Shown here: positions 1-37,929 of the stretch, in pieces
Layout of the letters: each line of letters starts with the position of its first letter
Numbering within the stretch: position 1 is the first letter of the stretch
Source: a virus
Length of the DNA stretch: 37,929 nt
IMG/VR virus record: IMGVR_UViG_3300030331_001621
Span: 1 to 37,929 of that record
Direction: 5' to 3' (one strand)
Translations under genes and position numbers: made by a program
Notes under the pieces: model-generated
Seen by the model: only the letters and a program-made list of their open reading frames with translations
Databases searched by the model: none
Told to the model about the DNA's origin: nothing

Positions 1-5
1 GGAGG
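1..5 (+). promoter_or_regulatory. Shine-Dalgarno site of the first gene
   Basis: GGAGG lies nine bases before the ATG at 15. It is a full-consensus ribosome binding site and fixes the start of the curlin-like gene. The promoter for this gene would lie to the left of the window. Confidence 0.8.
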
Positions 6-14
6 TAGAAATAA

Positions 15-815
15 ATGGTGCGGGTGATAATGTTATCATTATTAATCAGTCTCCCTAGTTTTGCAGGAGATAATAGTCTCACTATAAAAACTAAAGGAAC
101 TGGTACTAGCATTACTGCTAAACAAGTTGGTAATGGTAATGAAGGATATATACTATGTGGAGCAAACTCTAGTGGTTCATTACCAGGTACTACTTATGTT
201 GCTCATACTTGTGGAAGTGCAACTTTAAATACTACTGTTATAGGGCATAGTAACAATACTAGACTTTATACTGTCTGGTCAAATAATATAGATAATAATT
301 ATACTATTACTATAACAGGAGATGATAACTTTGTATGGCTTGACCAAGATGAAGATGATAATGTTTCTACTATTACACAAACAGGAGATGACAACCATGC
401 AGAACAACTTGGTTCAGGCGATGACAACACATATTCAATCACTCAAACAGGGGACGATAAGTACGCTAAAATTTTCAGCTTTTCTGATGATTCTACTTTT
501 ACTATTAACCAGTACGGTAGCGGTGCACATAATACTTATATTTACAACTACCCTAACGCAGATAATAACACCGCAACAGTAACACAATACGGCACAGGAA
601 ATAAAGACGCAGATATATTCTTTTATAATGATGCCGATAATACAACTGTAAATTTAACACAATATGGAGCAGGAGCTCATACAGCAAACATGAAATTTTA
701 CACAGATGATTATAATTTAAATGTAACTCAATCAGGAACAAATAATCAATCATACACAGCAACTTTTAACTGTACATCAAACTGTACAAAAACCATAACT
801 ATAACACAAGAATGA
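15..815 (+). CDS. Secreted curlin-like repeat protein
   Basis: The 266-residue product starts with a Sec signal peptide of about 17 residues, with likely cleavage after SLPSFA. From about residue 110 it has some six degenerate repeats of 22-25 residues. Each contains a (T/S)xTQxG or NQYG core followed by an Asp/Asn-rich turn, often GDD or ADN. The QxGxxN spacing resembles curlin (CsgA/CsgB) repeats, but the second Gln of a classical unit is mostly replaced by Phe or Tyr. There are four cysteines, C48/C66 before the repeats and C253/C257 near the end, which could form disulfides outside the cell. It probably folds as a stacked beta-solenoid, either exported during infection or bound to the particle. 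The stop overlaps the next ATG (ATGA). Curlin-like repeats are known in bacterial amyloids; their role in a phage is inference. Confidence 0.72.
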   Translation: MVRVIMLSLLISLPSFAGDNSLTIKTKGTGTSITAKQVGNGNEGYILCGANSSGSLPGTTYVAHTCGSATLNTTVIGHSNNTRLYTVWSNNIDNNYTITITGDDNFVWLDQDEDDNVSTITQTGDDNHAEQLGSGDDNTYSITQTGDDKYAKIFSFSDDSTFTINQYGSGAHNTYIYNYPNADNNTATVTQYGTGNKDADIFFYNDADNTTVNLTQYGAGAHTANMKFYTDDYNLNVTQSGTNNQSYTATFNCTSNCTKTITITQE

Positions 816-1198
816 TAGAATACGCATTAATAGCAGACTTTAACTTTGCACAAATAAAAGAAGACTCAGCAAGAATAGACTCATATTTAGAAAGTCAAAA
901 AATAGAGTTTGTAATAGATGAACCCGTACATGACCAAGTTAAACAATATGTTCTTTGGAGTTTAGCAGACCTTTATACAACACATAGAGCTATGGAAATA
1001 ACTTCTGCAACAGAAAAAAATATTCTTTTACCTGATAGACCTGAGCTTCATGAACTACTAATTCATAAAACATGGACACATATTGTTTTAACAGAACTAG
1101 GTTGGTTTGACAGAAAAGAAGAATTAAACTTAATTATTTTAAATACTATAGGCTGGTCAGTTGTATTTAGCAATCACGATATATTATATGATAAATAA
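812..1198 (+). CDS. Hypothetical protein between the curlin-like and cyclase genes
   Basis: This 128-residue soluble protein is rich in acidic and aromatic residues (TWTHIV, LGWFDRKEE). I see no signal peptide, membrane segment or known motif, and I do not recognise the family. Its ATG overlaps the stop of the curlin-like gene by four bases, and its end overlaps the cyclase ATG at 1188 by 11 bases. It is therefore probably co-translated with both. It might be an adaptor or regulator for one of them, but that rests on position alone. Confidence 0.7.
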   Translation: MIEYALIADFNFAQIKEDSARIDSYLESQKIEFVIDEPVHDQVKQYVLWSLADLYTTHRAMEITSATEKNILLPDRPELHELLIHKTWTHIVLTELGWFDRKEELNLIILNTIGWSVVFSNHDILYDK

Positions 1199-2972
1199 AT
1201 TCTACAATCCTTTAATAGGACTTGCACTCCTGGCTTTTCTAGTCTGGAATCCTACACCCTTAAAAATACTTGAACTTAAAACATTTGATTGGCTTATGTC
1301 AACTAAAGAGCCTGTGTGGGATCAAATGATTTTGCTTGTAGACATAGATGAAGAAATAATAAAAGCATACAATGGTTATCCTTTACCTAGAAGCTTATAC
1401 GGACAAATAATTTCACGAACAGAAGGGACAGCTGGTATTACAGTTTTAATGCCAGACCCTGATATTCGAGGTAAAATAGAAGATGAATACTTTGGAGAAC
1501 TACTCAAAATTCACCCTTCTGTTTTGGCATATACTGCTTCTAATCAAGCAACGCAAGTAGGGCCTCATGTAGGCACTGCTCAACTAGGAGGTGACCCATC
1601 TGAATGGCTATTAACATACCCAGGAATTTTACGACAACAACACAAAGGAGACGGCGTAGGCTTAGTAAACTCAAGTCCAGAAATAGACGGAATCGTAAGG
1701 CGCGTTCCTCTCGTCGTAAGTAGTAATGATAAACTGTTTCCCTCTTTTGCGTTAGAGATGCTTAGAGTAGGAGTAGGAGACCCTAGCTATCAAATAAAAA
1801 CAGAGGAGACAGGTGTTGAATGGCTAAGAATACCTAATTTTCCAGTAATAAATACAGATTCTAATGCTAGAGTCTGGATAACAAATAATATAAAATTTTA
1901 TAGGCAGTCTGCAGCGGAGTTTCTCCAAGAGCCTATAGAAGGCGCCGCTTTTGTAATCGTAGGGGTTACAGCAGAAGGAGTTGTTAATCCAGTTCCTACT
2001 GCTAGCGGAGCTATCTACCCACATGAGGTACAGGCAAATGTTTTACACCATTTAATAAACGGAACAAGCCCTGTCCAACCCGTGTGGTCAGATGCAGCAG
2101 AGCTTGGAGTCGCACTAGTACTTATACTTATATTACTAGTTGCGGCTTCCAATGTATATTTTTCACTACCAATATTTTTAACTAGCATGGGCGGACTTAT
2201 GTATGGTAGCTGGTATGCCTATCAATCTTCTTATTTGATAGACGTTTCTGGAATTATAATTATCGGGTTTCTTTTCTGGACTATTGTAACTTTCAGGAAT
2301 TTTATTCAGCAGTATTTCATGAGAATGGAAATTAAAAAACAATTTGGGACATATGTATCCCCAGACTTGGTTAAAAAATTACAAAAAGACCCATCATTGC
2401 TGAGATTGGGTGGGGAGACAAAACGACTTACATTTTTATTTTCTGATATTCGAGGATTTACACCGATTTCTGAAAAATACCAAAAGAATCCGCAAGGACT
2501 TACACATCTAATAAATCGATTTTTAGATAACCAGACTGAGATAATTTTAAAACATGGTGGTACAATTGATAAGTACATGGGTGACTGCATTATGGCTTTT
2601 TGGAACGCCCCGCTAGACATAGAAGACCAAGAACGAAAAGCCACAGAGTGCGTACTCGAAATGAGAGTCGCATTAGGAGAACTAAATGAAAAGCTCAGAC
2701 AGGAAGGCTTGGAACAAATTAATACGGGGGCTGGAATCAACAGCGGCCCGTGCGTGGTGGGAAATTTTGGCTCCAGTAACCGTTTTGATTATAGTGTTCT
2801 TGGCGATGCTGTCAATCTGGCAGCACGGTTAGAAAGCTCTTGTAAAACTTATGATACCGATTTAATTATATCAGAATATAGTTTGGTAGATGGTTTTGAT
2901 TATGAGTTTTTAGATGAGGTAACTGTAAAAGGTAAATCCGAACCAGTTAAAATATACACCATACAAAAATAA
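1188..2972 (+). CDS. CHASE2-domain class III adenylate cyclase (membrane)
   Basis: The 594-residue protein has an N-terminal hydrophobic segment (residues 7-20), then a CHASE2-type extracytoplasmic sensor to about residue 305 with the typical early FDWLM and VDIDEE motifs. Three close membrane helices (about 310-375) lead into a C-terminal cyclase domain. The active site looks intact: metal-binding Asp in FSDIRGFT (D420) and KYMGD (D466), purine-selecting K462, and transition-state N543 and R547 in AVNLAARLE. S536 sits where class IIIb cyclases carry Thr/Ser. It should make cAMP from ATP at the inner membrane in response to a periplasmic signal. The reading frame extends to a TTG at 1161, but the ATG at 1188 puts the hydrophobic helix at the very N-terminus and is preferred. 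Neither start has a clear Shine-Dalgarno, so translation probably depends on the overlap with the upstream gene. A guanylate product is less likely given K462. Confidence 0.9.
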   Translation: MINKFYNPLIGLALLAFLVWNPTPLKILELKTFDWLMSTKEPVWDQMILLVDIDEEIIKAYNGYPLPRSLYGQIISRTEGTAGITVLMPDPDIRGKIEDEYFGELLKIHPSVLAYTASNQATQVGPHVGTAQLGGDPSEWLLTYPGILRQQHKGDGVGLVNSSPEIDGIVRRVPLVVSSNDKLFPSFALEMLRVGVGDPSYQIKTEETGVEWLRIPNFPVINTDSNARVWITNNIKFYRQSAAEFLQEPIEGAAFVIVGVTAEGVVNPVPTASGAIYPHEVQANVLHHLINGTSPVQPVWSDAAELGVALVLILILLVAASNVYFSLPIFLTSMGGLMYGSWYAYQSSYLIDVSGIIIIGFLFWTIVTFRNFIQQYFMRMEIKKQFGTYVSPDLVKKLQKDPSLLRLGGETKRLTFLFSDIRGFTPISEKYQKNPQGLTHLINRFLDNQTEIILKHGGTIDKYMGDCIMAFWNAPLDIEDQERKATECVLEMRVALGELNEKLRQEGLEQINTGAGINSGPCVVGNFGSSNRFDYSVLGDAVNLAARLESSCKTYDTDLIISEYSLVDGFDYEFLDEVTVKGKSEPVKIYTIQK

Positions 2973-2975
2973 CTC

Positions 2976-3004
2976 TTGACATCTTGCTAAGATTTTGCTA
3001 TAAT
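2976..3004 (+). promoter_or_regulatory. Extended -10 sigma70-type promoter P1
   Basis: TTGACA at 2976-2981 and TATAAT at 2999-3004 are separated by 17 bp, with TG one base before the -10 box. Transcription would start near 3011, giving a leader of about 37 bases before the ATG at 3048. The site begins just after the cyclase stop and would drive the accessory, lysis and basic-protein genes. Its design matches the sites at 8632 and 31576. Confidence 0.88.
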
Positions 3005-3047
3005 TATATTTAATAGAATTTTAATTCAAAGAATTACGACAACTTAC

Positions 3048-3272
3048 ATGGCTACAGAAACTATACAAAACTCTAAAGATATTGCAGAACTTGATAAAAG
3101 AATGTCAACACATGAAGTTATGTGTGATGAACGCTGGAAGACTTGTTTTTCTAGGCTTGACGATTTAGATACTAGTATCGGTCGTTTAGAATCTATAGCT
3201 ATCGCAGCAAGTGGCACTATTATTGTAGGTACAGTAGGTGTACTTGTTACCATCTTTATGATGCATAATTAA
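3048..3272 (+). CDS. Small membrane protein, XhlA/holin-like
   Basis: The 74-residue protein has a charged, probably helical N-terminal half with two cysteines (MCDERWKTCF), a short LDDLDTSIGRLES helix, and one C-terminal membrane segment (about residues 50-72). This layout resembles the XhlA-type small phage proteins that act with holins. It is the first gene after P1 and lies upstream of the spanin genes, which supports a lysis role. No endolysin adjoins it, so the holin assignment is tentative. A membrane anchor for another phage protein is the alternative. Confidence 0.6.
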   Translation: MATETIQNSKDIAELDKRMSTHEVMCDERWKTCFSRLDDLDTSIGRLESIAIAASGTIIVGTVGVLVTIFMMHN

Positions 3273-3273
3273 T

Positions 3274-3699
3274 ATGGCTTACTCAAGAAAAGTTGTTGAA
3301 AGATTTGAAAATGTATTAAATAATCCTGCCGCACACTCAGTTGGCAGGTTTGACCCAAAAGACCCAATGGTTGCAACAGGCATGGTAGGAGCACCAGCCT
3401 GTGGTGATGTAATGAAACTCGACTTAAAGTTAGATGATAACGATAGAATACTAGATGTTAAATTTAAAACTTATGGTTGTGGTTCAGCAATCGCTTCCTC
3501 TACAATGTTTGTAGAAATGTTAAAAGGCAGAACAATAGAAGAAGCAAAATTAATAAAAGATAAGGACATAGCAGATGTTCTTGAATTACCTCCCATCAAA
3601 CTGCATTGCTCAGTCTTAGCTGAATCAGGCATAAAGAAAGCAATTGAAAATTGGGAGTCTAAAAAAGCAAAAAGGCAACATAATGGAGGCCCAATATGA
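3274..3699 (+). CDS. iscU: IscU-type iron-sulfur cluster scaffold
   Basis: The 141-residue protein is a full-length IscU. All three cluster cysteines are present: C43 in GAPACGDVMKL, C69 in KTYGCGSAIASS and C112 in KLHCSVLAE. The modulating D45 and H111 are also present. LPPIK at 105-109 matches the LPPVK motif by which the chaperone HscA binds E. coli IscU. Every landmark is shifted by six residues relative to E. coli IscU because of an insertion near the N-terminus (around residues 16-30). In the host, IscU receives sulfur from IscS and passes clusters to apoproteins. No iscS, hscA, hscB or fdx is nearby, so it would have to use host partners. The ATG starts one base after the previous stop, without a clear Shine-Dalgarno. 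The function is near certain; the benefit to the phage is not visible. Confidence 0.95.
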   Translation: MAYSRKVVERFENVLNNPAAHSVGRFDPKDPMVATGMVGAPACGDVMKLDLKLDDNDRILDVKFKTYGCGSAIASSTMFVEMLKGRTIEEAKLIKDKDIADVLELPPIKLHCSVLAESGIKKAIENWESKKAKRQHNGGPI

Positions 3700-3884
3700 A
3701 AACAGATTATCAAACAAAAGATATGAAAGCACCAAAACCTAGCGGAATGAAACCGCCCACTACTGATGGAGAGATTTTTGAAAGAGATGGTATGTGGTTT
3801 TTTCAATGGAAAGGTGGAGAGTGCGGTTACATGACTAAGGAGCTAGCAGAAGAAGGGCTAGAAAAAGTCAGTGGAAACTCTTAA
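3696..3884 (+). CDS. Hypothetical small protein
   Basis: This 62-residue protein has a Lys/Pro-rich start followed by a compact Trp-rich core (ERDGMWFFQWKGG). I do not recognise the family. A GGAGG site at 3685-3689 inside iscU and an ATGA overlap with the iscU stop make the start secure and imply coupled translation. Confidence 0.7.
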   Translation: MKTDYQTKDMKAPKPSGMKPPTTDGEIFERDGMWFFQWKGGECGYMTKELAEEGLEKVSGNS

Positions 3885-4119
3885 GAAAATATTTGAAAAA
3901 TTAAAACAATTTTGGTACTGGTTTACTAGTTGGTTTATTTACTACTATGAATTAAAAGTAAGTTATAACCATACATGGGGTGACGCAGACGACCAAACTT
4001 TTATTGTACGTAAGTTTTATACTAAAAAAGAAAAGTATTTAAAATTTAAAACAAGAGAAGGAGAAATTGTAGAGATACGAGGAGCAGAAGGGTTAAATTA
4101 TAGGATTTCACAAATATGA
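3871..4119 (+). CDS. Hypothetical protein with aromatic membrane-seeking N-terminus
   Basis: The 82-residue protein starts at GTG 3871, overlapping the previous gene by 14 bases. An amphipathic helix is followed by a very aromatic stretch (FWYWFTSWFIYYYEL, about residues 14-28) that could insert in or lie on a membrane. The rest looks like a small beta domain (TWGDADDQTFIVRKFY, then GAEGLNYRI). Similar short proteins are familiar from marine phages, but I know of no function. Confidence 0.68.
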   Translation: METLKKIFEKLKQFWYWFTSWFIYYYELKVSYNHTWGDADDQTFIVRKFYTKKEKYLKFKTREGEIVEIRGAEGLNYRISQI

Positions 4120-4511
4120 ATCAATTATATATAGGCATAATTATAGTACTTGGATTAGGTAGTTACTATCTTTATCAACAAAATCAAGTATTAACAGCAA
4201 ATAATATGCAATTAGAGGGTGCAATAGCTACTCAAGAGGAAGCTATCGCTACAATGAAAGAAGATTTCACCATGCAAGCAGAACAATTGCAGGTTATGAC
4301 ACAAAAAAGTCAAGCTGCTCAAAGAGAATTAAATAGATATACTCAATTTATTCAAAATTATCAATTAACAGCAAAAATACTGGAAAATCCAGAAGAAATG
4401 CAGAGGAAAATAAATAATGGTACAAAACACATCATGGAAGACATCGAGAAACTTAGCGCTACTGTTGACGATCTTGATGATGGGCTCCAGTTGCAGCCTA
4501 ATTCCAACTAA
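4116..4511 (+). CDS. Inner-membrane spanin (Rz-like)
   Basis: The 131-residue protein has one N-terminal membrane helix (residues 4-20), then a long Gln/Glu-rich coiled coil to about residue 95 and a hydrophilic tail. This is the i-spanin plan: anchored in the inner membrane and reaching across the periplasm to the outer-membrane partner, so that both membranes fuse at the end of lysis. The next gene starts inside its 3' end in the +1 frame and encodes a lipoprotein, as in lambda Rz/Rz1. The call rests on architecture and this nesting, not on recognised sequence similarity. Confidence 0.78.
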   Translation: MNQLYIGIIIVLGLGSYYLYQQNQVLTANNMQLEGAIATQEEAIATMKEDFTMQAEQLQVMTQKSQAAQRELNRYTQFIQNYQLTAKILENPEEMQRKINNGTKHIMEDIEKLSATVDDLDDGLQLQPNSN

Positions 4512-4806
4512 ACAAATAGAAGTTACAGCTAAACCAATGGAACGAAATATTGTTCAACCCGTTATGCCTCGTGAAATAGCATTAAAAGATGTAAAATGGT
4601 TAACTGTAACACCCGACAATTGGGAAGAGCAACTAAAAATCATAGAAGAACAAGAAGGTGAGTTAGTATTTTTAGCACTAAGTATACCAGATTATGAATT
4701 AATGGCATATAATATGCAGGAGTTAAAAAGATATATCACTGAACTAAAAGATGTTGTAGTATACTATAGAGAAGTTACTACACCAAAAGATGAGTCTACA
4801 AAGTAG
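4417..4806 (+). CDS. Outer-membrane lipoprotein spanin (Rz1-like)
   Basis: The 129-residue product has a positively charged N-terminus, a hydrophobic core (LALLLTILMM) and a lipobox-like MGSSC that would lipidate C26, though the residue at -3 is Gly rather than the usual Leu. The mature part of about 104 residues includes an LKDVKWLTVTPDNWEE segment and a helical NMQELKRYI segment, a pattern I associate with spanin-like proteins of marine phages. It overlaps the i-spanin gene by 95 bases in the +1 frame. It is longer than lambda Rz1 and not notably Pro-rich. Confidence 0.74.
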   Translation: MVQNTSWKTSRNLALLLTILMMGSSCSLIPTKQIEVTAKPMERNIVQPVMPREIALKDVKWLTVTPDNWEEQLKIIEEQEGELVFLALSIPDYELMAYNMQELKRYITELKDVVVYYREVTTPKDESTK

Positions 4807-4984
4807 GCTCATTATTTGTAGTACTTGTGAGTACTACACCCCTTTAAAGGTATGTAAAAAGTGTAAATGTTTTATACCGTTAAAGGCAAGGCTGAAGAGG
4901 ACTGAGTGTCCTCTCGGAAAATGGGAGAAAATAGATGGATATGTTGAAAAAAGGAATGGCTTGGGTAAAAGCAAGAGTCTCTGA
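4790..4984 (+). CDS. Small zinc-ribbon protein
   Basis: The 64-residue protein has five cysteines: CxxC (CSTC), then CxxCxC (CKKCKC), then a later TECPLGKW. The spacing fits a small zinc-binding fold followed by a conserved CPxGKW end. Such miniproteins are common in marine phages and have no established function; nucleic-acid or protein binding is plausible. It overlaps the lipoprotein gene by 17 bases. Two perfect inverted repeats lie in its coding sequence, at 4818-4837 and 4896-4914. Confidence 0.7.
   Translation: MSLQSRLIICSTCEYYTPLKVCKKCKCFIPLKARLKRTECPLGKWEKIDGYVEKRNGLGKSKSL
4818..4837 (+). other. Perfect inverted repeat in the zinc-ribbon gene
   Basis: GTAGTACT and AGTACTAC flank a four-base loop (TGTG). 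It lies within the coding sequence, near its start. No T-run follows, so it is not an intrinsic terminator; an mRNA hairpin or protein-binding site is possible. Confidence 0.5.
4896..4914 (+). other. Second inverted repeat in the zinc-ribbon gene
   Basis: AGAGGAC and GTCCTCT form a perfect 7-bp stem around a five-base loop (TGAGT). It lies about 20 bases upstream of the next gene's start at 4935 and could influence that gene's translation. No T-run follows. Confidence 0.48.
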
Positions 4985-5117
4985 AAGAACTTCATGGGAC
5001 GGAGCTGTAATTTGCGCAGGTTGTTTAGTAGTACTTTTGACAGGTGGATTAGCTAAAGCATTAGCTTGGGTAGGACTAGCTTATGGAGCTTGGACTATGT
5101 ATATGGAGGAAAAATAA
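4935..5117 (+). CDS. Small membrane protein, possible holin
   Basis: The 60-residue protein has an amphipathic charged N-terminus (KARVSERTSWDG) and then one or two hydrophobic helices (about residues 23-54). GGGAGA at 4923-4928 is well placed for the ATG at 4935; a second ATG at 4941 is possible. It overlaps the zinc-ribbon gene by 50 bases in another frame. Its size and closeness to the spanins suggest a holin or membrane-accessory role, but no signature confirms this. Confidence 0.62.
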   Translation: MDMLKKGMAWVKARVSERTSWDGAVICAGCLVVLLTGGLAKALAWVGLAYGAWTMYMEEK

Positions 5118-5203
5118 TGCCATATCATTATAAACCAAAGAAGAAGAAAAAGAAAAAAGGTGGCAAGAAAAAGAAACGCATGAGAGGTCACCATGGTTGC
5201 TAG
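5117..5203 (+). CDS. Lysine-rich 28-residue miniprotein
   Basis: The ATG at 5117 overlaps the previous stop by one base and has GGAGG at 5105-5109, so translation is well supported despite the size. The 28 residues are mostly Lys with Gly, His and Arg, starting MPYHYKPKK and ending MRGHHGC. It is too short for domain assignment. It is the first of eight consecutive basic genes. Confidence 0.6.
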   Translation: MPYHYKPKKKKKKKGGKKKKRMRGHHGC

Positions 5204-5387
5204 GAGAAGAACAAGACGTAGGAAAACTACTTCAAGAAAAAAACGTAATATACCTACTAACTCCAAGTTGTATGCAAGGGTAAAAGCGGCGGCCAGACGA
5301 AAGTTCGCCGTTTATCCCAGCGCGTATGCAAATGCTTGGTTAGTTAGAGAGTATAAGAAGCGAGGAGGAAGATATCGTCGTGGCTAA
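5193..5387 (+). CDS. Basic protein with YPSAYANAW motif
   Basis: This 64-residue protein has an Arg-rich head (ARRRTRRRKTTSRKK), a conserved-looking core (KLYARVKAAARRKF, then YPSAYANAWLVREYKKRGG) and an Arg/Gly tail. The core is a family I associate with small proteins of marine phages and some large DNA viruses, without a proven role. The extreme charge suggests nucleic-acid binding. It overlaps the previous gene by 11 bases and the next by 8. Confidence 0.75.
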   Translation: MVARRRTRRRKTTSRKKRNIPTNSKLYARVKAAARRKFAVYPSAYANAWLVREYKKRGGRYRRG

Positions 5388-5553
5388 GAAAAAAGCAAAA
5401 ACTAAAAAACTTACTAAAAGACAACAATCTACTTTGAGAAAACACAGTAAACATCATACCAAAAAGCACATGGCTTTTATGAGAGCACAAATGAGAAAAG
5501 GAAAATCATTTACCGCAGCACATAGGGCAGCAAAAAGAAAGGTAGGAAGATGA
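5380..5553 (+). CDS. Basic protein with HSKHHTKKHM motif
   Basis: GTG at 5380, preceded by GAGGAGGA at 5362-5369, opens a 57-residue reading frame ending at the TGA at 5551. The product has a Lys-rich head, a His-rich stretch (LRKHSKHHTKKHM) and a helical tail (SFTAAHRAAKRKVG). Similar short basic proteins recur beside structural genes in marine phages. The four-base overlap with the next ATG (ATGA) supports coupling. The His cluster could bind metal or nucleic acid; neither is shown. Confidence 0.68.
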   Translation: MAKKKAKTKKLTKRQQSTLRKHSKHHTKKHMAFMRAQMRKGKSFTAAHRAAKRKVGR

Positions 5554-5849
5554 GTAGACCTGGGGGACTTACAAAGTGGTTTGGAGAAAATTGGGTAGAT
5601 ATTGGAAGACCTAAGAAAGGAGGCGGTTACCATAAATGTGGAAGACGCAAAGCCAAGAAAGGTAGAAAAGGTTATCCTAAGTGTGTTCCTGCAAGTAAAG
5701 CAGCAAGAATGACTAAAGCTCAGATTCGTTCAGCAGTAAGACGAAAAAGAAAAGTAAAACAAGGTGTAGGCGGAAAACCGACTAATGTCAAAACATTCGC
5801 CAGGCGAGGCGGACGTAAAAGAAAAACAGTTCGTCGAAGAGGGAGATAA
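5550..5849 (+). CDS. Basic protein, LTKWFGENWVDI family (DUF5872-like)
   Basis: The 99-residue protein begins with the recognisable LTKWFGENWVDIGRP block. Two cysteine-containing segments follow (YHKCGRRKA and YPKCVPASKAARMT), then VGGKPTNVKT and an Arg-rich tail. I associate this block with DUF5872, found in phages and large eukaryotic viruses; the family name is from memory. The paired cysteines may bind metal. Its place among basic proteins just before the packaging genes suggests a virion-internal or DNA-binding role, which is inference. Confidence 0.78.
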   Translation: MSRPGGLTKWFGENWVDIGRPKKGGGYHKCGRRKAKKGRKGYPKCVPASKAARMTKAQIRSAVRRKRKVKQGVGGKPTNVKTFARRGGRKRKTVRRRGR

Positions 5850-5851
5850 AT

Positions 5852-5989
5852 ATGGCTCTAACAGCTAAACAAAAGAAATTACCAATGGCATTACAAAAAG
5901 CAATTCTTGCAAAACAAAAAAGAAATGGCAAGAAGAAAGGTATGAAGAAAAACGGAAAGAAAAAACGTCGTGCCCGTAAGAAAGGTTAA
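5852..5989 (+). CDS. Lysine-rich 45-residue miniprotein
   Basis: ATG at 5852 follows a GGGAG site in the end of the previous gene. The product starts with a short amphipathic helix (LTAKQKKLPMALQKAILAK) and ends in an unstructured Lys/Arg/Gly tail. I do not recognise a family. The last 20 bases overlap the next gene in a different frame, and both frames encode basic residues there. Confidence 0.6.
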   Translation: MALTAKQKKLPMALQKAILAKQKRNGKKKGMKKNGKKKRRARKKG

Positions 5990-6122
5990 AGGCGGTTACC
6001 GTTGGGGTAAATCTGGAAAGGTTTACAAGAGTAGAAAAGCTGCAGAGCGGCAAGGCAGGGCGATATACGCATCAGGCTATGGTAAGAAGAAAAAAACGAG
6101 ATCCAAGAAAAGGAACAGGTAA
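5970..6122 (+). CDS. Basic protein with KGGYRWGKSGKVY motif
   Basis: A GTG at 5970 opens a 50-residue frame ending at the TAA at 6120. The product contains PVRKVKGGYRWGKSGKVY, then RKAAERQGRAIYASGY and a Lys/Arg tail. This is a very common small-protein motif in tailed phages, usually near structural genes, with no known function to my knowledge. Its recognisable core is the best evidence that the short frames here are real genes. It overlaps the genes on both sides, by 20 and 44 bases. Confidence 0.72.
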   Translation: MPVRKVKGGYRWGKSGKVYKSRKAAERQGRAIYASGYGKKKKTRSKKRNR

Positions 6123-6402
6123 AAAACCAAAAGGTTCTGGAAGAAGATTATATACAGATGAGAACCCAAGAGATACTGTTAGAATTAAGTTTGCTACTGT
6201 AAAAAATGCAAGAGCAACAGTAAGAAAAGTCAAAAGAGTACGAAAATCCTATGCTAGAAAAATTCAAATACTAACTGTAGGCGAACAACGAGCAAGGGTT
6301 ATGGGTAAGAAAACTGTAGCATCTGTTTTTAAATCTGCCAAAGCAGGCTTAAGGAGAGCAAGAAATGGTAAGAAGAAGACGGCCAGCAAAAAGAAAAGGT
6401 AG
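6079..6402 (+). CDS. Basic protein with KPKGSGRRLYTDENP motif
   Basis: Of 107 residues, about 19 are Arg and 22 Lys, against five acidic ones. An unstructured basic head leads to a conserved-looking core (GSGRRLYTDENPRDTVRIKF, then YARKIQILTVGEQRARVMGK) and a basic helical tail. The core is familiar from marine phages but uncharacterised. The first 44 bases double as the 3' end of the preceding gene. Confidence 0.75.
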   Translation: MVRRKKRDPRKGTGKKPKGSGRRLYTDENPRDTVRIKFATVKNARATVRKVKRVRKSYARKIQILTVGEQRARVMGKKTVASVFKSAKAGLRRARNGKKKTASKKKR

Positions 6403-6679
6403 AGACCCTAGATTAAAAAGAGCGGGCGTATCAGGTTTTAATAAACCAAAGCGTACGCCCGGACACAAAACTAAATCACATATAGTAGTTGCTAAAGTTG
6501 GCAACAGAATAAAAACTATAAGATTTGGACAACAAGGTGCAAAAACAGCTGGCAAACGTAGAGCAGGGGAATCTAGGAGAATCACAATGAAACGTAAGTC
6601 TTTTAAGGCAAGGCACAGAAGAAATATCGCCAAAGGTAAGATGTCAGCAGCTTACTGGGCAAACAAAGTAAAATGGTAA
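6365..6679 (+). CDS. Basic protein with KARHRRNIAKGKMSAAYWANKVKW ending (DUF6321-like)
   Basis: The 104-residue protein has about 19 Arg and 18 Lys but only two acidic residues. Recognisable blocks are LKRAGVSGFNKPKRTPGH, a small beta segment (SHIVVAKVGNRIKTIRFGQQG), and the ending KSFKARHRRNIAKGKMS followed by a Trp-rich close. I recall this domain from phages and large algal viruses (DUF6321-like, from memory); the function is unknown. AAGGAG near 6352 supports the ATG at 6365. The first 38 bases also encode the Lys-rich tail of the preceding gene. Confidence 0.8.
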   Translation: MVRRRRPAKRKGRDPRLKRAGVSGFNKPKRTPGHKTKSHIVVAKVGNRIKTIRFGQQGAKTAGKRRAGESRRITMKRKSFKARHRRNIAKGKMSAAYWANKVKW

Positions 6680-6813
6680 AAAAAGTTAAAGAAATAGCTT
6701 CAAAAGTTTGGAACATAATAAGTGGCAAAGATGTAGATATGGACGGAGACGTTGATATAGACGATGCTATGATAAAAGCTAAACGAAAAGCAAAGAAAAA
6801 TAAGGAGAAGTAA
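6673..6813 (+). CDS. 46-residue protein with an EF-hand/dockerin-like loop
   Basis: ATG at 6673 overlaps the previous stop, and the frame ends at the TAA at 6811, directly before the next ATG. A short N-terminal helix (KEIASKVWNIISG) is followed by DVDMDGDVDIDDAM. This has acidic residues at loop positions 1, 3, 5, 7 and 9 with Gly at position 6, as in a calcium-binding EF-hand or dockerin loop. A Lys-rich helix follows. A single helix-loop-helix of this size could bind calcium, perhaps as a dimer. Confidence 0.68.
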   Translation: MVKKVKEIASKVWNIISGKDVDMDGDVDIDDAMIKAKRKAKKNKEK

Positions 6814-7068
6814 ATGAGATTACTTGGAAGTGAAGCCGCTTGCGGAACATCAGGAGGAGCAGCCAGTACTTTTGGCGACGCTGACGATGTGCGTTTAGTG
6901 AATACAGGTTCAACAAATAGATTAGTATCGGTCACAGACTCTAGTGGTAATGTTGTAGCAACAATGACTCTTATAGCTGGAGAAGTAACTTTCATCAGAA
7001 AGAAAAGAGAAGAAAAAATATTTGCTGCAAACGCTGAAGTCAGAGGCGTAGGCGTGGTTACACCATAA
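6814..7068 (+). CDS. Small beta-rich phage protein, probably virion-associated
   Basis: The 84-residue protein alternates short strands and turns (DVRLVNTG, RLVSVTDSSGNVV, ATMTLIAGEVTFI) and ends with FAANAEVRGVGVV. This pattern is typical of small structural proteins beside phage packaging genes, possibly decoration-like, but it has no firm assignment. AAGGAG at about 6801 fits its ATG. Confidence 0.62.
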   Translation: MRLLGSEAACGTSGGAASTFGDADDVRLVNTGSTNRLVSVTDSSGNVVATMTLIAGEVTFIRKKREEKIFAANAEVRGVGVVTP

Positions 7069-7304
7069 TGCAAAAAGATAACTTATGGTTAGATGAGGTA
7101 GCAGAAACATGCACCGTGACTCTTAATGTCTTGCAAAGAAAGGCAGAAGAAAGAGGTATGCTATCTCATGCAGACCAAACTATGACTGATTTATGTTTAG
7201 GATATTTATATTTATTAAGTATATGTGATAAAAATAGATTTTTTGAAGATGACAGTATTATGGGATTAACAGATATTATTAAACAAAAAACAACTATTCA
7301 CTAA
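7068..7304 (+). CDS. Hypothetical helical protein upstream of the terminase
   Basis: This 78-residue, mainly helical protein contains AETCTVTLNVLQRKAEERG and a Leu/Cys-rich helix. It starts inside the previous stop and ends one base before the terminase ATG. By position it might act with the terminase. However, it lacks a visible helix-turn-helix and is shorter than usual small terminase subunits, so I leave it unassigned. Confidence 0.62.
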   Translation: MQKDNLWLDEVAETCTVTLNVLQRKAEERGMLSHADQTMTDLCLGYLYLLSICDKNRFFEDDSIMGLTDIIKQKTTIH

Positions 7305-7305
7305 T

Positions 7306-8607
7306 ATGCTAGACGTAAGTAGAACAGATATTGTAAGTTCTGAACTAATGAAATTTGATACAGCCGAAAGGTTTATTAAACTTCCTATATCAGAATATAT
7401 GAACTTATTAGGTATTACACCTAATTCATCACAGACTGCACTAATTAACGCAGTCAACAACCCAAAATATAGATTCGTGTGTGCCGCCATTTCTAGGCGA
7501 CAGGGCAAAACTTATATCACAAATGTAATTGGACAACTTGTGTCACTCGTGCCTGGCTCACATATATTAATTATGTCACCGAACTATTCTTTATCCCAAA
7601 TATCTTTTGATTTACAAAGACAGCTTATAAAGCACTTTGATTTAGAGGTGGTAAGAGATAATGCTAAGGATAAAGTTATCGAACTCTCTAATGGTTCTAC
7701 TATTAGAATGGGTTCAGTAAATCAAGTAGACTCTACTGTTGGTAGGTCTTATGATTTAATCATCTTTGATGAGGCAGCATTAGCTGATGGAAAAGATGCT
7801 TTTAATGTAGCACTCAGACCTACACTCGATAAAGAAAATAGTAAAGCTGTATTTATTTCAACGCCAAGGGGAAGAAATAATTGGTTTGCTGATTTTTATT
7901 ATAGAGGATTTAGCGATGAGTTTCAAGACTGGGCATCAATAAGAGCAACATATCATGAAAACCCAAGGTTTAGTGATAATGATATTCTAGAAGCAAAGAA
8001 AGCAATGTCTCAAGCAGAGTTTGCTCAAGAGTATCTTGCTGACTTTAACACTTATGAAGGACAAGTTTGGAACTTTAATTTTGAAGAGTGTGTTGCAGAC
8101 TTAAGTCAGTTAGATACTAGCAAGATGGATGTATTTGCAGGACTAGACGTAGGTTACAAAGACCCAACAGCATTATGTGTTATAGCATATGATTGGGACG
8201 AACGAAAATATTATCTAGTAGATGAATACATGGACGCAGAAAGAACTACTGAACAGCATGCAGTAGAAATACGTAAAATGATAGATAAATATAATATTGA
8301 CTGGATTTATATTGATTCAGCAGCACAACAAACTAGATTTGATCTAGCGCAAAATTATGATATATCTACTATCAATGCGAAAAAATCAGTTCTAGATGGA
8401 ATAGGACATGCAGCAGGTATTATCGATAATGACTTGCTTATAATAGACCAAAAATGTTCACAAGCCTTATCGGCAGTTGACCAATATCAATGGGACCCCA
8501 ATCCTAATTTACTCAAAGAAAAACCTAAACATAATATGGCATCTCATATGTCAGATGCTTTACGTTATGCACTGTACACTTTTGAGACTTCTGCAAGTAC
8601 TTTTTGA
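7306..8607 (+). CDS. terL: Terminase large subunit
   Basis: The 433-residue packaging motor shows a variant Walker A (RRQGKT, residues 64-69), a Walker B ending in DE (IIFDE, D155/E156), the coupling region ISTPRGRNNWF at 184-193, and an RNase H-like nuclease starting FAGLDVGYKDPTA with D281. Later acidic positions include IYIDSAAQ and HMSDALRYA. It cuts concatemeric DNA and pumps it into the prohead through the portal. Its length is normal for the family. No recognised small subunit adjoins it, and no terminator follows before promoter P2. Confidence 0.95.
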   Translation: MLDVSRTDIVSSELMKFDTAERFIKLPISEYMNLLGITPNSSQTALINAVNNPKYRFVCAAISRRQGKTYITNVIGQLVSLVPGSHILIMSPNYSLSQISFDLQRQLIKHFDLEVVRDNAKDKVIELSNGSTIRMGSVNQVDSTVGRSYDLIIFDEAALADGKDAFNVALRPTLDKENSKAVFISTPRGRNNWFADFYYRGFSDEFQDWASIRATYHENPRFSDNDILEAKKAMSQAEFAQEYLADFNTYEGQVWNFNFEECVADLSQLDTSKMDVFAGLDVGYKDPTALCVIAYDWDERKYYLVDEYMDAERTTEQHAVEIRKMIDKYNIDWIYIDSAAQQTRFDLAQNYDISTINAKKSVLDGIGHAAGIIDNDLLIIDQKCSQALSAVDQYQWDPNPNLLKEKPKHNMASHMSDALRYALYTFETSASTF

Positions 8608-8615
8608 TTATGACC

Positions 8616-8656
8616 TACCAAAAAATAATTGTTGACAAACAGCTGAATTTTTGGTA
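8616..8656 (+). promoter_or_regulatory. Inverted repeat across promoter P2 (possible operator)
   Basis: TACCAAAAA at 8616-8624 and TTTTTGGTA at 8648-8656 are perfect 9-bp inverted copies centred on the -35 box of P2. A dimeric regulator could bind here and block RNA polymerase. The repeat is AT-rich, so chance is not excluded. Confidence 0.35.
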
Positions 8657-8660
8657 TAAT
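8632..8660 (+). promoter_or_regulatory. Extended -10 sigma70-type promoter P2
   Basis: TTGACA at 8632-8637, a 17-bp spacer and TATAAT at 8655-8660 with TG one base before it. The 16 bases ending in TATAATT are identical to those of the site at 31599. Transcription would start near 8667, only about 13 bases before the ATG at 8680. A 9-bp inverted repeat (TACCAAAAA at 8616-8624, TTTTTGGTA at 8648-8656) spans the -35 box and enters the -10. Confidence 0.88.
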
Positions 8661-8679
8661 TTTAACTAAATAAGATTTT

Positions 8680-9051
8680 ATGGATTTAAAAAGAGATTTA
8701 GTCAAGTACGTTAGGGACAAAGCCAAATCAGGATATAAGAAAGACACCCAATGCTTTATTTGTGGAGAAACAGAAAACTTAGAGTTTCACCACTATTACG
8801 GAATGACTGAGCTACTACACAAATGGCTGAAGGATAACAAAATTACGATTACCTCAGCCGATGAAATAATGAATCTACGAGAACAGTTTATTAATGACCA
8901 TCTCGTCGAAGTATACGATGAAGCAGCTACACTATGTAAAACTCATCACATAAGACTGCATAGTATTTACGGTAAAAGACCAAAACTGGTTACAGCAAAG
9001 AAACAAAAACGATGGGTGGAGATACAAAGAGATAAATATGGCATGGTATGA
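8680..9051 (+). CDS. HNH-like endonuclease, packaging-associated
   Basis: The 123-residue protein has a zinc-knuckle-like CFICG (C25, C28), an EFHHYYG motif (H37, H38), and a late LCKTHHIRLHSIYGK motif (C86, H89, H90, H94). Together these match a betabeta-alpha-metal HNH nuclease core with its structural zinc, though the central Asn is not obvious. HNH proteins next to terminase and portal are known to support DNA cleavage during packaging in several phages. It is the first gene after P2 and has no Shine-Dalgarno. The last 14 bases overlap the portal gene. Confidence 0.76.
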   Translation: MDLKRDLVKYVRDKAKSGYKKDTQCFICGETENLEFHHYYGMTELLHKWLKDNKITITSADEIMNLREQFINDHLVEVYDEAATLCKTHHIRLHSIYGKRPKLVTAKKQKRWVEIQRDKYGMV

Positions 9052-10252
9052 TAGATTTTTAGGCATAGAAAGAGAGGAAAAATTAAATCCTGCTCAAACT
9101 TATATAGGCCTAGAAGAAGGACTAGCAATAGACACTCGTGAAGTAAAAGATAATTATCGATCAGCTTACGAGGAACTAGAAGTAGTAAACAGAGCAGTTA
9201 ACATGATTGTTGATGATAGCTCTGATATACCTTTTGAAGTTGGAGAAAAAATACTTGGCTTAACACCTATGGTGCAAAATGTTCGTAGAAGTCGTGTTGA
9301 TTTACTACTAAATAAAGAGCCAAACCCTTTTCAGGATATCAGTTCTTTTAAGAGAAATCTTATAATTGATTTACTGATTGATGGAAACATTTTCATTTAT
9401 TATGATGGTGCCCATCTTTATCATTTACCTGCTAACAATGTTACTATAGAAACAGATACTCAAACCTATATTAGCAAGTATGTATATGATGGTCATATAG
9501 ACTACACCCCTAGTGAAATAATACATATTAAGGAAAACTCATTCAAATCAATATACAGGGGTGTACCTAGACTTAAACCAGCTTACAGGACTATGTTCCT
9601 ATTAGATAATATGAGAAAGTTTCAAGATAACTTTTTCAAAAATGGAGCAGTTCCAGGATTAGTACTAAAAAGCCCAAATACTCTTTCAGACAGAATTAAA
9701 GAAAGAATGTTACAAGCATGGTCTACTAGATACAATCCTAAGAATGGAGGTAAAAGACCACTTATATTAGATGGTGGTTTAGAAGTAGATAATTTAACAA
9801 AAATTAATTTTAAAGAATTAGATTTTCAACCTTCCATACAAGCAAATGAAAAAATCATATTAGAAGCAATGGGAGTTCCACCAATATTATTAGATGGTGG
9901 TAATAATGCAAATATAAGACCTAATCATAGATTATATTATTTAGAAACAATATTACCTATAGTTAGAAAGTTTGCGCATGCATTTGAAAGATATTTTGGA
10001 TTTAAATTAGTAGAAGATGTAACAGGAGTTCCTGCTTTACAACCAGAACTAAGAGACCAAGCAGCTTACTATGCAACACTTGTAAACACGGGTATAATGA
10101 CACCTAATGAAGTCAGGGAGCAGATGAACATGGAATCAATAGATGGACATGATGAATTAAGAATCCCTGCAAATATAGCAGGAAGTTCAGCAAACCCAAG
10201 CGAAGGTGGGAGACCACCAGAAGAAACAGAGGAATCAGAAGAAAATGAATAG
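9038..10252 (+). CDS. Portal protein (HK97 family)
   Basis: The 404-residue protein matches the HK97-type portal layout: an early VNRAVNMIVDDSSDIPFEV block, a clip/stem region with FLLDNMRKFQDNFFKNGAVPGL, then GKRPLILDGGLEV, and the late ILEAMGVPPILLDGG motif with PNHRLYYLETILPI. It forms the dodecameric ring at the capsid vertex through which terminase pumps DNA. The acidic C-terminal tail overlaps the next gene by eight bases. Confidence 0.93.
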   Translation: MAWYDRFLGIEREEKLNPAQTYIGLEEGLAIDTREVKDNYRSAYEELEVVNRAVNMIVDDSSDIPFEVGEKILGLTPMVQNVRRSRVDLLLNKEPNPFQDISSFKRNLIIDLLIDGNIFIYYDGAHLYHLPANNVTIETDTQTYISKYVYDGHIDYTPSEIIHIKENSFKSIYRGVPRLKPAYRTMFLLDNMRKFQDNFFKNGAVPGLVLKSPNTLSDRIKERMLQAWSTRYNPKNGGKRPLILDGGLEVDNLTKINFKELDFQPSIQANEKIILEAMGVPPILLDGGNNANIRPNHRLYYLETILPIVRKFAHAFERYFGFKLVEDVTGVPALQPELRDQAAYYATLVNTGIMTPNEVREQMNMESIDGHDELRIPANIAGSSANPSEGGRPPEETEESEENE

Positions 10253-10493
10253 ACCACAAGTACTAAAAGTATTAATGGAATACTTTGAAAAGAAAGGAAA
10301 AATCCTTTCAATTGATGAGTATAAAGCAGCTGAAGACGCTCCAATGCGTTTTATGGTTGCAAAAAGAGCTTTTGGCTCATGGGCAAGAATGCAGCAAATG
10401 ATGAAAGCTGCAGGTTGGACAGATACTCCAGCACCAGCACCAAAACCAAAAGCAAAGCCAGCTCCTAAAAAAGCTGAAAAGAAAGGTAAGTAG
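10245..10493 (+). CDS. Small protein with HNH-repeat-like FGSW motif and Ala/Pro/Lys tail
   Basis: The ATG at 10245 gives 82 residues; a GTG at 10206 in the same frame would add 13 residues inside the portal gene and looks less likely. The folded part (KILSIDEYKAAE, then VAKRAFGSWARMQQMMKAAG) resembles the small helical repeats often found next to HNH endonucleases, with the typical FGSW and final AG. A low-complexity tail rich in Ala, Pro and Lys follows. It may be a small DNA-binding or assembly protein. The similarity is judged by eye. Confidence 0.6.
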   Translation: MNRPQVLKVLMEYFEKKGKILSIDEYKAAEDAPMRFMVAKRAFGSWARMQQMMKAAGWTDTPAPAPKPKAKPAPKKAEKKGK

Positions 10494-10495
10494 TT

Positions 10496-12559
10496 ATGTC
10501 AGATAAAATTTTTCATTGGTCATCGACTTTTAAATCCTTAGGGGAAGATGATGACGGAAGTGTTAATATCAAAGGATATGCTAGCACTAATGCATCAGAT
10601 AGATCTGGTGATATAATTAATCATGATGCATGGACTAAGAATGGTGGATTAGAAAATTTTAAAGGCAATCCAATAATTCTTTTTAACCATGACTATAATA
10701 AACCTATTGGTCGTGCAACTTCACTAGAAGTAAACGATAAGGGCCTCGAACTTGGAGCTAGAATCTCTAAGTCCGCAGGTGAGGTAAAAGATCTTATTAA
10801 AGATGGCGTACTTGGAGCATTTTCCGTGGGTTTCCGAGTCAAGGACGCTGATTATCTAAAGGAAACTGACGGGTACATGATAAAGGACGCTGAATTATTT
10901 GAAGTGTCTGTTGTAAGTGTTCCTTGCAACCAGACCGCAATGTTCTCGATTGCGAAATCATTCGATTCTCAATCAGAATATGATGAATGGAAAGCTGAAT
11001 TTACAAAAGAAAGTAAACAGGCTCATGAGATGGAAGCAGTAAAAACTGACGAAATTGATGCGCCACAAGCCGTGGGTAAAACCACTCAACAGGAGAGACA
11101 TATGTCTACAGAAAAAACTACTCCAGATGCTGAGTTAGACTTAAAAGCATTCGCGGAAGAGGTGGCAAAATCAACTGCTGCTAAAATCGCAATGCAACAA
11201 GCAGAACAAAAAGCAAAAGAAGTAAGCGAAGCTGAAGAGAAAGCAGCTGCTGAACAAGCAGAAATAGCTGAAAAAGAAGCTGAGCAAGAAAAAGTTAAAA
11301 CTATTGTAGAAGTCGGCATGTCTGGAGCTGAACAGCTCATGAATGACGTTGAAAAACGCGTTTCAGATAAGCATGAAGACCTTGAAAAAGTAGTTAATGA
11401 ACTTAAAACTGAACTGTCTGATAAAAAAGAAGAGATTAACGCTATTCGTGAATCTAAAAGAGTATTTGGCGACAGACAAAACAGCGACTGGCAGAAAGCC
11501 TTCCAAAGCGACATTGATGACGCTTTTGTAATGGGTCTTGCTACTGGTAAAGGCTGGGATACTAAACTTGCGAAAAACGTAATGGAAAAAGTTAACGCTC
11601 ATTCAGGTGTTGGCGTATCTAGTGCAGATTTTGAACAAACAGTATCAACAAATATCGAAAGAGATATTCAACTAGAGTTAGTATTGGCTCCTCTATTTAG
11701 AGAAATTCCAATGCAATCAGCAACTCAAATCATTCCAATCATGCCAGATGCAGGTTACGCAGAATTTACAGCTAACCAAACTGCTTCTGGAAGTTCACCA
11801 CATGGTAACTTAGAAGAAAGGGGTGACACATATGGTTCACCATATAGTGGAATTGACCTAACTGAAAGAACTCTTTCAACTAAAAAACTTATTTCACAAT
11901 CATTCTTAGGTAATGAAACTGAAGAAGACGCAATTCTACCGATTCTTCCTTTAATTAGGGATTCAATCGTTAGATCACATGCAAGAGGTATTGAAAATGC
12001 TTTACTAGTGGGTGACCACGCTGATGGTGTATATGGTACATCAGGAGCTTCCTTCCAAGGATTAGTTAAATTAGCTACAGATGATGACTCAAGTGGTACA
12101 CACGTGACTCAATCTGCAACTGCATTTGCATCTGAATCTTTAACAGCAGCTACATTGTTAAATGCTAGAAAGAAAATGGGTAAATACGGAATTAACCCAG
12201 CAGATGTAACATACATTGTTAACTCAACTGAGTATTTCAACTTGCTAAGTGACGCTGAGTTCCAAGATGTTAACCTAGTTGGCAACATGGCAACTAAGCT
12301 TAACGGTGAAATTGGAGAAGTCTTTGGTTCTAAAGTAATCGTTTGTGACGAGTTTGCTACACCAGCAGTCTCTAAGTTCTATGGCTTAGCCGTATATACA
12401 AAGAACTATGTAATGCCAAGATTAAGAGGTGTTACTATTGAGTCTGACTATGAAGTAGCCAACCAAAGAAGAGTTTTAGTAGCTTCACAAAGACTCGGGT
12501 TTACCGATATGATTGACGGAGCAACTTCAGTTCACGCTTTAAAATACAAAGCTAGTTAA
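10496..12559 (+). CDS. Prohead protease-scaffold-major capsid fusion protein
   Basis: One 687-residue frame joins three functions. Residues 1-155 are an HK97-type prohead protease (S78-like), with H65 in LFNHDY, S110 in LGAFSVGF and a Glu in AELFEVSVVSVP as likely catalytic residues. Residues of about 200-330 are an Ala/Glu/Lys-rich coiled coil, expected to act as scaffold. The rest is an HK97-fold capsid protein, with motifs LVLAPLFREIPMQSA and a late YEVANQRRVLVASQRLGF. In many phages these are separate genes. Here an internal AGGAGA and ATG at 11102 could also yield a scaffold-capsid protein without the protease. Protease self-cleavage and removal of the scaffold would follow shell assembly. 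Confidence 0.92.
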   Translation: MSDKIFHWSSTFKSLGEDDDGSVNIKGYASTNASDRSGDIINHDAWTKNGGLENFKGNPIILFNHDYNKPIGRATSLEVNDKGLELGARISKSAGEVKDLIKDGVLGAFSVGFRVKDADYLKETDGYMIKDAELFEVSVVSVPCNQTAMFSIAKSFDSQSEYDEWKAEFTKESKQAHEMEAVKTDEIDAPQAVGKTTQQERHMSTEKTTPDAELDLKAFAEEVAKSTAAKIAMQQAEQKAKEVSEAEEKAAAEQAEIAEKEAEQEKVKTIVEVGMSGAEQLMNDVEKRVSDKHEDLEKVVNELKTELSDKKEEINAIRESKRVFGDRQNSDWQKAFQSDIDDAFVMGLATGKGWDTKLAKNVMEKVNAHSGVGVSSADFEQTVSTNIERDIQLELVLAPLFREIPMQSATQIIPIMPDAGYAEFTANQTASGSSPHGNLEERGDTYGSPYSGIDLTERTLSTKKLISQSFLGNETEEDAILPILPLIRDSIVRSHARGIENALLVGDHADGVYGTSGASFQGLVKLATDDDSSGTHVTQSATAFASESLTAATLLNARKKMGKYGINPADVTYIVNSTEYFNLLSDAEFQDVNLVGNMATKLNGEIGEVFGSKVIVCDEFATPAVSKFYGLAVYTKNYVMPRLRGVTIESDYEVANQRRVLVASQRLGFTDMIDGATSVHALKYKAS
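11091..11104 (+). promoter_or_regulatory. Internal ribosome binding site and start (Met203) in the protease-capsid gene
   Basis: AGGAGA at 11091-11096 lies five bases before an in-frame ATG at 11102. The site falls at the boundary between the protease and the coiled coil. Initiation here would give a 485-residue scaffold-capsid protein. This is a better Shine-Dalgarno than the one at the gene's own start (10496). Confidence 0.7.
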
Positions 12560-12570
12560 TAGCTTACTTA

Positions 12571-12603
12571 TCTTGTGGGAGCAAGTCTCCCACAAGACTT
12601 TTT
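12571..12603 (+). terminator. Rho-independent terminator after the capsid gene
   Basis: An 11-bp perfect stem (12571-12581 with 12587-12597, core CTTGTGGGAG) closes a five-base loop and is followed by CTTTTT. It begins 12 bases after the capsid stop and ends just before the next gene. It is the only clear intrinsic terminator in the window. It probably lets part of the transcripts through, since no promoter is visible directly downstream. Confidence 0.9.
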
Positions 12604-12609
12604 AATATT

Positions 12610-13221
12610 ATGGCAGATTTAGTAACATTACAACAGTTCAAAGACTTCGCAGGACTTCAAGGCGTTCAGAATGACGCTCGTATAAATGTTATTATAGATA
12701 ATGTTAGTCAACTTGTAAAAACTTATTGTGGTACTACTATAATTGATTTTGCAAATACAGACAAAACAGAATTCTTCAATATTGCAGATGACCATGTTGA
12801 TAGAATAATTTTATCTGAGTCTCCTTTAATTTCAGTGTCATCAGTACAAGAGAGAGAAAATCAAGCACAAGCATATACTACCCTAATCACAGAAAATTCT
12901 GACAGTAGTGGTAAATATGAATACGTACTAGATATGGACTCTGACAGTATAATAAGAACAAATAGCACAGGGCATAAATTTTTTCCAAAAGGTGTAAAAG
13001 CAGTAAAAGTAGTTTACAGAGCTGGTTATACTAGCACACCTGAAGATTTAAAATTAGCAGTATTTGACTTAATTAAGTACTATATGAAAGATGAAAGAAA
13101 GGAAAGAATGTCGATAGCAGGAGCCTCTATAGATAATCCTCTATCAACAAGTTTAAGAAATAATATAGGATTTCCAGATCATATCAAGCGTGTACTTGAT
13201 ATGTATAAAATATATAGCTAA
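12610..13221 (+). CDS. Head-tail connector protein (gp6-like)
   Basis: The 203-residue protein starts like head-tail adaptors: LVTLQQFKDFAG, an Asp/Asn-rich stretch, and a helix ending in VKTYCGTTI. A central beta region follows, with RIILSESPLISVSSVQER. A late VVYRAGYTSTPEDLKLAVFDLIKYYM is a typical phage connector block. It would form a ring beneath the portal. No Shine-Dalgarno is apparent; the start lies seven bases after the terminator's T-run. Confidence 0.85.
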   Translation: MADLVTLQQFKDFAGLQGVQNDARINVIIDNVSQLVKTYCGTTIIDFANTDKTEFFNIADDHVDRIILSESPLISVSSVQERENQAQAYTTLITENSDSSGKYEYVLDMDSDSIIRTNSTGHKFFPKGVKAVKVVYRAGYTSTPEDLKLAVFDLIKYYMKDERKERMSIAGASIDNPLSTSLRNNIGFPDHIKRVLDMYKIYS

Positions 13222-14738
13222 TGGCTCAAAAAGAAGTCGTAAAAAGGTTTAAGGCAGAATTAAAAAAAGCTGAAAAGAAAATCCCAAAACTTATAGGAGT
13301 AAGTACCTCAGGAGACGTATTAGATGTAACATTTGATACAGCAGTAGTAACAAAACAATTTGCTATTGGAATAGACGCATTATTAGAACCCTTAAGAAGA
13401 GATGGAACATTAGCTTTTGGAGTACAACCTTTTGAAGAAATACCTTACATTACAAAAATAGTTAAAAAAACTATAAAACAAATACGAACAAGTAAACAAG
13501 TAGTAGGAGACAGAACAGTATATCGAGTGCCTTTATTTACAGCAAAAGGATATGCAGGTAGTCCAGGAACTTCCAGAGGTTCTTTTATAATGAGAGGTGG
13601 AGGAACCAATAGGCTAACTTTTAGATTTGTTAGTATAGGTAGCGGAAGAGGAACTGGAGCAAATGATACTCTTATACGTGGCATTGTTAAAGCTATGAGA
13701 GATAACATTTATGACCAATGGCTAAAAGGTTCAGGAGGTCCTGTATCACTATTTGGGTCTTTACCAACAAGAGGTAGTAGATCAGATGATTTAACAGAAG
13801 CTACAGAAATAGGACACGAAACAGATACTACTAGAGGAGCAATAGCTTTACAAGTTTTAAAAAAATCTAGACCAGATTTAAGTTTAGGTTATGGATTTAC
13901 CGTTTTTGATGTAGTAGACCAAATACAAAAAAATCTTGGGTTAGATGTAGACAGGAACTATAAAAGAAACAAAATAGGAGCATTTTCATTTAGGTATAAA
14001 ATTAATACTTCAATTATGGAAAATTTTACTGGGTCTGAAGATAGTGACTTTTCAAAGCTAAAAGAAAAATTTATTAAACAAGCAGTAAATGATTTATTTA
14101 TAAAAAATAAAAGTTTTATGTTTAATCTTTTAAATAGTTCAGGAAGTAAGTCTCCAAAAAAATTAGTAGTAGAAGATAGTATTATAGAACTTTTGGGCCC
14201 TTTAACTAAAAAAGGTAAACCTGATATGAGATTTAAAGCAAATAAAAAGTTTAAATCATTATCTGACTCATTTGTTGTAAAAAGAGGAAAAAAATCAAAA
14301 CCAAAAAGAGGTGTAAAAGTAGTAAAAGTACCAGGTGTTACTGTCAAAGCTACTTCAGCCAGACCAGAAAAAAATAAAAGAGAAGCTGCTCAAAATTTAT
14401 CAGTTTTAAAAGCGGTAATAAATAGAAAATTACCAGCACAAATTAGAAGAAATATGGGACAGCCAGGCGTACTAACTAATAGGTCAGGAACTTTTTCAAA
14501 TAGTCCTCAAGTAGTAAATATAAGACAAAGTAAAACAGGACTAACAGGAGATTATACTTATATGAAAACAGGGGGTGGAACACCTCCAAGAAGTGGACAG
14601 CCAGGAGTATATCAAACTTTTGAAAATAGTGGTAGGTGGAAAGGAAAATATAATCCAAAAGATTTAATATCAAAAAGTATAAGAGAAGTAGCTATACAAC
14701 ATACAACACAACGATTTGTACAGCTTAGGAGACAATAA
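13221..14738 (+). CDS. Large hypothetical neck/minor structural protein
   Basis: The 505-residue basic protein has a helical N-terminus, a Gly-rich loop (FIMRGGGTNRLTF), a long middle region with Lys-rich linkers (RGKKSKPKRGVKVVK) and a C-terminal part with GGGTPPRSGQPGVYQTFENSG. Its position between a connector and a tail-completion-like protein suggests a head-tail joining role like gp10-type proteins, but much longer. I cannot assign a family. The ATG overlaps the previous stop and the end overlaps the next gene by one base. Confidence 0.75.
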   Translation: MAQKEVVKRFKAELKKAEKKIPKLIGVSTSGDVLDVTFDTAVVTKQFAIGIDALLEPLRRDGTLAFGVQPFEEIPYITKIVKKTIKQIRTSKQVVGDRTVYRVPLFTAKGYAGSPGTSRGSFIMRGGGTNRLTFRFVSIGSGRGTGANDTLIRGIVKAMRDNIYDQWLKGSGGPVSLFGSLPTRGSRSDDLTEATEIGHETDTTRGAIALQVLKKSRPDLSLGYGFTVFDVVDQIQKNLGLDVDRNYKRNKIGAFSFRYKINTSIMENFTGSEDSDFSKLKEKFIKQAVNDLFIKNKSFMFNLLNSSGSKSPKKLVVEDSIIELLGPLTKKGKPDMRFKANKKFKSLSDSFVVKRGKKSKPKRGVKVVKVPGVTVKATSARPEKNKREAAQNLSVLKAVINRKLPAQIRRNMGQPGVLTNRSGTFSNSPQVVNIRQSKTGLTGDYTYMKTGGGTPPRSGQPGVYQTFENSGRWKGKYNPKDLISKSIREVAIQHTTQRFVQLRRQ

Positions 14739-15190
14739 TGGCATCAACATACAGAACAGCAAGAAAAAGAATAGTTGATGCTTTAGTAGAAAAATTACAA
14801 TTAATTGATGGCAATCACCCATTCAATTCAAATGTATTTAATAATGCTCATAATGGAATGGTATTCTTAGATGAAATTCAAGAGTTCCCTAAAATATGCG
14901 TGGTAGCAGGAGATGAAACTAGAGAGTATCAACCAAATGAGTTTAAATGGAGGTTTCTTAGTTTAGATATAAGAGTTTATGTCGAAAACCAAGAAGACCC
15001 TCAAGAGGTCTTAGCAACTTTGATGGAAGACATCGAACGCGTTATTGACGACAATGATGTTTTGACTTATGATGATACTGTAAGTCCAAACTTAACAACG
15101 ACTTCCTTAACATTACAGTCGTTATCCACAGATGAAGGAGTTTTGGCTCCTCTTGGAATTGGAGAACTGACAGTAGTGTGTAGGTACTAA
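14738..15190 (+). CDS. Tail completion/terminator-like protein
   Basis: The 150-residue protein has an N-terminal helix (TARKRIVDALVEKLQLIDG), a central beta sheet (FKWRFLSLDIRVYVENQED) and a helix (LATLMEDIERVIDDND). This fits the gpU/tail-terminator fold that caps the tail tube next to the neck. AGGAGA before the ATG supports its start. It lies directly upstream of the tail tube gene, as expected. The assignment is by layout and position. Confidence 0.72.
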   Translation: MASTYRTARKRIVDALVEKLQLIDGNHPFNSNVFNNAHNGMVFLDEIQEFPKICVVAGDETREYQPNEFKWRFLSLDIRVYVENQEDPQEVLATLMEDIERVIDDNDVLTYDDTVSPNLTTTSLTLQSLSTDEGVLAPLGIGELTVVCRY

Positions 15191-15253
15191 AAGAAATTAC
15201 AAACTGATAAATATCTAGATTTGTACTTTCAAAGAAAATAATAGGAGAAAGCA
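15191..15253 (+). other. Intergenic leader before the major tail protein gene
   Basis: This 63-base gap is one of the longest non-coding stretches in the packed structural region. It contains AGGAGA at 15242-15247, a strong site for the ATG at 15254. I see no credible -35/-10 pair and no hairpin with a T-run. Confidence 0.5.
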
Positions 15254-16891
15254 ATGGCTTTAAATCTCTCGAGAAATACCAAAGTATTTGTAAGCTCTGT
15301 AAATGGAGTTGGTGCTACTGGCGGTGTAAAAACTTGTCATGTTAGTACTGCAGGATCAGGATATGCTGTTGGCGACATCGTAACATTAGGAACAACTAGT
15401 GGTAGTGGCGTAGACTTTAAGTGTATCGTAGCATCTATTACTGGTGGCGGTTCAACTGGCCCAGTAGCTACTATTAATATTCCTAACAACTTTAGAGGTA
15501 GTGGCTTCGTAGCAAACGAAACTGCAACTGAAACAGCCGTAGAAAACTTTGCAGGAACTAATAATAGTTCAGCCACAGGTTTAGTTGTAACTGTTGATAC
15601 AGTCGCAGCAACAACAACAGCAGATGGCGCAAGAACTGGTTTAGGTAGATTCAAAGGTAATGAGGTTGATGCAAACACCTTTAGAATTGGTGTATTAGAT
15701 GGATATAGTTTTTCACAAGGTTCCGATGCAACTGATGTAACAATATCAGAAGCGGGTTCTACACCAAATAGAGGACAAAAAAGATTCAACGACGCTTTAC
15801 CACCAGCAGAATGGTCTTTTGCTACTTATGTACGACCATTTAAGCATGGAGCAAACAGTTTTAGAGCAGAAGGAACTTTTGACTGCTGCGAGAATATACT
15901 ATGGGCTGCAATAGCAGGAACAGGGTTACCTAATGCATCAGACACTTCAGGTGCTGCTGTACATGTAACAACTGGTTCTCAATTTGGTTCATTATGTAAA
16001 TTTGACCAATCAGATGTTCACGAACTTATGAAACTTAGTTTGTATTTCGCACTAGAAAATACAACATACAGGTTAAACGAAGCACAAGTTAACCAAGCTG
16101 AAATTGATTTTTCAATCGATGGAATAGCACAAATTACTTGGTCTGGAAACGCGACAACAATTGACCAAGTAGAAGAAGCAATAGAAGACCCTTCAAAATT
16201 TATTGTACAAGGTACTTCAGCAGGAACACCAACAAGTGGTACTACAGATACTTTCACAGAAACGTATAATTTTGCAGATACTACTGGCCCAAGTGATGCT
16301 GATTATTTAAGAAATAAACTTTCAAGTTTATACTTAGATGCAGACGCACAAGGTGGTGGTGCTTCTTCAAATGGTTTAGACAATAGAACCTATGATATTA
16401 ATATTACAGGTGGGTCTATAACTATAGCAAACAACGTTACATATGTAACACCAGAAACTATTGGTATAGTAGATAAGCCGATTGGCTCATTTACAGGTGC
16501 TAGGGTAATTAGTGGTTCTTTAACTATGTACCTTGACACAAAATCCAATGGTTCAAACCAACTTTTAACTGACTTAGCTAACGCGACAGATATAGTAACA
16601 AACTCATTTGACTTAAGGTTATTTATGGGTGTTTCTGGAACTGTGGATACAGATGGAGAAGGTATGGAGGCAGATGACTTTACAGCACCAGGTGTTGAAT
16701 TTAATATGCCAAGATGTCACTTACAAGTACCAACAATTGAAGTTGCAGATATTATTTCAACTTCTGTCGAGTTCGCAGCTCATGGTTCAGACCTCTTAAC
16801 AGGTGATGAAATGGAAGTTAAATACTTAGGTGCAACAACTCACACTCAAAGCGGCTACGCTGCTTCAGGTGCTAGAGCACTAGACGCCTAG
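15254..16891 (+). CDS. Major tail tube protein with inserted domain
   Basis: The 545-residue protein is placed and built like a siphovirus tube protein. It contains AEWSFATYVRPFKHG, a long beta-rich centre with FSIDGIAQITWSG, and a late GSLTMYLDTKSNG and VEFNMPRCHLQVP region. Near the N-terminus (about residues 18-105) it carries a Gly/Thr/Ser-rich segment with TAGSGYAVGDIVTLG, a repeat type common in phage surface proteins and probably an insertion that decorates the tube. It is longer than typical tube proteins of 150-300 residues. A strong Shine-Dalgarno and its place upstream of the chaperones and tape measure support the call. Confidence 0.85.
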   Translation: MALNLSRNTKVFVSSVNGVGATGGVKTCHVSTAGSGYAVGDIVTLGTTSGSGVDFKCIVASITGGGSTGPVATINIPNNFRGSGFVANETATETAVENFAGTNNSSATGLVVTVDTVAATTTADGARTGLGRFKGNEVDANTFRIGVLDGYSFSQGSDATDVTISEAGSTPNRGQKRFNDALPPAEWSFATYVRPFKHGANSFRAEGTFDCCENILWAAIAGTGLPNASDTSGAAVHVTTGSQFGSLCKFDQSDVHELMKLSLYFALENTTYRLNEAQVNQAEIDFSIDGIAQITWSGNATTIDQVEEAIEDPSKFIVQGTSAGTPTSGTTDTFTETYNFADTTGPSDADYLRNKLSSLYLDADAQGGGASSNGLDNRTYDINITGGSITIANNVTYVTPETIGIVDKPIGSFTGARVISGSLTMYLDTKSNGSNQLLTDLANATDIVTNSFDLRLFMGVSGTVDTDGEGMEADDFTAPGVEFNMPRCHLQVPTIEVADIISTSVEFAAHGSDLLTGDEMEVKYLGATTHTQSGYAASGARALDA

Positions 16892-16895
16892 TAAA

Positions 16896-17816
16896 ATGTC
16901 ATATAGTTTTCTTCGTGAGAGTAAACTATACATCGAGTTTGGTGGTAGTAAGTATAGAATACATACTACTACTGCCATCTCATTTTCTCAAACATTTGCG
17001 GAAGATTCGTATTCAGTAAAGACTTTGCACGATCAATCAAAAATGTTCGAGGACTCAACTATAACAAAAGCCAACCCGGCTCAGTTTAGTTTTACAGTTC
17101 CTTTAACAATAGAGAAAGATGAGTCTATTGTCATGGATTTAATAGCTGATTTAGTAAGTACTAGTGATTCTGATATAGAAACACAACAACTAAAATCTTT
17201 TAATATGTTTATCCAGACAGGAAGCAGTACATTTAAAGTAGAAAACTGCGTCATAATAGCTGCTAATTTTGCTTTTAATCCAAGAGAGCAATTTACAGTA
17301 GCAGTAGAAGGACAAGGAACAAAATTAAGTAGAGTAGGAAATGAGAGCTTTAATCTCGGAACGATTCAAACTGAATCTTCCACAAGAACACCCTTACTAA
17401 TTTATCCAGAAGTAACAATAGATAGTTTAGATATGTCTAGTATTTTGAGCGTTACAGTACAAATACAAAATGAGATATCATGGACTCCTTTTGAAACTTT
17501 ACAGGATAGTTTATCAGTAACAAACTCTAGTAATGCTATGTTTCCAAGTGCATATACGATAGAAAAAAGAATCGTTTCGGGAGCGATTAATCAATATCAA
17601 ACAGATAATAATATAACACAATTTGATGACTTTAGCACTAATAGTAATATAAATATCTTTGCGAAAAAAACAGATGGAACTACATTTTGGCAATTACAAT
17701 TAAATCCAGGAATGTATACAGCGAGAATGCAACCAGCACAGGTTTATACTCAATCTTATGATTTTCGTTCAAAAGATAATACAGCATTAGGAACTAGAAT
17801 CACAACATATTCATAG
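16896..17816 (+). CDS. Second tail-tube-like / minor tail protein
   Basis: The 306-residue beta-rich protein starts SYSFLRESKLYIEFGG and contains ISFSQTFAEDSYSVKTLHDQ, two immunoglobulin- or tube-like halves and an ending with LNPGMYTARMQPAQVYTQSYDF. Companion proteins of this kind follow the tube gene in many marine siphophages. It may form part of the tube or a distal ring. The function is inferred from context. Confidence 0.75.
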   Translation: MSYSFLRESKLYIEFGGSKYRIHTTTAISFSQTFAEDSYSVKTLHDQSKMFEDSTITKANPAQFSFTVPLTIEKDESIVMDLIADLVSTSDSDIETQQLKSFNMFIQTGSSTFKVENCVIIAANFAFNPREQFTVAVEGQGTKLSRVGNESFNLGTIQTESSTRTPLLIYPEVTIDSLDMSSILSVTVQIQNEISWTPFETLQDSLSVTNSSNAMFPSAYTIEKRIVSGAINQYQTDNNITQFDDFSTNSNINIFAKKTDGTTFWQLQLNPGMYTARMQPAQVYTQSYDFRSKDNTALGTRITTYS

Positions 17817-17824
17817 GAGAATAC

Positions 17825-18274
17825 ATGGAACTAAAAAGCTTATTAGTGGATAGCAAAACCACTTGGGTTGAGTTTCCAGGACTTGACGGATTTGAAGTCG
17901 AGTTAGCAAACTTATCCCGAAAAGAACTTGTAGCATTAAGAAAAAGATGTGTACAAAATAAATTTAACAGAAAAACAAGAGCATTTGAGGAAACCTTAGA
18001 TGAAACTAAATTTGTAAAAGAATTTACAGAATCAACAGTAAAAGGTTGGAGAGGGCTCAAATTATCATATCTAGAAGATTTACTACTTGTAGATTTAAAA
18101 GGACAAGACCCACAAAAAGAATTAGATTATACTTCAGAAAATGCAGAACAGTTGGTTGAAAACTCAACTGAATTTGATAATTGGCTCAATGAGGTAGTCT
18201 TTGACTTAGATAATTTTCGTACAAAAGAAGAAGGATCTAATATTCAACCGTCTGGAAGTGTATCTGAAAAATGA
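17825..18274 (+). CDS. Tail assembly chaperone (G-like)
   Basis: The 149-residue acidic, helical protein starts LKSLLVDSKTTWVEFPGLDGF and contains LANLSRKELVALRKRC, a pattern usual in tail assembly chaperones. AGGAGA precedes its ATG. It lies two genes upstream of nothing else but the tape measure, the G position of lambda-like tails. The frame ends GAA AAA TGA, where the A-run could allow ribosomes to slip into the following frame. Confidence 0.85.
   Translation: MELKSLLVDSKTTWVEFPGLDGFEVELANLSRKELVALRKRCVQNKFNRKTRAFEETLDETKFVKEFTESTVKGWRGLKLSYLEDLLLVDLKGQDPQKELDYTSENAEQLVENSTEFDNWLNEVVFDLDNFRTKEEGSNIQPSGSVSEK
18266..18274 (+). other. Possible programmed frameshift site (G to GT)
   Basis: The chaperone frame ends GAA AAA TGA, with five A residues at 18267-18271. 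A -2 slip of the Lys tRNA, from AAA at 18269 to AAA at 18267, would re-pair perfectly. It would continue with AAT GAT in the next frame, giving about 262 residues. A +1 slip at the stop gives the same frame but poorer pairing. The second frame is open from 18210, so the slip could also occur earlier. Confidence 0.42.
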
Positions 18275-18284
18275 TGCAATAGGC

Positions 18285-18611
18285 ATGACAAAAGACCAAT
18301 ACTTGCGTATGGTTGAGCAAACAGGAGAAGAGATAGATTGGGAAAGATGTCCTCCTGAAATAAGTGACTTTCCCGAGAGTGTTTATACAGCAATAAGTAT
18401 ATATTCTGCACTTACGGATAGAGTTTATGCAGATGTAGGATATACAGGAAAAGATTTTACAAATTTAAATTTTCTGTATGAATACCATGAAATTAAAGAA
18501 AAATCTGAAAAAGATTGGATTTTTGAAATAATACTATTTCTAGATAGAAGAGAAATAAAAGAAAGTCAGCGACAAATAAAAGCTGCACACGATAAGATAA
18601 AGAAAAAATAA
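18285..18611 (+). CDS. Tail assembly chaperone second frame (T-like)
   Basis: This frame is open from 18210 and ends at 18611. Counted from the ATG at 18285 it has 108 residues, and from the GTG at 18258 it has 117. Neither start has a usable Shine-Dalgarno, which favours expression as the T part of a GT fusion by frameshifting. It contains MTKDQYLRMVEQTGEEIDW and ERCPPEISDFPESVY, followed by a helical region, typical of the second chaperone segment. It lies immediately before the tape measure, as gpGT does. Independent translation coupled to the upstream stop remains possible. Confidence 0.75.
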   Translation: MTKDQYLRMVEQTGEEIDWERCPPEISDFPESVYTAISIYSALTDRVYADVGYTGKDFTNLNFLYEYHEIKEKSEKDWIFEIILFLDRREIKESQRQIKAAHDKIKKK

Positions 18612-21600
18612 ATGAGTGACGGTAGAGTATTAATTGAGTTAAAGGTAGTCCAGAAAGGGGATAAACTTTCTGTGGTTGCAGAAAACACAAAAAAAGTAAA
18701 TAAACAAATTGATGAAAATACTAAAAAGAATAAAAAGAATAAAAGGTCACAAGAAGATGTAATAAAAGGACAAAAAGGTGTAGCGCAAACAGGTCTTTCA
18801 TCTGCTAAAGGTTTTTCAAAAATGAACCAAATGCTTGGCTCTGGCGGGTCAAGTGGTTTGGTGGCAGCTTACGCAACGTTAGCTGCTAACGTCTTCGCAG
18901 CTACAGCAGCTTTCAATGCTTTTAGACAAGCGGCTGCTTTCGAACAACTAACAGAAGGTTTTACATTTATGGCTAATCAATCCGGTATAACCATGGGTAT
19001 AGTTGTTGATAGATTAAAAGAAGTAACTGGTGGAGCACTATCTACCCAAGAAGCTTTACAAGGAGCTTCATTAGCCGTATCGGCAGGATTTAATGTAGAC
19101 CAATTAGAAGAACTAGCAAAAGTAGCTAGAGGTGCTTCTTTGGCTTTAGGTAGAAATTTAAATGATGCATTTGACAGGTTAACAAGAGGTGCTATTAAGT
19201 TAGAACCTGAAATTTTAGATGAATTAGGTATCATGGTAAGACTTGATGATGCTACTGAAAAATTCGCAGCAACTCTAGGCAAAACTAGAAATGAGTTGAC
19301 ACAGTTTGAAAGACAAACAGCTTTCTTAAATGCTATTAATGAACAAGGAATTAAAAAATATGGAGAGCTAGCAGATGCTGTTGATGTAAACCCATATGAT
19401 CAACTAGCAGCTGCATTTGGTGATTTAACAAAAGAATTTTTAATTTTAATAAATCAAGGATTGATTCCTATTATAGGATTCTTTTCAGAAAGTAGAGCTG
19501 GTCTTATAGGTATTACTGCACTATTTGGAAGTACAATTATAACAACAATGATTCCTGCTTTAGGACAAGTAGTTCAAAAGTCTAAAGACACAGCAAAAGC
19601 ACAATTAATGCTTGCAAGACAAACAAAAGCTACTACAAATACACAAGTTCTTAACGCCCAAAAGATAATATTTACTGAAGGCAAACAAACAAAAACTATA
19701 AAAGACATGGCAGCAGCCATTAACGCTAAATCAGGAATTAGAGCCCAAGCAGTAAAAACAGAAAGAAACTTAGTAGCACAATTAGCTAGAGCAGAAAAAG
19801 CTGCTGCTAAAATCGCAATGACAGGCGATGCTGAAAAAATAACAGCAAAAAAAGCAAGAATAGCTCAAATTAAAAGAGAGATAGCCGCAGTAAGAGTATT
19901 AGGAGCAGCAGAAGCAACACAGTTAACACAAGGACTAGCATTAGATAGAGCAAGACTCACAACAAAGCTAGCCCAAATAACTGCAAAAAATGTAGAAATA
20001 ATTGCAAATGTAGGGGCACTTAAAGGATTCAAAGTAGCGCTAAAGTCTATAGCACTTCAAGCAAAATTATTATTTGGAACAGGATTTGCAGCTAGGAAAG
20101 CGGCTGCTTCAATGAATTTATTTACTAGAGCTACACTATTAGCTTCACATGCTGTAAAAGTTTTAGGAACGGCACTATTAACAGCTTTACCACAACTAGC
20201 AATATTAACAGTTGCAATAGCACTTGCTGTTTTCTTATATAAAAAGTTTACAAAAGAAACAGAATTAAATTCAACAGGACTAGATATGTTGGGACAAACA
20301 ACAGAAACAGTAGCTGAAAAATTTGACCAATTAAATAAATCTATAGCAGCAGCAAGTAGTGGAGAAATAAGAATAAGACAGTTTAAACAAACTGCTGGTA
20401 TATTTAAAGAGATAGCAGGTGGTATAAATACAGTACTCCGAGAAATAGAAGAGGGAGATAAAAAACTCGATGCTTTGGGACCAGCTCTACTGATAGGAGA
20501 TCGTTTAAAACCAGGACAAACTTTTGATTCTTTAACTAATGCAGAAAGGGATAAATTAGCAAAAGAAATATCAGCAGATGATAAAAAAAGAAGAGACATT
20601 GAGGATAGAAACAATAGACTAAGAGTTGAAGGTTTAGAAGCATCAAAAGACGCAATTAAAGCAATACTTGCAGATGAAAGTACAGCAAGTGAACTTGCAA
20701 CTATAAAACTTTTAAAATTCTTTAAAGTAGGAAGTGAAGAAGAGTTACTTGAGAGATTAAAACGAATCACAGGTCCTGGTGGTTTACAGTTTGTTCAAAA
20801 AATAATGTCTCAAGTTGAAGAGGAAACTTCAAAAACATCAACTTCAATAACAAATTTAAGTATAGGAATAAATGAAGCTGAAGGAGTTTTTTCAAAATTT
20901 TTCCAAACAGCCGTAAAGAAAACGCCATTTGATGACTTAGTAAAATCATTCAGTTCTTTGAAAAAAGAAATGGACGTAATTGCAGCAGACCCAGATGCTG
21001 GGTTAGAAACTCTAAAAACATTATTTAAGGAATCTGGAGTTCAAATGGAAAATTTTGGAATAACAACAGAAAATGCTGCTACAAGAATACCTGAACTACT
21101 AAAAGAATTCCGAAAACTACAAGTCGCTTCTAGAACTTTACAAGATAATATTAAACAACTAAATGCAGAAGCTGCTTCATTAGGAGGATTTAAAGGTGTG
21201 TCTGGTGAAGCTATGGAAGCTTTTTTAAATAAACAACAAGAGGTCATAAATAAACAATTAGAATTTAATAAATTACAAAGAGACTCTGCTAATGAAATAA
21301 AAGACCCAACTATAAGACAAAACTTTTTAGATAAACTAAATGCAGAAAATGCTGCTTTGAACGCTCAAAAGAAAACAACAGACGAGATTGCTAAAGAAAG
21401 TTTAGTAGCTCAACTAAAAGTTACTGAAAAAATAACAAGAGCAAATAACAAAACAGCTTTAGCTCTTGAAAACCAACTAAAATTAAATCAACAAATAACG
21501 AATCTAAGAGCAGGATTAGGAAGTGATTTAAATCCACGACAAGAATTTGAATTTAAAGTATCAGCAGCTGAAGCAGAGCTTAAAGCTGCAAAAGCTACAA

Positions 21601-22922
21601 GAGATGTTAAAAATAACTTAATTAACGCTGAAAGAGATTTAATGATAGCAAGAGCAAAAGCAGATTTTCTAAGTAATTTAATATCCGCAAACACAGCTAA
21701 TAACATCATAGAAGCAGTAAAAGCCTCTGCATCAGCACAAACAGATGCAAATGACCAAGACATAGAATCAAAGAAAACAGCCCTTGAATTATTAAAATTA
21801 CAAGGTATAGAAAGCAAAAATATGAACGTAGCTGCAGTAGCTATGAGAGAAAACTTAGGTGCAGGTTTCTCTGACTTTGGAGCAAAACTAGGCATAATAA
21901 ATACTCAAATGCAACCCTTCTTACAAAATTTAAGAGAATTAGGACCTGAAGGTGAAGCAATAGCTGGAGCACAACAAGCTTTTCTAAACTTAGCTAGTGC
22001 TGTATCATTATTTAGTGAAAGCGTCAAAGAACTTACTACACAATTTGAAAAAACTTTTGATAAAACCGAAGAGGGAGAGTTTATTGACAGATTAGGATTA
22101 AGTCCAGAAAAATTTGCCAAAACAATTGCAGCTATGGAAATTATGAGTGGTGTTCTTGGTTCAATGATGGCAAATCTAAAAGCACAAACAGCACAACAAG
22201 TAGCAGCCATAGATAAACAAATAGAAGCAGAAAAAAGAGCAGATGGAAGCTCAGCAGCTTCATTAGCTAGAATTGCTGCTATGGATAAAAAGAAAGAAGC
22301 TATAGAAAGAAAAGCATTTGAAAGAAATAAAAAGTTACAAATAGCACAAACAGTTATAAACACAGCAACAGCAGCTATGATGGCTTATGGTCAATTTGGT
22401 TTCCCAGTTGGAGCAATTCTTGCAGGTATGATACTAGCTGTAGGTAAAAAACAAATAGATATAATTAAAAATACTCAATTCCAAGGAGGAGAATCAGACC
22501 CAGGTTCTGTATCAAACATAAGTGTAGGAAAAAGAGATAATAGAGTAGATGTAAGTAGAGGAGCCACAGGAGGAGAAACAGCTTTCTTAAGAGGACAGTC
22601 TGGTGTAGGAACAAATGCAAATGACTTTATACCTGGAGGAGCTGCAGGCATGAGAAGAAGTTATGCAGTAGGTGGACAGATACTTGTAGGAGAAAGAGGG
22701 CCAGAAGTTATAACTCCTACACAATCAGGTTTTAATGTGGTACCAAATGATGATTTAAATAGAGGAACATCAAATGTAAACTTCACTATTAATGCAGTAG
22801 ATGCGGCAGGTGTAGAAGAAGTTCTTATGGCACAAAGAGGAAATATAATCGGAATGATTAGAGAAGCAGCAAATGAACATGGAGAAGAATTTATGGAAAC
22901 TGTTAATACAGGAGCATACTAA
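18612..22922 (+). CDS. Tape measure protein
   Basis: The 1436-residue protein is rich in Ala, Lys and Glu and mostly long helices and coiled coils. Hydrophobic segments lie near residues 75-105, 285-320 and 510-545 (LPQLAILTVAIALAVFLYKKF region). The C-terminal part has AMMAYGQFGFPVGAILAGM, and a late VGGQILVGERGPEVITPTQ motif seen in many tape measures. It sets tail length during assembly and leaves the tail with the DNA at infection. At the usual 0.15-0.17 nm per residue the tail would be roughly 215-240 nm. It starts one base after the chaperone stop and overlaps the next gene by one base. Confidence 0.95.
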   Translation: MSDGRVLIELKVVQKGDKLSVVAENTKKVNKQIDENTKKNKKNKRSQEDVIKGQKGVAQTGLSSAKGFSKMNQMLGSGGSSGLVAAYATLAANVFAATAAFNAFRQAAAFEQLTEGFTFMANQSGITMGIVVDRLKEVTGGALSTQEALQGASLAVSAGFNVDQLEELAKVARGASLALGRNLNDAFDRLTRGAIKLEPEILDELGIMVRLDDATEKFAATLGKTRNELTQFERQTAFLNAINEQGIKKYGELADAVDVNPYDQLAAAFGDLTKEFLILINQGLIPIIGFFSESRAGLIGITALFGSTIITTMIPALGQVVQKSKDTAKAQLMLARQTKATTNTQVLNAQKIIFTEGKQTKTIKDMAAAINAKSGIRAQAVKTERNLVAQLARAEKAAAKIAMTGDAEKITAKKARIAQIKREIAAVRVLGAAEATQLTQGLALDRARLTTKLAQITAKNVEIIANVGALKGFKVALKSIALQAKLLFGTGFAARKAAASMNLFTRATLLASHAVKVLGTALLTALPQLAILTVAIALAVFLYKKFTKETELNSTGLDMLGQTTETVAEKFDQLNKSIAAASSGEIRIRQFKQTAGIFKEIAGGINTVLREIEEGDKKLDALGPALLIGDRLKPGQTFDSLTNAERDKLAKEISADDKKRRDIEDRNNRLRVEGLEASKDAIKAILADESTASELATIKLLKFFKVGSEEELLERLKRITGPGGLQFVQKIMSQVEEETSKTSTSITNLSIGINEAEGVFSKFFQTAVKKTPFDDLVKSFSSLKKEMDVIAADPDAGLETLKTLFKESGVQMENFGITTENAATRIPELLKEFRKLQVASRTLQDNIKQLNAEAASLGGFKGVSGEAMEAFLNKQQEVINKQLEFNKLQRDSANEIKDPTIRQNFLDKLNAENAALNAQKKTTDEIAKESLVAQLKVTEKITRANNKTALALENQLKLNQQITNLRAGLGSDLNPRQEFEFKVSAAEAELKAAKATRDVKNNLINAERDLMIARAKADFLSNLISANTANNIIEAVKASASAQTDANDQDIESKKTALELLKLQGIESKNMNVAAVAMRENLGAGFSDFGAKLGIINTQMQPFLQNLRELGPEGEAIAGAQQAFLNLASAVSLFSESVKELTTQFEKTFDKTEEGEFIDRLGLSPEKFAKTIAAMEIMSGVLGSMMANLKAQTAQQVAAIDKQIEAEKRADGSSAASLARIAAMDKKKEAIERKAFERNKKLQIAQTVINTATAAMMAYGQFGFPVGAILAGMILAVGKKQIDIIKNTQFQGGESDPGSVSNISVGKRDNRVDVSRGATGGETAFLRGQSGVGTNANDFIPGGAAGMRRSYAVGGQILVGERGPEVITPTQSGFNVVPNDDLNRGTSNVNFTINAVDAAGVEEVLMAQRGNIIGMIREAANEHGEEFMETVNTGAY

Positions 22923-23665
22923 TGGCAACATTTACAGAGTTTCAAAATATACTTCCAGACCCCAATAATCCAATAGGAGCAGCGGGGCAATCATTAAGTA
23001 CAGGAAGTGGTGGTGTAAATGGCCCTGGATTTGCTTCAGTATCATTTAGTTCCAAAAGTCCCACACAAGTATCAAGAACAAATAGTGGCAGAGTAATAAC
23101 TAGAAATACTTTGGCACATAGTTGGGAGATAAATATAACATATAATCCTATGACAAGAGATAGTTTTGAACCAGTTTATTCTTTTTTAATAGATAAAGGA
23201 CAATTAAATCCTTTCTTTATTCAACTTCCTCAACATTTAACTTCAAGAAATGCTGCTTTTGGAACATATACTGCAAGTACTTCTCCAACAGCTGCTACTG
23301 CCTTAAATCAAGGTGCAAAATTTATGCTTCAAGCTTCTCATTCTACTACTCAAACTACATCACCACAAGTAGGAGATATGTTTACAATAACAGATAATAA
23401 TGATAGCTTACATACAAAAGCATACAAAGTTACTAAAGTAATGAATAATGCAGATTACCATTCAGGATTACACAGTCAACCAACCACTTCACAAAGAATA
23501 GTGTATTTTACACCAAATCTTCATAGGTCTGTATCTTCTGGTGCTGTTATTGATTATTACCAACCTTTAATACGAGTAATGTTGAGAAACCCTATTCAAC
23601 AATATAGTCTTGGTACTAATAATTTATATCAATTCTCACTCAATCTAGAAGAAGCACAGGCATAA
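22922..23665 (+). CDS. Distal tail protein-like minor tail protein
   Basis: The 247-residue beta-rich protein lies between the tape measure and the hub protein, where distal tail (Dit/gpM-like) proteins sit. It contains LAHSWEINITYNPMTRD and PVYSFLIDKGQLNPFFIQLP, a pattern typical of a ring-forming tail-tip protein. A Ser/Thr-rich insertion follows at about 115-185. The call rests mainly on position. Confidence 0.75.
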   Translation: MATFTEFQNILPDPNNPIGAAGQSLSTGSGGVNGPGFASVSFSSKSPTQVSRTNSGRVITRNTLAHSWEINITYNPMTRDSFEPVYSFLIDKGQLNPFFIQLPQHLTSRNAAFGTYTASTSPTAATALNQGAKFMLQASHSTTQTTSPQVGDMFTITDNNDSLHTKAYKVTKVMNNADYHSGLHSQPTTSQRIVYFTPNLHRSVSSGAVIDYYQPLIRVMLRNPIQQYSLGTNNLYQFSLNLEEAQA

Positions 23666-26600
23666 TGGCAGAAAGACAATTAAGTACATCACTACGTAAA
23701 AAACTCATAAATAATGAGCCGTTTTCTTATTGTCATTTAATTAAATTCGAACGACCAAGTAAATCCTTACTAAATGGTAAATTTAGCACTGATGCCATAA
23801 GATATGCATACTATACTGATGCAGGCCATAATATATCATTTGATGATGGAAGTTTAGATACTGATGGAAATTCAAATGGCTCACAACTATACATCGCAGA
23901 TAAGATACTAAATGTAAGTAACTATTCAGAAACAGTAGAAGCAAGAGCATCAGGAATGACACTAGACCTTGCAGCAGAATCTCTTAATCTAAGTGTAACT
24001 AGTTCTGAAATAAGTATTGCATCAACTGTTTTAAGTGTTCCTACAACATCAGGAATAAACTTTGTACAAGAAGGATTTAGAGAGGGAGATAAAATATTAG
24101 TTTCAGGTGGAACAAATAGTGGCAGACATTTTAAAATAACAGGCATAAAAAATAATAATACTCAATTAGTATTAGCAACAATTGATGATACTCTCAGTGC
24201 ACAATCAAGTGGTACATCGATAACTTTACAGGTTGCTTCTGATGAGTTAAAAGGACCTCTTGGTGAGATAAATGATTCATCACTAAAATCATATCACAAT
24301 AGAGAAGTATTTGTATATAAAGCATTTTTAGACCCAGAAGCTGGAACAATTATAGGTTCTCCAGTTCTTACATTCAAAGGAATCATAACAGGAACAAGCA
24401 TAAATGATACACCTGATAAAGGTTTAAAAGTTAAGTGGAATCTTACAAGTCATTGGGGTGACTTTGGAATGATTCAAGGAAGAATAACAAATGATAAAGT
24501 ACATAGAGCTGTAGATGCCAACAACAGAGGTCAACCAGATGCTGCTATTCGTCCTGAATATGCAAATGATTTAGGATTTTTACACGCAGAACAAACAACA
24601 AATATTTTAGCAACATATACTGCTATAGAACAAGAAATGCGTTTCAAAACAAAGAAAAAGTGGTTTGGAAAAGTAAAAATAAAGACTTGGATGGAAGACG
24701 TAGAAGTAGAACGAGATGTAAATTTAAACTTTTCTTTGTCAGGAAAAACAATACCAGTAGTTTATGGAGTAGATAGAGTTTCAGGAAATCCTGTATTTGT
24801 TGATACAAAATCAGATGACCCAAATAATATATACATAGCATATGCAATTTCAGAAGGAAAGATAGGTGGATTATATGATTTGTATATTGATGGAAGCCCT
24901 CTAGTATGTATTAATAAAGAAGATGCAGATGACAGAGATGATTCACTAACAACTCCAGTTGATGGTATAGAAGTATTTTGTAGAGGCAGACAAGATTTAG
25001 GAACAACTTTAGGTGGAGTTAAAAAATCAGGAACAGGAATTACTGGTTCAACTTTACAAGACTATACTTATGATAATTCTTTTGTAGGATATGGGGAAGA
25101 TGGTGTAGAGTTTATAAATGATGCTATTGAATCGCAAGTAACAAAATATTACAGCACTAATGATAGTTTACCAAGTTTAACACTTACTGATGCAAATGGT
25201 GGTGGAGTTCTTGATAGAGAAACAATAAAATTAAGTCAACCAAATAATATGCAATTAACTTTGCATACAGGAAGTCCTTATCAATTAGCTGATGATACAT
25301 TAGTTTCTATTGCACAAAGTCCAGGATTTAAAAGACAAAACGATTATTTTACAGGAGACGAAGAGTATTGGAGTCCTGCTCACAGAATGTTAGATACAGC
25401 CTACGTTGTTTTAGATTGTGAAATATCAGAGGATTCAACCACAGTCCCAGAAATAGAATATGTAGTAAGAGGAAAAGAAATAGAATGTTTCAACTATGAT
25501 TTCAGTTATAGCCATACAGGACAATCAGGACAAAGTGCTACAAACTTTAATGTTGGAGATGTTGTAGATTTAAAAAGAACAGATACAAATGCTACTATAA
25601 ACAGTAATGTTACTATTATAGATAAATGGACTTTCGTAGATTCTGATGGAAATACAAATCAAAGATTTAGATTTAGCTCTCCTCCAGAATTAGGATTAGT
25701 AGATGGCGTACCAGCTATAACTGCTTTCTATATGACAGATGGCACTAATAGTTGGAACATGGTAACATATAACCACAAAGAACATTCAGGAACTGTACCA
25801 GAAACTTTATCTGTAGAGGTTACAGTAACTGCTCCTACAAATAGCCCAACAGTTTTAACCACAGCAAGTACTCCTGATTGGTTTGATACTGGTTTTTACA
25901 ATGATTTTGTAGATACACTTAACCTTAGATTTGAAGATGATAGTTTAATTTATTTTGGAAAAAACTTTGCATTTGGCATATCAGGAAATACACTTACTCA
26001 TACTGGGGGCAATTCTACTGGAGTTGTAACGGGTACTAAAACAGTAGTATCTACAGATAAAATAAAACTTGCAAGTGGAGCAAGTTCAACTGATGACGCT
26101 TATAATGGATATATAATAAAATTAACAAAAACAACAACAGTAGATGGTGTAAGACAAAAACAAACACAAGAAAGAGAAATATCAGACTATGATGGTGGAG
26201 AAAGAGTTGCAACAGTATCTCAAATATGGACATCAGGATTAGAACCAGATCCAGATGATGTATTTGTATCTGATAATGCTACATATACTTATGAAATATT
26301 ACCAAAAATAGCAACAAGTGATAAAAGAATAAGTATAAATCCTTCAATACAATTACTTGATTATATTACTTCAAAAAGATACGGAAAAGGGTTAGATGAA
26401 AATACTGATTTATCTTTATCAGATTGGCTACTAGCTGCAAGAACTTGTGATACTAGAGGAACTCAAACGGTTACAGGTTCAAAAACAGCTACAGTAGGAG
26501 ATAGATATGTATTAACTTCTGATGGTACAAATTCAGGTAGTGTAGTTTGCATGGGTAAAGTAAAATCAAAAGGAGATTTTACAGACTCAGCAGGAACAGA

Positions 26601-29448
26601 CTTTACAGTATTTGAAGAAGTATATGGTAAATTCTCAAAGACTTTTATGAAAAATCATCACTCTTACGAAGTAGGTGATATAATTTACACAAATGAAGGA
26701 TACTATAGAGTAACTTCAGCAGGAATAAAAAGTACTAAACCAACAGGGACTAATCCAAGCGGTTTTACAGGGCCACTTACGTCTGTACCATTATATAAAT
26801 TAAATACAAACGGTACTATATCAAGCACTACTATAAATTTATCCAGACAAGTTGGAAGTGCATATAAAAACTATGTTGCAGAATTTAATAGTAAAACTGG
26901 AAGTTTTGATACAGGATATAGTTTATTTGACGCAGACTTTGTTAAATATTGGAGATATTTAGGGTGGGATTCTCCTCATCAAAGAAATGTTACTAGACAT
27001 CAAACCTCAGGAGTTGTAGATACTTCCAAGGCAGTTTTTGAAAATATAAATGGATTTTTAAGTCAATTTAATGGTATACTATCCTACGAGGGCGGAAAAT
27101 ATATTCTCAAAATCGAAACAACAACAGATGCAATTACCAGCACAATAGTAAACTCTTCAAATACAGGAACTTATAGTGGATATACTAAAGGAGTAGAGCA
27201 TAATCCAAGAGTTATTAGAGAAGAGGATATTATTGGAACTATAAATATAAGAGATGCAGGGCCTTCAAATTCTTACAATACTGTAACTACTTCTATTCCT
27301 GATCCTGGAAACCAATTTAAGGGAACAGCTGTTTCTTTTTATGATTCTGATTATTTAAGAGCAGATAAAAATGTAATTAAAGCAGGAACAACAAATATAT
27401 CATCAGTATCTAGTTATTATAATGCTAGAATAAATGTAGAAAACTTTTTAAGAAAATCTAGATTTAATATGAAAATTGATTTTACACTAGGTCCAAAAGC
27501 ATTACTTCTTACTCCAGGAGACACAGTAAGTGTAACACATGATAAATTTGGATTCAATCAAAAAATATTCAGAATAGAAAATTTAAATTTTAATAGAGAC
27601 TGTACTGTTGCTATAACAGCTTCAGAATATGATGACAGTTTTTATACTATATCAAAACCATCTTTACCAAGTGTAGCAGGAAACGACCAAAGAAGTGGTA
27701 TAACAGCTTCTCCAGGAACACCAAGTGGATTATCTGCTTCAGCAACAAATATAGGAACTATAGATTTATCCTGGACTAATGCATCGCCCTTTACGGATAA
27801 TATGTTTACAGAAATACATGTAAGCACAGATTCAAATGCAGCAAATAGAACACTTCTACATAAAACAGATGGAGCAACAAAAGTATTTGCTCATGCAGTA
27901 GGAGCTGATAATGCACAAAGATATTATTGGATTCGACACGGGAAAAGAGTATTATTAACATCAGGCGGACAAAATAAATCAAAAGTATTATACTCAGGAT
28001 TTCATGGGCCAGCAAATGCTACTACAGTTATACCAAGTTCTTTATATGATGTAGTTCTTCAAGCCGATGCGGGAGCATTTTTAGCAAACTCATCTGGTGT
28101 GCTTCAAAGTCCAGATAATATAACATTCACAGCAGAAAGACATAATTTATCAGGAGCAGTTACATTTACTACTAGTCCTTCAGTCACTCTAACAGGAAGT
28201 GGAGATACTAGAGTTCTATCAAAAACAAATATGGGCAATAGTAATGCTTCTGTTACAGTTACAGCAACTGTAACATCTACTACAGAAGAACGAAATGCAG
28301 GAGCAAATAATACTTATACAAGTAAAGTAACTATTACAAAAATAGCAGAAGGAGCTGATGGTACTCCAGGTTCTGCAGGCCCAGCTGGTGTTCGTGGTGG
28401 AAGTGTATTTAATTTTGAGGAATCTAGTACAGGTGGATTAAGTGCTGCAAATGTTACAAGTTGGACTGGCACTTTAGATGATACAAACGCAAACGCAGTA
28501 GCAGCTCTTGTAATAGCAGCAGCCGAAGATGGAGCTATTAGACCAAATGATAGAATAACAATAACAGACAATAGTGCAAATAAAGCAGGTACTAGAGTAT
28601 ATACTGCAGCTGCAACTACTACTGCATCAGAAGCTGATGCAGCTGATTTTAGTTCATTAATTACAGAAACTTTTGATGGAAGTGTAATTGTAGACGGTAC
28701 ACTAAGTGCAGATAAAATTACATCAAATACAAACTTTACAAATAATTTAACAGTATCAAGTGCCTTAACATTAGGAGCAACTGGTGGAACAGGAGTACTA
28801 AAAACACCTAATAAAGATAGTTTTACAGACAATACAAACGGTTTTTACTTAGATACAACTGGAGATTTATTTATTGGAGATGGAACAAATCATTTAAAAT
28901 ATGATGCAAGTTCAGGGTCTCTATCTTTGGCAGGAAGCTTTTCATTAGCAGGCCCAACAGGTCCAGCAGGCAGCCCAGGAAGTAATGGAACTCCAGGAAG
29001 TGATGGAAGTGATGGAAGTGATGGAAGTGATGGTACTCCAGGAACACCAGGAACACCAGGAAGTCCAGGACCAACAGGACCAACAGGACCAGGTGGCTCA
29101 ACAGGCCCAACAGGACCAACAGGACCTGCAGGTTCAAATGCAGTTCAACCTTCATTCTTTATTATAGAAGGGCAAGGAACTAGTGCACCGAGTAACTCAG
29201 TATTTTCAGCAGTAGCAGGAAGAAACCCAATAGCAAATGATGTTGTTATGATGAAAGATACTACAGTCAATTCTTTCAAACACAATGGTAGTAGTTTTGT
29301 ATCAGTAACAGCTTTTATAGATGGAGATATGGTGGTATCAGGCTCAATCAATGGAAATAGAATAAACGCAGCATCAACTATAACAGTTGGTGGTCAATCA
29401 AAAATAACGCTAGACGGAGCAAATAATAGAATTTTAATACAGGATTAA
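23665..29448 (+). CDS. Tail-tip hub/receptor-binding protein with collagen-like C-terminus
   Basis: This 1927-residue protein looks like a fusion. The first 300 or so residues resemble the tail proteins that precede the J protein in lambda-like and GTA tails, with [19 protein letters not shown] and [18 protein letters not shown]. The middle is J-like hub sequence, including [20 protein letters not shown] and a late [22 protein letters not shown]. From about residue 1345 a fibronectin type III-like domain starts ([21 protein letters not shown]). Residues of about 1763-1823 are Gly-X-Y collagen-like, with four exact copies of GSD in tandem, followed by a short trimer-type tip. It should form the central tip spike and contact the receptor. 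Confidence 0.9.
28951..29130 (+). repeat. Collagen-like Gly-X-Y repeat with tandem 9-mers
   Basis: The coding strand encodes about 60 residues of Gly-Pro-Thr, Gly-Ser-Asp and Gly-Thr-Pro triplets. GGAAGTGAT is repeated four times exactly at 28996-29031, followed by two copies of GGAACACCA. Collagen-like stretches form rigid triple helices in phage fibres. The short exact repeats could change copy number without breaking the frame. Confidence 0.9.
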
Positions 29449-29450
29449 TT

Positions 29451-29909
29451 ATGGCAAATAGAGTAATATTAGGAAATGATGGAAGTAACTTTGTACTAAA
29501 AGTCTCTCAACCAGGAGATAATGTACTTAGTCCAAGTGAACCTTTAATTTTTGATTCTACTGGTACAAGAAGTGGAATGACTTTTGCAGGAGGAAATACA
29601 AGTACTACTACAGGAATCAACTGGTCAGCAACAAAAGGAAATTTAGGATATATACCATTGATAGTTTCAATGGACGATGCAGCAGGAACAATAGAAGAGT
29701 ATGATGCTAATGACTTTGTTGAAACTTATCATGAAAGAGTAAATATGACAGAAACAACAACAACACATATAATTCCTGCAAAATTTAGTAGCCCAAATGC
29801 TAATGGAGCAGTTTCAAGCAATCCTAGAACTGCAACCAATTTTAAATTTTTTGTATTAAGAATACCCTGTCAATATGGAAAAATGAACGACGCAAGTCTT
29901 TGGAGTTAA
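29451..29909 (+). CDS. Small tail-tip protein, paralogue 1
   Basis: The 152-residue protein starts ANRVILGNDGSNFVLKVSQPGD and has a beta-rich body. The N-terminal block is shared with the next two genes. Such short proteins after the J gene are common in marine siphophages and may be tip or side-fibre subunits attached through the shared N-terminal domain. The C-terminal half differs from the two paralogues. Confidence 0.75.
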   Translation: MANRVILGNDGSNFVLKVSQPGDNVLSPSEPLIFDSTGTRSGMTFAGGNTSTTTGINWSATKGNLGYIPLIVSMDDAAGTIEEYDANDFVETYHERVNMTETTTTHIIPAKFSSPNANGAVSSNPRTATNFKFFVLRIPCQYGKMNDASLWS

Positions 29910-29910
29910 C

Positions 29911-30384
29911 ATGGCAAATAGAATTTTATTAGGAAAAAGTACAAATTCAAATTTAGGACATTCTTCAGGAGAGTTTGGCTTATATATTTCTAGACCAGGA
30001 GATGATGTTACAAACTGTACAAAAGATCAACTAATTTTTAATACAGATAATGTTGGGTCAGTTTCTGGAGCAATAGATTTAGGACAGTTTCAAGTAGTTC
30101 CCACTTCAGGCACAAATGCAACAGCAAGTGTTAGTGTAAATGCAAGTTCAACAGCTACAGTCAGTCATGCAAACCTGGGCACAGGAAATTTATTACTTAC
30201 TAATAATTCTTTTGCTTCATCAGACTTAACAGGACAAAGCCCAACAAGTAATGTTACTACAAGTAGATTTGGTAATGCAGGATTTACGGGAACAACCTCA
30301 GGAACATTATCAAATGGAGGAACCGCTTCAGCAACATTTACCGTTGCAATTATAAGAGGTTTTCTTACCACAGCCTTATTTTAA
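29911..30384 (+). CDS. Small tail-tip protein, paralogue 2
   Basis: The 157-residue protein starts ANRILLGKSTNSNLG and contains GEFGLYISRPGDDV, matching its neighbours with a short insertion. Its C-terminal half is low-complexity Ser/Thr/Gly/Asn-rich, suggesting a different exposed domain on the same base. It begins one base after the previous stop. Confidence 0.75.
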   Translation: MANRILLGKSTNSNLGHSSGEFGLYISRPGDDVTNCTKDQLIFNTDNVGSVSGAIDLGQFQVVPTSGTNATASVSVNASSTATVSHANLGTGNLLLTNNSFASSDLTGQSPTSNVTTSRFGNAGFTGTTSGTLSNGGTASATFTVAIIRGFLTTALF

Positions 30385-30386
30385 TT

Positions 30387-30944
30387 ATGGGAAATAGAGT
30401 AATACTAGGAAAAAGAGGTTCAGATTTTGGATTATTTGTATCACAAAATAATGAAGATGTAACTGATACTACTGATAATACTCCTCTTGCATTTGACTCA
30501 AGAGCCGTAAGGGGACTTATTGTGCATGCAAAAGGAGAGGGGTCTATTGCAGCTACTAATCCATCAACAAAGGCAACCATTGCACATGGGTTAGGGTATA
30601 CTCCCACAGTTGCAGTAAGATGGGCTTATGCAAGTGACCTTTCAGGCGGAGTTGCTCAAAGAATGTATAGTCCATCTTATAAATTTATAGCAGAAGCAGG
30701 TTTTGACCAATTAGACGATGAAGAAACGAGTGAGTGGGAAGAAAGAAGTGATGTAGGAATAAACGTAACTGTAAATAGCACAAATCTTCTAATAGAAAAT
30801 TTTGAATTTGGAAATACTATAGAAGTTTTTGAAGACCAAGCTGGAACAGCACCTGCAGAAGTAACAGGAGAACATAGACAAACAATATACTACGCTTACA
30901 TAATTTTCAAAGCAAAAGATTTTACAGGAGGATTAGGATTATGA
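30387..30944 (+). CDS. Small tail-tip protein, paralogue 3
   Basis: The 185-residue protein starts GNRVILGKRGSDFGLFVSQ, again the shared N-terminal block. A domain with TIAHGLGYTPTVAVRWAY follows; this is a recurrent motif of short phage tail proteins. It is the longest of the three paralogues and overlaps the next ATG by four bases. Confidence 0.77.
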   Translation: MGNRVILGKRGSDFGLFVSQNNEDVTDTTDNTPLAFDSRAVRGLIVHAKGEGSIAATNPSTKATIAHGLGYTPTVAVRWAYASDLSGGVAQRMYSPSYKFIAEAGFDQLDDEETSEWEERSDVGINVTVNSTNLLIENFEFGNTIEVFEDQAGTAPAEVTGEHRQTIYYAYIIFKAKDFTGGLGL

Positions 30945-31360
30945 CAACATATCATATTTTTTATAATTCAAATAAAGATATTCAATGGGCCAGTGATGCT
31001 CCTACAGATTCTAATATAATTAGTACTCAAGCAGCTATAGGTAATTCACATATGACTCTAGATTTAGAACAAATACCAGAGTGTGATAAGTGGTATGTAA
31101 ATGATGCCGAAGATGGATTAGTAGCATACCATAGTTTTAGTCTAAACTTTTCGGCAACAACGATTCCATTAGAAGGCACAGTAACAATAACAGGTTGTCC
31201 GACAGGAACAGAAATATTTTTAGATGGAACTTCAGCAGGAACTTATTCTGGAGGAGATTTAACATTAACAGGAAGTATGTCAGGAGCTTTTGTATTAAAG
31301 TTTTCAAAAGATAAATACTATGACATAAGTCAAAGAATAATAGTATCGAGGTATACATGA
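30941..31360 (+). CDS. Tail accessory protein with PEGA-like domain
   Basis: The 139-residue protein has an N-terminal half with IFYNSNKDIQWASD and a C-terminal beta domain. In the latter, VTITGCPTGTEIFLDGTSAG, followed by LKFSKDKYYDISQRI, resembles PEGA-type surface domains. It may bind the tip or fibres, or a carbohydrate. The assignment is by eye and tentative. Confidence 0.65.
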   Translation: MTTYHIFYNSNKDIQWASDAPTDSNIISTQAAIGNSHMTLDLEQIPECDKWYVNDAEDGLVAYHSFSLNFSATTIPLEGTVTITGCPTGTEIFLDGTSAGTYSGGDLTLTGSMSGAFVLKFSKDKYYDISQRIIVSRYT

Positions 31361-31545
31361 ATATAAATTTATTAAAAACAAATAATACAACAGCCGATAA
31401 AAGGGCGGCTTACTATGAAAAGTTTGCATTACAACTAGATAAACTTTATCATGATATAGATGCAGGTAAATTCGGAGCAGATGCTAAAACAGGAAACTTT
31501 TATTTAGGTAGAAAGGCAGTAAAGGACAAATACCCGAAAGGATAG
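31357..31545 (+). CDS. Hypothetical helical protein at the end of the tail-tip block
   Basis: The 62-residue, mainly helical protein contains ADKRAAYYEKFALQLDKLYHDID and a short Gly/Lys tail. It overlaps the previous gene by four bases and ends before promoter P3. I do not recognise the family; a chaperone for the tip or fibres would fit the position. Confidence 0.65.
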   Translation: MNINLLKTNNTTADKRAAYYEKFALQLDKLYHDIDAGKFGADAKTGNFYLGRKAVKDKYPKG

Positions 31546-31575
31546 TTTTTACATACCCCAAATAGAAAATATTTC

Positions 31576-31604
31576 TTGACACTTACCTTAATTTTTGGTA
31601 TAAT
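31576..31604 (+). promoter_or_regulatory. Extended -10 sigma70-type promoter P3
   Basis: TTGACA at 31576-31581, a 17-bp spacer and TATAAT at 31599-31604 with TG one base before it. It lies in the 83-base gap between the tail-tip and fibre blocks. Transcription would start near 31611, about 18 bases before the ATG at 31629, with GGAG in the leader. It shares the design of P1 and P2. Confidence 0.88.
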
Positions 31605-31628
31605 TATAAACATGGAGAAAATAATAAA

Positions 31629-31964
31629 ATGGCAGCAGGAACCTATAATTTCACGATAGAGCAAGGAGCGACTTTTTCAAGGTTGCTTACCCTTAAGGAA
31701 AACGACTCAGTTATGAACTTAACTGGGTACTCGGCTGCTTCGCAGTTCAGACAAAGCCACGATTCAGATACCGTGGTGGGTACAATTACTGCAACCGTAA
31801 CCAACGCGAGTGCAGGGCAGATAACTTTATCTATGACAGCATCGGCTACGGGTGCAATTGAAGAAGGCATATATGTATATGATGTGGAAATAACCGCATC
31901 TTCAGGTGCAGTAACAAGAATACTGCAGGGTAAGGTAACACTTACGCCAGAAGTAACAAGATAA
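31629..31964 (+). CDS. Small beta-sandwich tail protein
   Basis: The 111-residue protein starts AGTYNFTIEQGATFSRLLTL and ends TRILQGKVTLTPEVTR, with MNLTGYSAASQFRQS between. This is a recurrent domain in marine and other phages that resembles the N-terminal part of upper baseplate or fibre proteins. It probably anchors or decorates fibres. It is the first gene behind P3. Confidence 0.75.
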   Translation: MAAGTYNFTIEQGATFSRLLTLKENDSVMNLTGYSAASQFRQSHDSDTVVGTITATVTNASAGQITLSMTASATGAIEEGIYVYDVEITASSGAVTRILQGKVTLTPEVTR

Positions 31965-32368
31965 TGTCGATTACAGTAACCGTAACTGAAACTCCAATAT
32001 TTGTAACTGTAAATGAGAGTAATACAGAAGTAACACTTAATCAAAGTGATAATCCCATTACAGTCACAACAAGCACAGACTTAATAACAGCACTCGGATT
32101 AGCTGCAGATGTAACATATACAAATATTAATGATGTACTACCTGGCGGAAATGTACAAGACGCATTAGCAGATTTAGCAGACCAATTTTTTAGACAATCT
32201 TCTACTCCAACTGGAGATAATCTATCCGAAGGAGATTTATGGTATAATACAGCAACAGATGAACTATTAGTATACAGACAGGTTTCTGGCGGCTTTGAAT
32301 TTCATGTAATCGCTTCAGCAGGGGGATCTTCTCCCACAGCATTCACCTTAGATGGTGGTTCGTTTTAG
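31964..32368 (+). CDS. Fibre-associated protein
   Basis: The 134-residue protein has a Thr/Val-rich beta start (ITVTVTETPIFVTVNES), a short helix (VQDALADLADQFFR) and a tail with GDLWYNTATDELLVYRQVSG. The tail motif is common in phage fibre proteins that end with a short descriptor-like repeat. It overlaps the previous gene by one base. Confidence 0.72.
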   Translation: MSITVTVTETPIFVTVNESNTEVTLNQSDNPITVTTSTDLITALGLAADVTYTNINDVLPGGNVQDALADLADQFFRQSSTPTGDNLSEGDLWYNTATDELLVYRQVSGGFEFHVIASAGGSSPTAFTLDGGSF

Positions 32369-32377
32369 GAAAATAAA

Positions 32378-33697
32378 ATGGCAGTAAATATAATTAAAAT
32401 TAAAAGAACTACTGGTAGTACCGCACCCAGTTCTTTAAACGCAGGGGAACTAGCATTTTCAGGTGGAGCTGGTACTCAAAGCAATCTTGGACAAAGACTG
32501 TTTATTGGTGATCCTGCAAACTCAAATGCTGTAACAGTAATTGGCGGTAATTACTTTACAAATCTAATGGATCATGCTCATGGTACAACTACAGCAAACT
32601 CGGTTTTAATAGTAGACGCAAATAAATCGGTTTCAGAGTTAAGAACATCAGCACTTCATTTAGGTACTTCAGGCTCAGACACTTTAGTTACAGCAACAGC
32701 AACAGAGATAAATTCAGCACTAGACGGTATAACATCTACAGCAGCAGAACTTAATTTACTTGATGGCTCTACTACAGCTGGTATAGTTGCAAGTAAAGCT
32801 GTTATTGCAGATGCAAATAAAGATATTTCTGGTGGTAGAAATATTACAATTACAGGAACACTGACTGCACCAACACTAGACATATCTGGTAATATAGATA
32901 TAGATGGTACAACAAATTTAGATAATACAGATATAGATGGAAGTTTGACTGTAGATGGAGCAGTAGATATAAATGCTACTACTTTTGATGTAGATGCAAC
33001 AGATGATATTGATATTGATACTACTGATACTACAGGCGGTATTGCTATTGGTACAGCAAATTCTGGTGTTCCAGTTTCAATTGGACACACAACTTCAGAA
33101 ACAACTGTAAATGATAATTTAACAGTCACAGGTAATCTAACTGTTTCGGGCACAACAACAACTGTAAACTCAACAACAGTTTCAATAGCAGACCCAATCT
33201 TTGAACTAGGAGATGATTCTAGTGACGATAATTTAGATAGAGGTTTAAAACTTAAATATAATGCAGGTGGAGCTGCTAAGTTTGCCTTTATGGGATTTGA
33301 TGAATCAAATAATAAATTTGCTTTTATTCCAGACGCTACTGATACTTCAAATGTATTTAGTGGTAGTATTGGTACATTACAAGCAAATATAGAAACAGGA
33401 AATACAGGTTTAACAGTTGGTTCTTCTGTACCTTTTTCAGATAATAGTGGTACACTAACACTACAAAATGTTGATGCTATAGACGCAACAACTGAAGCAA
33501 CACTTGAAGCAGCAATAGATAGTTTAGCTAATCTTGTACAAACAGGAACAATAACTTCAGGTACATGGAACGCCACTCCTATAGGAACACAATATGGTGG
33601 TACAGGATTAAGTTCAGTCGGTTCCTCAGGACAGATTTTAGTATCAAATGGCTCAGCTTTAGTATATCAAAATATAGATGGAGGCACGTATAGCTAA
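32378..33697 (+). CDS. Tail fibre protein with beta-repeat stalk
   Basis: The 439-residue protein begins VNIIKIKRTTGSTAPSSLNAGELAFS, a fibre N-terminal motif shared with many marine phages. It continues with a long Asp/Thr-rich stalk of repeats (TLDISGNIDIDGTTNLDNT and similar), a domain with VTGNLTVSGTTTTVNSTTV and PIFELGDDSSDDN, and ends with QYGGTGLSSVGSSGQIL. The pattern suggests a trimeric beta-helical fibre. It overlaps the next gene by one base. Confidence 0.82.
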   Translation: MAVNIIKIKRTTGSTAPSSLNAGELAFSGGAGTQSNLGQRLFIGDPANSNAVTVIGGNYFTNLMDHAHGTTTANSVLIVDANKSVSELRTSALHLGTSGSDTLVTATATEINSALDGITSTAAELNLLDGSTTAGIVASKAVIADANKDISGGRNITITGTLTAPTLDISGNIDIDGTTNLDNTDIDGSLTVDGAVDINATTFDVDATDDIDIDTTDTTGGIAIGTANSGVPVSIGHTTSETTVNDNLTVTGNLTVSGTTTTVNSTTVSIADPIFELGDDSSDDNLDRGLKLKYNAGGAAKFAFMGFDESNNKFAFIPDATDTSNVFSGSIGTLQANIETGNTGLTVGSSVPFSDNSGTLTLQNVDAIDATTEATLEAAIDSLANLVQTGTITSGTWNATPIGTQYGGTGLSSVGSSGQILVSNGSALVYQNIDGGTYS

Positions 33698-33885
33698 TGA
33701 CTCAACAAATTAAATTAAAAAGAAACGTAACCAACACAACAGCACCCACTACAAGTGACATAGATGTTGGAGAACTCGCAATAAGCGCAGTAGACGGAAA
33801 GATATATCTTCGTAAAACAGACAATGCAATAGTTGCACAAGCTGTGGAAGATGATGTTATCGCACTCGCAATAGCACTAGGATAA
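33697..33885 (+). CDS. Fibre N-terminal-domain miniprotein
   Basis: The 62-residue protein starts QQIKLKRNVTNTTAPTTSDI and continues DVGELAISAVDGKIYLRKTD. This is the same N-terminal domain that opens the preceding fibre, resembling Mtd-type fibre N-termini. Here it stands alone with a short helical end. It may be a separate adaptor or a remnant of a longer fibre. Confidence 0.72.
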   Translation: MTQQIKLKRNVTNTTAPTTSDIDVGELAISAVDGKIYLRKTDNAIVAQAVEDDVIALAIALG

Positions 33886-33889
33886 TAAT

Positions 33890-34225
33890 ATGGCAAATAC
33901 ATTTAAAAACGCTGCTTCAGCAGCTACAGGTACATCTGAAGTTTCAGTATATACTGTACCATCAGCAACTACTACTACAGTAATAGGACTTACTTGTGCA
34001 AACGTAACAAGTACTAGCCCCGTAAAAGTTAGTATTAGAGTGCTTGATAGTTCAGCTTCTGCTCATTTTTTCATTGTAAAAAATGCAGAAGTATTTGAAG
34101 GTGGAGCACTTGTAGCAGTTGGTGGTGACCAAAAACTAGTACTAGAAACAGGCGATATAATAAAAGTTCAGTCTGACACAGCCAGTTCAATAGATACAAT
34201 CGTATCAGTCATGGAGCAATCATAA
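33890..34225 (+). CDS. Small beta-rich structural protein
   Basis: The 111-residue protein contains VSVYTVPSATTTTVIGLTCAN and VKVSIRVLDSSASAHFFIVK, ending GDIIKVQSDTASSIDTIVSV. This single beta-sandwich type is common in marine phage structural clusters and may decorate fibres or the capsid. It overlaps the next ATG by one base. Confidence 0.72.
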   Translation: MANTFKNAASAATGTSEVSVYTVPSATTTTVIGLTCANVTSTSPVKVSIRVLDSSASAHFFIVKNAEVFEGGALVAVGGDQKLVLETGDIIKVQSDTASSIDTIVSVMEQS

Positions 34226-37200
34226 TGGCATATATAGGTAAAAGACCAGTAGATACATTTCCAGCAAATAATGCTGTAACTTCTTCTATTATTTCAGAAA
34301 ATGCTGTAGGCAGTTCTGAGATAGCAACTAATGCAGTAACTACTTTGCAGATAGCAGATAATGCTGTAACAGGTGTAAAGATTGCCGAAAACGGAATTAC
34401 TAGTAGAGAACTAGCAGCAAATACTATTGCAACAGGAAACATAGCTGATAATGCTATTGATAGTACGAAGATTGCACAGAACTCAATACTTACCAAACAT
34501 ATTGATGACGCACAAGTCACAGCAGACCAACTAGCGAGTGATGCAGTTACAACGGCAAAAATATTAGATGCAAATGTAACAACAGCAAAACTAGCAGATG
34601 ATGCCGTTACATCAGCAAAGATTACTGATAACGCAGTTGGAGCCGCAGCCTTAAATATATCAGGAAACGGAACAGCAGGCCAAGCACTTTTATCTGACGG
34701 AGATGGTTCTTTTTCATATGGTGCTGGAGGAAAAACAACAGAAGAAGTACAAGATATAGTAGGAGCTATGTTTAGTTCAAATACTGAAACAGGTATAACT
34801 GCAACTTATGAAGATAGCGATGGCACTGTAGATTTAGTAGTCGGCACACTTAATCAAGATACAACAGGTAATGCTGCAACAGCAACCGCACTAGAAACAG
34901 CAAGAGCAATAGCAGTCGCTGGAGCAGTGACAGGTACAGCTAATTTTGATGGTTCGGCTGGAATATCAATCACAACGACTTTAGCAAATAATAGTATAGC
35001 TACAGGAAAGATAGCAGATAATGCCATAGACTCAACAAAAATAGCTTCTAACAGCATACTTACAAGACATATAGATGACGACCAAATAACTGGCGACCAA
35101 TTAGCAGATGCAATTGAAGTAGTAACTTCAGTTGGAGTAGGGGGTGGTTCTACAAATGGTGTAGTTATTGAACAGGGTGCTATTAAAATAAAAAATGGTG
35201 GTACACAATCTTATGTAGATTTTTATTGTGAATCAAATAATGCACATTATCTAAGACTGCAAGCACCAGCTCACTCAGCTTTTAGTGGTAACCCAACAAT
35301 AACTTTACCTGCTGCAACAGACACATTAGTAGGTAGAGCAACAACAGATACTCTAACAAATAAAACACTAACAAGTCCTACTATTTCTGCTCCTGCAATG
35401 ACAGGCACATCTACTTTTGGTGGTTCAGATGGAGTTAGTATTGCACAAGGTTTTATTAAAATTAAAAATGGTGGAACACAGTCTTATGTAGATTTTTATT
35501 GTGAATCATCAAACGCTCACTATTTAAGATTACAAGCACCCGCTCACTCTGCTTTTAGTGGTAATCCAACAGTAACATTACCAAATGCTACAGGTACTAT
35601 AGCTTTAACATCAAGCAACATTACAGGTTCAGCAGCAACTGCAGGAACTGTAACTACAGCAGCACAACCAAATATTACTAGTGTTGGAACTTTAACAGGA
35701 TTAACTGTATCTGGAAATACAACTATTGGTGGAAACTTAACAGTAAACGGTACAACTACTACTTTAAATACTACAAACTCAGTAATCTCAGACAGATTAA
35801 TTGAGTTAGGAAATGGAACTACAGGTTCTCCAGCAAACGATATGGGTATCGTTATGGAAAGAGGAGACTCTGCAAATGCCTTTATGGGATTTGATGAAAG
35901 TGCAGACAAGTTTATAGTAGGAACAGGAACATTTACAGGAGCTTCTACAGGTGATTTAACAATTACAACAGGAACTCTTGTAGCAAACTTAGAGGGTAAT
36001 GTAACAGGTAATTTAACAGGTACTGCTTCTGCAATAGCAAATAACTCCGTTACTTCAGCAAGTATAGTAAATGGCAGCATTGTATCAGCTGATATAGCTG
36101 CAAATACTATTGCAACAAGTAATATAGCAGATAACGCTATTGATAGCACTAAAATTGCTCAAAATAGTATTCTTACTAAACATATTGATGATGGTCAGGT
36201 TACAACAGACCAACTAGGAGCAGATGCCGTTACAGCTGCTAAACTAGCTGATGATGCAGTCGTTACTGCAAATATTGTAGATGCAAATGTTACCACAGCT
36301 AAAATAGCTGATAGTGGTATTACTACAGCTAAACTAGCAGATGATGCCGTTACAGCTGCTAAAATTACAGACAATGCTGTAGGAGCAGCAGCACTAAATA
36401 TATCAGGTAATGGAACATCAGGACAAGCAATATTGTCTGATGGAGATGGGTCTTTCTCATATGGCTCTAGCGGTAAGACAACAGAAGAAATACAAGATAT
36501 TGTTGGAGCTATGTTCTCTAGCAATACTGAAACAAATATAACAGTAACTTATCAAGATTCTGATGGAACTATTGACCTAGTTGTTCCAAATGAATTATCA
36601 AGTGTTACAGAATTAGGAACACTAACAACTCTTAGAGTCGATGATATAAAAATTAATGGAACACAAATAGGACACATATCAGATGAAGACGCAATGTCAA
36701 TCGCATCAAATGGTGTCGTAACATTTACTCAGATACCAGTTTTCCCAAATGATTCAATCACACAAGCATTTATAGCTGATGACGCTGTAGGAGCAGACCA
36801 ACTAGCTGCAAACTCAGTAGTTTCTGCAAGTATAGTAAATGGCAGTATTGTATCAGCTGATATAGCTGCAAATACTATTGCTACTAGCAATATAGCAGAC
36901 AACGCTATAGATGCAACTAAGATTGCTTCTAATTCTATACTTACTCGACACATTGATGATAACCAAGTTACAGGAGACCAAATATCAGATGATGTAGTAC
37001 TTAGCGGAACAGGAGCTGTAACAGTACCAAAAGGAACAACAGCACAAAGACCGAGTGGAACTGCAGGAGAGTTTAGATTTAATACAACAACATCTCAGTT
37101 TGAAGGACATAATGGAACTGAATTTGGAGCAATAGGTAGTGGTAGTGGCTCAAATGGTTTCTTAACAGATATTTTTGACGGCACAACTACACCAGCTACA

Positions 37201-37929
37201 GACGGAAGTAGAGTGGCATTTACCATGTCTCAGTCTGTTACTGATGAAAAATTTGTAATGGTATTTATAGATGGTGTATACCAAGCTCATGACGCATACA
37301 GCGTAAGTGGAACTACACTTACAATGGCAGACGCACCAGTCGCAGGTAGAGTACTTACAGTACATTCAATATCAGGAACAGTAACAGGAGATGGTCTCAC
37401 AGTCAATAACTTTAGTGGAGATGGTTCAGACACAACATTTACACTAAGTCTAAATCCTTCGCACGAAAATAACACACAAGTTTATATAGACGGTGTATAT
37501 CAGTTTAAAAATACATATTCAGTATCGGGAACAACACTCACATTCTCTAGTGCACCACCAAATGGCTCATCTATAGAAGTAATGATACATAGTCAGACAG
37601 CTATAAATACATTCCCTGCAACAGGTATATCAGGGTTAACAGAAGTAACTGCGGTGGGAGCAGACCACTTTATGATTTTTGATGCAACTGATAGTGCATT
37701 GAAAAAATCACTTGTATCAGATGTCATTGAACAAGCAGCAGGTATAACATCTTCTGCTGATGCAACTGCTATAACTATTGATAGTAGTGAAAATGTTACA
37801 TTTGCAGGTACAGTTGCTTTAGGTGATAATAAAAATCTTTCATTAGGTGCAAGTGCTGATTTAGGTATAAAACATGATGGCTCAAATAGTAAAATAGAAA
37901 ATAATACTGGTCATTTGTTTTTCATTAAT
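34225..37929 (+). CDS. Giant modular tail fibre protein (3' end outside window)
   Basis: The frame runs from the ATG at 34225 without a stop to the last base, 1235 codons. The start (AYIGKRPVDTFPANNAV) is a fibre anchor. Most of the protein is a stalk of short repeats like IADNAVTxAKIADxAVT, interrupted by modules: LNISGNGTxGQAxLSDGDG (twice, 581 residues apart), a 43-residue unit around YVDFYCES (twice, 91 residues apart), a domain with IGGNLTVNGTTTTLNTTNS, and two IDGVYQ/YSVSGTTLT units near the end. It is probably a long side fibre for adsorption. The strands are mostly beta, with Asp/Asn turns. No stop is seen, so the tip is missing. Confidence 0.9.
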   Translation, partial: MAYIGKRPVDTFPANNAVTSSIISENAVGSSEIATNAVTTLQIADNAVTGVKIAENGITSRELAANTIATGNIADNAIDSTKIAQNSILTKHIDDAQVTADQLASDAVTTAKILDANVTTAKLADDAVTSAKITDNAVGAAALNISGNGTAGQALLSDGDGSFSYGAGGKTTEEVQDIVGAMFSSNTETGITATYEDSDGTVDLVVGTLNQDTTGNAATATALETARAIAVAGAVTGTANFDGSAGISITTTLANNSIATGKIADNAIDSTKIASNSILTRHIDDDQITGDQLADAIEVVTSVGVGGGSTNGVVIEQGAIKIKNGGTQSYVDFYCESNNAHYLRLQAPAHSAFSGNPTITLPAATDTLVGRATTDTLTNKTLTSPTISAPAMTGTSTFGGSDGVSIAQGFIKIKNGGTQSYVDFYCESSNAHYLRLQAPAHSAFSGNPTVTLPNATGTIALTSSNITGSAATAGTVTTAAQPNITSVGTLTGLTVSGNTTIGGNLTVNGTTTTLNTTNSVISDRLIELGNGTTGSPANDMGIVMERGDSANAFMGFDESADKFIVGTGTFTGASTGDLTITTGTLVANLEGNVTGNLTGTASAIANNSVTSASIVNGSIVSADIAANTIATSNIADNAIDSTKIAQNSILTKHIDDGQVTTDQLGADAVTAAKLADDAVVTANIVDANVTTAKIADSGITTAKLADDAVTAAKITDNAVGAAALNISGNGTSGQAILSDGDGSFSYGSSGKTTEEIQDIVGAMFSSNTETNITVTYQDSDGTIDLVVPNELSSVTELGTLTTLRVDDIKINGTQIGHISDEDAMSIASNGVVTFTQIPVFPNDSITQAFIADDAVGADQLAANSVVSASIVNGSIVSADIAANTIATSNIADNAIDATKIASNSILTRHIDDNQVTGDQISDDVVLSGTGAVTVPKGTTAQRPSGTAGEFRFNTTTSQFEGHNGTEFGAIGSGSGSNGFLTDIFDGTTTPATDGSRVAFTMSQSVTDEKFVMVFIDGVYQAHDAYSVSGTTLTMADAPVAGRVLTVHSISGTVTGDGLTVNNFSGDGSDTTFTLSLNPSHENNTQVYIDGVYQFKNTYSVSGTTLTFSSAPPNGSSIEVMIHSQTAINTFPATGISGLTEVTAVGADHFMIFDATDSALKKSLVSDVIEQAAGITSSADATAITIDSSENVTFAGTVALGDNKNLSLGASADLGIKHDGSNSKIENNTGHLFFIN
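34651..34842 (+). repeat. Fibre module A, copy 1
   Basis: This segment encodes 64 residues beginning LNISGNGTAGQALLSDGDG and ending DGTVDLVV. It matches a second copy at 36394-36585 with 55 of 64 residues identical and no gaps. An IADNAxDSTKIAxNSIL stalk stretch precedes both copies. Confidence 0.9.
35182..35310 (+). repeat. Fibre module B, copy 1
   Basis: This segment encodes 43 residues, including KIKNGGTQSYVDFYCES and HYLRLQAPAHSAFSGNPT. The second copy at 35455-35583 has 41 of 43 residues identical but differs at many third codon positions. Confidence 0.9.
35455..35583 (+). repeat. Fibre module B, copy 2
   Basis: Second copy of the 43-residue module, 273 bases after the first, in frame. 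Differences from copy 1 are mostly synonymous, pointing to an old duplication kept under protein-level selection. Confidence 0.9.
36394..36585 (+). repeat. Fibre module A, copy 2
   Basis: Second copy of the LNISGNGT module, 1743 bases (581 codons) after the first. Its upstream stalk also repeats that of copy 1, so a larger unit was probably duplicated. Confidence 0.9.

Follow-up and report, generated by a model that had tools for sequence, protein, structure and literature searches.

A predicted CHASE2 adenylate cyclase encoded by a phage, probably as the last gene of a curli module

We analyzed a 37,929-base virus record from a marine tailed phage (this whole stretch of DNA is called the window) that encodes, near one end, a CHASE2 transmembrane class IIIb adenylate cyclase (AC). 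With a probability of roughly 0.6, AC is the 3' last gene of a curli (type VIII secretion) module carried by the phage, with the order csgF-csgG-curlin-fecR-(curlin2)-(orf2)-AC, in which periplasmic FecR would report curli secretion to CHASE2, which in turn would set cAMP synthesis. Modules of this type occur in several groups of marine phages that are unrelated to one another. A complete transmembrane second-messenger enzyme is rare in phages, and, if AC is active, widespread marine phages would control host cAMP in a manner coupled to surface amyloid export. The purpose of phage curli genes is still debated, with sibling capture, superinfection defence, a nutrient pore and lysis as candidates, and the near-inseparable link between FecR and the CHASE2 cyclase provides a testable handle on this question, the more so as cultured phages bearing the module exist (HTVC008M and Melnitz).

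The AC reading frame is complete, with 594 codons for amino acids and no internal stop, and its ATG start lies within an 11-base overlap with the preceding ORF. The gene and its parts are as follows.

1188-2972, + strand: CHASE2 transmembrane class IIIb adenylate cyclase, 594 aa (Pfam, PHROG, AlphaFold2, alignments)
1191-1301, + strand: N-terminal helices, residues 2-20 and 23-38, signal anchor/first transmembrane helix (AlphaFold2 secondary structure)
1224-2138, + strand: CHASE2 domain, Pfam residues 13-317, E 1.7e-30
2088-2345, + strand: three membrane helices, residues 301-319, 323-346 and 354-386, the last leading into the cyclase linker (AlphaFold2)
2421-2966, + strand: class III cyclase catalytic domain, residues 412-593, with D420, K462, D466, S536, N543 and R547

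The first-pass annotation, made from the letters of the DNA, had described a sensor, three membrane helices and a class III cyclase, and had proposed a profile search and a structure prediction as checks. Both profiles were found far over their curated cut-offs, CHASE2 with the E value listed above and Guanylate_cyc at residues 412-593 with an E value of 3e-20, and PHROG 35576 spans nearly all of AC (E 3e-157). The AlphaFold2 model (mean pLDDT 88.8) has the class III fold and a periplasm-type alpha/beta domain between the N-terminal helix and three long helices. The domains were thus as described, and the helix count was revised to four, since Pfam and AlphaFold2 together place one helix before CHASE2 and three after it; the Pfam span of CHASE2 includes the first membrane helix and reaches into the second. 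Foldseek and a PDB sequence search matched the cyclase domain to the class III cyclases 6fht, Cya2 (2w01) and CyaB (3r5g), and in a viral structure library the sole near-full-length match was an uncultured-phage protein (TM 0.95, 34% identity). At the level of predicted architecture, AC is thus a class IIIb cyclase of the inner membrane whose CHASE2 domain lies in the periplasm.

We examined the conservation of the active site in 203 phage homologues. D420, K462 and D466 were invariant, R547 was present in 202 (the exception being one truncated row) and N543 in 201 (the exceptions being the truncated row and Melnitz), and position 536, at which class IIIb enzymes carry Thr or Ser instead of Asp, was Ser in 199 and Thr in 2. 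All six residues named by the first-pass annotation are present at the positions it gave. In the alignment, the adenylyl cyclases CyaB and CyaC have Lys where AC has K462 and Thr where AC has S536, and the guanylyl cyclase Cya2 has Glu at the K462 site, so that the earlier assignment to adenylate cyclases by class IIIb residues agrees with the CyaB/CyaC pattern and not with that of Cya2. Guanylate cyclase activity was considered, as Cya2 is among the best structural matches, yet was rejected as the likely activity, Cya2 having Glu at the K462 site. The purine pocket is accordingly predicted to be of the ATP type rather than the GTP type. Pseudomonas aeruginosa CyaB, Spirulina CyaC and Synechocystis Cya2 share the class III domain with AC, at no more than 38% identity in the fold match, but differ from it in their sensor parts.

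Pairwise dN/dS among the phage homologues had a median of 0.043 in the cyclase domain and of 0.145 in CHASE2, far beyond chance. Judged from these sequences, AC is under strong purifying selection with its catalytic set intact, and it is most likely an active, ATP-using enzyme. The Melnitz cyclase (L083, 11992-14043) carries N543 to Ser and S536 to Asp changes and a C-terminal extension; its activity or product may differ, and AC activity may therefore not be universal.

We investigated the genes around AC in the window, which are listed below.

15-815, + strand: curlin-repeat protein, second curlin of the module by its position as in loci L001 and L011 (Curlin_rpt E 3.7e-15)
812-1198, + strand: small ORF, 128 aa, between the curlin gene and AC and overlapping both; family match in about one-third of close relatives
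2976-3004, + strand: sigma-70 promoter of consensus sequence, TTGACA-N17-TATAAT, its -10 preceded by TG; located just past the AC stop
3048-3272, + strand: small conserved protein with a soluble N-terminal part and a C-terminal transmembrane segment; first gene past the promoter, a neighbour and not module core
3274-3699, + strand: NifU/IscU-like Fe-S scaffold, a neighbour (Pfam, PHROG)
4116-4806, + strand: Rz/Rz1-like spanin pair in overlapping frames, 4116-4511 and 4417-4806 (phrog_739 E 1.7e-9, phrog_812 E 4.3e-11); lysis context
7306-12559, + strand: head genes, namely terminase large subunit, a small HNH-like ORF, portal and fused protease-capsid; phage backbone

The curlin gene product also matched the CsgA model (E 6e-16, under the curated cut-off), and the 128-aa ORF had no Pfam or PHROG match. 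The contig begins at the curlin gene, so csgF, csgG, the first curlin gene and fecR would fall beyond its end. The nearest relatives of the window, L001 and L011, have fecR, and L011 also has csgG and csgF.

At least 600 viral stretches encode relatives of AC. Three scans, together with two annotated records, supplied the 213 viral loci that we examined; overlapping scans repeat some contigs, so the counts are of loci and not strictly of independent genomes. In the 73 loci where 6 kb or more of DNA precedes AC, FecR was encoded in 72, curlin in 72, CsgG in 71 and CsgF in 71. Conversely, all 32 csgG loci with 5.5 kb downstream had FecR and 31 had AC downstream, the remaining locus having AC elsewhere on the same contig; these rates are biased to near relatives, as the loci were chosen by similarity among the nearest matches listed. 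The window terminase and capsid are ~50% and ~35% identical, respectively, to those of the nearest phages, which we take to be T5-like. AC adjoins these same T5-like terminase, portal and capsid genes in 83 examined loci, which bears out the earlier view of a phage-encoded gene beside phage late genes, and T4-like markers were found in 65 loci. As read from gene content, at least two of the lineages examined, the T4-like and the window-type, siphophage-like one, carry AC together with fecR and the curli genes.

Of 77 related loci, 74 have the promoter 3' of AC with at most one mismatch, compared with 1.6% for control windows, and this predicted site forms the 3' boundary of the curli module. 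No consensus sigma-70 site was found within 500 bases upstream of csgF in 84 loci. Among the 50,697 records of a phage collection, only HTVC008M and the Melnitz isolates had this type of CsgG together with AC; one further CsgG match was on a fragment of 1.5 kb that is labelled as Salmonella phage, and these records included no relative of the window lineage that bears the module.

We next consider the bacterial relatives of AC, which are mostly from Alphaproteobacteria (30-38% identity). No CsgG or CsgF was encoded within 8 kb of AC in the 80 nearest bacterial loci. Among the 73 relatives with upstream DNA, fecR was directly upstream of AC on the same strand in 19; in further cases it was divergent, near or downstream, and in 40 there was no FecR within the available stretch, indicating that FecR is not obligatory in bacteria. 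Eighteen of the fecR-adjacent genomes had only 1-7 FecR matches each, from which we estimate the probability of fecR lying beside AC by chance at well below 1%. A number of the bacterial FecR proteins are large and contain RTX, Ig-like or cadherin domains, and some are RTX/cadherin adhesins. This gene order is evidence for an old bacterial partnership of fecR and the CHASE2 cyclase, which may act together in signalling more generally.

With regard to the cytoplasmic sigma-binding segment of anti-sigma FecR proteins, we note that a hydrophobic, signal-like segment opens the phage FecR. In its model, a linker of low confidence connects an N-terminal beta domain to a second beta domain at the C-terminus, with no further N-terminal domain. 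The N-terminal domain of the model resembles the CSS domain of the anti-sigma protein PupR (6ovk) and the 'cell surface anchoring domain' of an antifreeze adhesin (5ix9), the latter also by sequence (E 0.015). A curlin-like pattern, GxxNx[AIV]x[AIV]xQ, was found in the C-termini of 53 of 99 FecR proteins (L011, 2713-3819, and others) versus 1.2% of shuffles, the pattern having been picked after these C-termini were inspected. Curlin_rpt of Pfam did not match there, and a small beta domain occupies this part of the model, so the FecR C-terminus was rejected as a curlin repeat and the pattern is kept as a weak lead.

Given this gene order, FecR can be inferred to be the partner that gates CHASE2. 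During infection, CsgG and CsgF would form an outer-membrane pore and curlin subunits would cross the periplasm; secreted FecR would report the state of the pore or fibre to CHASE2, which would set the cyclase and change cAMP output. More speculatively, cAMP would then act on a host effector and tune expression or envelope state while fibres form. A fuller account, which we regard as possible but hold only tentatively, is that the module is a self-contained envelope checkpoint, in which FecR would monitor curli export and signal through CHASE2 to cAMP, assembled from the old bacterial fecR/CHASE2-cyclase pair and a curli set and spread among T4-like, podophage-like and siphophage-like marine viruses.

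Related arrangements are known from bacteria. The Sinorhizobium meliloti CHASE2 cyclases work with the outer-membrane protein NsrA and the receptor Clr (PMC7529298, PMC13001267), and CyaD1 lacking CHASE2 produces cAMP constitutively (PMC5498481). By description, CyaD1, CyaD2 and CyaK are, like AC, CHASE2 inner-membrane cyclases gated via the envelope, but they differ in using the beta-barrel NsrA instead of FecR and curli and in having a known Crp-type receptor. In a Burkholderia biofilm operon (BiofilmReg), a LysM-FecR protein is paired with a CHASE2 kinase (PMC5192318); here a FecR protein is likewise encoded beside a CHASE2 receptor, but the output is a histidine kinase and there is no cyclase.

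As to a cAMP receptor, the PF00027 cNMP-binding domain was not found in any of 26 phage records, among them the complete genomes of HTVC008M and Melnitz. We also searched 80 genomes of a small-genome alphaproteobacterial order, which was reached via a proteorhodopsin-bearing member, may not be that of the host and is, at a guess, SAR11-like. No cNMP-receptor match was found in 53 of them, and nearly all the others had matches only in frames of 400-880 aa; no clear Crp-sized frame was found among the 80, with one 150-aa frame in a single genome (G143).

The first-pass annotation had read AC as a sensor-type cyclase with which the phage would raise host cAMP in response to a periplasmic cue. The intact CHASE2 sensor was upheld, but the gene is probably not isolated, its relatives being part of a curli module with FecR, and the phage module itself is therefore the likely source of the cue. 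That AC instead works on its own in the phage, sensing an external cue or one from the envelope, raising host cAMP and reprogramming metabolism while the curli genes happen to lie alongside, is consistent with the intact CHASE2 and cyclase domains and with the many bacterial CHASE2 cyclases that have no FecR neighbour. We nevertheless consider it unlikely, given the near-complete two-way association with csgF, csgG, curlin and fecR across phage lineages and the lack of the receptor domain in the 26 phage records. Somewhat less likely still is a role in lysis timing, in which the CsgG pore, FecR and AC would form an envelope checkpoint and AC would sense the envelope ahead of spanin and putative holin action. 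Indeed, the conserved strong promoter and a holin-like transmembrane protein follow AC in the window lineage, with the Rz/Rz1 pair also in the window, and a pinholin or secretin role has been proposed for CsgGF of Melnitz (PMC9004378); however, the promoter stands between AC and the lysis genes, structural rather than lysis genes adjoin AC in HTVC008M and Melnitz, and the holin call derives from architecture only.

A Pycsar-like defence or counter-defence system producing a cyclic pyrimidine or a decoy nucleotide is improbable. The PycC models of PADLOC match the AC catalytic domain (best E 8.6e-29), but this match is limited to the shared, generic class III domain, the purine-type Lys is kept, and the neighbours at 15-1198 and 3048-4806 include no match to a TM or TIR effector, one small transmembrane protein there being without a family. 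To our knowledge, CHASE2 and transmembrane helices are not part of Pycsar. The chance that AC is host DNA joined to a phage contig or captured by accident is negligible. The order from AC to the terminase is identical in dozens of independent contigs, cultured phages have the gene, and the phage ACs form one phage-only clade (SH-aLRT 97; 55 phage and 40 bacterial rows, in a tree made by a quick method and with long outgroup branches). The recurrent junction and this clade rule out a contig artefact, and with it the bacterial contig join at AC against which the first-pass annotation had cautioned. Membership in the curli module with gating by FecR remains the preferred reading.

CsgG and CsgF were reported earlier in pelagimyophages and Melnitz (PMC7029224, PMC9004378), and FecR and AC in the curli modules of Pelagibacter myophages and podophages, with alphaproteobacterial affinity and transfer between phage families (mSystems 2022, PMC9599517). 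That module has the csgF-csgG-curlin-fecR-(curlin)-AC set and order of the window type and the same affinity, but the window phage differs from those phages in its T5-like terminase and capsid and its lambda-J-like tail gene; the text of PMC9599517 does not name CHASE2, places FecR and AC outside bacterial curli operons and does not note the bacterial fecR/CHASE2-AC pair. AC is also already annotated in the records of HTVC008M (gp019, NC_020484) and Melnitz (gp104, MZ577097), which, like the window type, have a full-length CHASE2 cyclase after the curli genes, but these are T4-like phages, their cyclases are ~37% identical to AC, and Melnitz departs at two active-site positions. With phage AC in curli modules of myophages and podophages published in 2022, novelty is limited. 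What is new is a third, siphophage-like lineage with a curli-module AC, the assignment to CHASE2 and class IIIb with conservation and dN/dS across 203 proteins, the near-obligate two-way association of AC and curli genes, the finding that fecR adjoins CHASE2-AC in bacteria, and the conserved promoter at the edge of the module.

The window also encodes a tape measure protein, and it contains no tRNA; a 24-kb stretch of it had no near match in the phage collection. The 3048-3272 protein belongs to a family with an invariant ERWKT motif that lies directly 3' of the promoter in 77 loci and is without a family assignment; by its architecture it is a putative, unproven holin. The IscU/NifU-like gene is in the AC neighbourhood in the window and lies 5' of csgF in many relatives (L014, L027 and others). 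Most window-type loci conserve, just 5' of the terminase, a run of small, very basic proteins, which in the window lies at 5193-6679 (phrog_23735, weak DUF5872). A single 687-aa ORF at 10496-12559 encodes the prohead protease fused to the major capsid protein, and the T5-like phages listed annotate the two separately. Further TTGACA-N17-TATAAT promoters are present on the + strand at 8632-8660 and 31576-31604, and together with that at 2976-3004 they have similar extended -10 ends, TTTTGCTATAAT / TTTTTGGTATAAT; a site matching these promoters lies on the - strand within the AC gene, at 2815-2788.
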